From Verrucomicrobiaceae bacterium (GTDB lineage Bacteria; Verrucomicrobiota; Verrucomicrobiia; Verrucomicrobiales; Akkermansiaceae): 64,000 nucleotides of DNA. Positions 1-64,000 of the stretch are shown here, one piece after another (position 1 is the first letter of the stretch; every line of letters starts with the position of its first letter). The stretch lies in NCBI GenBank assembly GCA_027487435.1, contig JAIYDP010000489.1, positions 1 to 64,000 of the forward strand, in the 5' to 3' direction. The notes below the pieces were generated by a model. It did not search any database and was not told the origin of the DNA. It worked only from the letters and a program-made list of their open reading frames with translations. The position numbers were made by a program, and so were the translations under genes.

Positions 1-357
1 GGATCGAATCTTTTCCAATTCAACCTTACCGAAAGTCCATTAACGTCTGACAAGCTAGATATCACTGGAGCTTTTAACAAGGGCACCGGTAGTACGTTCA
101 AGTTTGATTTCATGGGATCTGAACCTACCCATAGTGGAGTTTACACTCTCGCGACTTGGACGGAGGCATCCGCACTCGAAAGCACCTTTGCTCCTAGCAA
201 TTTCACATTTGAGAACCTTACCGGAACTTACAATACCGGAACATTCTCGATTACCAGCAACTCGCTGCGATTCACCGCCGTCCCAGAAGCCTCCAACCTT
301 CTCATCGGTGGTCTTCTCGGCCTTGGTTTGATGAGCCGCCGCCGCAAGCAGGCGTAA
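1..357 (+). CDS. PEP-CTERM sorting domain protein, C-terminal part (5' truncated)
   Basis: The frame is open from base 1, so the start lies outside the window. The last 25 or so residues have the exosortase sorting layout: a PEA triplet in place of the usual PEP, a hydrophobic stretch (LLIGGLLGLGLM) and a basic tail SRRRKQA. Such proteins are exported and are cleaved and anchored or released by an exosortase. The visible upstream part is Thr/Ser/Asn-rich and beta-like, and its function cannot be named. A strong hairpin terminator follows 50 bp after the stop. No exosortase gene is in the window. Confidence 0.8.
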   Translation, partial: GSNLFQFNLTESPLTSDKLDITGAFNKGTGSTFKFDFMGSEPTHSGVYTLATWTEASALESTFAPSNFTFENLTGTYNTGTFSITSNSLRFTAVPEASNLLIGGLLGLGLMSRRRKQA

Positions 358-406
358 TGCCTTCCCTTTTCCCCCAGCAAAACAATAACCGAAAAACAAT
401 AGAAAG

Positions 407-442
407 CCTCGGGACTGTCTCATCAGTTCCGAGGTTTTTTTT
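407..442 (+). terminator. Rho-independent terminator after the PEP-CTERM gene
   Basis: Two 11-base arms (407-417 and 424-434) pair with one G-U wobble around a 6-base loop. Eight T follow. It lies about 50 bp after the stop at 357. Confidence 0.85.
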
Positions 443-446
443 GTGA

Positions 447-505
447 GGAGTCGCAGCATTCTGCTGCGTTTTTGGGGGAATGGCGCAGCAGAATGCTGCG
501 ACTCC
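447..505. repeat. Perfect 22-bp inverted repeat, REP-like
   Basis: Arms 447-468 and 484-505 are exact reverse complements (GGAGTCGCAGCATTCTGCTG and so on) around a 15-base spacer. The element sits between the terminator of the PEP-CTERM gene and the 3' end of the opposing trpC gene. It is followed by TTATTTT on the + strand. It could act as a two-way terminator, but the arm composition looks like a dispersed palindromic repeat (REP/RAYT type). I recall similar palindromes in verrucomicrobial genomes but could not check that here. Confidence 0.7.
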
Positions 506-511
506 TTATTT

Positions 512-1303
512 TCACTCGCGTGCTCGTAGGGCGAGGTAGTCGGCGATGGCGGTGGCGGGATCGGCGCAGCGCATCAGCGATTCGCCGATCAGCACGGCAT
601 TGGCACCGGCATCGAGCACGCGCTGGGCATCGCTCAGAGTTTTGATTCCAGATTCGGAAACAAGGAGCACATCCTCAGGCACCTCGTCGGCGAGGATCTC
701 CGTTGTTGCGAGATCAATCGCGAAGGTTTTTAAGTTGCGATTGTTGATGCCGATCAGGTCGGCTTCTAGGTCGAGCGCTCGCTCCATTTCTGGAAGGTCG
801 TGGACTTCTACGAGCACATCGAGACCGAGATCGCGGGCGCAATGATACAGATCGTAGAGTTGCTGGTCATCGAGTGCGGCGACAATCAAGAGTATGGCAT
901 CCGCACCAGTGACGATGGCCTCGTGGATTTGGATCTCATGAATCGTGAAATCTTTCCGCAGCAAAGGTGTTTGGGAGAATTCAGAAATTTGCGAGAGATA
1001 GGCGAGAGAGCCTTGAAAGTAGTCCACGTCGGTGAGGATGGACATGCAGGAGGCACCACCAGTGGCGTAGAGTTCCGCTTGGCGCACGGGATCGAAGTTC
1101 GGATCGATGATGCCAACGGAAGGCGAGGCCTTTTTGACTTCGGCAATCAAGCCAAGTCGGTCGGGGCCGAGATCGAGGGCGCTGCGGAAACCTCGGTAGG
1201 AATCGCGCAGCAAAGCCGCAGTTTTGAGGTGAGCGGCGCGAGGTAGCAAGGCTTCTACCTCGCGATGCTTGGTAGCGATGATCTGGGCAAGTTTGTCGGA
1301 CAT
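512..1303 (-). CDS. trpC: Indole-3-glycerol phosphate synthase
   Basis: This enzyme closes the indole ring of CdRP in tryptophan synthesis, with loss of CO2 and water. At 263 residues it has the usual length for a monofunctional TrpC. Family signatures are in order: EVKKASPS at 55-62 with a catalytic Lys, LLRKDF at 114-119, INNRNL at 186-191 and SESGI at 216-220, all on a TIM barrel. The ATG at 1303 starts MSDKLAQI, the normal N-terminus. No other trp gene is adjacent. It faces the PEP-CTERM gene and shares the hairpin region 407-505 as a 3' boundary. Confidence 0.95.
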   Translation of the reverse strand: MSDKLAQIIATKHREVEALLPRAAHLKTAALLRDSYRGFRSALDLGPDRLGLIAEVKKASPSVGIIDPNFDPVRQAELYATGGASCMSILTDVDYFQGSLAYLSQISEFSQTPLLRKDFTIHEIQIHEAIVTGADAILLIVAALDDQQLYDLYHCARDLGLDVLVEVHDLPEMERALDLEADLIGINNRNLKTFAIDLATTEILADEVPEDVLLVSESGIKTLSDAQRVLDAGANAVLIGESLMRCADPATAIADYLALRARE

Positions 1304-1378
1304 CGCGCGTAACTAAGCCTGATTTCGCGAGCACGGCAAGACTTGTGAGAAAAAAATGAAAAAAAGTGAAAATTCATC

Positions 1379-1406
1379 TTGCCAAGAATTCGGATTCGGA
1401 TAGTCT
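1379..1406 (+). promoter_or_regulatory. Possible sigma-70 promoter for tRNA-Gly
   Basis: TTGCCA at 1379-1384 and TAGTCT at 1401-1406 are 16 bases apart, ending about 30 bases before the mature tRNA. This is read by eye and the -10 box is weak. Confidence 0.35.
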
Positions 1407-1436
1407 CTGCCCACGCGCAAAACGCGTAACGCGAAA

Positions 1437-1511
1437 GCGGGCGTAGCTCAGTGGTAGAGCGCCACCTTGCCAAGGTGGATGTCGTGAGTTCGAATCTCAT
1501 CGCCCGCTCCA
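1437..1511 (+). tRNA. tRNA-Gly (anticodon GCC)
   Basis: A cloverleaf folds: acceptor GCGGGCG (1437-1443) pairs with CGCCCGC (1501-1507), anticodon stem CCACC/GGTGG encloses loop TTGCCAA with anticodon GCC at 1469-1471, and the T arm contains GTTCGAATC. The 3' CCA (1509-1511) is encoded. A clean hairpin terminator follows. Confidence 0.97.
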
Positions 1512-1521
1512 TTTTTCCATC

Positions 1522-1550
1522 AAGGCTTTCAGGTGACTGAAAGCCTTTTC
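1522..1550 (+). terminator. Terminator of tRNA-Gly
   Basis: A perfect 11-base stem (1522-1532 with 1537-1547) has a GTGA loop and ends in TTTTC. It lies 11 bases after the CCA end. Confidence 0.85.
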
Positions 1551-1783
1551 TATGAAAAAAAGCTGCTTGCAGCGAACCTTTTGACCTTATCAGCATTTCC
1601 CAAGCGGATTTCAGTGATCATACGGTATTTTTGATTTTCATAATGCTGATCGATAATCGCAACGCCGTGGTTGAATGCCCTGTTTTATGGCGATTTTTTA
1701 CCATGGAAAATCGATGCAGGGGGAAAAGACCTCTTGACTTGGAATCACATTTGGCGAACTGTAAGCGCAGACCTTTAACGACA

Positions 1784-2305
1784 ATGATATTGCCCTCGAT
1801 ACGATTTCACCAACATTCGCCATGGATTGCGGCGCTAACAATCGCCTGTTTTTTGCCTTCCTGCATTCCTGTAGATGATTTTGGTCGCCCCATTCCTAAG
1901 GAGAAACCGAATCGTGACCGCACTGTTCGTGAAGAGCAACGGCAGGCGGAATTGATGGCGAATGAACAGGCCGAAGCTCGCAGACGCGCGGAAATGGAGG
2001 CGCGTGAACTCGAATGGCAGCGCAAGACGCAAGGGAATGTAACGCCGAATCCTGGACAACCGACCGAGCAGACGAAGCCCAATGTCGATCAATTCAAGCC
2101 GAAGCCCGAAGAGGAAAATCGTAAACCGAAGCCTACAGTAAAAGTCACGGAGCATCCGGTGGCGCTTGCCGTCCCTGAGCGACCAGGGTTCGTGTATAGT
2201 CCTTTCAACAATCGGGTATTGGACGTCAAGGGCGTGCCTTCAGGCACTCTTGTAGCGGACCCTCAATATCCGGCTACGGAAAAGAAACATTTTTACGTGC
2301 CGTAA
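1784..2305 (+). CDS. Predicted lipoprotein, unknown function
   Basis: I do not recognise a named family. The chosen ATG at 1784 gives a signal peptide ending in the lipobox LPSC, so the mature protein should be lipid-anchored. The frame extends upstream to 1631, but that part reads unlike protein. After the Cys comes a charged Arg/Glu/Gln-rich region that is probably a coiled coil (REEQRQAELMANEQAEARR), then a Pro/Lys-rich linker. The C-terminus has the pattern PGFVYSPFNNRVLDVKG, ending in FYVP. I recall similar short C-terminal modules in verrucomicrobial lipoproteins, possibly a surface or envelope module. No clear ribosome site decides the start. tyrA follows 77 bp later on the same strand. 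Confidence 0.65.
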   Translation: MILPSIRFHQHSPWIAALTIACFLPSCIPVDDFGRPIPKEKPNRDRTVREEQRQAELMANEQAEARRRAEMEARELEWQRKTQGNVTPNPGQPTEQTKPNVDQFKPKPEEENRKPKPTVKVTEHPVALAVPERPGFVYSPFNNRVLDVKGVPSGTLVADPQYPATEKKHFYVP

Positions 2306-2382
2306 GGTTAATCGACCCGAATGTGCTAGCGTAAGCTGCAAGTGGTGAGCTGATGTGGACGCGGAGAAGGGCGATTGAATCA

Positions 2383-3231
2383 ATGACGGAAATGAAGGGC
2401 ATGAGGAAAATCGCGATTCTTGGAGGCGGTCTGCTTGGTGGATCCTTAGCCTTGGCTTTGCAGCAAAGGGCGGAGGTTCGTATTTGGAGTCGAAGACAGT
2501 CTGCCGTCGATGAAGCGAGAGCTTTGGGGCTGTGGGCATCGGTTTCATTGGGAGATGTGGTTACAGACGTGGATCTTTTGATCCTTTGCGTGCCAGTGGG
2601 GGCGATGAAGGAGTTGCTGATCGAAGCGCAGTTGGCGGGATTGCCTGCGCGAACGCTGGTCACTGATGTTGGCAGTGTGAAGCGGCTACCGCATGAGGCT
2701 CTGCGAGAGGTTGTCGTATCGAGTGGAGTCGATTTCATTGGTAGCCATCCCATGGCAGGTAGCGAAAAAGGAGGCATTCAGCATGCGAAGGCGACTCTTT
2801 TCGAGGGGGCGGCGTGCATCATGACCAATGATTTTTCCGTCGGAGTCGAAAGGTGCGCGGAGTTGGCGCATTTTTGGCAGGCTTTGGGCTGTCGTACAAC
2901 GTGGATGACGGCTGAAAAGCATGATGTTTTGGTGGCTCACATCAGCCATTTTCCGCGCTTGCTTGCTTCTGTGGGGATCAAGGTTGGTTTACCTGATCAA
3001 GCCTTTGCTGCGCAAGCGGGCGGCGGCTTACGCGACACTACGCGTGTCGCAGGTGGCAACCCTGCAATGTGGACCGAGATTCTTGCGGAGAACCGCGATG
3101 CCATTTTACCAACCTTGTATGAAGCCATGCGGCAGATTCAGTTGATCAGCGAATATCTGGAGCAAGATCGTCGTGAAGAGCTTCACGATTGGCTCACGCA
3201 GACAAAAGAACTGCGCGATGGGTTGGTTTGA
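2383..3231 (+). CDS. tyrA: Prephenate dehydrogenase
   Basis: It oxidises prephenate (or arogenate) to the tyrosine precursor with NAD(P)+. The N-terminal Rossmann motif is GGGLLGGSLA, preceded by KIAILG. The typical downstream block GSHPMAGSEKGG is followed by the all-helical dimerisation region with GGGLRDTTR. The length of 282 residues is normal. Possible starts are 2353 (GGTGAG upstream), 2383, 2392 and 2401. I chose 2383, which leaves a short leader before the dinucleotide fold. There is no fused chorismate mutase or ACT domain. The following lipoprotein starts 60 bp on, so the two may be co-transcribed. Confidence 0.93.
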   Translation: MTEMKGMRKIAILGGGLLGGSLALALQQRAEVRIWSRRQSAVDEARALGLWASVSLGDVVTDVDLLILCVPVGAMKELLIEAQLAGLPARTLVTDVGSVKRLPHEALREVVVSSGVDFIGSHPMAGSEKGGIQHAKATLFEGAACIMTNDFSVGVERCAELAHFWQALGCRTTWMTAEKHDVLVAHISHFPRLLASVGIKVGLPDQAFAAQAGGGLRDTTRVAGGNPAMWTEILAENRDAILPTLYEAMRQIQLISEYLEQDRREELHDWLTQTKELRDGLV

Positions 3232-3290
3232 TCGATTTTTTTACGGAATCACTCTTGCAATGTTGCGGTTGCGAGGCTAGGGGAGGGGCG

Positions 3291-3929
3291 ATGAAATGTT
3301 CTACGATTCTAATCGCATTGTTTTCCTGTTTGGTTTCTTGCAAAAAGAAAGAGCCTGCTGAAGTTGCATCGACCGAAACACGTCCTCCTAGCACACGCGA
3401 TGGCGAGATGGGATTGGATGCAACCAGTGCGGAACGCTTTGGTGGCGGCATGCCGCAAGGCGGTGCAAAAGTCGCAGGAGGAACGCAAGGTGGTGGTGAA
3501 TCGGTAGCTGCGGGCTTTGTCGATACGCCTCCAGCGAGCTGGAAAGCGCAGGCAGAGAGTATGTTTCGTTTGAAAAACTACAGCTTCGGCACTGCGGGCG
3601 AAGTCTATATTTCGCAGTCGTCGGGAAGCGTGCTCGATAATACGAACCGCTGGCTCGGGCAATTTGATGCAGCACCGATCAATCAGCCGAAGCTCGAATC
3701 CTTGCCTACAGTAGATTTTTTAGGAAGCAAAGCGTATTGGGTGGTTGCCGAGGGAACTTTTGGCGGAAGCATGGGCAAAGCTCCTGCCAGTGGCTACGCA
3801 CTGCGTGGTGTCATTGCGGAAGTCAACGGCACAATTGTCACGGTAAAAATGATCGGGCCCAAAGCTGAGGTGGAAGCGCAAGAGTCGGCGCTGCGCGAGT
3901 ATGCCACGACCTTGAAAATGGGTGAATGA
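3291..3929 (+). CDS. Predicted lipoprotein upstream of the cytochrome c maturation genes
   Basis: The ATG at 3291 is preceded by GGGGAGGGG and gives a signal peptide with lipobox LVSC followed by KKK. The middle is Gly-rich and low in complexity. Residues from about 85 on form an ordered domain with the pattern SWKAQAESMFRLKNYSFG, which ends in an Ala/Glu-rich helix. The family is unknown to me. The stop overlaps the GTG start of the ResB-like gene, so it is translationally linked to cytochrome c maturation and may serve in the envelope near that machinery. Confidence 0.7.
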   Translation: MKCSTILIALFSCLVSCKKKEPAEVASTETRPPSTRDGEMGLDATSAERFGGGMPQGGAKVAGGTQGGGESVAAGFVDTPPASWKAQAESMFRLKNYSFGTAGEVYISQSSGSVLDNTNRWLGQFDAAPINQPKLESLPTVDFLGSKAYWVVAEGTFGGSMGKAPASGYALRGVIAEVNGTIVTVKMIGPKAEVEAQESALREYATTLKMGE

Positions 3930-5244
3930 TCCGGTGCATAACCAACGTATGAAAGAACAGATGACAGAGCCTCCCTCTTCGCCACTGAGCGAGTCAAAAC
4001 CACTTGTGAATGCTGGCGCTTCGAAAACCTATTTTACGATGCTCGTAAAAGGATTATCGAGTTTCACGTTAGCCACTGTGCTGTTGATCATGTTGATGCT
4101 GCTGACATGGCTTGCCACCCTCGAGCAGATGGAGCTTGGTCTGCATGCGACACTGCAGAAATATTTCACCAAGGATGATTTATTTATCGTCTGCAATTTG
4201 AATGTGCCCTTCTTGTCTATGCCAGTGCGGATACCCATGTTGGGCGGTTGGTGGGTGCTCGCATTGTTGTTTGTCAATTTGCTCGTTGGCGGAATCATTC
4301 GTGCAAAAAAGCAGCCGAAGAAAATTTTCATCTTTTTGTCCCATTGCGGGATACTTTTCATGATCCTCAGCGCCGCGGTGACGCAAGTCTATGAAGAGCG
4401 AGGCACGATGGATTTTTTCGAAGGTCAGACGAGCAATGTTGCCCAAGATTACTATGAGCACGTAGTGGAAATTGCCGAGCATACGGCCGGTAAGCCCGAC
4501 AAATTTCATGTGATACGCGGCAAGTATGTCATGGACTTAACGGGGAATCAGGTGCGCACGGTGCGCTTGCCGGAGTTGCCTTTTGACATCGAGTTGGCAG
4601 GTTACGCCACCAATTCTGAGATCCGCAATGCCGTGATGATGCCGCCGGCAGAAAAAGAAAAGGTCGTCGATGGATACTACATTTTCGCGAGTAAAGAAGA
4701 AAAAGAAGCTGAAACAAACATTGGTGCATGCTACGCCAAGGTGCTACCCAAATCAGATGCTGCGCAGCCGCCTTTCATCATCACGGCGCGCGATTTTGAA
4801 CAACCGAGCGGTAAGCGTTTGGCGCATACAGTTCGCGTGGACGGTCGTGTTTTTACCGTGGATATGAAAAAGTTTCTCTGGATGATGCCGTTTTCTGTGC
4901 GATTGGATCGCGCGAAAGCGACATATTATCCCAATACGACAAAGCCTGAGAGTTTCGAAAGTCGTGTCACTCGCATTGAGAATCAAACCGAGGTCGTGGC
5001 GGACATTCGGATGAACGAGCCGATGCGTTACGCGGGCATGACTTTTTACCAAAGAATGATGGGTGCAGGCCAGGCCATGAAAGGCAGCACGCCGTATTCG
5101 CAACTGGAAGTGGTGAGGAATCCGGCGGACAAATGGCCGGAGTATTCTCTCTATGTTGTCACCGTGGGCTTGGTTATGCATTTCCTGCTACGCCTTTCGC
5201 TGTTCTTTAAGTCCACACTGAAACGTTTTTCCTCTGCGTCATGA
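3922..5244 (+). CDS. ResB-like cytochrome c biogenesis protein
   Basis: This is a System II (Ccs) component. It is expected to work with a CcsA-type partner in haem delivery to apocytochrome c outside the membrane. It has N-terminal membrane segments (about residues 45-65, 110-125 and 140-155), a large extracytoplasmic region, and a final membrane segment near the C-terminus (YVVTVGLVMHFLL). The region NEPMRYAGMTFYQ is typical of ResB proteins. The start is either GTG 3922, overlapping the lipoprotein stop, or ATG 3949. The stop overlaps the next gene in an ATGA arrangement, which strongly suggests coupled synthesis with the CcsA-like protein. Confidence 0.88.
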   Translation: MNDPVHNQRMKEQMTEPPSSPLSESKPLVNAGASKTYFTMLVKGLSSFTLATVLLIMLMLLTWLATLEQMELGLHATLQKYFTKDDLFIVCNLNVPFLSMPVRIPMLGGWWVLALLFVNLLVGGIIRAKKQPKKIFIFLSHCGILFMILSAAVTQVYEERGTMDFFEGQTSNVAQDYYEHVVEIAEHTAGKPDKFHVIRGKYVMDLTGNQVRTVRLPELPFDIELAGYATNSEIRNAVMMPPAEKEKVVDGYYIFASKEEKEAETNIGACYAKVLPKSDAAQPPFIITARDFEQPSGKRLAHTVRVDGRVFTVDMKKFLWMMPFSVRLDRAKATYYPNTTKPESFESRVTRIENQTEVVADIRMNEPMRYAGMTFYQRMMGAGQAMKGSTPYSQLEVVRNPADKWPEYSLYVVTVGLVMHFLLRLSLFFKSTLKRFSSAS

Positions 5245-7262
5245 ACTCACCTGCCAAACTGATTTTTCGCATCATTGCATGTTCGATCCTTGCTCTCACA
5301 TTAGTCACTTTGTTTGTGCTGATGCTCAAGGATGTGTTGCCCAAGGATGAATTGCAGCAGATTAAAAACTACAAGCCATGGAGTGCCGAGACACTCGAAG
5401 TGATCGAAAAAACACCCCTCCAAGACGGCGGTCGAATCAAACCGTTTTCTTCCTACGCAGCATTTACGATGCTACAGCTTTACGGTGAGCGATCGATCAA
5501 GCTCAAAGACGCAAAAGGCGAGAAAATCAAAATCAAGCCGACTGCGTGGTTGATGGATTGTTTATTTCGTCCTGCCATCGCCGCAGAAATCCCGACCTTC
5601 CGGGTGGACAATCCTGCCGTGATTACCTCTCTTGGCCTCGATTCGCAGAGTCGGCGTCTTCGCTATACCTACAAGCAGCTAGAGTCCGCAATTCCGCGTC
5701 TGTACGAGCTAGCACAGGGATACGAGAAAATTGATCCAAAAGCTCGAGAAACTCAGCAGCAAGGAACTATCGATCTCGCCTACAATGTCAGAAGTTTCCA
5801 AGTTCTGATTGGTTATTTTTCCTTTGCTCGCAGCGGCATTCAAATGGTAGGTGCCGGGGAGAATGGCGAAAACACGATCACGCGCCTTAGCACAGTAATG
5901 GCGACAACGCCGATGATTCAAGAGATGCTTCAAAGAAATCGCGACTCAGGAGAGCCAGTTCCAGAAAACCTAACGGTTTTGCTCTCACAAGTCATCGAAT
6001 CTGCCAATTTTGCCAAATACGGCTTGCTGCTTTTGCCACCGGATGAAGCGAATATTTTGGAATGGCGGAGTCTGGGTGATCGCATCATGGATGTCATGCA
6101 GGGGAAGTATTCCGAGCCAGAGCGAGCGATTAACGAAATCAAAAGTTGGGAAGATTTGATCTCTGTGGTCGATGACGAGCAAGCCTTTCGCAGTGCCTTG
6201 ATTCCTTTGGTTTCATCCAAGGTCACTCGTGCCACAGAATTGAAATCCTACCATGGCGTTACCGCAGAAGTAACGTATAACAAAAAGCAGCTTCCGCTAT
6301 ACGCGATGGTCTGCTTCTTGATCGGAGTGGTCTGTGTTTCATTGATGTGGTTGTTGCAATCGCTCGGAGCCAATCAATTGCTTACCCGTTTGCTGCATGT
6401 TGCTACGCTACTGTTTTCTTTCGCAGGGATGGGCTACATGGGGGCGGCATTGGTCATGCGTAGCTACATCATGTGGCGCCCGCCGATTGGGAATTTGTAT
6501 GATACGATCATCTTTATTTGCTTTGCCGTGGTTGGGGTTTTGTTGATCGTCGAGTGGTTTAGTCGTCTGCGTATTGCTTCGACGCTTTCCGTCGTAGGCG
6601 GGCTTGCGTTGGTGATATTAGCACGACGTTTTGAAGTAGGTGATGCAAAGGATCACATGGATCCGCTTATCGCAGTGCTGAAGTCGAACTACTGGCTAAC
6701 CACGCATGTGATTACAGTAACGTTTGGTTATGCTGCGGGCTTATTGACTGCGTTGCTTTCTGCGGCGTATGTGATACTGCGAGGTGTCGGTTTTGGCGAA
6801 AAGTCGAAGGATTTCCTCAGACTTTTGACCAAGGTAGCTTATGGCTGTCTTTGTTTAACATTGTTGTTATCCTTAGTAGGAACAGTGCTCGGAGGAATTT
6901 GGGCAAACGATTCATGGGGACGCTTCTGGGGTTGGGATCCGAAGGAGAATGGTGCCTTAATGATCGTTTTGTGGACGCTAGCCATCCTGCATGCTCGGCT
7001 AGGTGGGCTGATTCGCGAGTGGGGATTTCACCTTGCTTCCTTGTTTACCGCATGCGTGGTGAGTTTTTCCTGGTGGCACGTGAATTTTCTCGGAGTAGGT
7101 TTGCACAACTACGGTTTCACCTCAGGAAAGAGTTCGATTTGGATGTTTTATGGCGGGATTGTCGGATTGATAATCTTTGGTATCGTGATGTGGATTTATG
7201 AAAATATCGCAAGTAGCTCTAGCCAACCTACGGTAGCAGGAGATACGGAGCCTAGCTACTAG
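5241..7262 (+). CDS. CcsA-type cytochrome c assembly protein with long N-terminal extension
   Basis: The C-terminal half (from about residue 350) is a multi-pass membrane domain carrying the tryptophan-rich haem-handling motif WGRFWGWDPKENG. Conserved His residues sit in membrane segments (TTHVITVTFG, SWWHVNFLGVGLHNYG). This places it in the ResC/CcsA family. The N-terminal ~340 residues have one membrane anchor and a large soluble region containing KPFSSYAAFTMLQLYG, as in the long bacterial fused forms. The ATG lies inside the ResB stop (ATGA). The next gene begins 2 bp after the stop. Together with 3922-5244 this gives a complete System II pair, but no c-type cytochrome is encoded in the window. 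Confidence 0.92.
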   Translation: MNSPAKLIFRIIACSILALTLVTLFVLMLKDVLPKDELQQIKNYKPWSAETLEVIEKTPLQDGGRIKPFSSYAAFTMLQLYGERSIKLKDAKGEKIKIKPTAWLMDCLFRPAIAAEIPTFRVDNPAVITSLGLDSQSRRLRYTYKQLESAIPRLYELAQGYEKIDPKARETQQQGTIDLAYNVRSFQVLIGYFSFARSGIQMVGAGENGENTITRLSTVMATTPMIQEMLQRNRDSGEPVPENLTVLLSQVIESANFAKYGLLLLPPDEANILEWRSLGDRIMDVMQGKYSEPERAINEIKSWEDLISVVDDEQAFRSALIPLVSSKVTRATELKSYHGVTAEVTYNKKQLPLYAMVCFLIGVVCVSLMWLLQSLGANQLLTRLLHVATLLFSFAGMGYMGAALVMRSYIMWRPPIGNLYDTIIFICFAVVGVLLIVEWFSRLRIASTLSVVGGLALVILARRFEVGDAKDHMDPLIAVLKSNYWLTTHVITVTFGYAAGLLTALLSAAYVILRGVGFGEKSKDFLRLLTKVAYGCLCLTLLLSLVGTVLGGIWANDSWGRFWGWDPKENGALMIVLWTLAILHARLGGLIREWGFHLASLFTACVVSFSWWHVNFLGVGLHNYGFTSGKSSIWMFYGGIVGLIIFGIVMWIYENIASSSSQPTVAGDTEPSY

Positions 7263-7264
7263 GT

Positions 7265-8203
7265 ATGGAAAATGATGCAAAACCCCGTGGGGTGAAATGG
7301 ATCCTCATTCTCATGCCGGCATGGTTCATCATTTCCGGTGTGGTAGGTCTTTGGATGTATTTTGCCAAAGAGAAAGAAAAACAAAGCCAGCCCACTCGCA
7401 TGAGTGGCTTTATGGTAAGCGAAAAAAGTATGTCTGACGATTTTCGCAAGTTGTGCGATGTGATAGGTGCTCGAAATTTGCGCTCAGCACCCGATGGACT
7501 AATTCGGACTGCGGCGATGATCGAAGGAGGCATGGGATCCAGCAATGCGGGCTTCGACGTTCGTAAGTATGAAGGCATCTCTGTCACTGAGCAAGCGCAT
7601 CCCTTTCTTCACATTCGCCTCGCTGGTCCCGAGGATTCGGCTGCACGCCGCATTTGGGTGATTGTTCCTTATGACGCACCAGTGAGCACTGCGGCACCGC
7701 GAGGAGCGGTAGCTGCATCGGCTCTTACCGTAGCGATGGCGTCGGCTCAGTCGATGAGTCAGCAACGTTTTGAAAGCCCTCCAAACTTTCTTTTTGTGCC
7801 ATCGCTGCAGGGCTCTCCTGATGATCGCGCAGCGACCCTGCAACGGCTACAGACGATCATTGGATTACCTCGATCTGTGGAGTTTCTGTTGTGCGTGGGC
7901 AATATGCTACATCTCGGTCAATTGCAGGTGATGCAGTCAGATGCGATGTCAAGTCGATCATTTTCGCTAGATTCTCTGGATACAAATCTGAAAGTAACAT
8001 CGGAGCCGTTTCCTGCCGAGTACAGTTATTTGGCTGATTTGGAAAAACAACAATACCCGGTGATTTTTTTGCATAGTTCGCCAGATCCTGAGATATCGAT
8101 CGATTTGGAAGATCAAATGAATCCTCCAGCGGCGATCTTTGCGCAACACGCTCAATCCTTGCGGATCATGCTGCAACGAGGATGCAGCGAGCAAAAAAAA
8201 TAA
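7265..8203 (+). CDS. Membrane-anchored protein of unknown function, third gene of the Ccs operon
   Basis: It has one N-terminal membrane segment (about residues 12-32) and then a soluble domain. The order of elements (PFLHIRLAG, RRIWVIVPYDAP, AAPRGAVAASALTVAMA, FLFVPSLQG) loosely resembles a zinc M28-type peptidase fold, but no metal-binding His/Asp set is visible. If related it would be a non-catalytic version; this is only a guess from layout. It starts 2 bp after the CcsA-like stop, so it belongs to that operon. Confidence 0.6.
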   Translation: MENDAKPRGVKWILILMPAWFIISGVVGLWMYFAKEKEKQSQPTRMSGFMVSEKSMSDDFRKLCDVIGARNLRSAPDGLIRTAAMIEGGMGSSNAGFDVRKYEGISVTEQAHPFLHIRLAGPEDSAARRIWVIVPYDAPVSTAAPRGAVAASALTVAMASAQSMSQQRFESPPNFLFVPSLQGSPDDRAATLQRLQTIIGLPRSVEFLLCVGNMLHLGQLQVMQSDAMSSRSFSLDSLDTNLKVTSEPFPAEYSYLADLEKQQYPVIFLHSSPDPEISIDLEDQMNPPAAIFAQHAQSLRIMLQRGCSEQKK

Positions 8204-8212
8204 AAAAACTTC

Positions 8213-8240
8213 TTGTCACTCGCTCAGGCACGCGATATCA
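8213..8240 (+). promoter_or_regulatory. Possible promoter for tRNA-Ala
   Basis: TTGTCA (8213-8218) is followed by ATATCA (8235-8240) with 16 bases between them, about 60 bases before the tRNA. Read by eye only. Confidence 0.3.
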
Positions 8241-8300
8241 AGTCGCCCCGCTGCTGCTGAAAACAAAGAAGTAGCAGAAGGACACCACACAACAAGAAAT

Positions 8301-8376
8301 GGGGTTTTAGCTCAGTTGGTAGAGCACTTGCATGGCATGCAAGGGGTCAGCGGTTCGAATCCGCTAAGCTCCACCA
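8301..8376 (+). tRNA. tRNA-Ala (anticodon GGC)
   Basis: Acceptor GGGGTTT (8301-8307) pairs with AAGCTCC (8366-8372). This includes the G3-U70 wobble that identifies alanine tRNAs. The anticodon stem CTTGC/GCAAG encloses ATGGCAT with anticodon GGC at 8334-8336. The T loop is GGTTCGAATCC. CCA is encoded at 8374-8376. Confidence 0.97.
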
Positions 8377-8455
8377 TTTCTTTGTTCAAAGAGCTAGCTT
8401 GGCTCTGTATTCCCTTCAGAGGGCACACTGCGAAGTGGAGTGGAGGCTCGTTTTT

Positions 8456-9874
8456 ATGATGATCAAACCCGTGCAACTTCAGAAGATTTTTGTAAGGCTT
8501 TTGTTGTTGCTACACGTCTCGTTGTTTACAGCTCGTGCAAGCGAAGCTCCAACCAACTTCGTTTTAATTTTGGCAGACGATCTTGGCTATGGCGATTTAA
8601 GCATCCACGGCAGCAAACAGATTCAAACACCGCAGATTGATTCCATTGCAGAAAATGGAGTGCGTTTTTCCCATGCGTATGTCACGTCTGCAGTCTGTGC
8701 TCCGTCACGCGCAGGCTTGCTTACCGGAATTCATCAGGCTTCCTTCGGTTTTCGCGACAATTTGACTCCCGTTCAGCGCGGGCATGATCCCGAGTTTGTC
8801 GGCTTACCAATTCAACAAAAAACGATCGCCGATTACCTTAAAACGCGCGGATATACATCAGGAGTCATCGGCAAATGGCATCTTGGCGAGCTGACTCAAT
8901 TTCATCCCCTGCGACGCGGGTTCGATGAATTTTGGGGCTATCTGGGAGGAGGTCACGATTATTTTGATGCTTCAGAAAGCGGAAATGGAATGAAATGCCA
9001 TATACAGTCCAATAAGAAAACTGCCGCACCGCTTACATATCTGACTGACGATCAAGGTGACGAATGTGTTGATTTTATTCGTCGTCATAAAGATCAACCA
9101 TTTTTCCTCTATGCATCCTTCGCAGCACCGCATTCGCCCATGCAAGCGCCAGAAGTTGACTTGAAGAAATTTGCACACATCAAGGACAAAACCCGGCGCA
9201 CCTATTGTGCGATGGTGCATCGTCTGGATATCAATGTGGGAAAAATTCTTGCCGAACTCCGGCAGCAAGGCTTGGAAGATCGAACGTGCGTTGTGTTCCT
9301 AAGTGATAACGGAGGTTCTAGTGCTCCAGCTATCCGAAATGGTTCTTGCAACGCTCCCTTGCGTGGTAGCAAAACAACCGTCTGGGAGGGCGGGATTCGC
9401 GTGCCACTTTTCATGAAATACCCTCGCAAAATCGAGAAAGGCTTAGTCAAAAAGTCCATCGTATCTTCCTTGGACATCGCGCCTACGTTTTTCGAGATGA
9501 CAGATCCTTCCGGTAATGCCTCGACTGGGTTCGATGGAAAGAATCTATTGCCGATCATTCTCGACCCTTCGTTGAAGGTTCACCATTCCACCTTGTTTTG
9601 GAATTACACCGTCGGTTCTGCAGTCCGTGATGGCGATTGGAAATTGTTGCAACTTCCCGACTGTTTGCCCCGCTTGTATGATCTCAGCGTCGATAGCTCC
9701 GAGCAGCATGACCTCGCAAAGGAACAAACAGAAAAAGTGCAGCACCTGTTGAAAAAACTAGGAAACTGGCAAATCCAGTTGCCGAACCCGTTATTTCGAG
9801 AACCCTCCGATTGGCGGTTGCGTCATCGTAGTTTTTATGATGTGCCATATTCACTGCAACAGCCGAGTCCCTAG
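8456..9874 (+). CDS. Exported sulfatase (formylglycine type)
   Basis: This is an alkaline-phosphatase-fold sulfatase that removes sulfate esters from an unknown, probably polysaccharide, substrate. The start at 8456 has GGAGG 9 bases upstream and yields a signal peptide ending near ARA-SEA. Metal ligands appear in ILADDLGYGD. The modification motif is CAPSRAGLLTG, where the Cys should become formylglycine. IGKWHLGE and FLSDNGG supply further active-site residues. The C-terminal sub-domain ends with ELY-like text DGDWKLLQLP. Single sulfatases of this kind abound in Verrucomicrobia. No maturase is seen nearby. The first in-frame ATG (8399) would place the tRNA-proximal leader in the protein and is less likely. 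Confidence 0.92.
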   Translation: MMIKPVQLQKIFVRLLLLLHVSLFTARASEAPTNFVLILADDLGYGDLSIHGSKQIQTPQIDSIAENGVRFSHAYVTSAVCAPSRAGLLTGIHQASFGFRDNLTPVQRGHDPEFVGLPIQQKTIADYLKTRGYTSGVIGKWHLGELTQFHPLRRGFDEFWGYLGGGHDYFDASESGNGMKCHIQSNKKTAAPLTYLTDDQGDECVDFIRRHKDQPFFLYASFAAPHSPMQAPEVDLKKFAHIKDKTRRTYCAMVHRLDINVGKILAELRQQGLEDRTCVVFLSDNGGSSAPAIRNGSCNAPLRGSKTTVWEGGIRVPLFMKYPRKIEKGLVKKSIVSSLDIAPTFFEMTDPSGNASTGFDGKNLLPIILDPSLKVHHSTLFWNYTVGSAVRDGDWKLLQLPDCLPRLYDLSVDSSEQHDLAKEQTEKVQHLLKKLGNWQIQLPNPLFREPSDWRLRHRSFYDVPYSLQQPSP

Positions 9875-9949
9875 AAGAAAAATAGCGATTTCTCGAATAG
9901 CAGAATAATGATTGAATAAAATCACAAAAAAATGCATCACATTGCTGTC

Positions 9950-10501
9950 ATGAAAATGCACTCACTGATTCCTATCGCTGCAATCGCACTTGCGACTATC
10001 GCTCCTACCACCGCAGAAGTTCTTACTTTCCAAGGATCAACCCGTTGGAGCACGACTTTGTTCACTCCAGAGACTCGGACGGCACAAGCTTCTACGAGTT
10101 ACATTACCTATTATGTTGTTGAGCAGAGCCAAGGCAACATCGTAGACACGGTGAAAATCGATGCTTATACGGATAGACTTGGGCGGCACTACTACATTGA
10201 TGAAGATTTTAACATCGAGTACGGATTTTTCGGGCTAGGCGGCTTTGATGCTGCCGGCGGTATGGAAGTCACAGGTTTGAGCGCTGTATTGCCTTTCCGT
10301 GGCACGATTCGTTTTGGTGATCTCAATGCGTTTTCGCTCTACACCACTGCGGATTATTACAAGGAAGGCGCTAATTTGGATATTACCACAATCACAGGTT
10401 CGGCACGCCTCAATACGTTTTTTAGTGGTAATGTCGGCATAGTTACTGCTGTTGACGTCATAGCCGATTACTTGGAACGTCGTGGTTATCGCCGTAAATG
10501 A
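9950..10501 (+). CDS. Exported protein, unknown function
   Basis: The N-terminus MKMHSLIPIAAIALATIAPT is a signal peptide ending near TTA-EV. An upstream ATG at 9932 adds six residues. The mature part, about 165 residues, is rich in Thr, Tyr and aromatic-alternating beta strands. I recognise no family. It lacks a PEP-CTERM or lipobox. The stop overlaps the start of the next gene (ATGA at 10498-10501), so the two products are probably made together. Confidence 0.65.
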   Translation: MKMHSLIPIAAIALATIAPTTAEVLTFQGSTRWSTTLFTPETRTAQASTSYITYYVVEQSQGNIVDTVKIDAYTDRLGRHYYIDEDFNIEYGFFGLGGFDAAGGMEVTGLSAVLPFRGTIRFGDLNAFSLYTTADYYKEGANLDITTITGSARLNTFFSGNVGIVTAVDVIADYLERRGYRRK

Positions 10502-11202
10502 TAAAAAATCGAAATCGTTCGATGGCACTTGCAGCGGGAATTTTCACCATTTTCGCTGCTGGTGTTTTTTTGGGCAAACGCATGGCATCTTCCGCCAATG
10601 ATTCGAACACGAAGCCGCCATCGGAACAATCCCATGATTCCCGAGCTAGATCAAATCACCTCGTAGATGCAAGTCCATCCTCGGGGAAAGCTGAAATTCC
10701 AAGAAAAAAAGCTCCATACGATCCTGAGCAAGAAGCAGTTCTAGCCAAAATTCGCAAAGCTCGTTTGAATGAGGAATCTACGCGAATTCGTCAATTGACA
10801 CATGTGCTTGAAGAGACCAAAAACTTAGAGCTTACCAAAGCACTACTCGATGAGCTTCGTAGCATTGTCAGCGAAGGAGAGCAACAAAGCAGTCATTTTG
10901 TTCTATCTCTCATGGAGCAGCGTGAAGATAAAGCCGCAGTTGCTTTTCTACTGGAAACGGCATCACACCCCAATGCTGATATAGCGGATCGTGCTTTATT
11001 TGCTTTAGAGGCGGTCGCGGGCAAAGTATTCAATGATCGGACTGAGGCTGCGGCATGGGCTTCAACATGGCAGCCAGAGGAAGATCGAGTTAGGCTTTTT
11101 GCCCCAAATCAAGCACAAGCAAATGACGATTTCACCTCTGGTGTTCCTCGTGATGTCAGTCCCGTCAGAAAAGAGCCATCGAACCAAGTGCCGGATCAAT
11201 AA
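10498..11202 (+). CDS. Membrane-anchored helical protein, unknown function
   Basis: A short N-terminus is followed by a membrane segment (about residues 10-26) and a Ser/Pro-rich linker. The predicted all-helical region (roughly 75-200) contains LTKALLDELRSIVSEGEQQ and ADIADRALFALEAVAG, which looks like HEAT-type helical repeats. A Pro/Asn-rich tail closes it. It overlaps the preceding exported protein by 4 bp. No enzymatic motif is visible. Confidence 0.6.
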   Translation: MIKNRNRSMALAAGIFTIFAAGVFLGKRMASSANDSNTKPPSEQSHDSRARSNHLVDASPSSGKAEIPRKKAPYDPEQEAVLAKIRKARLNEESTRIRQLTHVLEETKNLELTKALLDELRSIVSEGEQQSSHFVLSLMEQREDKAAVAFLLETASHPNADIADRALFALEAVAGKVFNDRTEAAAWASTWQPEEDRVRLFAPNQAQANDDFTSGVPRDVSPVRKEPSNQVPDQ

Positions 11203-11204
11203 AA

Positions 11205-11237
11205 AACAACCGAGATTCCTCTACGAACTCGGTTGTT
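11205..11237 (-). terminator. Rho-independent terminator for the entericidin-like gene
   Basis: A perfect 10-base stem (11205-11214 with 11228-11237) has a 13-base loop. The A-run at 11201-11206 is a T-run when read on the minus strand, so the terminator serves the minus-strand gene at 11273-11434. It could weakly stop the + strand operon as well. Confidence 0.75.
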
Positions 11238-11272
11238 GGAAGCAAAGAAAGCAAAGAATGCGAAAACTGATA

Positions 11273-11434
11273 TCAATAGGTCGGAGCACCAGCTTCTTCG
11301 TCACTTCCCTTGTGACCACGAGCCGTTTTTTCCAAGCCGTCGGCTCCTTGTCGGATATCGCGGGATAATCCGATCATGGTGTTGCAAGAACTGAGAGATA
11401 GAACTACAAGTAAGGCAAATGTGAATGTTTTCAT
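11273..11434 (-). CDS. Entericidin-like small lipoprotein (53 aa)
   Basis: This short gene encodes MKTFTFALLVVLSLSSC, a signal peptide with lipobox SSC, then NTMIGLSRDIRQGADGLEKT and a short charged tail ending in APTY. The pattern C-N-T-x2-G-x3-D-I-x2-G-x3-E is that of entericidin A/B-type lipoproteins, small envelope proteins that in enterobacteria form a toxin-antidote pair in stationary phase. Only one copy is present. It is divergent from the two-component operon at 11578 and has its own terminator at 11205-11237. There is no strong ribosome site. The length is too short for common ORF cut-offs. Confidence 0.8.
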   Translation of the reverse strand: MKTFTFALLVVLSLSSCNTMIGLSRDIRQGADGLEKTARGHKGSDEEAGAPTY

Positions 11435-11577
11435 AAAGGACACCGCTTACTGAATGTTGAATTTTAATAAATGTCAAATAGTTTTTTTGAGACCTTGCGA
11501 AATAGAGAGCCGTTTTTTCATGCGAATTTTACCTACTTTTTACAGACGCGACTACGCGTATTTGCTAAGCTCTTCTC

Positions 11578-12267
11578 ATGAGTAAGGGAACCATTTTGAT
11601 CGTGGAGGACGATGCGTCGGTCAGACGAGGCATTGTCGACGCTCTTGAGTTTTCAGGCTACCTCACTCTTGAAGCACAGAACGGAGAAGAAGGCATCGCT
11701 CTGGGGCTGCGAGCGAACTACCAATTGATGCTATTGGATTTGGTAATGCCGAAATGCAGTGGATTCGAGGTGTTAGGCGCATTAAAGAAGAGTCGCGCCG
11801 GTCAGCCAGTTATCATTCTCTCGGCTCGTGGCGAAGAAGCCGATCGGGTGCGTGGACTGCAAGCTGGTGCCGACGACTACGTGGTCAAACCTTTCAGCGT
11901 GAAAGAACTTATCGCGCGTGTGGAAGCGGTCATGAGACGTTCCTGCGAACGCGTCGCCGAAGACGAAACGTTACGTTTTGCCAGCGGTAGCGTTGACCAT
12001 ACTCTCGGTATGCTGCGATTTTCTGATGGTCGTACGGTCGAAATCTCGCCTCGCGAAGTGGATCTTTTGCGATACTTGATCCGATCGGCTGGGCGAGCTG
12101 TTTCTCGTGAAGAGTTGTTGCTACATGTGTGGCGGCTCGATGCTCGTGGCATGGAAACGCGCACTATAGACATGCATATCGCTCATTTACGAACCAAACT
12201 AGGTGATTCTAGCCAAACGATGATCGTCACCGTGCGCGGGAAAGGATATCGGTGGTCTGTTCTATGA
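11578..12267 (+). CDS. OmpR/PhoB-family response regulator
   Basis: The N-terminal receiver domain has acidic residues at 11-12, the phosphoacceptor Asp54 in LMLLDLVMPK and Lys104 in YVVKPFSV. The C-terminal winged helix spans about 135-229, with EISPREVDLLRYL and the end motif IVTVRGKGYRW. The stop overlaps the kinase start (ATGA at 12264-12267), so the pair forms one system. The regulated genes are unknown. The divergent entericidin-like lipoprotein is the nearest candidate. Confidence 0.93.
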   Translation: MSKGTILIVEDDASVRRGIVDALEFSGYLTLEAQNGEEGIALGLRANYQLMLLDLVMPKCSGFEVLGALKKSRAGQPVIILSARGEEADRVRGLQAGADDYVVKPFSVKELIARVEAVMRRSCERVAEDETLRFASGSVDHTLGMLRFSDGRTVEISPREVDLLRYLIRSAGRAVSREELLLHVWRLDARGMETRTIDMHIAHLRTKLGDSSQTMIVTVRGKGYRWSVL

Positions 12268-13955
12268 AAAATGTTTTTTGGACATGGGGAATCACCCTCT
12301 TGTGTGCCTTGCTCGGCATTGCAGCTATGAGCGGGATGTCCCGTCATGTTATGAGGTTGGAACGAGAGAATCATACGGCACGATACGAAAAAGAACATGC
12401 CGAAAAAATTCGCCTCGCTCTGTGGCGCATGGAATCTGAAGCTAGTGCCATTCTGCTTTTAGAGAATACCCGCAGTTCCAAGAATTTTCTCGAGATTACC
12501 GCTGAAGACAAGCCCGAGCATGTGCGCAGTTATTTCCAATATGACATGAATGGAAACCACCTGCAATCTAGCCCTTCTGATAAGGAAAAAGAGGCGACTC
12601 TGCGTGGGATACTAAGCAATCCGAGCAATCGATCTTGTGGAAGTAAGGTCTCGAATAGCTGTGTGGCTGTGCACACGGCAAACCTGCCATGGGGGCAGCA
12701 AATCACTTCATACAATTCCATCAATCTACAAAAAGTAGAAATTCAGCCTGAGTTTGAGAAGTCGATACGAGCCGAGCAGAGAATGCGAAATCTCGGACAA
12801 ATGAAAGGCGGCAATATCGAACAGACGATACAAGTCGCCAATGAAGAAATTCTGATTGCGGGAGATTATCGACCCTTATGGATGGATGAAGAATTGTTTC
12901 TGGTGAGAAAATTGATTGGAGCTAACAAAAATGTGATGCAAGGCGTATGGTTGGATCAATCCATTTTGAAACAGCGGCTACTTTACCTAACTAACGACCT
13001 TTTTTCCAAGGCCGAGCTTTTGCCTACGCTGCTGGACAATTCGCTCATGACCCCAGATCAGCCTGCCTTGATTGTCTCGCAACCTGCTACGGATGATCCT
13101 TTGGCCTTGGTTAGTCTGCCATGGCGCTTGGAAGCTCAGTTATCGATGCAGGGCACTTCTAACGAAAACTCTGCTGCCATCACCGCTCTACGTTTTGCTT
13201 GGATCGGACTTGCTGTAGCCTTTGTCGCGGGCACAGCACTGGTACTGGGTCTGTTGCGCTTGAGTGAGAGGCGCGCCACATTTGTTTCATCAGTGACGCA
13301 TGAACTGCGAACTCCGCTTACCACATTTCAACTCTATACTGATTTGCTTGCCAATGGCATGGTGCGTGAGGCCGAAAAACAACAAACCTATTTCGAAACG
13401 ATGCGTCGAGAAGCCATCCGCCTTGGGCATTTGGTAGAAAATGTCCTAGCTTTTGCCAAAGTGGAACGAGGCTCCGCTCGGGGCGGCTTGAGGCCTGTGA
13501 AATGGGGTGAGATTTTGCCCAACATTATGGAACAGATGCAGTCTCGATTGCAGCAAGCTGATTTGACCTTAGACGCCCAGTTCAATGAGTCGGATCTAAC
13601 GAAATGTCTTACCACAGATCCTGTAGCGCTAGAGCACATCTTATTGAACCTTGCAGACAACGCCGCAAAATATGCACATCCTCATTCACAGCCAAAAGTG
13701 ATTTTTCATCTCACAGATGGGGATGATGGTTGGAAAATCACTTTTCGTGACTTTGGACCAGGCATCGAGCGAACAGAAAGACGCAACATCTTTTTGCCTT
13801 TCCACAAATCGGCGCAAGTCGCGGCAAATAGCAAAACTGGCGTAGGTCTTGGCCTTTCCCTTTCGAAACGTCTTGCGAAATCCATCAAAGCAAAACTTTC
13901 TTATCTACCCGCGCAAGATGGCGGCGCATGCTTCGTTATCGAAAGCAAACGATAG
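12264..13955 (+). CDS. Sensor histidine kinase, membrane bound
   Basis: Two membrane segments (about residues 8-24 and 312-332) frame a roughly 285-residue periplasmic sensor region with no recognised domain. It contains a Cys pair (near residues 125 and 133) that might form a disulfide. The cytoplasmic part has the H-box SVTHELRTPLTTF with His346, an N box (LLNLADNAAKYA), DFGPGIE and GVGLGLSLSK. The start at 12264 lies inside the regulator stop. No HAMP domain is evident between the second membrane segment and the H-box. Confidence 0.93.
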   Translation: MKNVFWTWGITLLCALLGIAAMSGMSRHVMRLERENHTARYEKEHAEKIRLALWRMESEASAILLLENTRSSKNFLEITAEDKPEHVRSYFQYDMNGNHLQSSPSDKEKEATLRGILSNPSNRSCGSKVSNSCVAVHTANLPWGQQITSYNSINLQKVEIQPEFEKSIRAEQRMRNLGQMKGGNIEQTIQVANEEILIAGDYRPLWMDEELFLVRKLIGANKNVMQGVWLDQSILKQRLLYLTNDLFSKAELLPTLLDNSLMTPDQPALIVSQPATDDPLALVSLPWRLEAQLSMQGTSNENSAAITALRFAWIGLAVAFVAGTALVLGLLRLSERRATFVSSVTHELRTPLTTFQLYTDLLANGMVREAEKQQTYFETMRREAIRLGHLVENVLAFAKVERGSARGGLRPVKWGEILPNIMEQMQSRLQQADLTLDAQFNESDLTKCLTTDPVALEHILLNLADNAAKYAHPHSQPKVIFHLTDGDDGWKITFRDFGPGIERTERRNIFLPFHKSAQVAANSKTGVGLGLSLSKRLAKSIKAKLSYLPAQDGGACFVIESKR

Positions 13956-14083
13956 ATTGATTCAGCATTCTGGCATGGCGTAGTTGCTTTGCCATTGCCT
14001 AGTAAGAAGCTCAGGTACGAATGTTTGGGTTTTTGCGAGTTGTTGCTTGGATGATGCAACAACTCGCGGCACAATTCGTAGGC
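13956..14083. other. Convergent intergenic region with a perfect hairpin
   Basis: A perfect 12-base inverted repeat (14035-14046 and 14056-14067, GCGAGTTGTTGC) sits between the 3' ends of the kinase gene and the small minus-strand gene at 14084. No T-run follows on either strand, so it is a hairpin of unclear type, possibly a shared 3' boundary. Confidence 0.55.
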
Positions 14084-14308
14084 TTATGCTGCAATTTCGT
14101 AAAATTCCGCAATCTTTGCAAAGATCCGATCTCTACGCTCGCGGGCTTTTTCTACGTCCTTGGTTTTCAGGGAAAATCTCATCCGTTCCGATGTTGCATC
14201 GGGCTTGTGAACCGTAACGTGACACCACCAGATGCCACGGTTGTTCCAGAGATGATGGTTGGAATTTTCATCATTGATTTTCATGACGATTTTAGCGCTT
14301 TTCTTCAT
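14084..14308 (-). CDS. Small integrase/Arm-domain-like protein
   Basis: The product, 74 residues from ATG 14308 (or 66 from 14284), reads HHLWNNRGIWWCHVTVHKPD followed by a segment of basic residues with SLKTKDVEKARERRD. This is the layout of the N-terminal arm-binding domain of tyrosine recombinases (a three-stranded sheet and a helix). There is no catalytic domain. It could be a free-standing DNA-binding protein or the stump of a lost integrase. No attachment-site repeat was found. Confidence 0.5.
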   Translation of the reverse strand: MKKSAKIVMKINDENSNHHLWNNRGIWWCHVTVHKPDATSERMRFSLKTKDVEKARERRDRIFAKIAEFYEIAA

Positions 14309-14700
14309 GCGCCATGATACTTGCTCATACTTAGCAACATAGGCAACAAAAAAATTCAAAAATAGTACAGAACTAGGAATGAGTACAGATACGTGTCTTC
14401 TACGGATTCCCCGTTAATGACGGCTTCATGAGCGAATTCCCTAGCTTTTTGAGCATCATGTTTCGAGAAAAAGCGATTCATGCAAAAACCCAAAAAATCA
14501 CAGAACTGTACTATCGTAAAATTTCGAATGTGCCGAACATATCCGTCAATATCATTTGCCGCTCAAAGGTGCATAGATTTCGGATGAGTCTTATTGGATT
14601 CGTTGTCCCCTCATACGGCTCTTGGTGCAAAACAACAAAGTGATCTGTTCCATCCGCTCGCTTTCGTTACAGGCTACAGAGGAATAGTTTGCAGAAGTCT
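14309..14700. other. Gene-poor region
   Basis: An AT-rich stretch upstream of the small integrase-like gene and downstream of the cystathionine synthase gene. Short open frames exist, but none has a protein-like composition or ribosome site. TAGTACAG and CTGTACTA occur about 140 bases apart, too weak to call. I see no supported feature. Confidence 0.4.
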
Positions 14701-16170
14701 TCAAAGTTCTGCAAGAGCATCAGTAAATTTTTGCAACAAAAGCTCTTGATCTTCGCACCCGGCACTGACTCGGATCAAATGAGGAGGCACACCACAGCCC
14801 TCTGCCCAGTCTTGTTCACGATAGTGAGCAAGTAAGACGTAGGGGCAGACTAGCGTAAACGGAGTGCCAAAACTAGGCCCCTTGCATACGGCTAGGGCAT
14901 CATAAAACTTCGCTACTTTTTTAGGTGCTTTTAGCGTAAAAGAAAACAATCCACCATAGCCTCCTTGTGGTGAGCGGATTTTGTCATACTCGTTACGACA
15001 TGTTACCGACGGATGCCATACTTGATCTACCGCAGGATGAGCAAGAAGCATGTGGACTAATGCTTGAGCATTTTGATGAGCTTTTGCACGTAACTCTTCG
15101 CCTTCTTTGATATTATTCAGCAACGCCAAACTATCTCCAGGATACATCGGTGCACATTCTGCCACCTCACCAGCTAGCGCTACAGCAAAGTCTGCATGAA
15201 ACATGCTATCTTCACGAACACAAGCCATGCCTGCCATGACATCTCCTTTTGTGCTATACCATTTCGTTAGGCTGGACGTTATGACGTCTGCATAGCGCAG
15301 GGCATTTACGCTGCCTGGAATGGCAACGCTCACGTCAACGACAAAAGGCGTAGCACCATCGCGGCAGGCCGAAGCTATTTTTTCCAAATCCACGGTGCGC
15401 ATCAATGGATTGCTAGGCACCTCTGTCATCACTGCGGCAAATTCTCCCTGCCTCACGCGACGCAATGCTTCATCTAACGATTCACCAACCCCTTCTGCCA
15501 AAAATACCACGCCATTGCCGAATAGCTCTTGGATCTTCAAGCTGTCCACATACGGAAATTCAATCTGCAAAGTCTTTTTCCCAGTTCGCAAACCGGGTAA
15601 GCTTCGCAACACCGCAGTGCATGCCGCCATACCACTCGAAAAGAGAAATACCTGCTCTGGCGCTACCGATGTTAGACGCGCCACACGTGAACGCAAAATC
15701 TTGAATCGTCCTGACGTTACGGGCTGACCGTCCAAATAATCGATCGCTTGCCGACTACTCACGACCTCGCCACTAAAGCGCCAATACTCCAAAGCCACAG
15801 CGTAGGCCTTCTCTGGCACCACTAAGGCTTGCAAGCCATGAAAGCTGGCAATTCTCGCTGCCACTTCACAGCGACGCTCCACAAAACGCTGCGCTCGTTG
15901 AGCTGAAACTCTTGTCGGAAATACCACAGATCGTTCTCCTTCCGAGGCGACTTCCCGTTGCGCGACTTCAAACAAGCGCTCCACGCCGGGATGACGAAAA
16001 AAACGTGGATAGCCGACGCGCATTTTGCGCAAGACCCGATCGCGCCCCTCTTCATATTCGACCACCGACTTCCATGTCGGTAGGCAAACTGACACAGCAT
16101 GCAAGTGATCTGGTAGGGGAATACCTAGATCACTTTCTTGCCAAGCTGGTTCCAAAAGCAAATTTCGCAT
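14701..16170 (-). CDS. PLP-dependent cystathionine gamma-synthase, fungal (Str2/Met-7) type
   Basis: The C-terminal ~380 residues are a Cys/Met-metabolism PLP fold with the Lys-bearing motif SSLTKWYSTKGDVMAG, FLFSSGMAA upstream and VPSNPLMRTVD. The N-terminal ~110 residues are absent from ordinary MetB. They contain LGIPLPDHLHAVSVCLPTW and VEYEEGRDRVLRKMRVGYPR followed by FF, the signature extension of fungal cystathionine gamma-synthases. It should join an activated homoserine to cysteine in methionine synthesis. ATG 16170 begins just before that region. The frame extends to 16260. It lies 31-122 bp after dgt on the same strand. Confidence 0.85.
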   Translation of the reverse strand: MRNLLLEPAWQESDLGIPLPDHLHAVSVCLPTWKSVVEYEEGRDRVLRKMRVGYPRFFRHPGVERLFEVAQREVASEGERSVVFPTRVSAQRAQRFVERRCEVAARIASFHGLQALVVPEKAYAVALEYWRFSGEVVSSRQAIDYLDGQPVTSGRFKILRSRVARLTSVAPEQVFLFSSGMAACTAVLRSLPGLRTGKKTLQIEFPYVDSLKIQELFGNGVVFLAEGVGESLDEALRRVRQGEFAAVMTEVPSNPLMRTVDLEKIASACRDGATPFVVDVSVAIPGSVNALRYADVITSSLTKWYSTKGDVMAGMACVREDSMFHADFAVALAGEVAECAPMYPGDSLALLNNIKEGEELRAKAHQNAQALVHMLLAHPAVDQVWHPSVTCRNEYDKIRSPQGGYGGLFSFTLKAPKKVAKFYDALAVCKGPSFGTPFTLVCPYVLLAHYREQDWAEGCGVPPHLIRVSAGCEDQELLLQKFTDALAEL

Positions 16171-16291
16171 CGGGGCGGCAGTTGTTAGTCGCTGGAATTC
16201 AAGCTGACAAGAAAATTCACTCTTTCGCGTCGGCAACTCAAGTCGGGAAAGCTGGCGCATTCAGGCGAAAAATCAAATGCGACTTTGCTCG

Positions 16292-17581
16292 CTAGGCAAT
16301 CAAATCGCCGATGGATCCGAAATCGGGCAAGAAAAGTCGCTTGTACATCCTCGCAGCATAGCCGTCGGTCATTCCAGCAAGAAAATCACATACCAATCGA
16401 GATTTGCCCGCCATGTTGCCGCACTCTGCAATTTCTTCTGCGCTGTCCGCAGGTAAAATCTGAAAGTCTTGCCCATCGATGCTCCCTTCCTTCACATATC
16501 TTCGATCCAAAACTTCCCACAATCTCCCCAACATGTGGTGCCCTTTATGCTCCAATTGCTTCAATTGTGGTGATAAAAATACCACCTCAAACGCCAATGC
16601 CTTAAACATCGCAGACTCCGCCGCTACCGTCTCATCTACCAGCAATTCGTAGCGATACCGCTGACTCTGGTGGCTCAAAAAATTCACCCGCTCCTGCAAG
16701 CGCACCGACTGAATGAAGCGCCCGATGCTTTTGCCCACAAAAGGATCCACGCTCCTGCGCCGTATCGCTTTCAATAAATCACCGATCGGAGTCCCTTCGC
16801 CAAAAGCTACAGCCCTTTTCTCTGCCCAATGCACGATGCGATCACTCGTTAAAAATCCTGCCCGCCAACTGTCCGACAAATCATTTAAGGAATACGCCGT
16901 ATCATCCGCCCAGTCCATGATCTGACACTCGATCGATTTGAATCCGTCCCGCGTCTTTCCCGGCACAAGCTCCGCAGGAAAATCGTATCCCCCCATGGCC
17001 CAATCGAGAACCTCATGTTGTTCGTCGTATAAGAAATGATTCTTCGGAATTTTTCCCAACGAAGACCGCAGCTCTGACCACAAGCTCTTGTACTTCAAGA
17101 TGCTATCCGTGAAAGCGCGGCTCGGATTCATGCCACTGCGGCGCGAAGAAAAAATCCGCTCCGTGAGAATCCGCAAGGTCTGCGCGTTGCCTTCAAAACC
17201 GCCATGCTCTGCCATCAAATGATTCAAACTTCGCTCCCCTGCATGCCCAAAAGGCGGGTGCCCGAGATCATGCGATAAACACGCCGCCTCGACCAAATCC
17301 GCATCGATATAAAAATCAGGGCGCAATGGGCCATCTTTCCGGGATCGCAAAAAGTGACAAATCGCGCGGCCAATCTGGGCAACCTCTAACGAGTGCGTCA
17401 GCCGCGTCCTGTAGAAATCATATTCCCCGCTCCAAAATACCTGCGTTTTATTTTGTAAGCGCCGAAAGGTCGGCGTGTGCAATACGCGATCGCGATCGAT
17501 TTGAAACGTCGTGCGATAATCCGCCCCATCCGCACCGCCCCTCCAGCGTTCTTGATCCCAGGCATTGTAAAACGTATTCAT
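16292..17581 (-). CDS. dgt: dGTP triphosphohydrolase-like HD protein
   Basis: It hydrolyses dNTPs, classically dGTP, to nucleoside and triphosphate. The HD metal site is seen in RLTHSLEVAQIGR, CLSHDLGHPPFGHAGE and MDWADDTAYS, in the family order. The N-terminal MNTFYNAWDQERW and the downstream RDRVLHTPTFRRLQNKTQV are typical, so ATG 17581 is chosen over 17656. About 429 residues is within the family range. The cystathionine synthase gene follows on the same strand; no functional link is known. Confidence 0.92.
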   Translation of the reverse strand: MNTFYNAWDQERWRGGADGADYRTTFQIDRDRVLHTPTFRRLQNKTQVFWSGEYDFYRTRLTHSLEVAQIGRAICHFLRSRKDGPLRPDFYIDADLVEAACLSHDLGHPPFGHAGERSLNHLMAEHGGFEGNAQTLRILTERIFSSRRSGMNPSRAFTDSILKYKSLWSELRSSLGKIPKNHFLYDEQHEVLDWAMGGYDFPAELVPGKTRDGFKSIECQIMDWADDTAYSLNDLSDSWRAGFLTSDRIVHWAEKRAVAFGEGTPIGDLLKAIRRRSVDPFVGKSIGRFIQSVRLQERVNFLSHQSQRYRYELLVDETVAAESAMFKALAFEVVFLSPQLKQLEHKGHHMLGRLWEVLDRRYVKEGSIDGQDFQILPADSAEEIAECGNMAGKSRLVCDFLAGMTDGYAARMYKRLFLPDFGSIGDLIA

Positions 17582-17730
17582 CTCCCGCGAATCTACGGGT
17601 CGCCGCAAGACCAGCAAGCGAAAACATGAAGCATTTGCAAGCCGGGCTCCATCCATCTGACGTTTTGGTCGTCATAAATGCTATTCCAACTGCGGATTCT
17701 ACGTTGGCGGCAGTGAGGGCCTAGGAGTGA

Positions 17731-17988
17731 GTGAGTCAAAAAACCTTGGCGACAGAGAGAATGACGGCTGAGGGAAAAAAGATCGGCGTAAAGGCGTTAC
17801 ACGAGGCCATCCCAAGAATACACGAGGCCATACCAAGAGTGCACGAGGCCATACCAAGAGTGCACGAGGCCATTCCAAGGATGCACAAGGCCATCCCAAG
17901 AATACACAAGGCTATGTCAAAAACGCACAAGGCTATTTCAAGAACTCACAAGGCTATGTCAAAAACGCACGAGGCTATCTTAAGCTAA
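17731..17988 (+). CDS. ORF made of 7-residue tandem repeats (85 aa), coding status uncertain
   Basis: A GTG at 17731 preceded by GGAG opens an 85-residue frame. The first 23 residues are basic, then come nine copies of a heptad HEAIPRI/HKAMSKT, with the stop in the ninth copy. The frame survives because the DNA unit is 21 bp. Changes between units are mostly conservative (V/I/M, K/E, P-R to S-K), which mildly favours translation. The opposite strand is also open through the array, as expected for a 21-bp repeat, so coding is not proven. It is divergent from dgt. No function is proposed. Confidence 0.35.
   Translation: MSQKTLATERMTAEGKKIGVKALHEAIPRIHEAIPRVHEAIPRVHEAIPRMHKAIPRIHKAMSKTHKAISRTHKAMSKTHEAILS
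17800..17988. repeat. 21-bp tandem array, nine units
   Basis: Nine head-to-tail units begin CACRAGGCYAT. Units 2 and 3 are identical (CACGAGGCCATACCAAGAGT plus G), units 6 and 8 are identical, and later units drift from GAGGCC to AAGGCT. There are no spacers, so this is a minisatellite and not a CRISPR. Confidence 0.95.
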
Positions 17989-18304
17989 AATAAACAACAA
18001 ACAAACTAATCATTTTACAAAAATTTTTGCAACAAATCTAAATTTTCTACAATCATAAACAAATGTAGTTTGCCACGGCTGCCGAATTTTCATTCAGAAC
18101 ACTTTTGTCATCAGAAAAATGCCTTTGGCAATTGCAGCCATGACCGTCTTCTCACCAAATGACCAATGTGTCGAAAAAGTCAGTGAATTTTTTGTCACAA
18201 TAAAGCGATAGCCGAAGCGAAATAATCCGTGTCTTTTTCACTACGTCGTCATTGGCGTTTGCACGTGACCTCATTTCATCAACTTCAAACTACGATACAA
18301 AACA
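17989..18304. other. AT-rich leader of the PEP-CTERM gene
   Basis: 316 bases without a supported gene. The first 70 are strongly AT-rich. A promoter for the PEP-CTERM gene is expected here, but no convincing -35/-10 pair stands out. Confidence 0.4.
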
Positions 18305-19153
18305 ATGAAAACATCACTCCTTATTGGGTCGATCACCACACTGGCTCTGTTGCCTTTGTCCCAAGCAGCTTTGCTTTTTGGTGTCACCACAGACAATCAA
18401 CTCGTGAGCTTCGATACCTCAAATCCATCGAACTTTCAATCCGCCCACGCCATTTCTGGTCTGTTTGATTCGGACGGCACAACGCCAAATCCTAACGGAT
18501 CGATTTTGAATCTCACCTCACGTCCTGGTCCTACTTCAGGGTCATTCCAACTTTGGGGCTTAGACAATCATGCCAACATGTATCAAATTTCCCTTACGGG
18601 AACAGCTACACTGGTTTCCTCGGGCTTCACTCCATCGGGCTTCAGTGCTGGTTTTTCCTTTGACCCATTTAACGACAACTTCGTTTACGCTGGCGACAAT
18701 GCGGAAAATTTCTCGCTTGATCTGAATGGCGTTCCTACAGCGAACCTTGCTCTTACCTACGCAGGTGGCGGCGTGCCATCCATTTTCGGACTCGGGATTG
18801 ACCAATCATTTGGCACCATCTTCGCCCTTGATGCAGTCAACGATAGCCTATCGACCAGCATTCAACCGAATTTCCCCGTCAATAGCGAGCTGACCGTCGT
18901 TGGTGGTCTCGGTGTGGATGTTACTTCTTTCGGCGGTCTTGTTGTCGATGCCGATGGCAACCTCTATGCCTCTCTTTCCACCGATGGTAACACCTCCGGT
19001 CTGTATTCGGTGAACTCCACGACAGGTGCAGCTACATCACTTGGCGGATTTGGCGCAGGTGTTGGCATTACCTCCATCGCCATTCCAGAACCCTCCGCAA
19101 CTCTTCTTGGCGCACTAGGTGCTCTCGCACTATTCCGCCGCCGTCGTGCCTAA
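18305..19153 (+). CDS. PEP-CTERM protein with DUF4394-like repeats
   Basis: The N-terminal signal peptide ends around SQA-ALLFG. The body has the DUF4394 look: LFGVTTDNQLVSFDTSNP, then a run of Gly-rich beta segments with FDPFNDNFVYAGDN and GGLVVDADGNLYASL, as in beta-propeller-like proteins. The C-terminus IPEPSATLLGALGALALFRR ends in a short Arg run and is a textbook PEP-CTERM exosortase signal. It is probably displayed on the cell surface or in an extracellular matrix. The PhoX-like phosphatase follows 38 bp later, so the two may be co-expressed. Confidence 0.88.
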   Translation: MKTSLLIGSITTLALLPLSQAALLFGVTTDNQLVSFDTSNPSNFQSAHAISGLFDSDGTTPNPNGSILNLTSRPGPTSGSFQLWGLDNHANMYQISLTGTATLVSSGFTPSGFSAGFSFDPFNDNFVYAGDNAENFSLDLNGVPTANLALTYAGGGVPSIFGLGIDQSFGTIFALDAVNDSLSTSIQPNFPVNSELTVVGGLGVDVTSFGGLVVDADGNLYASLSTDGNTSGLYSVNSTTGAATSLGGFGAGVGITSIAIPEPSATLLGALGALALFRRRRA

Positions 19154-19191
19154 TTTTCTCGCCCCCTCATTCAAACATAACCATACATCAA

Positions 19192-20892
19192 ATGAAATAC
19201 ACTACCACAACCATACTCGCCAGTCTCGCTCTGGCTTCCTCCCTGCACGCTCAGGGTTTCAAAACTGCGGAGGCTTCCTACCTCCTCGCCACTCCGTCAT
19301 CGGACTTCACGTTCGAGCCAATCGTCACCGTAGGTGATCGCGTGCCGCTCACTCCTAACTCGGCTCCTCCTGCTGCCACGGATTTCGCTTTCTGCGGTAT
19401 CCCTGATGCCATGGGGATTTACAAAGATCGCGCGTCCAACCAGAACATCCTCTTTGTTGCTCACGAGATTCCAAGTAATGTTAACTCACGTCCGTTTGCT
19501 AGCCTTCCTCGCTACAAAGGTGCTTGGGTTTCCCGTTTCGTTATGAGCAACAACGGCGGTATCGTAAACGGCTCCATCGCCCACAAAGAGTTGTTCCTTG
19601 AAAACACCTTCCAAGCCAACACGTCCCCGATTGAAGGAGACACTAACGGTTTCACCCGTTTCTGCTCTGGCTCCTTCGCTGGTCCTGAGCACGGCATGGA
19701 TCGTCCACTTTTCTTCACCAACGAGGAGTCCAGCAGTGGTAACTACGATTCCAATGGTTCTCAGACCGTTGTCATCGCCGATGGCAAAATGTACACCGTG
19801 CCAGACCTTGGCCGTGTGGCTCGTGAAACGACGATGGTGCAGCCTCGCCGCGATGCTTTGACCGTAGTGGTCAGCACCGAAGACGAAGGAACTCCTTCCT
19901 ACATCTACATGTATGTTGGTACCAAACAACGCCGCTCTAACAGCGTGCTTGACAAAAACGGACTGACGAATGGCAAAATCTACGTTCTCGCAGGCCGTGA
20001 CGCGCAACACAACGAAGGAACCTTCACTTCTGGCAGTCTGCCTGTGAAGTGGGTGGAAATCCCAAGTGCCGCTTCGCTCAACTCCGCAGGAATGGCTAGC
20101 GCTGCAGATGCCGCAGGTGGCTTCGGCTTCGTGCGCGTGGAAGATTCTGAGTTTGATCCAACGAATCCTACCCGCAGCATGTTCATCGCAACTACGGGTG
20201 GTTCTTCATCAAACCGCTTGGGTCGTCTTTATGAAATCTCCATGAATCCTACCTCACCAACGTCTAATGGTACTCTCAACGTGATTTATAACGCTGATAC
20301 CATCATTTATCCTTCGGGTAATTATAGCGGTGCCGCTACTGGCAGACTTTCGGGTCCAACAGCAACGGGCAACTTTGGAACATACAATCAGGGTGTCATC
20401 GGCACCACGGATTATCCTGTCAGCATCGACAACATCGCGGTTAGCAAAGATTTCATTATCTGCTGCGAAGACCGTAACTCTCCTGCTGATGCGGTCTTCT
20501 CCGCATTCAACCGCAACGGTGGCACATGGACACTGGATCGTAAAAACAACTACGCAGCCAAGCTCCAGTGCACGTTCAATTACGCCTACACCCAAGGCCG
20601 CGACCAAGGTGTAGCTCCCACCTCCAGTACATCTAATTCCCGAGGTCTTTGGGAGACATCTGGCGTTATCGACTCAAGCGCCATCTTCGGACCAGGCACT
20701 TTCGTGATCAACGTTCAAGCTCACCTCCAGGCTGTTCCCGTGGTTCCTGCAACAACTCCTCCTTCTACCACCACGACCCCTTCGATGCGTTCCAACTGCC
20801 CAGATGGTCTGGGTGGTGTGCTTTCGAAGTCTGCCGCACGAGGCAACTTCGCCGAAGATGGTCAAGTGTTGATCATGCGTCTCAAGCCATAA
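19192..20892 (+). CDS. Exported PhoX/DUF839-like phosphatase
   Basis: A signal peptide (cleavage near LHA-QG) leads into a PhoX-type propeller. Signs are FTRFCSGSFAGPEHG, FFTNEESSSGNYD, VVVSTEDEGTPSYIYMYVG, GKIYVLAG and DNIAVSKDFIICCEDRN. The last sections correspond to the conserved EDG.PSY.Y and DN...P.G..L..CED motifs of PhoX proteins. It probably releases phosphate from organic esters outside the cytoplasm using Ca/Fe. Unlike many PhoX enzymes no Tat motif is seen; the leader looks Sec-type. A Thr/Pro linker lies near residue 520. A hairpin terminator follows. Confidence 0.8.
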   Translation: MKYTTTTILASLALASSLHAQGFKTAEASYLLATPSSDFTFEPIVTVGDRVPLTPNSAPPAATDFAFCGIPDAMGIYKDRASNQNILFVAHEIPSNVNSRPFASLPRYKGAWVSRFVMSNNGGIVNGSIAHKELFLENTFQANTSPIEGDTNGFTRFCSGSFAGPEHGMDRPLFFTNEESSSGNYDSNGSQTVVIADGKMYTVPDLGRVARETTMVQPRRDALTVVVSTEDEGTPSYIYMYVGTKQRRSNSVLDKNGLTNGKIYVLAGRDAQHNEGTFTSGSLPVKWVEIPSAASLNSAGMASAADAAGGFGFVRVEDSEFDPTNPTRSMFIATTGGSSSNRLGRLYEISMNPTSPTSNGTLNVIYNADTIIYPSGNYSGAATGRLSGPTATGNFGTYNQGVIGTTDYPVSIDNIAVSKDFIICCEDRNSPADAVFSAFNRNGGTWTLDRKNNYAAKLQCTFNYAYTQGRDQGVAPTSSTSNSRGLWETSGVIDSSAIFGPGTFVINVQAHLQAVPVVPATTPPSTTTTPSMRSNCPDGLGGVLSKSAARGNFAEDGQVLIMRLKP

Positions 20893-20934
20893 TGATCTGA
20901 GTGGTTTCAAAACTTCTTTGATCTGACATTGACA

Positions 20935-20975
20935 AAGACCGGTTCGGCTCACCATTTTTTGGCCGGATCGGTCTT
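20935..20975 (+). terminator. Terminator after the PhoX-like gene
   Basis: 14-base arms (20935-20948 and 20962-20975) pair with two G-U wobbles. A T-run lies in the loop and CCTTTCTC follows. It separates the phosphatase from the SPFH cluster. Confidence 0.6.
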
Positions 20976-21002
20976 CCTTTCTCACTGGTTCCCATTTTTT
21001 TC

Positions 21003-22757
21003 ATGAACGCCGGTCGTTCCATTTCCCTAGTAACTCTCTTTCTTTGGCTTGAAGCCATCGGCATAGCCGCTGTGGCGGTCATTCTCCGTGATTCCGATTT
21101 GGTTCCGGCTGCCGCTCTCGTTTTTCTTTTGGCCTCACTTCATGCAGGCCGCCCATTATTAGGGCTGCTGTTTAGTGCCGCTGCCATGGGTACGTTTTTC
21201 AGCGGATTGATCAGCACTGCCTTTGCGGAAAATGTTCCTGTCGCTTACGCCATCGTCTCGCTCGTTTTGGGGATCGTCTGTGCGTTTCTTGGAATTCTCA
21301 GCAACCTCAAGTCCGCTCAGGACATTCCCGCACGCAAATGCTTGGTGCAACTCGCCGTTTTTCTCCACTTTCCCATCGCCGGACTTTACATGGCGGATCC
21401 CTACACGGAGTTCTTCATCAATCGGATCGTCGCTTTTCTTCTTACCGGCATCTTCGCGCTCGTGGCGGCGGATACTCTCTCGAAATTCATTTCCCGCCTC
21501 TACACGCCTAAGCGCCACTGGCACACGCTGCCATCATACGGCGCGTTCTTTTTCTATCGCTATCTTGGCCCGAAATTCGGCACTCTTTTCCCGCCTGCCA
21601 CTGCGAATCAGGAGTCGCTCAAACTCGCCGAAATGTGGATGTGGCCCAGCGTGCGGAAATCGCTGCCCGCGCTGATCGCCACCGGCCTAATTCTCACTTG
21701 GCTCGGTACGTCCGTCCACGAAATCGATTCAGCGCAGCGCGGCGTTCGCCAAACTCTCGGCTCCTGGGAAAAAGCTGACCTCGCTCCTGGACTCCACCTT
21801 TCCGCTCCATGGCCCTTCGGCCAAATTCAAAAAGTGGAAAGCGAGCGCATCCAGCACATCGTGCTCGGCTTCCGCGCTGATCCCGGCCAACCGATCCTCT
21901 GGGAGCGCGCGCACTACGAGGACGAAGAAATTTCTCTCGTCGGCGGTGGCGATGACTATCTCGCCATTTCCATCCCCATTTTTTACCGCATTTCTCGTCC
22001 CTCTGATTTTCTCAGAGCCGCCGCTGAACCGGAAAGTTTGCTGCATAGTTTTGCTGGGCGCATTGTCCAACGCCTCACGGCCTCGCTCCCCGCAGCGGAA
22101 ATCATGACCACCGCCCGCGAGCCTCTGCGCGCGGAAATCCAGTCACTTCTCCAGCAAGACCTCGATGCCGTACAATCCGGCCTTCGCATCGAAGCGGTTC
22201 ACCTGCGCGACATCCATCCGCCGGTCAATGTCGCACCCTTTTACCAAGACGTCGTCGCCGCCATCGAGGACAAGGAAACGTCCATCCACCTCGGCGAGGA
22301 TTATCGAAACGACAACTTGATTCGCTACGCTGGCAATGCCAAAGCGACGCTCTCCATCGCCGAGTCCACCCGCGATAACCGCTTGCTCGCTGCCCAAGGG
22401 GAATCGGGACGTTTCCGCACCCGCGCACAGGCTCGCAAAATCAATTCCTACCTCCATGATCTCCGCGAAGGCTTCGCCGTCTTCGATGCCACACTAGGCG
22501 GTGCGAAAAAAGCGATCTTTGACGACCGCATCAAGGGCGAAATGCCGATGCATCTTGATTTACGGAAAGTCCTCAATCCCGATCTCGTAACCACCACGCC
22601 GCCCGTCCCACAGACTCTTATCCCGCGCCCAAGCCGCTCGCGTGAAGCCTTTGACCTCGAAATTGAGGGATTCCTCCGCACCGACCGCGGCGAGATTCCT
22701 GCCGCCGACTTCAATCCTGTCGACCCTGACAACCTCCTCAAATCCCAATCAAAATGA
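21003..22757 (+). CDS. SPFH/band-7 protein with multi-pass N-terminal membrane domain (HflK-like)
   Basis: Residues 1 to about 235 form six or so membrane segments (SLVTLFLWLEAIGIAAVAV, PAAALVFLLASLHAG and others). From about 240 an SPFH domain begins (VHEIDSAQRGVRQTLGSWEK, APGLHLSAPWPFGQIQKVES), continuing with a band-7 core and an HflK-like alpha-helical tail (IRYAGNAKATLSIAESTRDN). HflK proteins normally have a single anchor, so the fused membrane domain is unusual. It overlaps the next SPFH gene in an ATGA arrangement. It is the first gene of the GC-rich SPFH/P-type ATPase cluster. Confidence 0.85.
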   Translation: MNAGRSISLVTLFLWLEAIGIAAVAVILRDSDLVPAAALVFLLASLHAGRPLLGLLFSAAAMGTFFSGLISTAFAENVPVAYAIVSLVLGIVCAFLGILSNLKSAQDIPARKCLVQLAVFLHFPIAGLYMADPYTEFFINRIVAFLLTGIFALVAADTLSKFISRLYTPKRHWHTLPSYGAFFFYRYLGPKFGTLFPPATANQESLKLAEMWMWPSVRKSLPALIATGLILTWLGTSVHEIDSAQRGVRQTLGSWEKADLAPGLHLSAPWPFGQIQKVESERIQHIVLGFRADPGQPILWERAHYEDEEISLVGGGDDYLAISIPIFYRISRPSDFLRAAAEPESLLHSFAGRIVQRLTASLPAAEIMTTAREPLRAEIQSLLQQDLDAVQSGLRIEAVHLRDIHPPVNVAPFYQDVVAAIEDKETSIHLGEDYRNDNLIRYAGNAKATLSIAESTRDNRLLAAQGESGRFRTRAQARKINSYLHDLREGFAVFDATLGGAKKAIFDDRIKGEMPMHLDLRKVLNPDLVTTTPPVPQTLIPRPSRSREAFDLEIEGFLRTDRGEIPAADFNPVDPDNLLKSQSK

Positions 22758-23761
22758 GCGAAACTACCGAAGCACCCTGTAACAAACGCATCACTGTCGT
22801 TCGCACCTTGCTCATTCTTGGCGTCGTTCTCGCCGTTGTCGTTTCCTCCTGTGGCTTCATCCTCAGTGAGACGGAAAAAGCGATCGTCGTCCGTTTTGGC
22901 AAGCCCGTCCGCACGCTTACCGAGTCAGGATTTTACCCGCGTTTTCCCGCACCCATCGAGCGAGTCATCCGCATTGACCGTCGCCTTCAGCATGCCGAGA
23001 TCCGCCTGAGCGAAACTCTGACCAAAGACCAGCGCAACGTTATCATTCCGCTCTTTTACACATGGCGCGTCGAAGAGCCGCTCACCTTCCACAATTCCGT
23101 CGGTAGCGTCGAACGCGCCGAGGAAAAGCTCAACGCGCTCATTACCTCCGCCCGCAACTCGGTCATCGGTCGCCACCCATTTGCCGAACTCATCGCCCCC
23201 GTCGGCTCGCCTACCAACTTACCGACCATCGAGAAAGACATCCTCGCCCTCGCCGCCCCTGATGCTCTTGTCCAGCTTGGGGTAAATCTCCTCTCCACCG
23301 GGATCACCCGCATCCAACTTCCCGAGGCCAACACCGAATCCGTCTTCCGCCGCATGCGCGCCGAGCGCAAGCGGGAAGCCACCAAGTTCCGCGCTGAGGG
23401 CAACGCCCAATCTGCCACCATGAAAGCAGAAACCGACCGCGAAGCCACCCGCCTGCTAGCTGATGCCAAACGCCAAGCCGAGGAAATTCGCGGTAATGCC
23501 GAAGCCGAAGCCGCCGCTCTCTACGCCGCCGCCCACGGCAGTGATCCCGAATTCTACCGTTTCCTCCGCGAGCTGCAATCGCTCCGCACCATCGTCGATA
23601 AAAACACCACACTCGTGCTCGACACCAGCATCGCCCCGCTGCATTGGCTAAAAAACTCCGAAAATCCAAATGCGAAACCAACTCCCATCCTCCCTACCCC
23701 CAAAGCAACACCGGGAAATCTCACACAAAACCCGCTCCTGAACGATACCCCTTCGGAGTAG
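22754..23761 (+). CDS. SPFH/band-7 protein (HflC-like)
   Basis: One N-terminal membrane anchor (about 17-37) precedes SETEKAIVVRFGKPVRTLTE and the typical HflC region FPAPIERVIRIDRRLQ. The helical segment has EANTESVFRRMRAERKREAT and ADAKRQAEEIRGNAEAEAA, the expected HflC signature. A Pro/Thr/Asn tail of about 35 residues ends it. Real HflC with HflK encloses the FtsH protease. The pairing here with a P-type ATPase suggests a different client. The start is inside the stop of the preceding gene. Confidence 0.88.
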   Translation: MSETTEAPCNKRITVVRTLLILGVVLAVVVSSCGFILSETEKAIVVRFGKPVRTLTESGFYPRFPAPIERVIRIDRRLQHAEIRLSETLTKDQRNVIIPLFYTWRVEEPLTFHNSVGSVERAEEKLNALITSARNSVIGRHPFAELIAPVGSPTNLPTIEKDILALAAPDALVQLGVNLLSTGITRIQLPEANTESVFRRMRAERKREATKFRAEGNAQSATMKAETDREATRLLADAKRQAEEIRGNAEAEAAALYAAAHGSDPEFYRFLRELQSLRTIVDKNTTLVLDTSIAPLHWLKNSENPNAKPTPILPTPKATPGNLTQNPLLNDTPSE

Positions 23762-23794
23762 CCCTTTGAAATCTCAAATCTCAAATTTCAAATC

Positions 23795-24223
23795 CTATCC
23801 CCCCGGCATCACCACCTCATAGCCTAACTCCCGCGCCCCATCCGCCTGCCGAACATCATGAGTCATCAATCGCCTCACACCCAACTCCGCCATCGCCGCC
23901 AGATGCAGCCGGTCGAGAGATCGGCAATGGACCTGTGTCACCGCGTGTTGCTCCATCGCCAAGGAAAAAACCCGACTCACCAACGTGCGCTTGAGGAAAG
24001 GCTCATTCGCCAAAGTCTCCGCAAGTTGCCCACGCGCTCGGGTGTATCGAGCCGTCCCCATACGTCCACCAAGATTAGCACTGCGGAGTTGAACATACGC
24101 TTCGAGTTCGGTGAGCGGGGTGATGATGATCGAAGCCTCTTGCGCTATCGCGAGGATCACCGCATTGGATTGCCCATCGAGGATAAACAGCTTAATCAAA
24201 CTACTGGTATCAATGTAGATCAA
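23795..24223 (-). CDS. PIN-domain toxin (VapC-like)
   Basis: The 142-residue protein starts MIYIDTSSLIKLF with the first PIN-domain Asp. TELEAYVQ follows, then SLDRLHLAAMAELG with a conserved Asp, and LMTHDVRQADGARELGYEV at the end. These are the acidic residues that bind metal in PIN ribonucleases. Its start overlaps the stop of the antitoxin gene (24220-24223), so the two form a toxin-antitoxin pair. The pair runs against the surrounding SPFH genes. Confidence 0.9.
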   Translation of the reverse strand: MIYIDTSSLIKLFILDGQSNAVILAIAQEASIIITPLTELEAYVQLRSANLGGRMGTARYTRARGQLAETLANEPFLKRTLVSRVFSLAMEQHAVTQVHCRSLDRLHLAAMAELGVRRLMTHDVRQADGARELGYEVVMPGG

Positions 24224-24564
24224 AATGTTGTTCTAGATTCGGCAATTTTGAGAGCCGCTAATTTCTCTTCCTCTTCGTCAAGCAAAGCAATAGCGGCGAG
24301 ATCTTCATCGGAAATCAATTTCCGTTCTTCCCGATCTTCCATCAAGGGTGTGAGGGTATCAAATGTTTCGTCGCCCCACATATCTTCTAACCATTTCCGA
24401 TGTTCCACAGGGTCAAAGCGTTTCCTCGGAGCCTGCTCTTCCACGGGCAAAAGTCGCGCCACGGGCTTGCCATCTCGCGTAATGACAATTTCACCCTCGG
24501 CTGCCAGGCTCCGCTCCGCCTCCGGCCATTTCTGCCGAACATCTCGCACTGTCATTGTTTTCAT
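24220..24564 (-). CDS. Phd/YefM-type antitoxin
   Basis: The N-terminus MKTMTVRDVRQKWPEAERSL is followed by GEIVITRDGKPVARLLPVEE, the classic Phd/YefM fold that binds operator DNA. The C-terminal acidic region (MEDREERKLISDEDLAAIAL) should wrap the toxin. ATG 24564 is preferred over 24591. It precedes the PIN toxin with a 4-base overlap and probably autoregulates the pair from the 52-bp gap upstream of the third SPFH gene. Confidence 0.88.
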   Translation of the reverse strand: MKTMTVRDVRQKWPEAERSLAAEGEIVITRDGKPVARLLPVEEQAPRKRFDPVEHRKWLEDMWGDETFDTLTPLMEDREERKLISDEDLAAIALLDEEEEKLAALKIAESRTTF

Positions 24565-24616
24565 AAAACTTGTGTAACATGTTTCACCCATCTGTCAACA
24601 TCATAGATTTCGCCTC

Positions 24617-25711
24617 ATGAAACCTCGCTCCATCCGCCAGCAAGGCCGCGCGGTCGAAGCCTTGCTCATCCTGCTGAAGCACCTCACCGCGCACGCTCGT
24701 TGGCTATTCGCTGCCTTGCTCTTATTTTACGCATGTTCCGGCATTCGCACCGTCGCCTCGAACGAGCAAGCCTTGCTCCTCCGTTTCGGAAAAATCCAAC
24801 CACAAATCCACGGCCCGGGTCTTCTCATCGGCATGCCCGATCCGTTCGACCGACTTATCCGCTTCGAAACTGGACGGGAGTTCAGCATCGCATTAAACGG
24901 CTGGGCCACTGGCGGTGCCAAAATCGGCGACCCTGATGCCCCTCCCGAGTTCACCGATGAGGAACTCAGCCTCATGCTGACACGCGATGCCGATGGCAAC
25001 ATGATCGAGATTGACAAACCTCGTCCCACCGGCACCACGCTCGATCCGGTGATAGACGGCTACACCCTCACTGCAGACTTTAACATCATTCAAGGCCGCT
25101 TCGTCATGCGTTACCGCATCGTTGATCCTTTCCGTTTCGCCACCGCCGGCGATGACATCGAGGCACTGCTCTCCCGCCTCGCTTACCGTGCCCTCTCCCG
25201 CCAAATCGGCACGCGAAATATCGACACCTCACTCACCGCCGAGCGCCGCGAACTTGCCGCTCTTGCGGAGGAATCCACCCGAGCCCTTGCTAGAGAGCTG
25301 AATCTCGGCGTCGAAATCACCGCCATCGATATCATCGAACTCGCGCCGCCCAGCCAGGTCGTCGCCGCCTTCGAGGACGTTTCCAACGCCCGCCAGTTCG
25401 CCAAAACAATCTACGAAAACTCTCGCCAATACCACGACGAGACCCTCGAAAAGCACCGTGGCGAGGCCGCCTCCATCGTCTATCGCGCCGAGGGCTACGC
25501 CTCAAACATGGTCGGCGCCGCTAAGGGCGAAGCCGCCGCTTTCAGCCAAATGCTCGCCGAGCACCGCCGCAGTCCAGGCCTCGTTTCTCAGCGCCTGCTC
25601 AGCGAGACCCTGAGCACCGTGCTTGGCGGCGTTCAATCGCGAACCCTTCTTCCTGCCGATGCAGCACGCCCCTCGCTGATGATCGAGCCCGCTCCGGAAT
25701 TCTCCCGCTGA
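24617..25711 (+). CDS. Third SPFH/band-7 protein (HflK-like)
   Basis: A basic N-terminus is followed by a membrane anchor (about 28-46). The SPFH domain begins RTVASNEQALLLRFGKIQPQ and continues GPGLLIGMPDPFDRLIRFET. An insert of about 60 residues (PDAPPEFTDEELSLMLTRDA) interrupts the usual domain. The helical tail has VSNARQFAKTIYENSRQYHD and EGYASNMVGAAKGEAAAFS. It differs from the first HflK-like gene, so the cluster carries three distinct SPFH paralogues. The toxin-antitoxin pair separates it from the HflC-like gene. The P-type ATPase follows 9 bp later. Confidence 0.85.
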   Translation: MKPRSIRQQGRAVEALLILLKHLTAHARWLFAALLLFYACSGIRTVASNEQALLLRFGKIQPQIHGPGLLIGMPDPFDRLIRFETGREFSIALNGWATGGAKIGDPDAPPEFTDEELSLMLTRDADGNMIEIDKPRPTGTTLDPVIDGYTLTADFNIIQGRFVMRYRIVDPFRFATAGDDIEALLSRLAYRALSRQIGTRNIDTSLTAERRELAALAEESTRALARELNLGVEITAIDIIELAPPSQVVAAFEDVSNARQFAKTIYENSRQYHDETLEKHRGEAASIVYRAEGYASNMVGAAKGEAAAFSQMLAEHRRSPGLVSQRLLSETLSTVLGGVQSRTLLPADAARPSLMIEPAPEFSR

Positions 25712-25720
25712 AATTTTCCC

Positions 25721-27649
25721 ATGACCACCGACATCCCACTCGATTCTGAAACACGCCGCCGCCTCGGACTACTGTTCGTCGCCACCGCGCTCATGCTCGC
25801 CTCCGTGCTCAGCGGCTGGCTGCGTCCCGAACAAGAACTCGTGCGCCAATCCCTCGCCCTCATCGCCGCGCTCATCGTCGCCATTCCCATCGTTTCCGGC
25901 CTCATCAATGCCATCCGCGCCACCGGCTTCGCCGCCACTCAGTTTTACATGGATCAATACGTGGTCCTCGCCCTCGCTGCCTGTCTCGCCACCGGAAAAT
26001 ATCTCACTGGAGCCATCGTTGCCATCGTCCTGCTCTTCGGCCAAATGCTCGAAGAACGCACCACCGTCGGCGTGGAAATGGCTCTCGCCAAACTCCGCCA
26101 ACTCTCGAAAATCCGCGCCCGCCGCAAATCAGGCGATGCCCATACCGAAGTCGAAGCCACCGAGCTGCGCCCCGGCGATGAAATCCGCATCCTCCCCGGC
26201 GAAGCCATCCCGGCCGATGCCACCATCCTCACAGGCCACGCCCTCATCGACCAATCGACCATCACCGGCGAGTCCGTTCCCGTCGAGGTCGGACCCGGCT
26301 CCGACATCTTCGCTGGCACCAACAACCTCAACGGCTCCATCGACGCCCGCGTCACCGGCACCGGTCAAGACACCGTTATGGGCCGCGTGCAATCGATCAT
26401 CGAGGAAGCCAAGGAATCGGAAGCGCCCATCATCTCCCTCGCCGAGGACTACGCCCGCTACTACACCCCGCTCATCCTACTCATCGCCGCCTCGGTGTTC
26501 TTCTTCACCCAGGAAATCGAGCGCGCCATCGCCGTGCTCGTCGTCGCCATCCCCTGCGCCTTCGTGCTCGCCTCACCCTCCGCCATGGTCTCTGCCATTG
26601 CCGCCGCCTCGCGCATGGGATTGCTGGTGAAATCCGTGCGACACCTCGAATCCGCCCGCCTCACCGACACCGTGGTCTTCGATAAAACCGGTACCCTTAC
26701 CGAAGGGAAACTCGAACTCGAAGAAACCGCCGTCCACTCCGATCATTACGACGCCGACAGCATCCTGCGCCTCGCCGCCGCCATCGAGAGCCAATCCAAC
26801 CACCCCATCGCCCGCGCCATTTCTCAGATCGTTCCAGAAAACGAACGCCCCGCCGTCACCGCCCTCACCGAGCACCACGGTCTTGGACTGGAAGGCATCA
26901 TCGAAGGCAAAACCATCCTCATCGGTCGCCCGAGTTTCCTCGAAAAATCCGGCATCACCCTTGCCCTCGATCCCGCCATCCACACCCGCCACTCCCTCGT
27001 GCTCATCGCCGTCGATGGCACCCACGCCGCCACTTTCCTGCTCGCCGACCGCATCCGCCCCGAGGCTAAGGAAACGCTGGACCGCCTGCGTTCCCTCGGC
27101 ATCACCGACTTCGTCATGCTCACCGGCGACCGCACCGAAGTCGCCGAGACCATCGCCGCCCGCGTCGGCATCACGGATTTCAAAGCCAACTGCCTGCCTC
27201 AAGACAAAGTCGATCACATCCGCGCCCTCAAAGCCACTGGGAAAAAAGTCATGGTCGTCGGCGATGGCCTCAACGACGCCCCCGCCCTCGCCGAAGGCGA
27301 CCTCGGCGTCGCCATGGGCGCGCTCGGTAACGACGTCACCGTCCACACCTCCGACGTCGCCCTGATGTCCGGCGACCTCCGCCGCCTCGCCGACATGCTA
27401 CTGCTCTCCTCCAAGACCGTCAACATCATCAACCAGAACCTGCTCTGCGGCTTTGCCTTCATCATCATCGCCATCGCGCTTTCCTCGCTCGGCTTCGTCA
27501 ACCCCATCGCCGCCGCCTTTTTCCACGAATTCAGCGCCTTCTTCGTCATCTTCAACAGCGCCCGCCTCCTCCGCTTCGATGGCATCGAGGAAACACGGAG
27601 CGCGGACTTTAGTCCGCCCGAGCCCACAGAAAGCCCAGCCAGCGCATGA
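25721..27649 (+). CDS. P1B-type cation ATPase with atypical metal-site motif
   Basis: The ATPase motifs are complete: TGES (182-185), phosphorylated Asp321 in DKTGT, the P1B-specific HP (361-362) and GDGLNDAP (514-521). The membrane CPx motif reads IPC (277-279, AVLVVAIPCAFVLASP), lacking the first Cys or Ser. The last membrane segments carry HEFSAFFVIFNSARLL (from 602), which matches the HEGGT-type site of the P1B-4 (Co/Zn/Fe) subgroup only partly. There is no N-terminal heavy-metal-binding domain. The substrate is therefore unclear. Its C-terminal tail is partly encoded by a REP-like palindrome (27602-27617). It overlaps the next gene by ATGA. Confidence 0.9.
   Translation: MTTDIPLDSETRRRLGLLFVATALMLASVLSGWLRPEQELVRQSLALIAALIVAIPIVSGLINAIRATGFAATQFYMDQYVVLALAACLATGKYLTGAIVAIVLLFGQMLEERTTVGVEMALAKLRQLSKIRARRKSGDAHTEVEATELRPGDEIRILPGEAIPADATILTGHALIDQSTITGESVPVEVGPGSDIFAGTNNLNGSIDARVTGTGQDTVMGRVQSIIEEAKESEAPIISLAEDYARYYTPLILLIAASVFFFTQEIERAIAVLVVAIPCAFVLASPSAMVSAIAAASRMGLLVKSVRHLESARLTDTVVFDKTGTLTEGKLELEETAVHSDHYDADSILRLAAAIESQSNHPIARAISQIVPENERPAVTALTEHHGLGLEGIIEGKTILIGRPSFLEKSGITLALDPAIHTRHSLVLIAVDGTHAATFLLADRIRPEAKETLDRLRSLGITDFVMLTGDRTEVAETIAARVGITDFKANCLPQDKVDHIRALKATGKKVMVVGDGLNDAPALAEGDLGVAMGALGNDVTVHTSDVALMSGDLRRLADMLLLSSKTVNIINQNLLCGFAFIIIAIALSSLGFVNPIAAAFFHEFSAFFVIFNSARLLRFDGIEETRSADFSPPEPTESPASA
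27602..27617. repeat. REP-like palindrome inside the ATPase 3' end
   Basis: GCGGACT-TT-AGTCCGC is a perfect 7-base stem with a 2-base loop, lying in codons for the tail RSADFSPP. I recall this palindrome as a dispersed repeat in verrucomicrobial genomes, but could not check that here. Confidence 0.5.
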
Positions 27650-28251
27650 ACCGCACGCTCATCATCACACTGCTGCTCTGCGCCGTGGCCGCGATTTTCC
27701 TGCGGCAGACAGATCAGCCTGACCCGTCCAATCAACCAGATCAGACGGATCATAAAGATAGAACAGCAAAAAAAAGCACCCGCAGCAGCCGCGAAAATTC
27801 CCCTCACGCAAACGACCCTCATCCACGACCGCTCCACGCCATCACGCCGGAGAGCCTCGGCATTTCATCCACGCAGGCTCAGGTTCACCCCGCCGATGTC
27901 ATTGCTCGCGCCATTGCCGAGGAAAATCTCCCCCTCATCCACTCCGCAACCCTCGCCTGGTTTCAGCAAGATCCCCAAGCGGCTCGCGATTGGCTCGCCC
28001 AGCAAGAATCGCTCGATGCACTGCAACCCGCCATCAGCTACATCGCCGCAAGCATCGGCGAGAAAGGCGACATCCCCACCGCCATGGAATGGCTCAAACT
28101 CCTCACCGACGACACCCTCCGCGAATCCACCCTCTTCGACATCCAAGCCCTCGCCCTTCGCGCCCGTCGCATCACCCCCGAGCAAATCATCACCGATGGC
28201 CTTTCTCCCGAACGCATCGAAGAACTCCGCAGCGGAGCCGCAGGCGACTAA
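27646..28251 (+). CDS. Membrane-anchored small protein of the SPFH/ATPase cluster
   Basis: It has an N-terminal anchor (about 4-19), then an Asp/Gln/Thr-rich linker (QTDQPDPSNQPDQTDHKD) and a helical domain with QDPQAARDWLAQQESLDALQ and TAMEWLKLLTDDTLRE. I recognise no family. Its start lies in the ATPase stop (ATGA), so it is made with the ATPase. It could be an accessory or adaptor subunit, but nothing in the sequence shows this directly. Confidence 0.6.
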   Translation: MNRTLIITLLLCAVAAIFLRQTDQPDPSNQPDQTDHKDRTAKKSTRSSRENSPHANDPHPRPLHAITPESLGISSTQAQVHPADVIARAIAEENLPLIHSATLAWFQQDPQAARDWLAQQESLDALQPAISYIAASIGEKGDIPTAMEWLKLLTDDTLRESTLFDIQALALRARRITPEQIITDGLSPERIEELRSGAAGD

Positions 28252-28309
28252 AAGAAAAGCAGGCGACTGAAAGAAACGCAAAAGATTCACCCCAAACCAA
28301 CCAAGCAAC

Positions 28310-29083
28310 ATGAATCCTATTACCGCAACCTCCACCGACACCACCCGCCGCCAGTGGGTGAAACAATTCCTTCTCGGCACCGCCTCCGTGCTTTGCGGGT
28401 CAGCAAGCACCACCTCACTGCTCGCCCAAGTAGGTTCAACCGGCCCAGGCCCTGGCGTATTGCGCCTTAAGCTCGCCAACTTACCCGCCCTAGCGACCAC
28501 AGGCGGCTCCATCCAGCTGCGATTCATCGACTACATCGCCCCCATGACCATCAACCGCGTTAGCGCCACCCGCTTCGTCACGCTCGACTCCGTTTGCACC
28601 CACGCTGGCTGCACCGTAGCACGTTTCATCGTCAATTCCAACCTCATGCGCTGCCCCTGCCATGGCTCGCGCTACGACATCGAAGGTCGAGTCTTTCGTG
28701 ATGCGAATGGCGAATCCACCGAACCTGCGTCCGACGACCTTGGTCGCTACGTTACCACATTTGACCCCGCCACCGGCATCATCGCCATCACCATCCCCAC
28801 GCTTGCGCTGCATATCGAATCCATCACCGTGCAAAACCTCGGCAGTGGCGATGCCAAGCGCATTAAGCTCGTCTTCCCCGCTAGCTACGGTGCCACCTAC
28901 GAAATCTATTCCCAGCCCGATCTCATCACCAGCCCCGCCATCATCCCCTTTTCCCTCCATTCCAACGGCACGGCGCAGATGACCTCCTACAATTCAGAAA
29001 CCGAAGGAAACCTCACAGTTTATATCGACTCCACCTCCCCCCGCAATTTCTACAGCGTAGGAATCAAGCTGAGTCCGCCTTGA
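28310..29083 (+). CDS. Rieske [2Fe-2S] protein with Tat leader and C-terminal beta module
   Basis: The N-terminus has a twin-arginine signal (TTRRQWVKQFLLGTASVL). The cluster is bound by CTHAGC (residues 96-101) and CPCHGS (115-120), both complete. The Rieske domain ends near residue 165. About 90 more residues form a beta-rich segment (KLVFPASYGATYEIYSQPD to FYSVG) resembling the C-terminal module found on many secreted verrucomicrobial proteins. It should be exported folded and may act in electron transfer. It lies 58 bp after the SPFH/ATPase cluster, on the same strand. A 39-bp copy of its 3' end recurs at 30951-30989. Confidence 0.88.
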   Translation: MNPITATSTDTTRRQWVKQFLLGTASVLCGSASTTSLLAQVGSTGPGPGVLRLKLANLPALATTGGSIQLRFIDYIAPMTINRVSATRFVTLDSVCTHAGCTVARFIVNSNLMRCPCHGSRYDIEGRVFRDANGESTEPASDDLGRYVTTFDPATGIIAITIPTLALHIESITVQNLGSGDAKRIKLVFPASYGATYEIYSQPDLITSPAIIPFSLHSNGTAQMTSYNSETEGNLTVYIDSTSPRNFYSVGIKLSPP

Positions 29084-29093
29084 GGTCATTCAT

Positions 29094-29171
29094 CCCGAGA
29101 TCCGAAGGATAACGCCGCCTTGAGAGGCAAATAATGGCAGAGAATGGCGGCGTTTTACTTCGGATCTCGGG
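29094..29171. repeat. Nested inverted repeat after the Rieske gene
   Basis: Outer arms 29094-29107 and 29158-29171 (CCCGAGATCCGAAG) are perfect reverse complements. Inner arms 29111-29119 and 29146-29154 (AACGCCGCC) also pair exactly. The whole 78 bases can form one long branched hairpin. It lies between two convergent genes and may be a two-way terminator or a mobile palindromic unit. Confidence 0.75.
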
Positions 29172-29247
29172 TGCAAATCTTGGTTGTGCTTTATCACCCC
29201 TCTCCTAGTTTGACTGGGGGCGGGTGGGTAATCCGCCCCGCTGGAGA

Positions 29248-29769
29248 TCAGACCCCGTCGTAGCCGCGGGAGCTGAAGTTTTCGCGGTTGTAAGATTGCA
29301 CGGCTTTGTTCGCATCGCGAAGCTGGCTGCTGGAAACGTTTCGGCCTTTTTGAATGACGTTTCCGTATCGGTCGTAGAGGACCACGCCGCCGCTGGGGAG
29401 CATGACTTCGACGTTGCCGTTGCCTTGGGGGCGGACTTTGGGTGAGCCGTGTTGGTAGTTGTAGTTCGGATGAATATGATCGCCGCGATGGCCGCGGATG
29501 TAGTCGTTCACGGCCATCTGGGCGTGATACACTTCGCTTGGATTGGCGATGCCGCGGGAGGTGAGTCGGCCTCGATCATCGAAGCTAACAAGCTTGCTGT
29601 CGATAGTCACGAGGTAGTTGCCGTTCTTTAGTCGGTTGACTCGGGCGGGGCTTTCGTAGGGTTGATACTGGCTGCTTGCACTGTTGCCCGACGCGTCGAT
29701 GACGCAGGATGGCAAAGTGACAAGGGCGATGACGGAGGCTGCGAGCAGCACGGATGTTTTCATTTTCAT
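29248..29769 (-). CDS. Predicted lipoprotein, unknown function
   Basis: The signal peptide ends in the lipobox LPSC (LLAASVIALVTLPSC). The mature protein has two similar short beta modules, NGNYLVTIDSKLVSFDDRGR and NVEVMLPSGGVVLYDRYGNV, separated by an Asn/His/Tyr-rich stretch (DHIHPNYNYQHG). These resemble degenerate repeats of a single unit. No family name is known to me. It lies 34 bp after the CPBP protease gene on the same strand. Confidence 0.65.
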   Translation of the reverse strand: MKMKTSVLLAASVIALVTLPSCVIDASGNSASSQYQPYESPARVNRLKNGNYLVTIDSKLVSFDDRGRLTSRGIANPSEVYHAQMAVNDYIRGHRGDHIHPNYNYQHGSPKVRPQGNGNVEVMLPSGGVVLYDRYGNVIQKGRNVSSSQLRDANKAVQSYNRENFSSRGYDGV

Positions 29770-29803
29770 ATTGTGTGATGTGGTTGGTTTGGGGAGAGAA
29801 ATT

Positions 29804-30547
29804 TTATGGCTGAGCCAGGCTGGATAAGACCACGTTGACTAGGATGAGGAACCAGTCGTTGATGATGTGAGCGCCGGAACTGACCCAGAGGTTTTTGGTT
29901 TTGATGTAGGCGAGCGAAAGCATGAGGCGGGCGGTGCCGATGATGACGACGCACTGCACGAAGTCCCAGTGGTAGGTGGACAGGTGGAGCAGTCCGAAGA
30001 TGACTGCGGTGCTGATCCACGAAAGGAAGAGGGCGCGCGAGCGGCTCATGCCGGCACGGGCGACGAGCCATTGCATGAGGGCCAGCATGGGAATGATGGT
30101 AAGCACTTCCTCGCCCACCAATTGTAAGGCGGTCTTGCTAAGGAAAATCGTCAGGCCGCTGGGGGAGAGTTGGCTGGCGGCGGCGATGGCGGGATTCGAG
30201 TTGGCACCGAGTGTGAGTTGGACGATGCCACCGACCACCAAGGTGACGGCGATGTTGAGCAGGGCGAAGAGGATCATGAGTTTGATCTCGCGCAAGCCGA
30301 CGCGCCCGAACAAACTCTTGGCATTTCCTTTGCTTACCCATGAGAGGCCGAGCAGGGGTATGAGGGGAAAGAGGAGGGCGGGAATGAAGGCGCTGAACTC
30401 GCCGCCGGGCCAAGGAATCGGCACGATGAGCAGGGCGAAGGCGATCCCGACCAACGCGATCAGGAAGCACCATTGCGCGATGGTCAGGGAGACGGGGTTG
30501 CCTTGATAGAAGGGGAAATCGCGATTCGGGTCTTCGGGGAATTTCAT
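29804..30547 (-). CDS. CPBP-family intramembrane metalloprotease
   Basis: A multi-pass membrane protein of 247 residues. The CPBP (Rce1/abortive-infection-like) motifs are in order: a Glu pair in LQLVGEEVLTIIP, His in IFGLLHLSTYHWDF, and GAHIINDWF near the end. These residues form the metal-dependent active site in related Rce1 proteases. The usual EExxxR has EEVLT here. Substrates are unknown. The start lies 4 bp after the stop of a 54-residue secreted ORF, so the two are likely coupled. Confidence 0.85.
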   Translation of the reverse strand: MKFPEDPNRDFPFYQGNPVSLTIAQWCFLIALVGIAFALLIVPIPWPGGEFSAFIPALLFPLIPLLGLSWVSKGNAKSLFGRVGLREIKLMILFALLNIAVTLVVGGIVQLTLGANSNPAIAAASQLSPSGLTIFLSKTALQLVGEEVLTIIPMLALMQWLVARAGMSRSRALFLSWISTAVIFGLLHLSTYHWDFVQCVVIIGTARLMLSLAYIKTKNLWVSSGAHIINDWFLILVNVVLSSLAQP

Positions 30548-30551
30548 GGGA

Positions 30552-30716
30552 TCAGCGTTCGTAGGATTCTTTGTTAGTGGGTGATGGTAGTTTTTTCAAC
30601 AGGTCGTCGATGGCAGGGTAGCGGAGCCAGCGTGATGGGGCATCGTCGGCTTCACGCGCGTTTGTCGCCACAAGCAAGGCCGAGAGAAGCAGAGGTTGAA
30701 TGAGTTGGAATGTCAT
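30552..30716 (-). CDS. Small exported peptide ORF (54 aa) upstream of the CPBP protease
   Basis: The product starts MTFQLIQPLLLSALLVATNA, a signal peptide with cleavage near TNA-RE. A 34-residue charged tail follows (READDAPSRWLRYPAIDDLL), ending in NKESYER. The stop is 4 bp before the CPBP start. CPBP proteases sometimes act on small exported peptides, so it could be a substrate or partner, but that is inference. It has no strong ribosome site and no homologue known to me. Confidence 0.5.
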   Translation of the reverse strand: MTFQLIQPLLLSALLVATNAREADDAPSRWLRYPAIDDLLKKLPSPTNKESYER

Positions 30717-30950
30717 ATGTATGTATGAAAATGTTTCATGAATTTCATGGAGTCAATGCGCGTGAATGGCATCTCTGTCATAGCCCCTGTAAACAATCAG
30801 GGCGGTGAAACTCGTTTTCGCAGCTACTATGGACACTGCATGTGTTGGCGACAATGAAAAATGCCACGTCTTCTCCCGTGCCGACTCTCAGTCCATCGCG
30901 TATGCTTGGCGCATAAGGGGGGACAATCGTGAAACATGAAAAGTGCATGT

Positions 30951-30989
30951 CGAAGGAAACCTTACAGTTTATATCGACTCCACCGCCCC
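30951..30989 (+). pseudogene. 39-bp copy of the Rieske gene 3' end
   Basis: Bases 30951-30989 match 29002-29040 of the Rieske gene at 37 of 39 positions. In the same frame the copy reads EGNLTVYIDSTAP and then a different end before a stop (TAG) at about 31014. It looks like a remnant of a duplicated C-terminal beta module. Confidence 0.7.
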
Positions 30990-31159
30990 ACTGGAGCAAA
31001 ACATGCAACCCTAGGTTGGCAGCAAAAAGGATTTTCCAGCCATGAAAGGGCGCTGCAATCTAGCGTTTTTTTCGCACTGACAGGGCTCAAAATCATGGGC
31101 ATTGGGCTACCTAGGTGATGCTTTGGGCTTGCATGTTGTTCTGTCGGTGGTGTTTTGCC

Positions 31160-31466
31160 CGATTCCTGGCAGCGGAAATCGGTGCGAAAATATTTGTGGG
31201 GGCTTTTCCGGCTGCGGGAATCGAGGTCTAAATTTCTAGGAAGCGATTTCTGGCGGCGGGAATCGGGTTCTAAATTTCTAGGAGGCGATTCCTGGCGACG
31301 GGAATTGAGGTCTAAATTTCTAGGAGGCGATTCTTGGCGACGGAAATTGGGTTCTAAATATCTAGGAGGCGATTTCTGACGGCGGAAATCGGGGTCTAAA
31401 TTTCTAGGGGACGATTCCTGGCGGCGGAAATGGACGGCTAGATTTCTAGGAGGCGATTTTCTGGAG
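31160..31466. repeat. 42-bp tandem array, seven units plus a partial one
   Basis: Units start at 31160, 31202, 31244, 31286, 31328, 31370, 31412 and, partial, 31454. The period is exactly 42. The common text is CGATTCCTGGCGGCGGGAAT followed by a variable stretch and CTAAATTTCTAGGAGG. Within units CGATTYC and GRAATYG can pair around the GGCGRC loop, with mostly compensating or wobble changes. The period is twice that of the 17800 array. Confidence 0.92.
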
Positions 31467-31599
31467 CAACGATGGGTGGGACAATGGTTTTTTTTGCGTT
31501 GATTTCGGCAAATCTCCTTGTCTTACCTTTGGGGAAATGCTTCATTCGCAATATACCATTCGCGATTTTGTGGATGGTTTTTTAGAAAGGAAAAACATT

Positions 31600-32319
31600 A
31601 TGCCTATATACAATGCACCTAGTTCGGATCCGGATCGTCTTGTGACCTTAGAGACGATATTTACCACTTCTGCTGCTGATACCGTCGATGCGAGGCGTTT
31701 GCCTGCCGAGGATCGCACGAAGATTGGCACTTTTTTGACAAGCTACCGCCCGGTGGTGCAGAAGCTGATCGAGGTATCGGCGGAACGCGCCCGCGAGGTG
31801 AGCGAGAAGGATCGAGCGCAAGCTGGGCTGGATCGATATGTGCGGGATTTTCTGGTGGTGCTGAAACGTCGCACGGAGCGGCTGGGGCATGAAGTGGCTG
31901 TATTGGTGCATTACGGGCTGCCGCAATCGGGCGATTTGCCGATCTTTTCTTCCGCTGCGGATTTGGTCAAGGCGGCGGGCGAGATTATTTCGGGGGAAGC
32001 GAAGGCGGTGACGGCGGGCTATCCTGCGATGTCGAATCCTTCCGCCGATGAAGTGGCGGATATGCTGGCGGCGTTTCAGAATGAAGCGGACGATGTAGCA
32101 CCCGCAGAAACGGCGGTGCGCGAGGCACAACTCGAGGCGGCAAAACTGCGTGCCCAAGCGGATGAACTGATCGATGATGCGAAGGAGAACATCGCACACA
32201 CCTTGCGCAAGCTGCCTGCTCCGGCGGTGCGGCGGGTGTTGCGGTTATTTGGTTTCAGATTTACGCCCAGCCCCGGGGAGCAACCGGAAGAAGACCCGGT
32301 GCCAACGCCGGTGGCGTAG
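31600..32319 (+). CDS. Conserved-looking cytoplasmic protein, unknown function
   Basis: The ATG at 31600 follows AAAGGA by about nine bases and removes an unlikely 21-residue leader. The 239-residue product has no signal peptide. It is predicted helical and contains IFTTSAADTVDARRLPAEDR, then FLTSYRPVVQKLIEVSAERA, then a long coiled-coil-like helix (AVREAQLEAAKLRAQADELI). The end is Pro/Glu-rich. I do not recognise a family. A hairpin with CTTTT follows. Confidence 0.65.
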   Translation: MPIYNAPSSDPDRLVTLETIFTTSAADTVDARRLPAEDRTKIGTFLTSYRPVVQKLIEVSAERAREVSEKDRAQAGLDRYVRDFLVVLKRRTERLGHEVAVLVHYGLPQSGDLPIFSSAADLVKAAGEIISGEAKAVTAGYPAMSNPSADEVADMLAAFQNEADDVAPAETAVREAQLEAAKLRAQADELIDDAKENIAHTLRKLPAPAVRRVLRLFGFRFTPSPGEQPEEDPVPTPVA

Positions 32320-32386
32320 AAGAATGAGCCATCGTTGCAGCGGCACATCCTGAGCGCCTGCATGAAATCCTTTCAGGATGCCAAGA

Positions 32387-32407
32387 CCAAGCGATGCTTG
32401 GCTTTTC
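32387..32407 (+). terminator. Hairpin terminator after the 31600 gene
   Basis: CCAAGC (32387-32392) and GCTTGG (32396-32401) pair around GAT, followed by CTTTTCCCC. It is short but well placed, about 70 bp after the stop. Confidence 0.5.
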
Positions 32408-32476
32408 CCCTTGCTGGCGTAATTGTCACAACAAGAAATTCGGCTTCTTTTGTAGAGCGTTCATGATCAGCGCGCT

Positions 32477-34723
32477 ATGAAATATTTCATCACCATTATT
32501 ACCTCTTGCACGTTTGCCCTTGCGGCGAATCCCGCTTTCGTCCACGGAGTTGCTTCAGGCGCACCCATGGCCGATTCGATCGTTCTCTGGACACGCGTTA
32601 CTCCTGCTGATGCGAATCCGGTTTCCGTGAGTTGGGAACTTTCCACCTCCTCCAGCTTCACTACTACGGAAGCGAGTGGCACCATCAACGCCCAGGCAGC
32701 TCAAGACTACACCGTCAAGGTCATTCCCACTGGCCTTACGGCAAACACCAGTTACTACTATCGCTTCAGCGTGAATGGTGGTGCCATTGTTTCCCCTGTC
32801 GGCAAAACCAAAACTCTCCCTAGCGGTGCTACCAGCCAGGCAAGATTCGCGGTATTTAGCTGCGCCAACATCACCGCCGAATACTTTGATGCCTATGCCA
32901 AAGCGGCACAGGTCGGCAACTACGATGCCATCATCCATGTCGGCGACTACATTTACGAATACGGCCTAGGCGGCTACGTGGATGCCGAGGACAACTTTGC
33001 CCGCTTCGGCTTCGAGCCGGATAAGGAGTGCATCACCCTCAGCGACTATCGTTTACGCCATGCTCAATACAACCGCCAGCCTAGCCTGCAAGCCGCTCGT
33101 AGCACCGCGCCGCTGATCTGCATCTGGGACGACCATGAAACTGCAAACGATGCCTACGCCACCGGTGCCCAAAACCACGACCCCGCCACCGAGGGTTCAT
33201 GGGAAGACCGCGTCGCCGTTGCACTCCAGGCCTACTACGAGTGGAATCCCGTGCGCGAGCCACTCAGCGGCAACCGCAAAGAAGCCTACACCACTTACAA
33301 CTTCGGAGACCTGCTCGACCTCCATATCTTGGAAACCCGCCTCGTCGCCCGTGACAAGCAACTCGAACTCGCCCCGACCAATGCAGAAGTTGGCGCTCGC
33401 ATCACAGCAATCCTCAGCAGCCCTACTCTCACTTTGCAATACGCCACCACCTACTCACTGACTCCACCTAGTGGCCCCACCGATGTCGCCGGTATTACCG
33501 CCTTCAGCACGGCGCTAGGTCCTATCGTTTTCAACGAATTGGTCGTAGCCAACGTCACAGCCATGTATTCGGGAAATCGCAACCTGCTCGGAGCCAGTCA
33601 GCTTGCATGGCTTCAGGGGAAAATGGCCAGTTCCACTGCCACCTATCAAGTGCTCGGCCAGCAAGTGCTCATGGGCAATATGACCATGCCTGCCGAACTT
33701 CTCATCGAACTCGCTAACAACGCCGTCAACCCAGCTACCATCACGAAATATGCCACACCGGTTTTCAAACTCGCCAACGGCATCCCGCTCACACCCACAG
33801 AGCAAGCAGCCTATGACAACGCCAGACCGCTGCCTTACAACTCGGATGCATGGGATGGCTACGGCAAAGAACGCGAAACCATCCTCCAGACTGCCTTGGG
33901 ACTGAACAAAAAACTCGTCGTTTTTGCGGGAGACACCCACAATGCATGGGTCAACCAACTCAAAACCCTCTCACCCACCGGCCCCGGAGTTGCACCACAA
34001 GGCACCGTCGCTGGCATCGAACTCGCTACCCCTGGCGTTTCCTCACCAGGCATCGAGAAATACTTCCCTGGCCAACAAGACATCCTTCGAGACCTCTTCC
34101 TCGGTTACAGCCCCGGCTTGAAATTTGCCAACTTGACCAACCGTGGCTACCTCGATGTCACCTTCACCCCGACCAATGTCGATGCGAAATTTTACTTCAG
34201 AGAGCGCAACGGCAACGAGTGGAAAATCCAGCCCATCAGCTCCAACGATGCCAAAGCCCTCACCTTAGGTGCTCCCAGCAACACCACCGAAGCGGATGCT
34301 GATTCCGATGGTCTCAACGATTGGCGCGAATTTGTCAGCGGTACCTCCTCCACAATCGCCGATAGCGATGCCGATGGTGTGAATGACAGCAACGAGTTCG
34401 CCAACGTCCTCTTCGGCCTCGATCCTCTCACCCCGAACAACCTACAGGCCGTTCTCCTCGCCACCGAACAACGCGGAAAAGACGCTGTCGTCGCCAATCC
34501 ATCCCTGTTCAATCTTTACACCGCCACCAGCATCCAGGATCTACGCGGCACTGGTAACCTGCTCATTCAGGCCGCCAACAACAAAGTCACACTCCGACTG
34601 CCTGTAGAGAAATCCAACAACCTCGATGGCTGGAGTCCTGCTGGCGATTTGTTCCTCGAATTCAATCAAAGTGACTTCCCCGGTAAACAGTTCTTCCGTT
34701 TCGACTCTGTTCTCGGCGAGTAA
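32477..34723 (+). CDS. Exported PhoD-like alkaline phosphatase with Ca-binding C-terminal repeats
   Basis: The leader MKYFITIITSCTFALA is followed by the PhoD Fn3-like N-domain (FVHGVASGAPMADSIVLWTR). The metallophosphatase core has FAVFSCAN, AIIHVGDYIYEYG, CIWDDHETANDAY and VVFAGDTHNAW, covering the metal ligands. Two thrombospondin-type-3/EF-like repeats follow near residue 615 (DADSDGLNDWREF, DSDADGVNDSNEF). The end segment with LDGWSPAGDLFLEF and KQFFRF is typical of secreted verrucomicrobial proteins. It would hydrolyse phosphodiesters or monoesters outside the cell. With the PhoX-like enzyme it makes a second phosphate scavenger. Confidence 0.9.
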   Translation: MKYFITIITSCTFALAANPAFVHGVASGAPMADSIVLWTRVTPADANPVSVSWELSTSSSFTTTEASGTINAQAAQDYTVKVIPTGLTANTSYYYRFSVNGGAIVSPVGKTKTLPSGATSQARFAVFSCANITAEYFDAYAKAAQVGNYDAIIHVGDYIYEYGLGGYVDAEDNFARFGFEPDKECITLSDYRLRHAQYNRQPSLQAARSTAPLICIWDDHETANDAYATGAQNHDPATEGSWEDRVAVALQAYYEWNPVREPLSGNRKEAYTTYNFGDLLDLHILETRLVARDKQLELAPTNAEVGARITAILSSPTLTLQYATTYSLTPPSGPTDVAGITAFSTALGPIVFNELVVANVTAMYSGNRNLLGASQLAWLQGKMASSTATYQVLGQQVLMGNMTMPAELLIELANNAVNPATITKYATPVFKLANGIPLTPTEQAAYDNARPLPYNSDAWDGYGKERETILQTALGLNKKLVVFAGDTHNAWVNQLKTLSPTGPGVAPQGTVAGIELATPGVSSPGIEKYFPGQQDILRDLFLGYSPGLKFANLTNRGYLDVTFTPTNVDAKFYFRERNGNEWKIQPISSNDAKALTLGAPSNTTEADADSDGLNDWREFVSGTSSTIADSDADGVNDSNEFANVLFGLDPLTPNNLQAVLLATEQRGKDAVVANPSLFNLYTATSIQDLRGTGNLLIQAANNKVTLRLPVEKSNNLDGWSPAGDLFLEFNQSDFPGKQFFRFDSVLGE

Positions 34724-34741
34724 GGTTACTCACTAACGACC

Positions 34742-34776
34742 AGCACAGCTACCCTCATGGGTGGCTGTGCTTTTTT
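34742..34776 (+). terminator. Terminator after the PhoD-like gene
   Basis: AGCACAGC (34742-34749) pairs with GCTGTGCT (34764-34771), extended inward by ACCC/GGGT, and ends in six T. It overlaps the last codons of the convergent RmlD-like gene. Confidence 0.85.
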
Positions 34777-35636
34777 GTTGTCACGGCATCGCACACGAAA
34801 CGATGGAGCGCTGTTTTCCATTCGGATACAGGGCCGATCCATTGCTCAAGACTGATGCAATCCATGGCGGTATGAATCGGACGGGCGGCGAGAAATGTCG
34901 ATTGTTCGGCGAGCGTTTGCGCGCTGAGGGTCGCACTTGCCGGAAGTGCTTGGTGCTTTTTCAAGGTAGCTGCGATTTCCTCGGCGATGCCATGCCATGA
35001 CACGGGCTCCCCACGGTGGCAGGCGTGGACGATGCCCCGCGCCGGACTCGCCAGCAATGACTCGATCCAACCTGCCAGCTCCTTCATGTGTGTGGGTAGG
35101 GAGAATTTATCGCAGATCGCGGTAATCGGTTCGCCGCGCAGAAGTCGGGCGAGCACGGAATCGACAAAACCATGTTTCGTGGCTCCGTAGATCCACGAAA
35201 TGCGAGCCACGATCGCCTGCGGGTTGGCAGCAAGAACCGCAATTTCTCCTTCCCGCTTGCTTATCCCATAGACCGTTCGTGGCGTGGGTATTTCCTCTAG
35301 GGCGATTTTGCCTGAGCGGTCACCGGAGAAAACATAGTCGGTGCTGAAATGAAGAAAGCGTACGCCGTTTCTCGCTGCCCATGCCGCAAGTTTGGCAGGT
35401 GCTTGGGCGTTCACACGCTGTGCTGCATCGGGGTTTTGCTCACAGAGATCAGGAGAAGCCATCGCAGCCGGGTTGAGCATGACATCCCAGCCCGGATCAA
35501 GCTTCGACTCAAAGTCCAGAGCGGAGAGGTCGAGTTGCTCACGGGTCAACGCAATAACCTCGAAGCCACGCGAGTGAAAATGTTCTACCAAGGCACCTCC
35601 GACACGGCCTGAAGCTCCTGTGATGGCAATTTTCAC
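34755..35636 (-). CDS. RmlD-like NAD(P)-dependent sugar-nucleotide reductase
   Basis: An extended short-chain dehydrogenase: the Rossmann motif ITGASGRVGGALVEH starts it, FSTDYVFSGD carries the catalytic Thr/Ser region and VYGISKREGE the Tyr-x3-Lys. This is the layout of dTDP-4-dehydrorhamnose reductase. The NPAAMASPD segment replaces the usual NAAAYT, so the exact sugar is not certain. No other rhamnose genes are near. The gene starts 20 bp after the small membrane protein gene (35657-35968) on the same strand. Confidence 0.82.
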   Translation of the reverse strand: MKIAITGASGRVGGALVEHFHSRGFEVIALTREQLDLSALDFESKLDPGWDVMLNPAAMASPDLCEQNPDAAQRVNAQAPAKLAAWAARNGVRFLHFSTDYVFSGDRSGKIALEEIPTPRTVYGISKREGEIAVLAANPQAIVARISWIYGATKHGFVDSVLARLLRGEPITAICDKFSLPTHMKELAGWIESLLASPARGIVHACHRGEPVSWHGIAEEIAATLKKHQALPASATLSAQTLAEQSTFLAARPIHTAMDCISLEQWIGPVSEWKTALHRFVCDAVTTKKHSHP

Positions 35637-35656
35637 CGCACGAAAAAATGGGTCGA

Positions 35657-35968
35657 TCAGATTAGTCCCTGCTCGCGCAATTCTTCATCGACATCGTCCA
35701 GACCCACTGCGCCCGCATGTCGTATCGAACTGAGGCGTTTTTGCGAGCCACGTCGAGTTCCCGGAGCATTGATGCGTTGGCGGATCTCCCCAACAGTGAA
35801 TGGCGTTAGTGCGGCTACGCCAAGGGCGAGAAGTCCAAAAGCGATGCCGCGGCGAGCACCGCGATGCATCATTTCTCCAAGCAGTAGCCCTGCTGCTGCG
35901 CCCATCAATGCAGGCGCTGCCATTGCTGTGTGATCTGTCCAATCGGGTATATCATGCTCAATTTGCAT
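35657..35968 (-). CDS. Small membrane protein, unknown function
   Basis: A 103-residue protein with two membrane segments (about residues 16-32 and 42-58; the first is ALMGAAAGLLLGEMM, the second IAFGLLALGVAALTPF). A basic loop containing RQRINAPGTRRGSQKR and an acidic end (DDVDEELREQG) follow. It lies between the L,D-transpeptidase and the RmlD-like gene on the same strand. No family recognised. Confidence 0.6.
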   Translation of the reverse strand: MQIEHDIPDWTDHTAMAAPALMGAAAGLLLGEMMHRGARRGIAFGLLALGVAALTPFTVGEIRQRINAPGTRRGSQKRLSSIRHAGAVGLDDVDEELREQGLI

Positions 35969-36046
35969 GAGAAAAACGTATCAGGCCTCTGAGCGTAGTG
36001 CAACAAGAGAGAATGGAATTTTTGCGCCAACTGTTAGAGCCTGACT

Positions 36047-36679
36047 TTAAGACCCGCGACCAGTGGTGGATCGATAGGCGGTGGCCGTGTTGGATGCTGG
36101 CGGCGTAGAGGTGGGAAGAGAGTTGCGCGTGATTTCCACATCGGCACCGACACCAACGCGATTGTAGAGATCGATCACATCCTTGGACGACATGCGAATG
36201 CAGCCGTAGGAAGCAGGGGAGCCGAGACGCCATTCTTCTGGTGTGCCGTGAATGTAAACGCAGCGCCGGTAGGTGTTGATGTTTTGCCGCTCTTTGCCGT
36301 AGAGCCAGAGAATCCGCGAAACTATCGGATCTCGTCCAGGCGCGTTTGGACAAAGGACTTCTCCCGTGGGGCGGCGGCTTTTGAATACCATGCCGCTCGG
36401 GTGCCCATGGCCAATTTTTTTCGCCACACCTAGTTGGCCAAGTGGGGTTCGATTCGAGCCAGAGCTGCTACCCACCCCGAATTTTGATGTGGAGATTTTA
36501 TACGTTTTGACCGGAATTCCGTCTTGGGTTAGGAGCAACTTTTGATCGCGCACGGATACGATCATCTTTGACCTGCGATCCACAACCATAGGTTGAGAGC
36601 ATTGGCAGAGCCACATGGCCGCCACGATGATGGCAATGAGACGAAAAAACTGATGAGAAGAAGCAGGGAAAAATCGCAT
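36047..36679 (-). CDS. L,D-transpeptidase (YkuD domain) lipoprotein
   Basis: The ATG at 36679 gives a leader ending in the lipobox LCQC. The alternative at 36718 overlaps the stop of the upstream glycosyltransferase gene. The YkuD domain begins MIVSVRDQKLLLTQDG. The catalytic block reads YIHGTPEEWRLGSPASYGCI and then RM: His and Cys are present, but SYGC replaces the usual SHGC. A Thr/Ser/Pro-rich tail ends the protein. It should form 3-3 crosslinks or attach proteins to peptidoglycan. Confidence 0.85.
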   Translation of the reverse strand: MRFFPASSHQFFRLIAIIVAAMWLCQCSQPMVVDRRSKMIVSVRDQKLLLTQDGIPVKTYKISTSKFGVGSSSGSNRTPLGQLGVAKKIGHGHPSGMVFKSRRPTGEVLCPNAPGRDPIVSRILWLYGKERQNINTYRRCVYIHGTPEEWRLGSPASYGCIRMSSKDVIDLYNRVGVGADVEITRNSLPTSTPPASNTATAYRSTTGRGS

Positions 36680-36695
36680 TTTTGCTCGATGGGAT

Positions 36696-38195
36696 TCAAG
36701 TTGCAGCCTCATCGACAAGCACCTTCACCCCACGTGCAGGTATCATTCTTGTCAAAGACGACAAGGACGTGTAGAAAAATCCTACAGGAAAGGGAAGCAA
36801 AAGAATGGCAGATGCCCAATTTTTTTCTAGAAATGCCTCGCCCACCACATAGGCGAAGAAGATTCCGAAGAGCAATTCGACCACTGGAGTCAGGGTTTTC
36901 ATGGCCTTATAGCTACTTTTTTTCCAATCAGCACGAGGTTTTTGATCGATACCGTATTTCGGAGTGCGAACGAAGGCACTCTGGTGATTGAATATGGCTT
37001 CGAGTACAGCCTTAGCGTTGTTCACGGCCATACCGATGCCCAGAGCCATGAGCAGAGGAAGATAGGGGATTTCTTTCCACCACGTGCCAGGACGTAGAGC
37101 TTTTTGTGAGGTGAGGTAAAATGCGCAGATCGACACGGTGGTAAAAAAGAAGGTCGTGCCGTTGAGGAGATAGTATCCCGTAGTGCCAAGATCAGCTTTA
37201 TTGTGTTGGTTGGGGTAGATCAAAAAGCAGAGGCAGATCAATGCGAGGTAGGCGAAATTCGATGTGAGATGCGCAGTGGCTTCCAGCTTGATGGCAAGGG
37301 AAACATCGCTACGCCAGATGGCAGGCAAAACTTTTTTGCAAACTTGGATGGAGCCTTTCGTCCAGCGATGTTGCTGGCTTTTGAAGCCGTCCATATCCAC
37401 GGGAAGTTCGGCTGGTGTTTCGACATTGTTGAGGAAAACAAACTGCCAGCCTTTCAATTGAGCGCGGTAGGAAAGATCCATGTCTTCGGTGAGCGTGTCA
37501 TGCTCCCAGCCACCGGCGTCCTCAATGCAGGCTTTGCGCCAGATTCCCGCAGTGCCATTGAAGGTGAAAAATCGTCCCGAACGATTGCGCGCGGTTTGCT
37601 CCAATTCAAGGTGTCCGTCCAAAAACATCGCCTGAACGCGAGTGAGGACGTTGTAAGTGCGATTGAGATGGCCCCAACGTGTCTGAATAAGGCCGACTTT
37701 TTCATCGGTAAAGAAATGAATGGTCTTTTGCAGAACATCCGCATGAGGCACGAAATCTGCGTCTAAAATGAAAAGATATTCTCCCTTTGCAAAATGTGTG
37801 GCGTTTTCCAATGCTCCTGCTTTGTAGCCCGTGCGATCATCGCGATGGATCATTTCCGCATCAAAGCCCATGCCGCGCAGTCGAGCAGCACCCGCTTCGC
37901 AGATCGCTGTCGTTTCATCGGTCGAGTCATCGATGATTTGAATTTGGAGCTTATCCTTGGGGTAATCTAACGCGGCAACGCTATCGAGCAAACGATCAAC
38001 CACGTGCATTTCATTGAAAACTGGCAATTGCACAGTGATGAGCGGCAATTCTTGGAATGTCGCCTTTGGCGTTGGCGTGTGTTTCCGATGTTTCAGATAA
38101 AGATAAAGAATGGTCAATCTGTGCAGCCCATAGCCGGACATGCCGATAAGCACGGCGAAATAACAAATGTACCAAAGGGAAGAATCGAAGACCAT
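36696..38195 (-). CDS. Processive family 2 glycosyltransferase (cellulose-synthase-like)
   Basis: An N-terminal membrane segment leads into a GT2 domain with IQIIDDSTDET, FILDADFVP (DxD), TEDMDLSYR (TED) and QQHRWTKGS (QxxRW). These four are the hallmark of processive beta-glycan synthases. Four or five membrane segments follow. It has the overall shape of bacterial CslA-like glucosyl or mannosyltransferases. The stop lies close to, or overlaps, the L,D-transpeptidase start. It may make an exopolysaccharide or cell-surface glycan. Confidence 0.87.
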   Translation of the reverse strand: MVFDSSLWYICYFAVLIGMSGYGLHRLTILYLYLKHRKHTPTPKATFQELPLITVQLPVFNEMHVVDRLLDSVAALDYPKDKLQIQIIDDSTDETTAICEAGAARLRGMGFDAEMIHRDDRTGYKAGALENATHFAKGEYLFILDADFVPHADVLQKTIHFFTDEKVGLIQTRWGHLNRTYNVLTRVQAMFLDGHLELEQTARNRSGRFFTFNGTAGIWRKACIEDAGGWEHDTLTEDMDLSYRAQLKGWQFVFLNNVETPAELPVDMDGFKSQQHRWTKGSIQVCKKVLPAIWRSDVSLAIKLEATAHLTSNFAYLALICLCFLIYPNQHNKADLGTTGYYLLNGTTFFFTTVSICAFYLTSQKALRPGTWWKEIPYLPLLMALGIGMAVNNAKAVLEAIFNHQSAFVRTPKYGIDQKPRADWKKSSYKAMKTLTPVVELLFGIFFAYVVGEAFLEKNWASAILLLPFPVGFFYTSLSSLTRMIPARGVKVLVDEAAT

Positions 38196-38569
38196 AGGAT
38201 CAGGTAGCTAGAGAACGATGGACGAATACGTAAGAAGAGGATTGGTTTATCAACAAGTTTTTCCACAACCTGTGAAGATTTGCCGAAAAAATGCAAAATT
38301 GTACTTTGCTACATTGTTGCGGAGGAGAGACAAGCGAGTCTATGCCGAATCGTCAAGCGGAAAAACCGACATCGTATCGCTCGCCGAAACTGGCTCTCTA
38401 ACCGCCACAGAGTGTTTATCTTAGGGATGCTATTTTTTGATTCAACCCGACATCCGAAATGAAACACTTTGCACATGCAAGCCTCGCAGCGACTTTCTGG
38501 CGTTCTGCTTCGGGTCTCGGGATTATTGGACAACATTGTGATGGATTTACCACTCCTGCACCAAGTTCA
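38196..38569. other. Leader region of the glycosyltransferase gene
   Basis: 374 bases between alr (minus) and the glycosyltransferase (minus). Open frames on both strands (for example 38218-38424 +) have no protein-like composition. Presumed promoter; nothing distinctive seen. Confidence 0.4.
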
Positions 38570-39694
38570 TCACTCCACATACGTCCGCACGACCCTGGGT
38601 GTGATTCCTGTGTAAACATGCCAAGAAATGGTGTCCGCCCACTGAGCGACTTCGCTCACTGATATGTGATCGCCAAAAAGCTCGACCTCATCGCCCTCGC
38701 AAACTTCGGGGCCATCGCTGACATCGATCATCATTTGATCCATCGTCACGCGACCTAACAAAGGAAATCGCCGACCACGGATCGCAACCGAGGCGCCATG
38801 CCCGGATACATGCCGTGGATAGCCATCGCCATAGCCAACGCCCACAGTGGCAACACGAGTTTCGCGCGTGGTTACAAAGCTTCTGCCATAAGAGATCCCA
38901 TGTCCGGTCGGCAAGGTGCGGATCAAAGTGACCCGACTTTTTAAGGCCATCACCCGCTGCAATTTTTTTTGAAACTCTTGTAGCGGCGAAACTCCGTACA
39001 ACATCAAACCGGGGCGCGCGAGATTACAGCAAGCAGGTTCATATCCGATCAAACCAGCACTATTTGCCAAATGCCGCCAGCGGAAATGCAAAGTTCCTCC
39101 TATCTCATCGATGATACCAGCAAACTGCGCAAATTGCTTTCGTGTAAATTCTTCATCCTCATCCGCAGAGGGCAAGTGCGAGCCGACACCCTCCACCTCA
39201 ATGCCTGAATACGCTCGCAATTTCTGCATCACCTCTGCGATTCCCTTTACGAGAAATCCTCCCCGTCCCATGCCGGTATCTACGGCCAAATGCACCTTCA
39301 ATACCACCCCTGCTTGAAGAGCTAGTTCGGAAAAATCTCGCGCCTCCTCCAACGAGGAAACGCACGGCGTCCATCCTCGTTGGACAATCTCCGCACGTTC
39401 TTCGCTCCAAGTGGCACCTAACAAATAGATCCGCGTATCCATCCCAGTCGCGGCAATTCGCCTTGCTTCGCCGACATTGGCTACGCCCAAAAACGCCACG
39501 CCTTCCTCCACAAAAACCTGCGCCACACGCTCCAAACCATGTCCGTATGCTCCAGCTTTCACCACTGCCATCAACGCCATTCCAGACCATATATCCTGCG
39601 CGATCCGCAAATTGTACCGCAAAGCACGCAAATTGATTTCCGCCCAACAGCGCGGCGGCGATACCACAAGTTCCTTTGTCAAGTTTTCCTCCAT
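38570..39694 (-). CDS. alr: Alanine racemase
   Basis: A PLP enzyme making D-alanine for the cell wall. The Lys that binds PLP is residue 46 in AVVKAGAYGHG, where the family consensus is AVVKADAYGHG, so an Asp is replaced by Gly. The second catalytic Tyr is in VGYGDGYPR, and GRVTMDQMMIDV is present. The ATG at 39694 overlaps the stop of the upstream gene by one base (TGATG), so it is translated with the NrdR-linked protein. Length, 374 residues, is normal. Confidence 0.94.
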   Translation of the reverse strand: MEENLTKELVVSPPRCWAEINLRALRYNLRIAQDIWSGMALMAVVKAGAYGHGLERVAQVFVEEGVAFLGVANVGEARRIAATGMDTRIYLLGATWSEERAEIVQRGWTPCVSSLEEARDFSELALQAGVVLKVHLAVDTGMGRGGFLVKGIAEVMQKLRAYSGIEVEGVGSHLPSADEDEEFTRKQFAQFAGIIDEIGGTLHFRWRHLANSAGLIGYEPACCNLARPGLMLYGVSPLQEFQKKLQRVMALKSRVTLIRTLPTGHGISYGRSFVTTRETRVATVGVGYGDGYPRHVSGHGASVAIRGRRFPLLGRVTMDQMMIDVSDGPEVCEGDEVELFGDHISVSEVAQWADTISWHVYTGITPRVVRTYVE

Positions 39695-40272
39695 CACGCG
39701 ATTTGATCTCGTAAATGTAGCACCACACTCGCCGCGGATGTCGTCTTGAGGTCTTCATCAAATACCCGCAAAAACTGGCACAACTCGCGAAACAGTCGCT
39801 CACAGTGCTTGTCCCATTTCTTGGCGCTCAATATTGTCATCACGCACTCGCGCCCGTGAAGCAAACGAATTTCAAAACATCCCGCGCCACCTAGCTCTTC
39901 CATCTCACGACGAAGCTGATTGAAAAACACCATCTCGATTGCGCATCCGCTTTCTTCGATCATTTTCTTCAAACACACCTGAACGGGTGGAGCTAAGGGG
40001 CGCAATTTCTTAGCAATCGTCTGACAGCCGATATTTTCCAGCATCTGCTGCATTTTTTCATAGAGCTTCGTCAAGGGCAGCAGTCGCAAGGGGCACTTGT
40101 TTTCCAAGTATTCGAACATGCCGTCACAAATCTCATCCGCAAACGGAAAATCGTCGCAGTCCGCAGCATGCATCGCACGGCGTAACGCGTCTCGTAGCCA
40201 CTGGGAATCGTAAGTCGCCACTTGATGGCGTCCCACTTGCAACACAGGGCGATTTCCATTCCATGCGATCAC
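39694..40272 (-). CDS. NrdR-linked conserved protein, ATP-cone-like
   Basis: A 192-residue cytoplasmic protein that starts MIAWNGNRPVLQVGRHQVAT. The first half has FADEICDGMFEYLENKCPLR and LTKLYEKMQQMLENIGCQTI, reminiscent of the helical ATP-cone seen in NrdR and ribonucleotide reductases. This is a resemblance by eye. It lies between nrdR and alr on one strand and overlaps alr. It may help regulate nucleotide reduction, but that is inferred from position only. Confidence 0.65.
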   Translation of the reverse strand: MIAWNGNRPVLQVGRHQVATYDSQWLRDALRRAMHAADCDDFPFADEICDGMFEYLENKCPLRLLPLTKLYEKMQQMLENIGCQTIAKKLRPLAPPVQVCLKKMIEESGCAIEMVFFNQLRREMEELGGAGCFEIRLLHGRECVMTILSAKKWDKHCERLFRELCQFLRVFDEDLKTTSAASVVLHLRDQIA

Positions 40273-40340
40273 ATCAATATTCCGACTTGTTTCCCTTCTT
40301 TCTTATTCACTGATTTCCCCATCTGCTGACCTTGTTCCAT

Positions 40341-40832
40341 TCAGTCCTTAAACAATCGACGTTGCAACGGATCACGTGCGGCACGTCTCTCCAACGCTTG
40401 AATTTCATTAATAAACTCGCCGACGTTCTCGAATTTGCGATACACCGAAACGTAGCGCACGTAAGCAACAGGGTCCACCGAATGCAGTTTGTCCATGACC
40501 TTTGCGCCGATCACCGCCGAGGGCACTTCCGCTAAGTGATCCTTGTGAAGTTCGCTCAAAATTTCCTCCACCGCCCGATCCAGGCGATCCATCGCCACGG
40601 GTCGCTTCTCGCACGCTTTGACCAATCCGCGTAACAATTTTTCCCGATTCAATGCCTCTCGCGTTCCATCGCGCTTCACGACGCGAAGCTCTGTGCGCTC
40701 GATCTGTTCGTACGACGTGTAGCGATAGCTGCACACCATGCATTCCCGCCGCCGACGAATCGTCGTGCCGTCCTTCGACATTCGTGAATCGAGAACTTTA
40801 TCTTTCAGAGAGCCACATTGGATGCATCGCAT
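40341..40832 (-). CDS. nrdR: Transcriptional regulator of ribonucleotide reductase
   Basis: The zinc ribbon has Cys in RCIQCGS and ECMVCSYR. The ATP-cone region begins VVKRDGTREALNREKLLRGL and the end carries VAYVRYVSVYRKFENVGEFI. The 163 residues from ATG 40832 fit NrdR, and the frame further upstream is spurious. NrdR represses nrd genes through NrdR boxes; no nrd genes are in the window. Confidence 0.95.
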   Translation of the reverse strand: MRCIQCGSLKDKVLDSRMSKDGTTIRRRRECMVCSYRYTSYEQIERTELRVVKRDGTREALNREKLLRGLVKACEKRPVAMDRLDRAVEEILSELHKDHLAEVPSAVIGAKVMDKLHSVDPVAYVRYVSVYRKFENVGEFINEIQALERRAARDPLQRRLFKD

Positions 40833-40868
40833 GATCGTTTGCAGAAAATACCGCGAGATCTTGGGCAT

Positions 40869-41008
40869 CCACCCATCGTAGTGTCAAAAGAAAAAACCTA
40901 CTACATGTCGATTCAAAGGAAATTCGTCCTGCGGCAACGCGGGCGATATTCAGCACAAGTTAAATAAATTGCATGGCACAGAGGAGAGGCCATGAAATTG
41001 TAGCAAAA
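40869..41008. other. Intergenic, nothing recognised
   Basis: Upstream of nrdR; it holds the presumed nrdR promoter, but no clear box pair is visible. Confidence 0.3.
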
Positions 41009-41218
41009 TCAATCAAGGGGAACTTGGTAAAGAGCGAGATCGTTAGAGAGAGGCTCGGCATCGATTTCGTTTCTCGTGGCCTCCCATTCCTCACGATTGC
41101 GCTGGCTGGATCTGCGCGTGAGCGATCGGCCGCGCTTCCGTTCGATAGCACTTTCGGCGTCTGCCGTTGGTGTCGGATCATTCCATTCATTGATTGGCCA
41201 TTGTTCTCTGGTTTTCAT
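41009..41218 (-). CDS. Possible small basic/acidic protein after dps
   Basis: A 69-residue frame starts 11 bp after the dps stop with ATG 41218. The product MKTREQWPINEWNDPTPTAD then has a basic block IERKRGRSLTRRSSQRNREE and an acidic end. It is highly charged, like many stress-linked small proteins. No ribosome site or family supports it, so it is listed with reserve. Confidence 0.35.
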   Translation of the reverse strand: MKTREQWPINEWNDPTPTADAESAIERKRGRSLTRRSSQRNREEWEATRNEIDAEPLSNDLALYQVPLD

Positions 41219-41229
41219 AAGATGGGGTG

Positions 41230-41757
41230 CTATGGGGTATTGGCTGAATGTTCGTCTTGTTCGTGAGCTTCCACGAACCACAAGTTCTTATCGGCGGATC
41301 TGGAAATTTCAGTCAGGATGTCCACGGTATCCGCATCCTCGAGCACTGCAATTAAGGCGATGTCTTTGCGCAGCAGTTCGCTGAAATAGGAGATCGCATG
41401 GGCTACCTGAGCGACATGTTTGCTGCCGCTGGGATAATCAACCGAGTATTCCGGCAAGGTCGATGCTGCATGTACGGACTGAATTGTGCCCATCGCAACT
41501 CCTCCCAGTTGGACGATCCTTTCGGCGATGAGATCAACAGAGTTTTCTACATCGTGGAAAACTTTGTCGAAAAGTTCATGTAGCGGAATGAAGTGAGGTC
41601 CTTTGACATTCCAGTGGGCTTGCTTTGTCTGCAGCATTAGATCGATGGAGTCGGCGAGCTTTTGTTGTAGGATGGAAACGACTTCTTTCCTGACCTTTTG
41701 GGGGAGACTGTTTCTTGTGTGGGTGAGCTTGATGGTTTTGCTATGTTTCGTTTTCAT
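41230..41757 (-). CDS. dps: Dps family DNA-protecting ferritin
   Basis: Dps binds DNA and stores iron with peroxide as oxidant. The ferroxidase helix is LMLQTKQAHWNVKGPHFIPL followed by HELFDKVF, containing the conserved His and Asp residues. The N-terminal tail is basic (KTKHSKTIKL) as in DNA-binding Dps. The ATG at 41757 is preceded by GTG and ATG alternatives. A 14-bp near-palindrome lies 38 bases upstream (41795-41808), in the gap between the response regulator and dps. It is the clearest stress marker of the locus. Confidence 0.94.
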   Translation of the reverse strand: MKTKHSKTIKLTHTRNSLPQKVRKEVVSILQQKLADSIDLMLQTKQAHWNVKGPHFIPLHELFDKVFHDVENSVDLIAERIVQLGGVAMGTIQSVHAASTLPEYSVDYPSGSKHVAQVAHAISYFSELLRKDIALIAVLEDADTVDILTEISRSADKNLWFVEAHEQDEHSANTP

Positions 41758-41794
41758 CACCAAGAGAATAATGGATCAGTCGATCGATTTCCAT

Positions 41795-41808
41795 GGGGTG
41801 CTTACCCC
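41795..41808. promoter_or_regulatory. Putative operator, site 1 (GGGGTGCTTACCCC)
   Basis: The 14 bases sit 38-51 bases upstream of the dps ATG, in a 56-base gap. They match three other sites in the locus at 44017, 45924 and 48319. Confidence 0.55.
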
Positions 41809-41819
41809 AATCTTGGACA

Positions 41820-42497
41820 TCACTCAGCTTTCGTGATTTGAGTGCAGTTTTCGATGATGCCGGCGGATATGGCATAGCGAGTGAGGCTAGCCGTTTCGTG
41901 CAAATTGAGCTTATTCATGAGGCTTTGTCGATGTTTCTCCACTGTTTTGATACTGATGTGCAATTCTGCGGCTGTCTCTTTATTGCACTTGCCCTCCGCC
42001 ACCAGTTGTAAGACTTCGGTCTCGCGGGATGTCAAATCGATCACCATGAGTTTCACGCCTTTCCCACGAGCGCCGGGCTTCTTTCGATGATTGATTTTCT
42101 GTAAAATTTCTGGGCTAAATACATTGATACCCTGAGCGACTTTCCGTATGGCTACGGGCAAAACGCAGGCGGCCGTTTTTTTTAGCAGATAACCTGCTGC
42201 GCCCATGGCGATGGATTGAAAGATGTATGCCTCATCGCCATGCGCGGACAGAATCAACACCTTGGTCTTGGGGGCGGATTTAAGAATTTGTTTCGTGGCT
42301 TCCATTCCGTTGAGAATCGGCATAGCGATGTCCATCACCACGACATCGGGCGTGTGGAGTAGAGCCAGGTCAACAGCTTGTCGTCCATTTTCCGCTTCGC
42401 CTACGACGAGGAATTCGCTTTCCATTTTTAATAAGGCAGAGAGGCCTTCGCGTACAAATGTGTGGTCTTCTGCTAGCAGAATGGTGATGCGTTTCAT
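41820..42497 (-). CDS. NarL/FixJ-family response regulator
   Basis: The receiver domain has Asp56 in VVVMDIAMP and Lys106 in YLLKKTAA. The C-terminal LuxR helix-turn-helix contains LTSRETEVLQLVAEGKCNKE and the recognition helix with ISIKTVEKHRQSL. The start overlaps the kinase stop in an ATGA arrangement. As the only NarL-type regulator in the locus, it is a good candidate to bind the GGGGYRYWTACCCC sites. The dps gene follows with a separate upstream site. Confidence 0.93.
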   Translation of the reverse strand: MKRITILLAEDHTFVREGLSALLKMESEFLVVGEAENGRQAVDLALLHTPDVVVMDIAMPILNGMEATKQILKSAPKTKVLILSAHGDEAYIFQSIAMGAAGYLLKKTAACVLPVAIRKVAQGINVFSPEILQKINHRKKPGARGKGVKLMVIDLTSRETEVLQLVAEGKCNKETAAELHISIKTVEKHRQSLMNKLNLHETASLTRYAISAGIIENCTQITKAE

Positions 42498-43669
42498 GGG
42501 TCTGGTGTTTGCATGTTTGTTGATGATGGAGGAGCGGAGATATCGGTTTGCTCTAGTGGTAGAAAAAGTTTCACTTGGATGGTCGTTCCCTTGCCTGGAG
42601 ATGATTCTAACAGAAATTTTCCGCCAACCATCTCCACCCTTTCTCGCATACCTAGCAGTCCAAGTCTGAGTTTGTTGGTGCCACTTTTTGGGGCGTTGAT
42701 GGCAAAGCCCTTGCCATCGTCACGGATCTTCATGGTGAGTATGTTGTTTCGCTTGCGAATGGTGAGTGTGGCATGGTCGGCCTTCGAGTGGCGTACAATG
42801 TTCACCAATGCTTCTTGCGCTACGCGATAAAGCACAGTCTTTTCCTCGTCGCTGATGTTTTCCACCGTGGGAAATGCGCTGATCTTACTAGCGATTCCCG
42901 AGCGCTCGGTGAAATCGATCAAGTATGCGTTGAGCGCGGGAATCAGCCCCAAGTCGTCAAGAACGGTGGGGCGCAAGTCGCAAGCAAATCGATGAACCAC
43001 ATCCACGGATTGCTCGACGTGTCGCTGCGTGATGGCAATGTTTTTAAGGATTTCTCTCGAGTTTGCGTGAGTTTGTAAGGCGAGGGCGGTAAGGCGAATA
43101 TTGATCCCCGTTAAGGTTTGTGCGACCACATCATGGAGTTCTCTGCTAATGATTTTGCGATCCTCCTCCTGCATCTGGAAATGGTTGCGCGATAGAGACC
43201 GCAGTTCATCTTGGAAATGCAGAGATTCTTTCAGTAGCTTGGAAGTAGTAGCTTCGCTGGCTTTGAGAGCCACCTCCATGCGAATGCGGTGCAGGATTTC
43301 TTTTTTCAATTCTTTGTTCTTTGCGACCAACTCTTGAGAGCGCTTGCGAAGTTCATTCATGGCCGCTTGGATCTGGATGTTCTTTTCGCGGGCAACGCGG
43401 TGACTGCCTTCGATGGGCATGATTGCTTCGGCAAAAAATGATCCAGCTAAGCGGATCAATTCGGCGTGGTGAACGGGAGAATCTGTCGAAAGAATATCAA
43501 TCAATACTTCTTCGTGTAGGCGAGCTAAGTCGAGGGTTTCAAGGCCGCATTTCAGTGCCCTAATCCCCAGTTTGCCGGCTTGTGATACATCATGCGGCGG
43601 CAATGCACGAAGGTAGAATCGTAAAGCCGTGCGGTATGCGATGAATAGCTTGGGGTTTCTATGAAACAT
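42494..43669 (-). CDS. NarX-type soluble histidine kinase
   Basis: No membrane segment is visible. The N-terminal ~115 residues have an all-helical layout similar to RsbU/RsbR N-domains (about LETLDLARLHEEVLIDILST). A coiled coil (about 120-165) follows. The HisKA_3 region has RKIISRELHDVVAQTLTGIN with the phosphorylated His. The ATPase has LYRVAQEALVNIVRHSKADH and IRDDGKGFAI and LGLLGMRERVEMVGG. A C-terminal Pro/Ser tail follows. It is a cytoplasmic stress-type kinase paired with 41820-42497. Confidence 0.92.
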   Translation of the reverse strand: MFHRNPKLFIAYRTALRFYLRALPPHDVSQAGKLGIRALKCGLETLDLARLHEEVLIDILSTDSPVHHAELIRLAGSFFAEAIMPIEGSHRVAREKNIQIQAAMNELRKRSQELVAKNKELKKEILHRIRMEVALKASEATTSKLLKESLHFQDELRSLSRNHFQMQEEDRKIISRELHDVVAQTLTGINIRLTALALQTHANSREILKNIAITQRHVEQSVDVVHRFACDLRPTVLDDLGLIPALNAYLIDFTERSGIASKISAFPTVENISDEEKTVLYRVAQEALVNIVRHSKADHATLTIRKRNNILTMKIRDDGKGFAINAPKSGTNKLRLGLLGMRERVEMVGGKFLLESSPGKGTTIQVKLFLPLEQTDISAPPSSTNMQTPDP

Positions 43670-43757
43670 GGGGTTTCCCCGTGAGGGAATGAAATGTTAT
43701 CGAGTCGAGTCTTACCTTGACATGCGGAACTACTTTGGCGAATTGTTTTTCCTGTTT

Positions 43758-43943
43758 TTAGTAAAGAAGCAAAAGCTGCTGATCGGGATCGGAGCTACCA
43801 GTCAGTTCTTGTTTGGCTCGGTCATAATCATATTTGCTAATCTCATGAGCTTGCCGTCCCGCAAGAATGGCAAGTTCGGTAGTTCTCGCGTAAACCTTTT
43901 CCCTGCTTACACTCCCTGCTACGAATGGGTGATTTGTTGACAT
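43758..43943 (-). CDS. DUF2934 protein (61 aa)
   Basis: The ATG at 43943 starts MSTNHPFVAGSVSREKVYAR, followed by TTELAILAGRQAHEISKYDY and DRAKQELTG. This is the DUF2934 pattern (Arg-Ala-Tyr, Gly-Arg-x2, Trp/Tyr-x3-Ala-x-x-Glu-Leu) of small proteins common in stress regions. It is divergent from the histidine kinase and from the small + strand frame at 44149. Longer starts (43979, 44093) are possible. Confidence 0.75.
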   Translation of the reverse strand: MSTNHPFVAGSVSREKVYARTTELAILAGRQAHEISKYDYDRAKQELTGSSDPDQQLLLLY

Positions 43944-44016
43944 GGCGGATTCAGAATGGATCTCTATGGGTGCTTTCATCGAAGCCACCCTAGCTTCTTT
44001 ATTCCTCGGCGACGAT

Positions 44017-44030
44017 AGGGCATTTACCCC
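44017..44030. promoter_or_regulatory. Putative operator, site 2 (AGGGCATTTACCCC)
   Basis: It lies 74-87 bases upstream of the DUF2934 ATG and 119 bases before ATG 44149 on the other strand, so it could serve either direction. Confidence 0.45.
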
Positions 44031-44148
44031 AATTTTTTTCGCGACGAGAATCGCTTTTTTCCTAGTCGGATGCTCAACCCAAAGAAGAGACAACGTAGTA
44101 GGTAATCACCCTATAGCGCAGAATGATTCGCGCTCCTATGTTTTAAAC

Positions 44149-44400
44149 ATGACAGCAAAAACACATGGCGAAACGGAATGGTTGAGTCCGAGTACGTGCC
44201 AGTCGACATACGAGATTGAACCATCGCACGCTACAGTAGGCGAAGCCATTACCGATCTCTATCAAGCGCATTTAACGATCAAGAGGCGCTCGATCGTAGA
44301 ACAGGACTGCCACAACGAGCAAGAACTCTTGAATGGTTTCCCCATTCAACAATCTGCCTCGGTTTTCTCCAAGAAAAATTCCGTGAATCGAAATCAATGA
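44149..44400 (+). CDS. Small ORF before the exported protein (83 aa), uncertain
   Basis: ATG 44149 opens MTAKTHGETEWLSPSTCQST and continues YEIEPSHATVGEAITDLYQA. Its stop overlaps the ATG of the next gene (ATGA at 44397), which favours translation. No family is known. An earlier start at 43942 would overlap the divergent DUF2934 gene. Confidence 0.4.
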   Translation: MTAKTHGETEWLSPSTCQSTYEIEPSHATVGEAITDLYQAHLTIKRRSIVEQDCHNEQELLNGFPIQQSASVFSKKNSVNRNQ

Positions 44401-45146
44401 AAGCACAGTTCCGATACATGGCCACCTTTCTGATTCTCATGGTGACCTTTCAGCATCTAGCAATCTCACACGCACCCATTACTCCTGTTCTTTCTTTCGT
44501 TCGAGCAAGCACTCAAGGAGAAAATGAAAATCGATCTGAGCCTGGAAGGCTCTACATGAAGGAGGTTGTATGGCTACGACTCCTTGCTGAGCCGACCCAG
44601 CATCTGCTTCGTGCGCATGAAAAATTTGACATCAAAGACTTTGCGTCTGCTGCACGTGAAATGAGTGTCGCCAGTGGCTTTATCCTGATCGCTGCTGGTA
44701 GAGCTGAAAACACAAACAACGAACTTCTTATCGGTGCTGCTCACGAACTCGATCTACTTGCGGCAAGCATGAATGATGTGGCAAATCCATCTCTGGCAGA
44801 TATCAAAGAAGTTTTTGCACTAGCAGCTTATGCACTTGCTTCGAACAATTACAACAATGCACGGCTGGCGATGCAGGCTCAGGATTATTTGCCCGCACGA
44901 CTCTACATCGCAGCCGCCGTAGACGAAGCGGAGCACATGACCATGTGGTCGGATTCCCACGCAGACATCGGCATGACAGCCGCCGCGGACTCCTTGCCAT
45001 TCACTTCTGAAATGATGTTCAAAAGCGGTGATCATCTGGTGGAGGATGCCAACCAAAGCATTCAGTGGGATCGCTTAGCACGTGAAAGCATTCCAGCCAG
45101 CGAAGAATCGAACTTTGAGCAACAACTATATTTTCCTAGCAATTAA
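44397..45146 (+). CDS. Exported helical protein of the stress locus, unknown function
   Basis: A signal peptide (about residues 8-26, MATFLILMVTFQHLAISHA) precedes a mature region of about 220 residues. It is predicted helical, with DIKDFASAAREMSVASGFIL, ELLIGAAHELDLLAASM, KEVFALAAYALASNNY, RLAMQAQDYLPARLY and AAAVDEAEHMTMW. The spacing of Ala-rich helices suggests repeated helical hairpins like TPR/SEL-type modules. The start overlaps the 44149 ORF. The BON protein follows 33 bp later. Confidence 0.6.
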   Translation: MKAQFRYMATFLILMVTFQHLAISHAPITPVLSFVRASTQGENENRSEPGRLYMKEVVWLRLLAEPTQHLLRAHEKFDIKDFASAAREMSVASGFILIAAGRAENTNNELLIGAAHELDLLAASMNDVANPSLADIKEVFALAAYALASNNYNNARLAMQAQDYLPARLYIAAAVDEAEHMTMWSDSHADIGMTAAADSLPFTSEMMFKSGDHLVEDANQSIQWDRLARESIPASEESNFEQQLYFPSN

Positions 45147-45179
45147 GAAAACAAACAACACACAACAAAAAATATGAAT

Positions 45180-45839
45180 ATGAATAAATCAGACTCCCAA
45201 CTCCAAAAAGACATCATCGAGGAACTCAAATGGGAACCATCCGTGAATGAGGCAAACATTGGTGTAGAAGTAAAAGACGGCATCGTCACGATAGCCGGGC
45301 ACGTCGATAGTTATGCGGAAAAACTGCATGCCGAAAAAGCGGCACTGCGTGTCTCTGGTGTCAGAGCTGTCGCTGTAGAAATCGATGTCAAACTTCTAAG
45401 CCATACCAAGCGCACCGATGGGGACATCGCCCTCGCTGTCAAAAACATGCTGGATTGGAACGTGTTCCTTCCCAAAGATTCCATCAAAGTCATGGTAGAA
45501 AATGGCTGGGTTACTTTGACGGGGATTGTCAATTCGGACTACCAGCGTATGACAGCCTCCCTTTCCATCCGCTATCTCACAGGAGTGACTGGCGTAAGCA
45601 ATGAAGTGGCAATCAAGCCAAAGGTCAGCGTTTCTACAGTCAAGTCCGACATCGAAGCCACACTAAAGCGCCGCGCTCTTGAAGATGCTAGTTCCATTCA
45701 CGTGGAAGTGCATGATCACGATGTGACTCTAAGCGGCACAGCGCACAGTCTTGCCGAGTTGCAACTGGTGCGAGTCGCCGCAAGAAATTCTCCTGGCGTA
45801 AGCAAGGTGAAGGACAACATGCGTCTTACATTCGCATAG
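45180..45839 (+). CDS. BON-domain protein (three BON repeats)
   Basis: Three BON domains (about residues 1-70, 75-145 and 150-219). Each has an N-terminal helix followed by the beta motif with Val-Thr-(Ile/Leu)-x-Gly: GIVTIAGHVDSYAEK, WVTLTGIVNSDYQ and DVTLSGTAHSLAE. No signal peptide is visible, so it is likely cytoplasmic, in contrast to periplasmic OsmY. BON proteins bind membranes or other proteins under stress. A hairpin terminator follows. Confidence 0.88.
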   Translation: MNKSDSQLQKDIIEELKWEPSVNEANIGVEVKDGIVTIAGHVDSYAEKLHAEKAALRVSGVRAVAVEIDVKLLSHTKRTDGDIALAVKNMLDWNVFLPKDSIKVMVENGWVTLTGIVNSDYQRMTASLSIRYLTGVTGVSNEVAIKPKVSVSTVKSDIEATLKRRALEDASSIHVEVHDHDVTLSGTAHSLAELQLVRVAARNSPGVSKVKDNMRLTFA

Positions 45840-45863
45840 CTACAGCCATAATGAACCACGGCA

Positions 45864-45895
45864 GGGGCATCGTGTAACCCAACCTGCGATGCCCC
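45864..45895 (+). terminator. Terminator after the BON gene
   Basis: GGGGCATCG (45864-45872) pairs with CGATGCCCC (45887-45895). CACCCATTTTT follows, so the T-run is displaced by six bases. Confidence 0.65.
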
Positions 45896-45923
45896 CACCC
45901 ATTTTTGCGAAGTCTTTTCTGCT

Positions 45924-45937
45924 GGGGCATATACCCC
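45924..45937. promoter_or_regulatory. Putative operator, site 3 (GGGGCATATACCCC)
   Basis: It lies 77-90 bases upstream of the primase-like gene at 46014. A further inverted pair, TTGCC/GGCAA, follows at about 45948-45963. Confidence 0.5.
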
Positions 45938-46013
45938 ATAGGAAAAATTGCCCAACCTGGCAATGTGATGAAGTAACACCATTGCGCAGGCGCGGTGCAA
46001 TCCCTCTACTCCC

Positions 46014-47408
46014 ATGTCAACCATCTACGCAAATTTAGGCGTGCGCCGCCGACTCATGGAATACCTCGGCGGTGATGAGTTAGAGCATGCGACAGCAGCT
46101 TACATCACCAATGCTGATCGTTACCAGTTTGATCAAGGGCAGTTGCGATCACCGCGTGATCTGGACCACTATCTCTCAAACGAATTGGACATTTCGCGCT
46201 CATTGGCAGACTCAGAGTCCATACTGCTTCATCTGGATGTGGAATATGTCAATTTTGATTCACCTGCCGAGGCATACTTGAATCCAGGGCGCTCATTTGA
46301 CCTCCAAGAGCCAGTAGTCCGTGTCATTCATGGGCTTTTGCGCCAATGGGGCATACGGCCTTTGCATATTCTTACGGGCCAAGGACATCATTTTGTCTGG
46401 CGCATCGCACGAAAATCCGCCACGGCGCGCAAGCTCACAAAACTCTGCCCCGCGCCTGAATTGCTAGAAACATGTGCAACTCGAGTGCCACAGCAGTACG
46501 TGCGAATCATCAACGACGAAGCACACCGCGCATTTGCTGCTGTCTCAATGCTCATGGAATACGTGGCACATAGGATCAAAGAACTCGCTGAACCGCTGTC
46601 CGATCTTCCCGTGGAAATTACCGCTGTTCATGTCGGTGCATGCTCCACAAAACCACGCGAGATCATTTCTATCGACATCTCCGAGTATGGCGACCCGCTG
46701 CACACACGAATGGTGCGTATGCCTTTTACACGATACCTCAAACCGTGGGTCAGTGGTCTGGCTCATGCCCTAGGCATCGAGAAAAAAATTCCGCCGTTCC
46801 TTGCCATTCCGCTGCATGAAATGGACACGCAAACGGCACTGAAAATCCGCCAAGAGGATAAAAAAGTCTGCGATTTAGCACACCGCACGTCCATGCACAT
46901 TCCTAGGCGCGAGGCTGGCACCAAGCATCTTCTCAAGGAATACCTCAGCTCTCCGCTGCGCCAGTTTCATGAGTATTTTTACTCGGATCAACACGATGCC
47001 AAACATACCTGGCATGAAACGTATGACCGCACATCCATGGCGGCTCTTCCAACATGCGCTCGGCATATTGCGATTTGGCCTAACGACTTATTGCTCAAGC
47101 CCGCAGGAATGCAACTCATCACTCGCTGCCTGTTGGCGGCCAAATGGCATCCTCGACACATTGCAGGCTTCATCCGCTCCAAATTTGAAAATCCTGCTTT
47201 CAACTGGGGCGTTAACTGGGGCGACTACGTACCCGCGATCCGCGCCGATTTTTACACCCGCCTTTTCGCTGGACTTTATGCCACAGGCCTCGATCCACTC
47301 ATCGACCTGAACTGCACCTCCACTCGCGAAAAAGGCTTCTGTTGCGATTGCGCAAACAACGAAAAAGTCACTCTCGAAACCATACGCCAACTCCTGCTTC
47401 ATCCATGA
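46014..47408 (+). CDS. Protein with archaeo-eukaryotic primase-like motifs
   Basis: No assigned family is recalled for the whole protein. Three ordered motifs fit a PriS-like catalytic core. Motif I is LLHLDVEYVNFD (Asp75, Glu77). Motif II is ILTGQGHHFVWRI (about 119-131, Gly-x-Gly-x-His type). Motif III is SIDISEYGDPLHTRMVRMPF (Asp221, Arg232, Arg235), like the D...RLIR.P block of archaeal PriS. A Cys pair, GFCCDCANNEK, lies near the C-terminus. The stop overlaps the isomerase gene (ATGA at 47405). A DNA or RNA polymerase activity is an inference. Confidence 0.6.
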   Translation: MSTIYANLGVRRRLMEYLGGDELEHATAAYITNADRYQFDQGQLRSPRDLDHYLSNELDISRSLADSESILLHLDVEYVNFDSPAEAYLNPGRSFDLQEPVVRVIHGLLRQWGIRPLHILTGQGHHFVWRIARKSATARKLTKLCPAPELLETCATRVPQQYVRIINDEAHRAFAAVSMLMEYVAHRIKELAEPLSDLPVEITAVHVGACSTKPREIISIDISEYGDPLHTRMVRMPFTRYLKPWVSGLAHALGIEKKIPPFLAIPLHEMDTQTALKIRQEDKKVCDLAHRTSMHIPRREAGTKHLLKEYLSSPLRQFHEYFYSDQHDAKHTWHETYDRTSMAALPTCARHIAIWPNDLLLKPAGMQLITRCLLAAKWHPRHIAGFIRSKFENPAFNWGVNWGDYVPAIRADFYTRLFAGLYATGLDPLIDLNCTSTREKGFCCDCANNEKVTLETIRQLLLHP

Positions 47409-48265
47409 ACATCACCGACACTCGATGGCCCATCGGCCTCTCCACAGGCTGTTTCTATCGCCACAGCATTTTCTCTGTCTTGGAGCAAATCCACGACAGC
47501 GGCTTTCACGCGATTGAAGTTTGCTCCTTCCCACTGCACCTCGACTATCACCGCGAGGACGATGTGCGCCGCGCCAGTGAAATGATGCGTCATTGGAACC
47601 TACGGCCCATTTCCTTTCACGCGCCATTTGCTGATCACATCGACATCACCTCGCCAGATGATGCGATCCGCGAGACCTCCATCACAGAGCTCATCACCGC
47701 CTGCCGCGCCGCCGCGCAACTTGGCGCAGAAAATATCGTGCTTCATCCCGGACCCGAGCGAGAGGGACAACCGCCGGTAGAAGAATTTCGCCAACGTATG
47801 AACAATGCTGCGGCTTCTCTTAACCGCGTGGCTGCCTTTTGCTGCGAGGCTAAGGTACAACTTCTGTTAGAAAACATGCTGCCGCACCTGCTGTTTGGTC
47901 ATACCAGCGATATGATGTATCTCCTTGGCGAGATCAATACTTGCGACGTAGGCACCTGCCTCGACACAGGTCACGCTCGTCTCAGTGGCGACCTTGGCCA
48001 CGTCATTCATAAACTCTCCGGCCACCTCAAAATGGTTCACATCAACGATAACCATGGTGATAGAGATGCCCATCTCATCCCTGGAGAGGGCAGCATCGAC
48101 TGGCCATGGGTGATCACACAACTACAGCACTACCATTTCCACGGCGGACTTATCATTGAGATGTCGGCACGAGAAAATGAGACAGTAGCTGACACGCTAG
48201 CCCGCGCCCGCAAAGGCAGAGAATTTCTCAACCATCTCCTGCCCATGCAGACGAACTGCGGATGA
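47405..48265 (+). CDS. Xylose-isomerase-like TIM-barrel sugar phosphate isomerase/epimerase
   Basis: The ATG at 47405 sits in the stop of the preceding gene. The 286-residue product has ENMLPHL, then GTCLDTGHARLSGD and KMVHINDNHGDRDAHLIPGE with the metal-binding Glu/Asp/His, and IIEMSAREN at the end. This is the AP-endonuclease-2/sugar isomerase superfamily. The substrate cannot be read off. It is coupled to the primase-like gene and convergent with the GH130 gene, which suggests a sugar-related role. Confidence 0.85.
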   Translation: MNITDTRWPIGLSTGCFYRHSIFSVLEQIHDSGFHAIEVCSFPLHLDYHREDDVRRASEMMRHWNLRPISFHAPFADHIDITSPDDAIRETSITELITACRAAAQLGAENIVLHPGPEREGQPPVEEFRQRMNNAAASLNRVAAFCCEAKVQLLLENMLPHLLFGHTSDMMYLLGEINTCDVGTCLDTGHARLSGDLGHVIHKLSGHLKMVHINDNHGDRDAHLIPGEGSIDWPWVITQLQHYHFHGGLIIEMSARENETVADTLARARKGREFLNHLLPMQTNCG

Positions 48266-48584
48266 TCCCGCTCGTTACCTCCGCATCGTCCGTCAACGCA
48301 GATCACCCGGAATGGATTGGGGTGCTTACCCTATCGCAAACGATCGCAGTGCCACCTACAGTAGCGAGGTGAATGCCAACCTGATCGTCAAAGTTGTTTC
48401 CGTCTTGCGAACCGAAGAAATCCTGATTGTTTCTCGCAAAATGCTCAGAGAGCGCGCTGTTGTGCTCGCATCTGATAATGGTCGTGCGCCGCATGAAACC
48501 TGCAAGATGGATTGGGAACAGGCAAAACGAGAAATGTGTGGAATCCGCACCTCGGACACACTCCCCAGTGGTGTTGATTCGGAA
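48266..48584. other. Convergent intergenic region containing operator-like site 4
   Basis: No confident gene. A frame from 48312 (GTG 48369 as a later start) to 48599 is open but unremarkable and runs into the GH130 gene on the other strand. The region contains the GGGGTGCTTACCCT site. Confidence 0.4.
48319..48332. promoter_or_regulatory. Putative operator, site 4 (GGGGTGCTTACCCT)
   Basis: It differs from the dps site by one base. It lies 37 bases before GTG 48369 of a doubtful short frame, and downstream of the isomerase gene. Confidence 0.4.
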
Positions 48585-50096
48585 TTATTGAAGATATGAC
48601 GAATGCGGTGTCTGCAACACTAGCGCAGATGGTACAAACGAAGCAGTCAGTTTTTCCAAGAGTTCGGCGAGATTCACACTGACGATGGAAGTGACCTTGT
48701 CGCTCATCGCGTAGGGTAGAATCAGATTTTCGCCGTGGAGAAGAGAGCCACAACTATAGACGACGTTTGGCACATAGCCTTCCCGCTCGTTTCCGGCGGG
48801 AGAGAGGAGCGGTTCGCGCAGTCGTCCAATCACTTGGGTGGGATCATGCAAATCCAGAAGCACCGCGCCAATGCAGTATTTGCGCATCGGCCCCACACCG
48901 TGAGTGATGACAAGCCAGCCGGCATCCGTCTCGATGGGCGAGCCGCAGTTTCCTACTTTCACGGACTCCCAAGCTTCCGCAGGACGCATCAGGATTTGTG
49001 GATTGTCCCAGTAGTGAGGATTGTCTGACGACATGATCATGAGGTTCTCGTCATCTTGGCGAGAGAGCATAAAATATCGGCCTCCGATTCGACGAGGAAA
49101 CAGCGCCATGCCTTTATTTTGCACCGCACTGCCATTGAGTGTGAGTATGCGGAAGTGCAAGAAATCTAGGGTTTCGATCAATTGGGGCAGGATGGCTTTT
49201 CCATTGTAGGCGGTATAGGTCGCATAATACATGATCGAGCCGTCGTCTTCGGTAAAACGGACAAAGCGCGCATCCTCGATGCCGTTGCTTTCGTTCGGCG
49301 AAACAGGGAAGATGATCCGCTCGCTAACCGTTAGTTTGGGACAGAAGCGTAGTTCGTAATTGGAGTCCGCGAGCCATTGGATGCACTCCAGCGTGCGTTT
49401 GAGTTCATGGGTTCCAGGGTGATTTTCGTGGCGCACCGTGCCGACACTCTGATTGAGAGCACTGCGGGTAAACTCCCGATCCAAGGGCGCGATGAGCGCG
49501 TTCACGTAGGGGTTGTCGAAACCCATTTCGTGGAATTTTAGGACGAAACTCTTTTTCCGATAGCGTGGGTTTGGTTCGATCTCAGGCATCGACACATATC
49601 GCGTGACTGGATCCAGTTTGATCGCACCATCTGCCGAAATTTCGCCTGAGCGGAATTCAATGGATGATATGTGGCCTTCACCAGTGGCACGCAGGCTCAT
49701 AATGAAGCGCAGGTGCCCCGCCGGCATTCCCTGCTGATCGGGATGAGGAACGATGGATGGATTGAACAGCGCAGCGGACTCCAATGCATACTCTCCGGAA
49801 AATAGGGCGCCGATCAGTAACTCTCGATCCCTGGTCAGAGTCCGATGAGTGAAAATGTGTTGTTTGACCGTGGCATAATTTGCCAGTAGGACTTTTTCTA
49901 TATCGTAGTGCCGCGATTCAAACTCCGCTTTGACAATGTCCATGGCGGATTTCACTTCTTCTTCACTCATGGCGAGCGCACGACCAAGGATGGTGGCAAT
50001 GCGGCGATGATCGGATGAAATGAATGGGCGAATGATCACTCGTGCGCTGTCGGGCAAAAGCTGAATCGGATGGCGAGTAAGAGCGATGGGTTTCAT
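48585..50096 (-). CDS. GH130-family glycoside phosphorylase/hydrolase
   Basis: A five-bladed propeller of the GH130 family. Signs are NGIEDARFVRF, TYTAYNGKAILPQLIETLDF, GMALFPRRIGGRYFML and the block NCGSPIETDAGWLVITHGVG. GH130 enzymes phosphorolyse or hydrolyse beta-mannosides. The product follows the GT4 gene with a one-base overlap (TAATG at 50096-50098), so both are made together, probably for synthesis and turnover of a mannose-type oligosaccharide. The exact bond is not known. Confidence 0.87.
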   Translation of the reverse strand: MKPIALTRHPIQLLPDSARVIIRPFISSDHRRIATILGRALAMSEEEVKSAMDIVKAEFESRHYDIEKVLLANYATVKQHIFTHRTLTRDRELLIGALFSGEYALESAALFNPSIVPHPDQQGMPAGHLRFIMSLRATGEGHISSIEFRSGEISADGAIKLDPVTRYVSMPEIEPNPRYRKKSFVLKFHEMGFDNPYVNALIAPLDREFTRSALNQSVGTVRHENHPGTHELKRTLECIQWLADSNYELRFCPKLTVSERIIFPVSPNESNGIEDARFVRFTEDDGSIMYYATYTAYNGKAILPQLIETLDFLHFRILTLNGSAVQNKGMALFPRRIGGRYFMLSRQDDENLMIMSSDNPHYWDNPQILMRPAEAWESVKVGNCGSPIETDAGWLVITHGVGPMRKYCIGAVLLDLHDPTQVIGRLREPLLSPAGNEREGYVPNVVYSCGSLLHGENLILPYAMSDKVTSIVSVNLAELLEKLTASFVPSALVLQTPHSSYLQ

Positions 50097-52408
50097 TAGC
50101 GGAATAGGGGTGTGGGATGGGCGTCGTGATTCATTTCTGCGAGGGCGATATGGAAAGCGAGCGACGACTCGGCACCTTGGTTTTCGTTGACGCGGCTTTC
50201 ATGCAAGCCGTCAGCACAGCCTCCTGTGGCTGAGTCGTAAAGTGATTGGCCTAGATCATTGCGACCCAGAAACCACTCGAAGGCGCGTTTCGCCTCGCTA
50301 GTCCAGAATGGATCCTCGGTGAGGCGGAAGGCATCCAGGCAGGCGGATACCATGGCTTGAGCTTCCACTGGTTGTTGATCGAAGTCCGCACGCGCGCCGT
50401 TTTTGGTGTAGAATCCATTGCTACCAATAGGACGAAAATCTCCCGCTTGCGTCCTTTGGATGGAGACGAGCCAGCGCAGCGATTTTAGGCCGATCTGATA
50501 GACCTCGTCGTCGCCCATGCTTTTGCCCGAAAGGATCATCGCTTGTGAAAGGCGCGCGTTGTCATAAGTAGCCTCGTTTTCAAACCATGGCCAATCCTCG
50601 CTGGCGCAGTCATTCCAGCGAGTCACCAGCTTCTGCGTGAGAACCTCGCGCGCCGCCATGACCTTGGTTTTACCAGGGTGGCGCAGCAGATACTCATGAA
50701 TGCCCAACAAGGTAAACGCCCACGCCCGTGGGGAAATGAAGCCAGCTACAGGCGGCAGAGCGAGTTCGAAAAGATACACCGATAGCCTCTGGTGCCCTTT
50801 GTTCGCTGAGCGGGCGGTGCCGACTCCTAGTGCCCACATGGCACGACCATGACTATCCTCACTGCCAGTTTTTTCCAACCACTGGCGACTATGGCTCATG
50901 AAATTGCGGAAGCGTGTCGTCTGGTGATCAAAGGCCGCTGTGAGAAAAGCCAAATAGGTGGTCTCCCATGGCTTGAGTGGCCCTGGCTCGGCAAGCAAAC
51001 AGCAGAGGATGAAAGCGCGGGCGTTGTCATCTGTGCAGTAGCCTTCGTGGAAATTCGGGACGTTGAAAGTGGCGTGTTGGAAAATGCCTGTGCCGTCGCT
51101 CATGCGGACAATGTGATCCAGTCGCAGCGGCGGCAGATTGTAGGGTCTGCTGCCCAAGGTCCAGCCCCCAAAGGCACCGCGTGGCATCGACTTGCGATCC
51201 GCCTGCGCATGCCGGAATGACTCCACATAGCCCGCTGCTACTGCCGGCCAAATCATTTTTCTGCCCGCCTGCCATGCATTCCTGCGCGTGGCTTCGAAGA
51301 GACTCGAATCATTCAGATAATCACAAACCGCATCTGCTATCGCCTGTGGATCACGGAATGGCACCAGTTTCCCATAATTTTCTGCCAACAATTCTTTGGC
51401 ATGCCAGTAGGGAGTGGAGATTACCGCTTTGCCCGCGCCGTAAACCTGCGCGAGAGTGCCGGATGTGATCTGCGCTTCATTGAGATACGGCGTGAGATAA
51501 ATGTCAGTGGCGCAGATGAATTCGATCAAGTCTTCTTGCGAAACGAAGCGGTCGTAAAAAATCACATGCTCTTTCATGCCTCGCTCATCCGTCAGTCGCT
51601 CCAATCCAAGCCGGTAGCTCTCGCCTTCGCGTTCCACCAAATGCGGGTGCGTGGCGCCAAGGATGAGATAGACCACATTCGGATGTTGTTTGACGATTTC
51701 CGGCAATGCCTCGATCACCTGCTCAATCCCCTTGCCAGGACCTAACAAGCCGAATGTCAGCAAGACCCGCTTTCCTTCGAGTCCGAATTGCTCCTTGGAC
51801 AGCGAGGAGTCAGCAAAGGCGATGTCCGCGATGCCGTGGGGAATCACATCCACCTTGGTCATAGGCACGGAATAGACGTCGCGAAGAATTTCCGCGCCTT
51901 TATGCGCCATCACCACCAATCGGTCACTGCGGCGCACCAACTCGTTCATCACTTTGAGCTGGGTGCTGTCTGGTTGAGCAAGGACGGTGTGTAAGGTCGT
52001 CACTACCGGCATTCGAACCTCCTTCAAGAGCGATAGCAGGTGCATGCCAGCCTGTCCTCCGTAAATGCCGAACTCATGCTGCACGCACAATACTGCGGCG
52101 TTATGGAAATTGAGGAAATCTGCCGCTCTTCGATACGAGTCCAAGTCCTTCTGGAGGATCTCGGCACGGACCCTCAGCGGGTATTTGTATCCTTCTGCTC
52201 GATCATTGACTCCTACAGCAAAGCACTCCGAATTGGGTAATGCGGTAGCGATCGCCTCGCATAGGTCTGTGGTAAATGTGGCGATGCCACAGCGCCTTGG
52301 ATCGTAACCGCCCACAAAGGCGATTTTCCCCGGCCACGCTAAGGCACTCAAACTCGGCCTTTCTGGTAAAACACTTTTCGCATTCCACAGAAGACACGCT
52401 GCTAGCAT
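50096..52408 (-). CDS. GT4 glycosyltransferase fused to an alpha/alpha-toroid domain
   Basis: The N-terminal ~390 residues are a GT-B fold with GGYDPRRCGIATFTTDL (substrate loop), VQHEFGIYGGQAGMHLL, LTFGLLGPGKGIEQVIEA and the donor-binding block YLNEAQITSGTLAQVYGAGK. The C-terminal ~370 residues have NFHEGYCTDDNARAFILCCL and WPWFENEATYDNARLSQAMI, typical of an (alpha/alpha)6 barrel seen in GT4 proteins linked to GH130. The first three codons of the open frame begin with TTG, so ATG 52408 is used. Coupled to the GH130 gene. Confidence 0.87.
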   Translation of the reverse strand: MLAACLLWNAKSVLPERPSLSALAWPGKIAFVGGYDPRRCGIATFTTDLCEAIATALPNSECFAVGVNDRAEGYKYPLRVRAEILQKDLDSYRRAADFLNFHNAAVLCVQHEFGIYGGQAGMHLLSLLKEVRMPVVTTLHTVLAQPDSTQLKVMNELVRRSDRLVVMAHKGAEILRDVYSVPMTKVDVIPHGIADIAFADSSLSKEQFGLEGKRVLLTFGLLGPGKGIEQVIEALPEIVKQHPNVVYLILGATHPHLVEREGESYRLGLERLTDERGMKEHVIFYDRFVSQEDLIEFICATDIYLTPYLNEAQITSGTLAQVYGAGKAVISTPYWHAKELLAENYGKLVPFRDPQAIADAVCDYLNDSSLFEATRRNAWQAGRKMIWPAVAAGYVESFRHAQADRKSMPRGAFGGWTLGSRPYNLPPLRLDHIVRMSDGTGIFQHATFNVPNFHEGYCTDDNARAFILCCLLAEPGPLKPWETTYLAFLTAAFDHQTTRFRNFMSHSRQWLEKTGSEDSHGRAMWALGVGTARSANKGHQRLSVYLFELALPPVAGFISPRAWAFTLLGIHEYLLRHPGKTKVMAAREVLTQKLVTRWNDCASEDWPWFENEATYDNARLSQAMILSGKSMGDDEVYQIGLKSLRWLVSIQRTQAGDFRPIGSNGFYTKNGARADFDQQPVEAQAMVSACLDAFRLTEDPFWTSEAKRAFEWFLGRNDLGQSLYDSATGGCADGLHESRVNENQGAESSLAFHIALAEMNHDAHPTPLFR

Positions 52409-52569
52409 GAAATGCAACTTATATTTTTTAGATGCCCAGGGTTCAGGTTGGCAATCGCACTACCCATATTGCGATGCTTCGCTGGCAACTCTTGCTCATT
52501 TCATCAATCTCCGCGAATTTACACTAAATCATCTCGACTTTCACTTTCCTCCGCTCTACCAAATTACCC

Positions 52570-54561
52570 ATGAGAACGTTTTACCGTTTCGTGTTTCTTT
52601 GCATCATAGGAAATCTCTTCGTCCTAGCTCAAGAAGTTCCTGCTGTTGATCCGAAAACTTCATCGATTCCGGTCAAATCGATATCTTGGTCATTGGTGTA
52701 TCTGCCAAGTATTGAATGGAGTGAGACTGAAATCGCGGATGCGCTCACTATCATCAACGATCTGAAGCCGAATTTAGTGCTATCATTAACTCCGTGCACC
52801 TACGCGGATCAGATTCGAAAGTTAGCATGCAAACCTCAACTATTGGATCGCAACGAACGCTCAAAAAACGGCATCAAATCAGGAACTCCAAGCAATCCTC
52901 ACTCACGATACATCGATACAAGCACTCGACACTCGATTATCGAGGCCAGTCAAGAAACGCCAAATCTTGTTTGGTTATCCTCGGAAGAATTCAACGGAAA
53001 TGGCTCTTATGGACCTAAAGTAAATGTCCGTGAACGCGATGCGCTGGCAGATTTTCAAATCCGCGAGCAGATGACCCATAGGCAAGGAGAGGTCATTTTC
53101 CTTCTCGACACGGACGCCTCCATTGCCGACGAAAACCAATGGAGCGTGCCTTGGAATCATGTTCGATACCAACAAGCACCCAATTCCATGACGGGCTACA
53201 CCTGCATACGACCTGCTACTTTACAAACACACATTGCTGCCATTGACGGTATCGCGACTCGCGTTCCTGTGATACATCGAATCCGCTCAGGAGCAAATGG
53301 TATGGAATGGGAAGTGTTTCCCATTGACGGCAGGCCTGCGATTCAACACCACACCATCGCGAAATCAGAACGCAAGATCAACGCCCCGAGTCCTAAAGTT
53401 CAATGTTTGAAAGCACCTAAAGTTCCCGATGAAGTTCCACTTTGGATGGACGAATACGTCAATCAAAACCCCGCTCTCGAGACAGGAAAAACCATTCGCC
53501 GCGGATCTATGTCGCGGCTTTTCCGTTGGAATGTTGAAGATTTTCGCAGAGATTCCTTTCACCTGTTGCATGCAAACCATCATCCCGTTGCCGATCCAAC
53601 AATGCCACTTCCGGAACTAGAGCGCGGTGCTGTTCGCTCACCTAGTAACCGATTTTCTATCACAGTAGGTCAGTTGGATGGCAATGGATGGTATCCGTGT
53701 GACGGTGACGATGGAATCAATGTGTATTTGAATGATCGACGCATGAATAAAAGTCATCTTGTTTATTTTCAAGGACTTTACGGAGCATGGCCTTCCGCAG
53801 CGACTTGGTTTACGGATCGTTATGTGATCACTTCTGGAACTGCGATTCCAGTAGATGAATACGATGATGAAACCGGGTATGAAGGTTCCAACGAAGCTCC
53901 GACAACGCTATATCTGCTTGACCTACAGACGGGAAAAGCCTTCAGCACCAATAGCTACGCTCCAACAAGTGCGCGCTTGAATGCCCCCACCGAGCGAATT
54001 TTTTTCCCTGATGCATCATCGTATGAGACTCAAGTGACTTGGAAATTTTTATGGCAAACCGTCGAAGCAGGCTATCGAATCAAACCGCAAGAGGCACCGA
54101 TCTCGATTGATCAAGCGATAAAAGATACGCAGTTATCTTCCAAGCCCAACGCGAGATGGAAAGATCTCGGCATCTGGCCGTCTCCAGAAACATGGAAGAT
54201 GATCAAAAAGAAAGATCAAGAATGGGATGTTGATCCGAAAAAAATCATGAAAAATGCTGGCGACTCCTTTCTTACTTATACCGAGATCAGCCAAGGTCAG
54301 CGCCAATACCGGTTGGCCATCTCTTCCTTCAGTTCTGGTGATTTTGGCGGAAAACATACTCTCGATCGTATTGTTGCCTCCGCCGATCTATTCATCACGG
54401 GAGAAGGACACATGCCGCAACTCAAATCCGTCAAACGTTTCGGCGACAGTGAGCAGCTTCTCTTGCTTGGAGGAATTTACCTAAAGCCCAACTCTGAAGA
54501 AGGCAACTGGATCTTGCTTATGGATCAAAGTCAGCTGCGCGCTTGGTCAGCGCATTGGTAA
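52570..54561 (+). CDS. Large exported protein, unknown function
   Basis: A signal peptide (about residues 4-20, cleavage near VLA-QE) precedes a 640-residue mature protein. It holds features of a repeated beta fold with FSITVGQLDGNGWYPCDGDD and GINVYLNDRRM, an acidic Gly-rich segment VDEYDDETGYEGSNEAP, and LYLLDLQTGKAFS. No catalytic or binding motif is recognised. It stands alone between the GT4 gene (divergent) and an AT-rich lipoprotein gene. It could be a beta-propeller-type surface protein, but this is only an impression. Confidence 0.65.
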   Translation: MRTFYRFVFLCIIGNLFVLAQEVPAVDPKTSSIPVKSISWSLVYLPSIEWSETEIADALTIINDLKPNLVLSLTPCTYADQIRKLACKPQLLDRNERSKNGIKSGTPSNPHSRYIDTSTRHSIIEASQETPNLVWLSSEEFNGNGSYGPKVNVRERDALADFQIREQMTHRQGEVIFLLDTDASIADENQWSVPWNHVRYQQAPNSMTGYTCIRPATLQTHIAAIDGIATRVPVIHRIRSGANGMEWEVFPIDGRPAIQHHTIAKSERKINAPSPKVQCLKAPKVPDEVPLWMDEYVNQNPALETGKTIRRGSMSRLFRWNVEDFRRDSFHLLHANHHPVADPTMPLPELERGAVRSPSNRFSITVGQLDGNGWYPCDGDDGINVYLNDRRMNKSHLVYFQGLYGAWPSAATWFTDRYVITSGTAIPVDEYDDETGYEGSNEAPTTLYLLDLQTGKAFSTNSYAPTSARLNAPTERIFFPDASSYETQVTWKFLWQTVEAGYRIKPQEAPISIDQAIKDTQLSSKPNARWKDLGIWPSPETWKMIKKKDQEWDVDPKKIMKNAGDSFLTYTEISQGQRQYRLAISSFSSGDFGGKHTLDRIVASADLFITGEGHMPQLKSVKRFGDSEQLLLLGGIYLKPNSEEGNWILLMDQSQLRAWSAHW

Positions 54562-54679
54562 CCCGATGTTCAAAGAAATCGAACGATACCCTCCGCCCCA
54601 ATTTTGATCATAAAATGTGACCTACTGCAGTAGCAGCATTGAGAGGGGGGTGTAGGCTGATGATTATCTCAATCAAAAG

Positions 54680-55222
54680 TCACTTGATTTCTGATGTTGG
54701 ATTTACGAGCAATAGCTTTTTATTTGCGAAATCTAGTTCATCATTGGCAGGAATCCATAAACGCCAACGTCCAGAATCTCCAATTCTGATTAAAAATGCT
54801 AATTCTCCCACAAGAAAATTACGCGGAAGCTCAATGTATTTATCCCAATCAACTTCAACTTGATTATTTATGGCGTGAATTAACGGTAATTCGCGCCAGA
54901 TTCTCTCATCAAATGGAGTAGGATTGTACCCATCAGAAAAAATTTCTTTTTGAATCACCGTAAATTTTTCTCCATACTTTTTTAAGGTCACAATTTGAAG
55001 ATATTCACCAGGTTTTAGTACAAGTCTTGATCGATCAAATTCCCAAATATCAAACTGGCGCATGTGTATAACTCCACTGACCGAAAGATCAGTTAAGTCA
55101 CCGAGTTCTTCCATTTCTTTAGGATCTCCCTGAAACTCTTTCGTATCAGCTTCTACATCTTTCTTATCACAAGAGGTCATCAACAGACAGAGTATCAACA
55201 CAAAGTTCGTATAGCTCTTCAT
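54680..55222 (-). CDS. AT-rich predicted lipoprotein, unknown function
   Basis: The signal peptide ends in lipobox MTSC followed by DKKDVEAD. The mature ~160 residues have short beta patterns: MRQFDIWEFDRSRLVLKPGE, YLQIVTLKKYGEKFTVIQKE and GRWRLWIPANDELDFANKKL. The gene is clearly richer in A and T than its neighbours, which suggests recent acquisition. No family recognised. Confidence 0.65.
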   Translation of the reverse strand: MKSYTNFVLILCLLMTSCDKKDVEADTKEFQGDPKEMEELGDLTDLSVSGVIHMRQFDIWEFDRSRLVLKPGEYLQIVTLKKYGEKFTVIQKEIFSDGYNPTPFDERIWRELPLIHAINNQVEVDWDKYIELPRNFLVGELAFLIRIGDSGRWRLWIPANDELDFANKKLLLVNPTSEIK

Positions 55223-55391
55223 TTTCGATTAGGGTTTTGGATCTTCATCACTGCTCAGTAAACGCCTTAGCCGTTTGTGGGACGTTAGGACTATCATTTT
55301 GGGTGAAGAGGCTTGGGGTTCAGAATGATTGGCAATCAACCTATGCTTGGATGAACTGGCCAAAATCAATATCAAGAAAGCTGCACAAAGC
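55223..55391. other. Intergenic, nothing recognised
   Basis: 169 bases between the lipoprotein start and the 3' end of the TIGR03790 gene. It contains the lipoprotein promoter region. No box pair seen. Confidence 0.3.
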
Positions 55392-56963
55392 TTATTTCTT
55401 GGGAGGGGCGGGGAGTTGGGCGGGTGGGGGGGCGGGGGGATCGATGATGTTGACGATCGTTCGAACGGCTTCTAGCTCGGGGATTCCGGCGTAATCGATG
55501 GCGGCACTGCTAAGGGCACTCAATGCTTCATTTTTGCGTCCAGCGCTACGCTCCATGCCGATGAGATGGAGGTCGCAGTGAAGGCGGTCGGCTGGCTCGG
55601 TGTAGAGCTGTTTGGCTTCTTTGAAGTAGAGCTTGGCTAATGCTTCCTCTTTGCGCGAGAGGTAGATGAGGCCAAGATTCTCCAAGAAGATGGGGTTTTT
55701 CTTTTCGCGACCAATGCGGTCTATTTCGGCAAGATATTTTGAATCGGAAAGCTCGTGGATTTTTCTGGCCACTCGGAGAGCTCGATAGACTTTATCTCCG
55801 GGACTTTTTTCGCCCGTGCCATCGAGATGGAGAAAGGGGCGATACAGTGGATCACCCAGGACGACGCTTTGCCATGAAAGCGCAGGAATGGAAGAGTAAG
55901 CCGCTTCGACTAGCGACGAGCCAGTGAGGAGGGCTTTTTGGAAGGCATCGAGTTGATGTGTGAGGTGGAGGTACGGCTCATAGACGTTACCCACGGAGGC
56001 AGCCGCGCCTCGGGAGAGGAGTGGACCACACCAGTTGGCGGAGTGACTGCGCACGGTAGAGGCGCTGAAGCTATGGAGGTGGACTGCCACCGAGCCTTTG
56101 CGGAGCGATCCGCCGCGAGTGAAGGGGCCGCAGGCTGTCCATTCATACCAGCCGAAATAGAGTGCGGCATCGCGCATGGGGTAGTTTAGCGGATAGGTTT
56201 CTTTCCATGGGTGAACTTCGGTGGGGAAGCCGTAATCCAACGCTGTAAGCGAAGCTGAGCGGATCCATTTGTCGCCATCGGGATGGAATTCGGAAAGGTC
56301 GTAGTAGGCTCTGCCCCAGAGTCCCGTTATTTCGGTATCGATGGCATCTTGGATCATACGCTGGCAGGTGGCGAGGTCTGGGCCATCGATGCGCCCGACG
56401 AGTAGCAAGAAAGGCATATTGGCCTGCATGATGCCGGTTTTGTTTTCAAAAAAGGGATTGCGCGCTGGGCCATCGATGGGCAAATCGCGAACGCTGAGAA
56501 GGGCGAGTTCGGCATCGACGCTGGCTTCATTGGCACCATCCAAGGGGGATTTAGGCGATTGCCCTGGCGGGACAGCAGGGCCAGCCCTGCGGGCAATTTT
56601 TAATGGCACGCCACGCATGGTGACGAGGACTTTGATGCGAGAAGATGTCGAGAGCACGGTGCCATCTTGTGCTTTGCCCATTGTCCACCATTGTTTTTTG
56701 TCGAAAGTATCGCGCAGAGGGGTGAGCAGAGAGGTAGTAAATTCATCGCGCGAGATTTCTTCATTTTTGGAGAGCGGAAGGGCGATGACATTTGCTGCGG
56801 GGATGGAGCGGGCTTTGGCGTAGGTTTCCGCGAGGACTTTGGATTCGGGTTCTGCGGAATTGTAGAGAATGGCGACCTGATCTGCGGGGATGGGTTCAGG
56901 TGCGGCGATGGCTGGAGTCACGCTGGCGAGGGCGCTAAGTAGGGCGGAGAGAATGGTTTTCAT
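55392..56963 (-). CDS. TIGR03790-family exported protein
   Basis: A signal peptide (cleavage near IAA-AP) is followed by QVAILYNSAEPESKVLAETY and AKARSIPAANVIALP, the opening of TIGR03790 proteins (N-x-x-x-x-S-x-x-x-A-x-x-Y-x-x-x-R-x-I-P). The block IKVLVTMRGVPLKI and the later LTHQLDAFQKALLTGSSLVE and SWQSVVLGDPLYRPF fit. A C-terminal helical-repeat part (about 395-500, TPR-like: ENLGLIYLSRKEEALAKLYF) and a Pro-rich tail (IIDPPAPPPAQLPAPP) follow. The biochemical function is unknown. The MBL hydrolase gene ends 1 bp upstream on the same strand. Confidence 0.85.
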   Translation of the reverse strand: MKTILSALLSALASVTPAIAAPEPIPADQVAILYNSAEPESKVLAETYAKARSIPAANVIALPLSKNEEISRDEFTTSLLTPLRDTFDKKQWWTMGKAQDGTVLSTSSRIKVLVTMRGVPLKIARRAGPAVPPGQSPKSPLDGANEASVDAELALLSVRDLPIDGPARNPFFENKTGIMQANMPFLLLVGRIDGPDLATCQRMIQDAIDTEITGLWGRAYYDLSEFHPDGDKWIRSASLTALDYGFPTEVHPWKETYPLNYPMRDAALYFGWYEWTACGPFTRGGSLRKGSVAVHLHSFSASTVRSHSANWCGPLLSRGAAASVGNVYEPYLHLTHQLDAFQKALLTGSSLVEAAYSSIPALSWQSVVLGDPLYRPFLHLDGTGEKSPGDKVYRALRVARKIHELSDSKYLAEIDRIGREKKNPIFLENLGLIYLSRKEEALAKLYFKEAKQLYTEPADRLHCDLHLIGMERSAGRKNEALSALSSAAIDYAGIPELEAVRTIVNIIDPPAPPPAQLPAPPKK

Positions 56964-56964
56964 A

Positions 56965-57774
56965 TCAATGGGTGAGGCTGAGTATCAGTTGATCGTAGGC
57001 GACGTAGATGTGGGCAGGCAAGCGCTTTTGCAGGGCATGGTGCTCGCTTTCATGGGAAATGTGCGTCAGGTAAGCTTGGCGTGGGCCGATTTGCTGGAGG
57101 CAGGCGAGGGATTCTTCTAGGCAAAGGTGTGTGGGATGCGGTTGCTCGCGCAGGGCATCGAGGATGACAATCTCGCAGCCGTCGAGCAGTTCGATGGTGG
57201 CAGCGGGGAGTGATTTGGCATCGGGAATGTAGGCAAAAGATTTCATGCCCTCGGCATCGAAGCGGTAGCCATTGGTCTGAACTCCCGCGTGGAGCACGGG
57301 GAGTGGTGTGATGCGCAGCGAGCCGATGGCAAAGCTATCCTCGACGATGCGTGGATCTGGTTTGATGTAGCCGCCGTGGGTATTGCTCGGAGAAAAGGCC
57401 CAGGCGAACATGGTTTGGAGGGTATTCATGCAGCTGGGATTGGCGTAAAGAGGAAGGGGTGGGCGATTTCCCCAACAGAAGGCGCGGAGTTCGTCAAAGC
57501 CGACGACATGATCGAGATGGCCGTGGGTGTAAAGGACGGCATCGAGCCTGCGAATGCCAGCGCGGAGGGCTTGTTGGCGTAGATCGGGACCAGCATCGAT
57601 CAGCAGGGAAATACCATCCCACTCGATCCAAAGAGAAGCGCGGAGGCGTTTGTTTTTGGGGTCGGTAGAAGTGCATACGGGGCAGTGACAGCCGATGACG
57701 GGAACTCCTGTAGAAGTGCCGGTGCCAAGGAACGTGGCTTTTGCTTGCTCATTCACGTAGGAGCAAGGTGGCAT
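56965..57774 (-). CDS. Metallo-beta-lactamase-fold hydrolase (PhnP-like)
   Basis: The ATG at 57774 starts MPPCSYVNEQAKATFLGTGT. The Cys-bearing motif GCHCPVCTSTDP and the zinc motif THGHLDHVVGFDEL follow, then PVLHAGVQTNGYRF and LTHISHESEHH near the end. This is the PhnP/RNase Z-like branch, phosphodiesterases with an extra Cys cluster. It is co-transcribed with the TIGR03790 gene. The substrate is unknown. Confidence 0.87.
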   Translation of the reverse strand: MPPCSYVNEQAKATFLGTGTSTGVPVIGCHCPVCTSTDPKNKRLRASLWIEWDGISLLIDAGPDLRQQALRAGIRRLDAVLYTHGHLDHVVGFDELRAFCWGNRPPLPLYANPSCMNTLQTMFAWAFSPSNTHGGYIKPDPRIVEDSFAIGSLRITPLPVLHAGVQTNGYRFDAEGMKSFAYIPDAKSLPAATIELLDGCEIVILDALREQPHPTHLCLEESLACLQQIGPRQAYLTHISHESEHHALQKRLPAHIYVAYDQLILSLTH

Positions 57775-57896
57775 AGATTGGCAGGGCGGCAAAGAGAAAG
57801 CGTCAGGAAAATTTTTCGCGCCCCATTGCAAGAGCGTGAAACACTCTTTACGTTTTGATTGCGTAGGGGAGACGTCTGTGGTGCGATGTTGTCACG

Positions 57897-58289
57897 ATGA
57901 AAATCATTCACACCCGATCCTGCGATGGCAATGCTCGTGCTCGCATGGGGCCTTATGAAATCGAGAGCTTGATTAATGAAACTGATGAAGGCGCGGCTAC
58001 GGCGTATCGGGTAAAAATCGAGCCGAACCAGCGAACGAATATCAGCTACCATCGGATCGCCGAGGAGTTTTATTATGTTTTGGAAGGGCAAGGCACGGCG
58101 ATACTCGATGGCGTCGATTACGCCTTGCGGGAGGGAGATTTCCTGCGTTTGCCGCCCGGGACGACGCACGGGTTTGTCGCTGGCGATATGGGGTTGTTGT
58201 TGCTGGATCTTCACTGCCCGGGGTCGCGTCCGAATCGCGATGTGTATTTCGTGGACGCAACGCCCGAGGGATTATCCCAGCTCGAATGA
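57897..58289 (+). CDS. Small cupin-domain protein
   Basis: A 130-residue single cupin. Motif 1 reads YHRIAEEFYYVLEGQGTAIL with conserved His/Glu; the usual second His position is Ile-Ala. Motif 2 is GDFLRLPPGTTHGFVAGD. Cupins of this size bind metal and act as sugar isomerases, dioxygenases or sensors, so no substrate is named. It is divergent from the MBL hydrolase and convergent with trxB. Confidence 0.8.
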   Translation: MKIIHTRSCDGNARARMGPYEIESLINETDEGAATAYRVKIEPNQRTNISYHRIAEEFYYVLEGQGTAILDGVDYALREGDFLRLPPGTTHGFVAGDMGLLLLDLHCPGSRPNRDVYFVDATPEGLSQLE

Positions 58290-58295
58290 AGAACC

Positions 58296-59216
58296 TTAGT
58301 GAGATAGGTAGCGCTCGGCTTCGAGAGCGGCGGCGCAACCTTGGCCAGCGGCGGTGATGGCTTGGCGGTAGTAGTGATCAGCTACGTCGCCTGCGGCAAA
58401 AAGGCCAGGCGTCTTGGTAGCGGTGCGACCAGGAACTTGGAGGATGTAGCCATTTTCATCGAGATCGACCAAATCGCCGAGGAACGAACTATTCGGAACG
58501 TGTCCGATGGCGACAAAGACGCATTTCACCTCGGTCTCAGTTTCTTCACCGGTGATGAGGTTTTTCAGCAAAATGGCGCGCATTTCGCCTTTCTCATCGG
58601 TGAGATAGGCAGAAACACCCGAGTTCCAGACTGGTTCGATCTTGGGATTGGCGAGGGCGCGGTCGGCCATGATTTTCGAGGCGCGCAGCTCATCGCGACG
58701 ATGGACGAGATACACCTTGCTAGCAAAGCGGGTAAGGAAGCCGGCTTCTTCGCAAGCGCTATCGCCACCGCCGATGACGGCGACGGGGACGTCTGGGTAA
58801 AAGGCACCATCGCAAGTGGCACAAGAAGTGAGGCCGCGACCGATGAGTTGCTTTTCATTTGGCAAGCCAAGGTGGCGTGGTGCTGCTCCCGTGGCGACAA
58901 TCACGGTGCGGGAGGCATACTCGTTCGATGATGTTTTCACCAAAAATGTGCCATCGGGCTGCTTGGTGACCGACTCGACTTGTTCGTATTCGATGCGAGA
59001 GCCAAATTTTTCCGCCTGCGCGAGCATGCGGCCCATGAGATCTGGCCCCATGATGCCATCTGGGTGGCCGGGAAAATTTTCCACTTCGGTGGTGGTGGTG
59101 AGTTGTCCGCCGGGTTGCATGCCCGAGAGCATGAGAGGTTTGAGATTGGCTCTGGCGGTGTAAATGGCGGCGGTGTAGCCCGCGCATCCAGTGCCGATGA
59201 TGATAACGTCTTCCAT
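58296..59216 (-). CDS. trxB: Thioredoxin-disulfide reductase
   Basis: The FAD motif [20 protein letters not shown] is at the N-terminus. [14 protein letters not shown] follows, then the redox-active SCATCDG, the NADPH site [15 protein letters not shown] and the C-terminal [20 protein letters not shown]. All are in the low-molecular-weight TrxB order. ATG 59216 ([10 protein letters not shown]) is preferred over 59234. The divergent Aas-like gene starts 138 bp away. Confidence 0.95.
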
Positions 59217-59354
59217 AGTGGCAGGAGTTTTCACTAGGGTGATGGTTTGTCAAATCTTTTGCCATTTGTGGGGAGCAGATGATTCAGTTTCCTTGAGAAA
59301 CCAGTTGGCAGCGCGGGACATCGGCGGTAGTGTTGGCGGCAAGTTTTACAATTT

Positions 59355-61493
59355 ATGAGTCTTTATCACACTATCAGGCAAGATCGAGTGCCTGCATCGG
59401 GCTATCTAGTCATTCCGGGTCATACGACCGTGGGAGAAATCGCGGTTTTACGCAAAATGTTTGCAGGTCGTCCGATTACTTGGCTGATCGAGGAGAAAAC
59501 GAAGCTACATGGTGATATTGAAAAAGCGATTCAAGGTGACAAAGGGGCGATGATCTCGCAGGAGGACAAAAATCCGCTCATTGCCGGCAAGCAGTTACAG
59601 CAGTCGCTCGATAAAAATGGCGTGATCATTTACCTAGGACAAAGTGCAAAAGCCAGGTCGGCCACGCCATGTCATGTGCCATCGCGCACATTAAAAACGC
59701 TCTGCTCATTGGGCTTACCGGTGCTACCCATCGCGGTGGATCACCCACGGGAGGGGAATTTCGAGATTGAGTCAGACGGATCCTTACCTCAGGGAGTTTT
59801 GTGCGTGGGTGCCTTGATCGCCGCCGAGAATGTTTCCGTGGCGAGCTATCGTGAGGCACTGTTGTTGGCGTTTGAAGAAGCGTATTCGCAGCGAGCGTTT
59901 TTGAATCAAAACCTCGGCACCTTGTTGATTCGTGGTCTGAAAAAGTATGGCAAGACCGGGAAAATCGTCGATGGCGCTGACGATTCTGCCCTGGGCTACG
60001 ACAAGGTGTTAGCATCGGCCATCGTGCTGGCGGATTATTTGAAAAAAGAAACCGACCAACCGCGTGTGGGCATTGTTCTGCCACCTGGGCGGGCGGGATT
60101 GATTGCAAATATCGCCGTGGTTTTGGCGGGGAAAGTGCCGGTCAATTTGAATTTCACGGCCAGTCAAGAATCGGTGCGATCCTCGATGCGTCAGGCGGGT
60201 TTGGACCGATTCATCACGGTCGATCCGTTTGTGCGAAAGTTCCCCTCGTTTCCTTGGCCACCCAATCGCGATTTGATCTTGGTGGAGCGGGTGCTGCCTC
60301 CATTGAAAAGCAAAATCGGGCTGTGGTTGCTGCTCACGCGATTGATGCCAGCAAGTGCGATTGCCGCAAAGCTGGGGATTTTGCGTGTGCCAGCAGATCG
60401 GGAAGCCGTGTTACTTTTCACCTCAGGCTCGTCTGGCGAACCGAAAGGAGTTTCTTTGACGCATCGCAATGTGCTTGCCAACGAAATCCAATTCCACTCA
60501 CGACTCGGGATGCAACCACAGCAGAAAATTCTTGGTTGTTTGCCTCTATTTCACTCGTTTGGCTGCACCGTAACGTTGTGGTATCCGATCCTTGCTGGTC
60601 TGGATTTGGTGACCTACACAAGCCCGCTGGACACCAAACGACTGGCAGAGTTGATTCACCAACGGCAAGTGAATTTGTTGCTTTCGACTCCGACTTTTCT
60701 TCGTGGTTTCATGAAGCGCATCGAAGCCGAGCAACTCTCGTCGCTGAAGCTTGTGGTGACAGGCGCGGAAAAACTTCCTTCGTCACTCGCCGATGCCTTT
60801 GAAGAAAAATTTGGCATTCGCCCACAGGAAGGCTACGGGCTTACGGAGACATCACCCGCGACGAATGTGAATCTTCCGAACCTTTCTTCTGCCGATGATG
60901 CAGAGCTTTTGATCGCTAGTTCACGCTCCGGCACGGTGGGGCATTTGCTGCCGGGCATCGCCATCCGCATGACCAATGCCGCCACGGAGCAACCTGTGTC
61001 GATCGACCAGCAAGGTTTGATTTGGCTGCGCGGCGCGAATGTGTTTCAGGGGTATCTGAACAATCCGAAAAAATCCGCCGAAGTTCTGCAAAATGGCTGG
61101 TTCCTGACTGGCGATGTCGGACGCATGGACGATGATGGATTTCTGATCATCGAAGGGCGAATCTCGCGCTTTTCGAAGATTGGCGGAGAAATGGTTCCGC
61201 ACGAGACCTTAGAGACATCGATCATGCGCTGCTTAGGAATTGAGACCGAAGCGGAGCGAAGAATTGCCGTCGTAGGGGTGCCAGATGCCCAGAAAGGCGA
61301 GGCGATCGTATTGCTATCGACGATGGCCGGCATGGCCTTGGAGCAAGAATGCATCGATCTGCGTTACAAATTGATGGACGAAGGCATACCATCCTTGTGG
61401 TGTCCCAAACGCATCGTAAAAGTGAAAGACATTCCCATTTTGGCATCAGGAAAACTCGATATCAAAGGCTGCGAAGCCCTAGCGCAAGGGTGA
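59355..61493 (+). CDS. Aas-like acyl-activating enzyme with degenerate acyltransferase domain
   Basis: The C-terminal ~500 residues are an AMP-binding enzyme: LLFTSGSSGEPKGVSLTH, GYGLTETSPATNVN, GWFLTGDVGRMDDDGFL and the Lys near the end (ASGKLDIKGC). The N-terminal ~210 residues correspond to the PlsC-like acyltransferase of Aas proteins. Where the active site H-x4-D should be, the sequence is PGHTTVGEIAVL, with Glu in the Asp position. It may activate fatty acids for lysophospholipid repair. The transferase half may be weak or inactive. It is followed 71 bp later by the Minf_1886 gene. Confidence 0.85.
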   Translation: MSLYHTIRQDRVPASGYLVIPGHTTVGEIAVLRKMFAGRPITWLIEEKTKLHGDIEKAIQGDKGAMISQEDKNPLIAGKQLQQSLDKNGVIIYLGQSAKARSATPCHVPSRTLKTLCSLGLPVLPIAVDHPREGNFEIESDGSLPQGVLCVGALIAAENVSVASYREALLLAFEEAYSQRAFLNQNLGTLLIRGLKKYGKTGKIVDGADDSALGYDKVLASAIVLADYLKKETDQPRVGIVLPPGRAGLIANIAVVLAGKVPVNLNFTASQESVRSSMRQAGLDRFITVDPFVRKFPSFPWPPNRDLILVERVLPPLKSKIGLWLLLTRLMPASAIAAKLGILRVPADREAVLLFTSGSSGEPKGVSLTHRNVLANEIQFHSRLGMQPQQKILGCLPLFHSFGCTVTLWYPILAGLDLVTYTSPLDTKRLAELIHQRQVNLLLSTPTFLRGFMKRIEAEQLSSLKLVVTGAEKLPSSLADAFEEKFGIRPQEGYGLTETSPATNVNLPNLSSADDAELLIASSRSGTVGHLLPGIAIRMTNAATEQPVSIDQQGLIWLRGANVFQGYLNNPKKSAEVLQNGWFLTGDVGRMDDDGFLIIEGRISRFSKIGGEMVPHETLETSIMRCLGIETEAERRIAVVGVPDAQKGEAIVLLSTMAGMALEQECIDLRYKLMDEGIPSLWCPKRIVKVKDIPILASGKLDIKGCEALAQG

Positions 61494-61564
61494 AACCGAG
61501 TGGTTTACTGAATTTCTTCAACTAACGGCTTTACCTAGTCGATCTGCGGTAGTATTGCAATGGC

Positions 61565-61975
61565 ATGCAAGCACTGCCCTACGAGCACGCCATAGATTCG
61601 ATCTTACAACGCGATTCGCGCTTTCACCCGCAGGCCTACATTTTCCTCAAAGAAGCATTGGATTTCACCTTGGCAAGGATTGTGGAGTCCAATCAAGGGC
61701 GGCAGCGTCATGTCACCGGGCAAGAGCTGCTGGAAGGGTTTCGCGATTTGGCCTTGCGCGAGTTCGGGCCTATGGCGGGAACGCTGTTGCGAGAATGGGG
61801 ATTGAGACAATGCCAAGATGTGGGCGATATGGTATTTCATCTGATCGATGAGCAGGTTTTTGGTAAGCAAGACTCCGATACGAAAGAAGATTTTTCGGCG
61901 ATATACGCGTTTGACGAAGCATTTGAACGGCCCTTTGAGCCGAAGTTAGGCGACAGCGCGGCGGTGGGTGTTTGA
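61565..61975 (+). CDS. Minf_1886 family protein (PVC-specific)
   Basis: The 136-residue protein reads RDSRFHPQAYIFLKEALDFT and RHVTGQELLEGFRDLALREF, then GPMAGTLLREWGLRQCQDVG. This is the Minf_1886/TIGR04138-type conserved protein found in Planctomycetes and Verrucomicrobia. Its function is unknown. It supports the assignment of the window to this superphylum. holB follows 15 bp later. Confidence 0.85.
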   Translation: MQALPYEHAIDSILQRDSRFHPQAYIFLKEALDFTLARIVESNQGRQRHVTGQELLEGFRDLALREFGPMAGTLLREWGLRQCQDVGDMVFHLIDEQVFGKQDSDTKEDFSAIYAFDEAFERPFEPKLGDSAAVGV

Positions 61976-61990
61976 GCGAAAGGATCTCGT

Positions 61991-62998
61991 ATGCCATTTA
62001 CTACAGAGCAAGCATATCGACACATCGAGCGAGCTCAAGAGCACGGTCGTTTGGCGCATGCGCTGCTGATCACTGGGCCGCGTGGATGCGGCAAGCAAGC
62101 GCTGGCGGCACGGATCTCGTGGTTGGTGCAAGGGAAAATGAAGCAAGGCTTCGACCTTTTTGGCGAAGCGGTGGTGAGCGAGCCATTGCCGTTAGAAGAA
62201 CAGGAATGCGATGCTGTGCAAATTGTGACACCCGAGAAGCTCTCTCGTGTCATCGGGGTTGATCGTATGCGCGAAGTGGAAGGGCGTTTGCACAAAGCCG
62301 TAGCGAGAGATGCATGGAAGGTCGTCATCATCGTCGATGCCGATCGCATGAACATTCAGGCGCAAAATGCCTTTCTCAAGACCTTAGAGGAGCCACCGCA
62401 AAATACCTTGCTGTTATTGCTAACGAGCAAACCACAGGCACTTTTGGCGACGATTCTTTCGCGCTGCGTGCAGTTGCCCTTGCTAGGCAAGCCCGATTAC
62501 CGTAGCGATGGCGGCGAGGAGTTGGTCAATGCGTTGACTCAAGTGGCGACGAGCAGTTTTGGCACGCCGTGGGGTGCTCTGACAGTGAAAGCTGTTTTCG
62601 CCCAAGTCATCGAACGCCGACGCGCGGAGATCGAAAAAGCCGAAGATCAGAATTACGCGGACGAGAAGAAAATCTATGCGCAAACGACCGATGGGAGATG
62701 GCTCAGAGAGCGAGAGGACTTTCATAAAGCCAACGCACGTTCCGTGTATCTTGCCGAACGTTCGCGGTATTTTGATATTTTGATGGCATGGATGGCGGAT
62801 GCCTTACGAGCGCGCTTTGGCATGCCGTGCGAGGATTTCCCCGAAGTGGCGAGCTTCGTTAAAGCGATCAGCGAAAAGGAGAGCACTCACTCGTTGTTGC
62901 GTCGAGTGGAGGCTTTAGAGGAATTGCGTGCGTCGCTGGAAACCAATGCCATGGAGCAACTCGCGCTGGAATCGGGATTTCTGAAAGCATTCGGCTAA
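61991..62998 (+). CDS. holB: DNA polymerase III delta prime subunit
   Basis: Part of the clamp loader. The Walker A block is LLITGPRGCGKQALAARISW. VVIIVDADRMNIQAQNAFLK and TLEEPPQNTLLLLLTSKPQA follow, as in delta prime and gamma/tau, then ATILSRCVQLPL. The classic Walker A Lys is kept (GCGKQ). No zinc Cys cluster is visible. Length 335 residues fits. The SDR gene follows 3 bp later. Confidence 0.9.
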   Translation: MPFTTEQAYRHIERAQEHGRLAHALLITGPRGCGKQALAARISWLVQGKMKQGFDLFGEAVVSEPLPLEEQECDAVQIVTPEKLSRVIGVDRMREVEGRLHKAVARDAWKVVIIVDADRMNIQAQNAFLKTLEEPPQNTLLLLLTSKPQALLATILSRCVQLPLLGKPDYRSDGGEELVNALTQVATSSFGTPWGALTVKAVFAQVIERRRAEIEKAEDQNYADEKKIYAQTTDGRWLREREDFHKANARSVYLAERSRYFDILMAWMADALRARFGMPCEDFPEVASFVKAISEKESTHSLLRRVEALEELRASLETNAMEQLALESGFLKAFG

Positions 62999-63001
62999 AG
63001 T

Positions 63002-63694
63002 ATGAAGCATGTAATGATCAGCGGTTGTTCTCGTGGACTCGGCAAAGCGATGGTGCAGGGATTTCATCGAGCAGGATGGACGGTTTCTGGCTTTGCCCGT
63101 TCACGAAATGTGATCGATGAGCTGCAATCCATCGGCGCGGATCGCTTAGAAATTCATCAAGTCGATGTTACTGAGGAAAAGCCCGTTGCGGACTTCGTTG
63201 AAGCGGCGATTTCACGCTTTGGCGTGCCAGATTTGCTGATCAATAACGCGGCGATGATCAATGCAAATGCACCACTGTGGGAAATTTCACAGAACGATTT
63301 CGAACAATTGATGGCGGTGAACCTCAGCGGAGTGCATCGAATGATTCGCTACGTCGTGCCTAGAATGATCGAAGCAGGGCGTGGGGTGATTGTGAACATT
63401 TCATCCGGATGGGGACGTAGCACATCGCCAGAAGTTGCGCCGTATTGCGCCTCGAAATGGGCAATCGAAGGCCTTAGTTCGGCCTTAGCGCAGGAGCTTC
63501 CTCACGGGCTGGCGGTCATTGCGCTCAATCCGGGAATCATCGATACTGCGATGCTTCGGTCCTGCTTCGGCGGAGACGCTTCTCTCTATCCAGATCCTGC
63601 GGATTGGGCGAAAATCGCAGTGCCCTTTATCGCGAAGTTTGGTGCAACGCATAACGGCAAATCTCTCACCGTTCCTTCCGAGATGGATCGATAA
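63002..63694 (+). CDS. Short-chain dehydrogenase/reductase
   Basis: Cofactor motif ISGCSRGLGKAMVQGF (T-G-x3-G-x-G type with Cys in place of one residue), NNAAMINAN, the catalytic Ser in NISSGWGRS and Tyr-x3-Lys in APYCASKWAIEG, then ALNPGIIDT. The substrate is not evident. It begins 3 bp after holB. Confidence 0.88.
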   Translation: MKHVMISGCSRGLGKAMVQGFHRAGWTVSGFARSRNVIDELQSIGADRLEIHQVDVTEEKPVADFVEAAISRFGVPDLLINNAAMINANAPLWEISQNDFEQLMAVNLSGVHRMIRYVVPRMIEAGRGVIVNISSGWGRSTSPEVAPYCASKWAIEGLSSALAQELPHGLAVIALNPGIIDTAMLRSCFGGDASLYPDPADWAKIAVPFIAKFGATHNGKSLTVPSEMDR

Positions 63695-63740
63695 AAAACA
63701 CGCTTTTCCGAGACCAAAGAATCCTCTACCCTTACGACTT

Positions 63741-64000
63741 ATGCCCATCGATGATGAAATTGTTACCAGTGCGAGTGGCCCAGCTGTTCGCCAATTTTCC
63801 GTGATGCTGCAAAATCGCGCCGGTGCTTTGGCCGCTCTTCTCAAGTTACTGCGCACATCGCACATCGAAGTAGTCGGCTTGAGCGTGCAAGATGCCCGGG
63901 ATGCCACGATTGCGCGCCTTGTCGTGAGTGATCCAGAGCAAACACAGCATCTTTTTTTAGAAAAAGGCATACCTCATACGAGCTGTGATCTGTTGGTTGT
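63741..64000 (+). CDS. ACT-domain protein, N-terminal part (runs off the window)
   Basis: An ATG at 63741 opens a frame that continues to the window end. After about 15 residues comes RQFSVMLQNRAGALAALLKL, then HIEVVGLSVQDARDATIARL and VVSDPEQTQHLFLEKGIPHT. This is the beta-alpha-beta pattern of ACT-like ligand-binding domains. Small proteins of this type in PVC bacteria often carry one or two ACT domains. The product cannot be completed here. Confidence 0.75.
   Translation, partial: MPIDDEIVTSASGPAVRQFSVMLQNRAGALAALLKLLRTSHIEVVGLSVQDARDATIARLVVSDPEQTQHLFLEKGIPHTSCDLLV

Follow-up and report, generated by a model that had tools for sequence, protein, structure and literature searches.

A conserved gene module of three SPFH paralogues and a P1B-type ATPase in Verrucomicrobiota, with a possible role as a scaffolded metal pump

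The window analyzed here is a stretch of 64,000 nucleotides from a Verrucomicrobiaceae bacterium (assembly GCA_027487435.1, contig JAIYDP010000489.1). Positions 21003 to 27649 were found to contain four genes on one strand in the order SPFH-A, SPFH-B, SPFH-C and P1B-type ATPase (Table 1), with a 4-base overlap between the SPFH-A and SPFH-B frames. All of the genes named in a preliminary description of this DNA were recovered as open frames at the same positions, and the gene cluster is real. Its layout required correction, as the three SPFH genes stand beside the ATPase gene but do not surround it; all three lie upstream.

Table 1. Positions of the genes and motifs at the locus within the window
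Feature	Coordinates	Strand	Evidence
PhoX-like protein, upstream of SPFH-A	19192..20892	+	PF05787 45.2 bits
SPFH-A, HflK-like with N-terminal multi-helix membrane domain (predicted), 584 aa	21003..22757	+	Band_7 38.3 bits
SPFH-B, HflC-like, 335 aa	22754..23761	+	Band_7 89.5 bits; TIGR01932 hflC match
PIN-domain (VapC-like) protein	23795..24223	-	PF01850 30.1 bits
Phd/YefM-type antitoxin partner	24220..24591	-	TIGR01552 22.1 bits, cut-off 20.8
SPFH-C, HflK-like, 364 aa	24617..25711	+	Band_7 56.1 bits
P1B-type ATPase, 642 aa	25721..27649	+	E1-E2_ATPase; TIGR01525 516 bits
IPC motif, ATPase TM6, residues 277-279	26549..26557	+	motif alignment
HEFSA motif, ATPase TM8, residues 602-606	27524..27538	+	motif alignment
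201-aa protein	27646..28251	+	4-base overlap with ATPase stop (27646/27649)
Rieske [2Fe-2S] protein	28310..29083	+	PF00355 35.1 bits, cut-off 20.3

All three SPFH proteins exceeded the Pfam Band_7 cut-off of 23.6 bits. SPFH-B also passed the NCBIfam hflC model (TIGR01932; 175.4 bits, cut-off 134.4), and SPFH-A and SPFH-C scored 91.7 and 136.2 bits with the hflK model (TIGR01933), under its cut-off of 159.4. An AlphaFold model of SPFH-A (mean pLDDT, 70.6) contained helices at residues 3-27, 34-46, 51-66, 79-103, 108-128 and 133-167, followed by a helix at 213-235, the SPFH domain and a coil at 412-480; its best matches among solved structures were the HflK/C entries 7vhq and 9cz2. With moderate confidence, this model agrees with the earlier statement that one SPFH protein carries a fused multi-pass membrane domain, as about six helices are predicted ahead of the usual SPFH membrane helix. 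A CDF zinc-transporter fold was considered for this domain and rejected, with Foldseek E values of 0.1 to 0.4 only and a profile-profile probability of 0.1 (7 CDF rows), which was within the range of 0.1 to 1.3 given by four control sets.

Phylogenetic trees united SPFH-A and the 29 further cassette A proteins in a single clade (SH-aLRT, 94). The 30 cassette B proteins formed one clade (93) apart from canonical HflC, and the 30 cassette C proteins grouped together (99) with one long-branched outsider among them. Each of A, B and C was grouped apart from canonical HflK/HflC, pairs of which occupied separate loci in genomes of the family. The preliminary description had remarked on the lack of FtsH; this holds for the cassette, but the source genome encodes one FtsH, on another contig.

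The ATPase was well above the TIGR01525 cut-off of 346.25 bits, and its frame carries DKTGT, TGES, SNHP and GDGLNDAPAL, the P1B signature set. A structural model (mean pLDDT, 78.4) predicted eight membrane helices (9-34, 39-68, 78-90, 94-127, 236-263, 266-298, 554-589 and 595-627), with helix 266-298 broken at P278, and the closest solved folds were CopA (4bbj) and ZntA (4umw). Examination of the motif columns bore out IPC in TM6, HEFSA in TM8 and the lack of an N-terminal metal-binding domain; no His-rich N-tail was present in this protein. IPC is of the x-Pro-Cys form which, like Cys-Pro-x, denotes a P1B-type ATPase when present in TM6.

The remaining genes at the locus do not belong to this set. 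The VapBC-like PIN/Phd pair on the minus strand (23795-24591) sits between SPFH-B and SPFH-C, where the gap of 855 bp was the largest of 143 (next largest, 518 and 347; median, 13). The antitoxin scored 29.6 bits with PF02604, just below the cut-off of 29.8. This toxin-antitoxin pair is not part of the module. The 201-aa protein, which overlaps the ATPase frame as previously noted, had no Pfam or NCBIfam match; homologues were detected downstream of the ATPase in loci L271, L097, L272 and L099, and weakly in L098, and it is an accessory of the nearest loci. The PhoX-like gene occupies the same place in L097 and L272; it is a neighbour that these two close loci have in common with the window, and it lies outside the module. 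The Rieske protein has a twin-arginine-like N-terminus, as read by eye. Across the flanks of 161 loci, the four closest (the window, L271, L097 and L272) were the only ones with Rieske relatives near the cassette, and in L097 and L272 these lie on the opposite strand. The Rieske gene is a loosely linked, local neighbour, and the suggested link of the pump to Fe-S or redox chemistry was rejected as a general trait.

According to the preliminary description, an absence of SPFH neighbours from related ATPases in other genomes would speak against an association. The opposite was observed. Among 100 ATPase-anchored loci, 4 were cut by contig ends, and all three SPFH genes were present beside the ATPase in 88 of the 96 evaluable loci. 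An SPFH-A-anchored set of 80 loci, 7 of them cut by contig ends, contained the A-B-C-ATPase arrangement in 71 of 73 evaluable cases; the two sets overlap and comprise 141 distinct loci by ATPase sequence. An SPFH gene was found within the ~1.5-kb flanks of none of 28 loci encoding other P1B ATPases of the same family, and the difference between 88/96 and 0/28 indicates that the arrangement is more than chance. In a survey of 387 genomes of the phylum, with counts that depend on the thresholds used, 136 had both SPFH-A and the ATPase, 9 had the ATPase alone, 10 had SPFH-A alone and 232 had neither. Linkage by genome, as read from two lists, was present in 118 and absent in 11; on later placing, G189 was cut by contig ends, G100 was linked and G362 was unplaced.

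The cassette was also detected on plasmids of Rhizobium, Burkholderiaceae and Klebsiella. Ten plasmid records with a close ATPase were the same ten that had SPFH-A, two of them being predicted to be conjugative, and the A-B-C-ATPase order was present on all four plasmids that were read (R. tumorigenes, P. sprentiae, B. ubonensis and K. aerogenes). The trees of A, B, C and the ATPase each united chromosomal and plasmid cassettes and agreed in their main groups, and distance correlations among the cassette genes were 0.88 to 0.95 (128 loci). An ATPase tree placed 85 cassette rows, including those from plasmids, on one side of a branch (99). A single common clade was not cleanly retained when 20 loci, including fringe ATPases lacking SPFH neighbours, were added; the reference rows then required two changes, so that the clade has no sharp border. 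When the Klebsiella SPFH trio was used as a DNA query at 'distant' sensitivity, no copies were detected in E. coli. PADLOC gave no match for six proteins and a pattern search found no SPFH-A relative in viral contigs; a defence system and a phage origin were rejected. As judged from sequence comparisons, the synteny is strong and old, and SPFH-A, -B and -C with the P1B-type ATPase are an old conserved module.

The trio could instead be a general scaffold or protein-quality module, possibly acting with the FtsH encoded elsewhere and having only its regulation in common with the ATPase. The score of SPFH-B as an HflC and the presence of FtsH on another contig would fit such a role, as would three genomes (G140, G250 and G358) in which the trio stands without an adjacent ATPase. 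Eight of the 96 evaluable ATPase loci had no SPFH neighbour, and for three of these the trio was elsewhere in the genome. However, A, B and C are distinct from canonical HflK/HflC, whose pairs lie at their own loci, and co-occur with the ATPase across phyla and plasmids. Furthermore, in one genus that has SPFH-A elsewhere, B and C remain with the ATPase (four genomes read). This explanation was considered improbable.

Alignment of the metal-site motifs indicated that CPC is present in 70 of 105 cassette ATPases. The xPC type (I/L/M/V-P-C), to which the window belongs, was limited to 19 rows that formed one clade (99) in a tree of 113 rows in which the motif had been masked, and 11 further ATPases, also a single clade, had VPA and no Cys in TM6. 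A Glu followed the TM8 His in all 18 xPC rows that could be read, compared to none (0 of 85) of the remaining readable cassette rows; CPC/HN is found in the four cassettes from proteobacterial plasmids where the window has IPC/HE. The atypical IPC/HEFSA combination that had attracted attention is thus specific to one 19-locus clade and is no general mark of the system. Within this clade, the alignments indicate that the first Cys of CPC has been lost and a Glu gained beside the conserved TM8 His. P1B-4 ATPases have SPC in TM6 and a TM8 motif of the HEGGT or HE(G)ST type. The single TM6 Cys and the TM8 Glu of the window's clade fall in the same columns as those of SPC/HE pumps, although the residue before Pro-Cys differs. 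In the first ATPase tree, 13 SPC/HE-type rows formed their own group (99) apart from the cassette ATPases, and the likeness to P1B-4 therefore looks convergent. With such a P1B-4-like site, the xPC and HE set would be expected to favour Zn2+, Co2+ or Fe2+ over Cu+.

Metal-uptake genes adjoined the cassette in 7 of 19 loci of the window's clade, four of which (L273 to L276) had ZnuA and ABC-3 genes 3' of the ATPase on the same strand. The N-tails of these four ATPases contained 7 to 17 His residues. ZnuA-family proteins can also bind Mn, so that zinc is not proven as the substrate. In L277, which belongs to the window's clade or near it, CbiM cobalt/nickel uptake genes follow the ATPase; in L280, an ABC-3 permease gene overlaps the start of SPFH-A, and L102 is flanked by COG0523, MerC, ABC, FtsX and DUF3299 genes. 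In 5 of 18 genomes an ABC-3 gene lay no more than 4 kb away, compared to an expectation of 0.068, the family having been picked after the cases were seen. No metal-uptake gene was found beside the window's cassette. Three ABC-3 genes lie elsewhere in the source genome and such genes were present in 60 of 60 family genomes, indicating that the cassette need not stand in for them. What 91 of 141 distinct loci have downstream on the same strand is instead an ABC ATP-binding gene from a single similarity cluster, frequently accompanied by an ABC-2-like permease.

A change of substrate, for instance to Co2+, Mn2+, Fe2+ or a non-metal ion, may have occurred in the window's clade or the VPA clade. 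The clustering of the xPC/HE and VPA rows into one clade each points in this direction, as do the CbiM genes of L277, the absence of a His-rich tail from all 11 VPA ATPases and the lack of both tail and uptake neighbour in the window. The four xPC/HE loci that are joined to ZnuA/ABC-3 genes and encode His-rich tails argue against it, and such a switch is possible but doubtful.

The nearest described system, by gene order only, is the hmtA cluster of P. aeruginosa (PA2434-PA2439). It contains a P-type ATPase with HflK-, HflC- and HflC-family genes (PA2439, PA2438 and PA2437) (PMC4542158) and is treated as one zinc-responsive cluster, the genes of which are up when zinc is short (PMC4542158, PMC11761036). 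Transcripts of PA2434, PA2435 (HmtA) and PA2437-PA2439 were elevated in a znuA mutant (PMC4542158), and the PA2439 promoter was shifted by Zur (PMC8531726). The hmtA mRNA stayed low and zinc did not repress it, and in one review hmtA is listed as the exception among Zur targets (PMC10393844, PMC8531726). In the open literature searched, papers were found in which HmtA is mentioned near HflC/HflK-family genes, but none in which the SPFH trio plus ATPase is regarded as a conserved module. A scan of the upstream intervals of 12 loci for the Zur-like palindrome GTTAT-N4-ATAAC yielded raw pattern matches with one mismatch ahead of the cassettes in B. ubonensis and K. aerogenes, and a raw match with two mismatches ahead of znuA in P. 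sprentiae. No match at ≤2 mismatches was found upstream of the window's cassette, a pattern that may not be that of this phylum.

To our knowledge, P1B pumps with firm biochemistry are exporters. The ATPase could be an ordinary exporter of zinc or a related metal from the cytosol, perhaps loading periplasmic or outer-membrane enzymes, with the SPFH trio stabilizing the pump or protecting the membrane. The CopA and ZntA folds are consistent with export, as are the periplasmic copper chaperone genes PCu(A)C that adjoin two plasmid clusters, the ArsP_1-type permease genes upstream in L274 and a gene of the CDF-like efflux family 3.2 kb downstream in L276 (read by eye). Import by HmtA is itself said to need confirmation (PMC10393844). 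Operons with ZnuA/ABC-3, CbiM and COG0523/Zrg-like genes, however, fit metal shortage rather than excess, and the rise of hmtA-cluster genes at zinc shortage counts in the same sense (PMC4542158, PMC11761036). On balance, an exporter was judged to be unlikely.

The PaFlo5-PaFlo6-PaFlo7 operon is presumably the PA2437-PA2439 locus. These three SPFH genes of P. aeruginosa PA14 are described as an operon that only a small fraction of species, drawn from different classes, possess and that may have spread by horizontal transfer (PMC13086221). The main text of that paper has no word starting with ATPase or HmtA, and hence a pump partner is not discussed there. The E. coli HflK-HflC-FtsH complex resembles the module in the hflC score of SPFH-B and the structural matches of the SPFH-A model; it differs in having two SPFH genes, whereas the window has three, a P-type ATPase as the partner and an extra membrane domain predicted in SPFH-A. 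An SPFH oligomer enclosing a membrane transporter has a parallel in stomatin, which encapsulates aquaporin-1 and UT-B (PMC12407830), but this dome is eukaryotic (erythrocytes), consists of stomatin instead of three paralogues, houses passive channels where the window encodes an ATP-driven pump, and has no operon.

Overall, the conserved A-B-C-ATPase order, sometimes beside zinc-uptake genes, suggests a pump that operates within a scaffold of its own. Our preferred reading, to which we assign a probability of about 0.55, is that of an uptake pump for a divalent metal, most likely Zn2+, held in its own SPFH oligomer, the complex, the substrate and the direction of transport all being putative. 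The three SPFH proteins would assemble, like HflK/HflC, into a hetero-oligomer shaped as a ring or dome within the inner membrane, and would enclose or tether the ATPase where HflK/HflC have FtsH. The substrate of the pump would be a divalent transition metal, with Zn2+ the likeliest, and transport would most likely serve the acquisition of metal, the role that has been proposed for HmtA of P. aeruginosa. Counting against this reading are the absence from the window of a Zur-like box, a His-rich tail and an adjoining uptake gene, the downstream ABC genes of 91 loci, the VPA ATPases with no TM6 Cys, the eight ATPase loci that have no SPFH neighbour, the ArsP_1-type and CDF-like genes near L274 and L276, and the doubts over import and zinc control of HmtA. 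The scaffold organizing a metal pump that was originally envisaged is the best-supported reading, with a presumed association and without its redox component. A more specific and speculative form, which we consider unlikely, is a caged P-type importer in which a three-paralogue dome over the ATPase on the periplasmic face would form a private metal chamber. The six-helix domain of SPFH-A would act as a pump subunit, plugging in where FtsH sits in HflK/C, and concentration of periplasmic metal from ZnuA-like suppliers could permit P-type transport in the inward direction.

Should the trio and the pump form a single machine, the cargo of most bacterial SPFH proteins and the disputed import by HmtA would both become testable with four defined genes, a set available in many Verrucomicrobiota genomes and on the plasmids of the proteobacterial hosts. 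The window's clade offers a natural experiment on metal selectivity, because the changes in TM6 and TM8 coincide on one branch and the scaffold genes are retained. A caged P-type pump, if true, would be a new type of metal importer.

The ATPase gene of the window is preceded by the genes of three SPFH proteins, SPFH-A, SPFH-B and SPFH-C, and the order A-B-C-ATPase is referred to below as the cassette. In SPFH-A (584 aa), six helices are predicted ahead of the usual SPFH membrane helix, which is followed by the SPFH domain and a long coil. The best solved-structure matches of the SPFH-A model (mean pLDDT, 70.6; pTM, 0.50) were HflK/C entries. Matches of the same model to the CDF zinc transporters YiiP and ZnT ranked below the SPFH matches (Foldseek E values of 0.1 to 0.4), and this likeness was discarded after a profile comparison gave no support. 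SPFH-B (335 aa) scored above the curated hflC cut-off, and SPFH-C (364 aa) is HflK-like and scored under the hflK cut-off. The 642-aa ATPase is a complete pump of the P1B type: it has eight membrane helices, lacks a metal-binding domain at the N-terminus, and among solved folds is nearest to CopA and ZntA. Encoded 3' of the ATPase are a 201-aa protein lacking a family match, which has a 4-base overlap with the ATPase stop, and a Rieske protein.

The gap between SPFH-B and SPFH-C that holds a toxin-antitoxin pair in the window measures 855 bp, the largest of 143 such gaps (next largest, 518 and 347 bp; median, 13 bp; some loci were measured twice), and the pair would fit in none of the other 142. 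A PhoX-like gene lies immediately 5' of SPFH-A, as it does in two further loci (L097 and L272), and two tandem-repeat arrays are present in the window.

Features of the window and of related loci (L-numbers denote loci examined)
Feature	Sequence	Positions	Strand	Basis or remark
Three SPFH genes and P-type ATPase	Window	21003-27649	+	Open frames and family matches
PIN/Phd toxin-antitoxin pair, VapBC-like	Window	23795-24591	-	Inside operon, between SPFH-B and SPFH-C
PhoX-like gene	Window	19192-20892
Tandem-repeat array	Window	17798-17979		Units of 21/42/63 bp
Tandem-repeat array	Window	31205-31464		Units of 42/126 bp
SPFH trio and kinase-domain protein	L183	9974-16810
HflK-HflC-HflK and CPC/D pump, Aquibium oceanicum plasmid	L202	5026-14557
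ABC extension	L163	10491-11669 and onwards
ABC extension	L204	1708-5942
ATPases with V-P-A in TM6	L107, L114, L205, L215, L224, L235, L241, L247, L249, L252, L253

The conservation of this gene order was examined from both ends of the cassette. In 60 genomes of the family, one close relative of the ATPase was detected (50% identity, 614 bits; next best, 316 bits), in a genome that also has SPFH-A about 2.4 kb from its ATPase (G026). The ATPase was found in 145 of 387 genomes of the phylum, which we take to be Verrucomicrobiota in GTDB terms, at an E value of ≤1e-110, and in 93 of 384 genomes in a class search. The surroundings of 100 hand-picked ATPase loci were read, 80 from the phylum search and 20 from the class search. 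Among the former, 69 had A-B-C-ATPase on one strand, 4 had ATPase-A-B-C, 4 were truncated by a contig end and 3 (L226, L231 and L239) lacked an SPFH neighbour; among the latter, the trio was present in 15 and absent in 5 (L283 and the low-scoring L286 to L289). A scan of GTDB genomes anchored on SPFH-A identified 465 stretches encoding a relative, and the best 80 of these, mostly Victivallis, Victivallales or Lentisphaeria records, were used; A-B-C-ATPase was present in 71 of the 73 loci uncut by contig ends. In the two exceptions, the next gene encodes a helicase (L188) or a protein kinase (L183). The latter protein has 922 aa and includes a Ser/Thr kinase domain; in L183, and again in L314, its gene directly follows the SPFH trio, in the place of the ATPase. 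Victivallis vadensis, a cultured bacterium, is among the bearers of the cassette (L117). An SPFH gene was detected in none of 28 control loci of other P1B ATPases of the family genomes (flanks of roughly 1.5 kb). The clustering of three SPFH genes with a P1B ATPase noted in the preliminary description is real and wider than could be known from one sequence, with the trio beside the ATPase in 88 of the 96 evaluable ATPase-anchored loci.

At the thresholds used, 136 of the 387 phylum genomes had both SPFH-A and the ATPase, 9 the ATPase alone, 10 SPFH-A alone and 232 neither; a Fisher test on these counts ignores relatedness and is not readable as a probability. Five of the nine ATPase-only genomes belong to the clade of the window, and these and two more (G063 and G122) all proved to have the trio (L098 to L103, L216 and L242). 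Their SPFH-A scores fell short of the cut-off for the profile used, to which Lentisphaeria had contributed most of the sequences. SPFH-A and the ATPase were close together on one contig in 118 of the 136 genomes (two lists compared by eye), and were linked in one more (G100); G189 counts among those cut by contig ends. Four genomes read from one genus have SPFH-A elsewhere and keep B-C-ATPase together, and the whole trio is apart from the ATPase in the genomes of L226, L231 and L239 (G140, G250 and G358). These cases count against strict linkage but not against co-occurrence.

The cassette also occurs on plasmids. Ten plasmid records (seven from Rhizobium and those of Paraburkholderia sprentiae, Burkholderia ubonensis and Klebsiella aerogenes) encode an ATPase closely related to that of the Klebsiella cassette (E ≤ 1e-105), and these 10 also have SPFH-A. 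In all four records read, the gene order matched that of the window cassette (HflK-type, HflC-type, SPFH, ATPase). An Aquibium oceanicum plasmid, in which HflK-HflC-HflK genes are followed by genes for a peptidyl-prolyl isomerase, a CPC/D pump, PCu(A)C and SCO, was treated as a separate arrangement; its pump (925 aa) is CPC-type with a long N-terminal extension, and the set is a possible copper-linked parallel.

In a tree of 118 ATPases, 85 cassette-type sequences, including four plasmid and three unlinked ones, fell on one side of a branch (support, 99), apart from CPC/D, CPC/M, SPC/HE and TPC pumps. The border of this family is not sharp, since the reference rows needed two changes after the addition of 20 loci that included fringe ATPases without SPFH genes. 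In a tree of the SPFH domains of 30 cassettes and 28 other SPFH domains, A and B each formed one clade (94 and 93, respectively) and the C domains clustered at 99, a single long-branched outsider falling among them; each group included both phyla, with the same main subgroups recurring. Pairwise distances of the four genes correlated at 0.88 to 0.95 across 128 loci. SPFH-A gave the best match to the ATPase (r = 0.947, versus 0.898 and 0.882 for the others), a weak hint of contact between SPFH-A and the pump. Overall, the four genes have mostly been passed on together.

The TM6 motif of 105 cassette-type ATPases was CPC in 70, x-P-C (I, L, M or V as the first residue) in 19, V-P-A in 11 and C-P-x in 5. 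In a tree calculated with the motif masked, the xPC sequences, including the window, formed one clade, as did the VPA sequences (99 each). A Glu after the TM8 His was present in 18 of 18 readable xPC sequences versus 0 of 85 other readable ones, a difference that reflects one branch and from which statistics cannot be drawn. As the xPC sequences form one clade and the Glu is confined to them, the IPC and HEFSA motifs of the window, singled out as atypical in the preliminary description, belong to one branch that lost a Cys and acquired a Glu. Both the Glu and the single Cys occupy the same alignment columns as in the SPC/HE pumps of the family genomes. The likeness to P1B-4 is probably convergent. 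The VPA clade has no Cys in TM6 and no His-rich tail and keeps the trio.

The nearest described cluster is PA2434-PA2439 of Pseudomonas aeruginosa, in which the gene of HmtA (PA2435), described as a P-type ATPase importing zinc and copper, is clustered with HflK- and HflC-family genes (PMC4542158). The likeness of the module to it is one of gene order. The cluster is upregulated in a znuA mutant (PMC4542158), its proteins are higher on zinc depletion, not all significantly (PMC11761036), and the PA2439 promoter was shifted by Zur in vitro (PMC8531726). The last source reports hmtA mRNA to be low and unrepressed, and a review treats hmtA as an exception among Zur targets for which import needs confirmation (PMC10393844). 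A three-SPFH operon is described in a study of the SPFH proteins of P. aeruginosa whose main text does not mention an ATPase (PMC13086221).

Metal-related genes were also found beside the module. All 19 loci of the window's clade have A-B-C-ATPase, and metal-uptake genes adjoin in 7. A ZnuA gene lies 3' of the ATPase in L273 to L276 (with one small gene in between in L275, immediately in the others), followed by an ABC-3 permease gene on the same strand; in L274 to L276 the ATP-binding genes that separate ZnuA from ABC-3 were read by eye, as was the ZnuA gene of L275. CbiM follows and overlaps the ATPase in L277, and an ABC-3 permease gene overlaps the SPFH-A start in L280. L102 has a CobW/COG0523 gene 1.5 kb upstream and MerC, ABC, FtsX and DUF3299 genes downstream, a set resembling the zrg operon of Vibrio, which is regulated by zinc (PMC9817125). 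An ABC-3 gene was present within 4 kb of the cassette in 5 of 18 genomes, from three families, versus 0.068 expected, the ABC-3 family having been picked for this count after the first cases were seen. Elsewhere, znuABC genes are found in the vicinity of L226 and, with COG0523 genes, of the P. sprentiae cassette. The neighbourhood of L216 includes ZnuA/ABC-3-like genes and that of L208 a ZnuA-like gene, and L283 adjoins a COG0523-like gene. At least five His residues precede the first helix in 37 of the 105 ATPases and in none of the 11 VPA ATPases; the four with ZnuA downstream have 7 to 17. Possible efflux genes, which count against this picture, were detected in two of these loci: L274 has ArsP_1-type permease genes upstream, and L276 has a CDF-like gene that starts its downstream flank's efflux candidates at 3.2 kb. 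The window has no His tail, no adjoining uptake gene and no upstream Zur-like box at ≤2 mismatches to a consensus that may not be that of this phylum; ABC-3 genes are present elsewhere in its genome. We infer a zinc role for the window from its clade.

A further extension was found downstream in genomes that appear to be mostly of Lentisphaeria type. Of 141 distinct loci, 91 have a same-strand gene for an ABC ATP-binding protein; these genes belong to one similarity cluster, over which the median distance is 19 bp. An ABC-2-like permease is present in 67 loci (L204, the one checked against Pfam, scored just short of the cut-off), and 69 have a membrane protein of some 543 aa. Either the module has more partners there or it has another purpose.

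The preliminary description had proposed a membrane scaffold organising a metal pump. The three SPFH proteins probably form a mixed ring around the pump, for which HflK/HflC enclosing FtsH and stomatin enclosing aquaporin-1 and UT-B (PMC12407830) are precedents. SPFH-A, with its own membrane domain, would be the likely contact to the pump, which would then import zinc or a similar metal when the supply is short. The presumed direction of transport and the presumed physical contact between SPFH proteins and pump are the weakest steps of this proposal. The sparsely described zinc-responsive cluster of Pseudomonas is extended by these results to a conserved four-gene module, carried also on plasmids, and the window is a member of a branch with an altered metal site.
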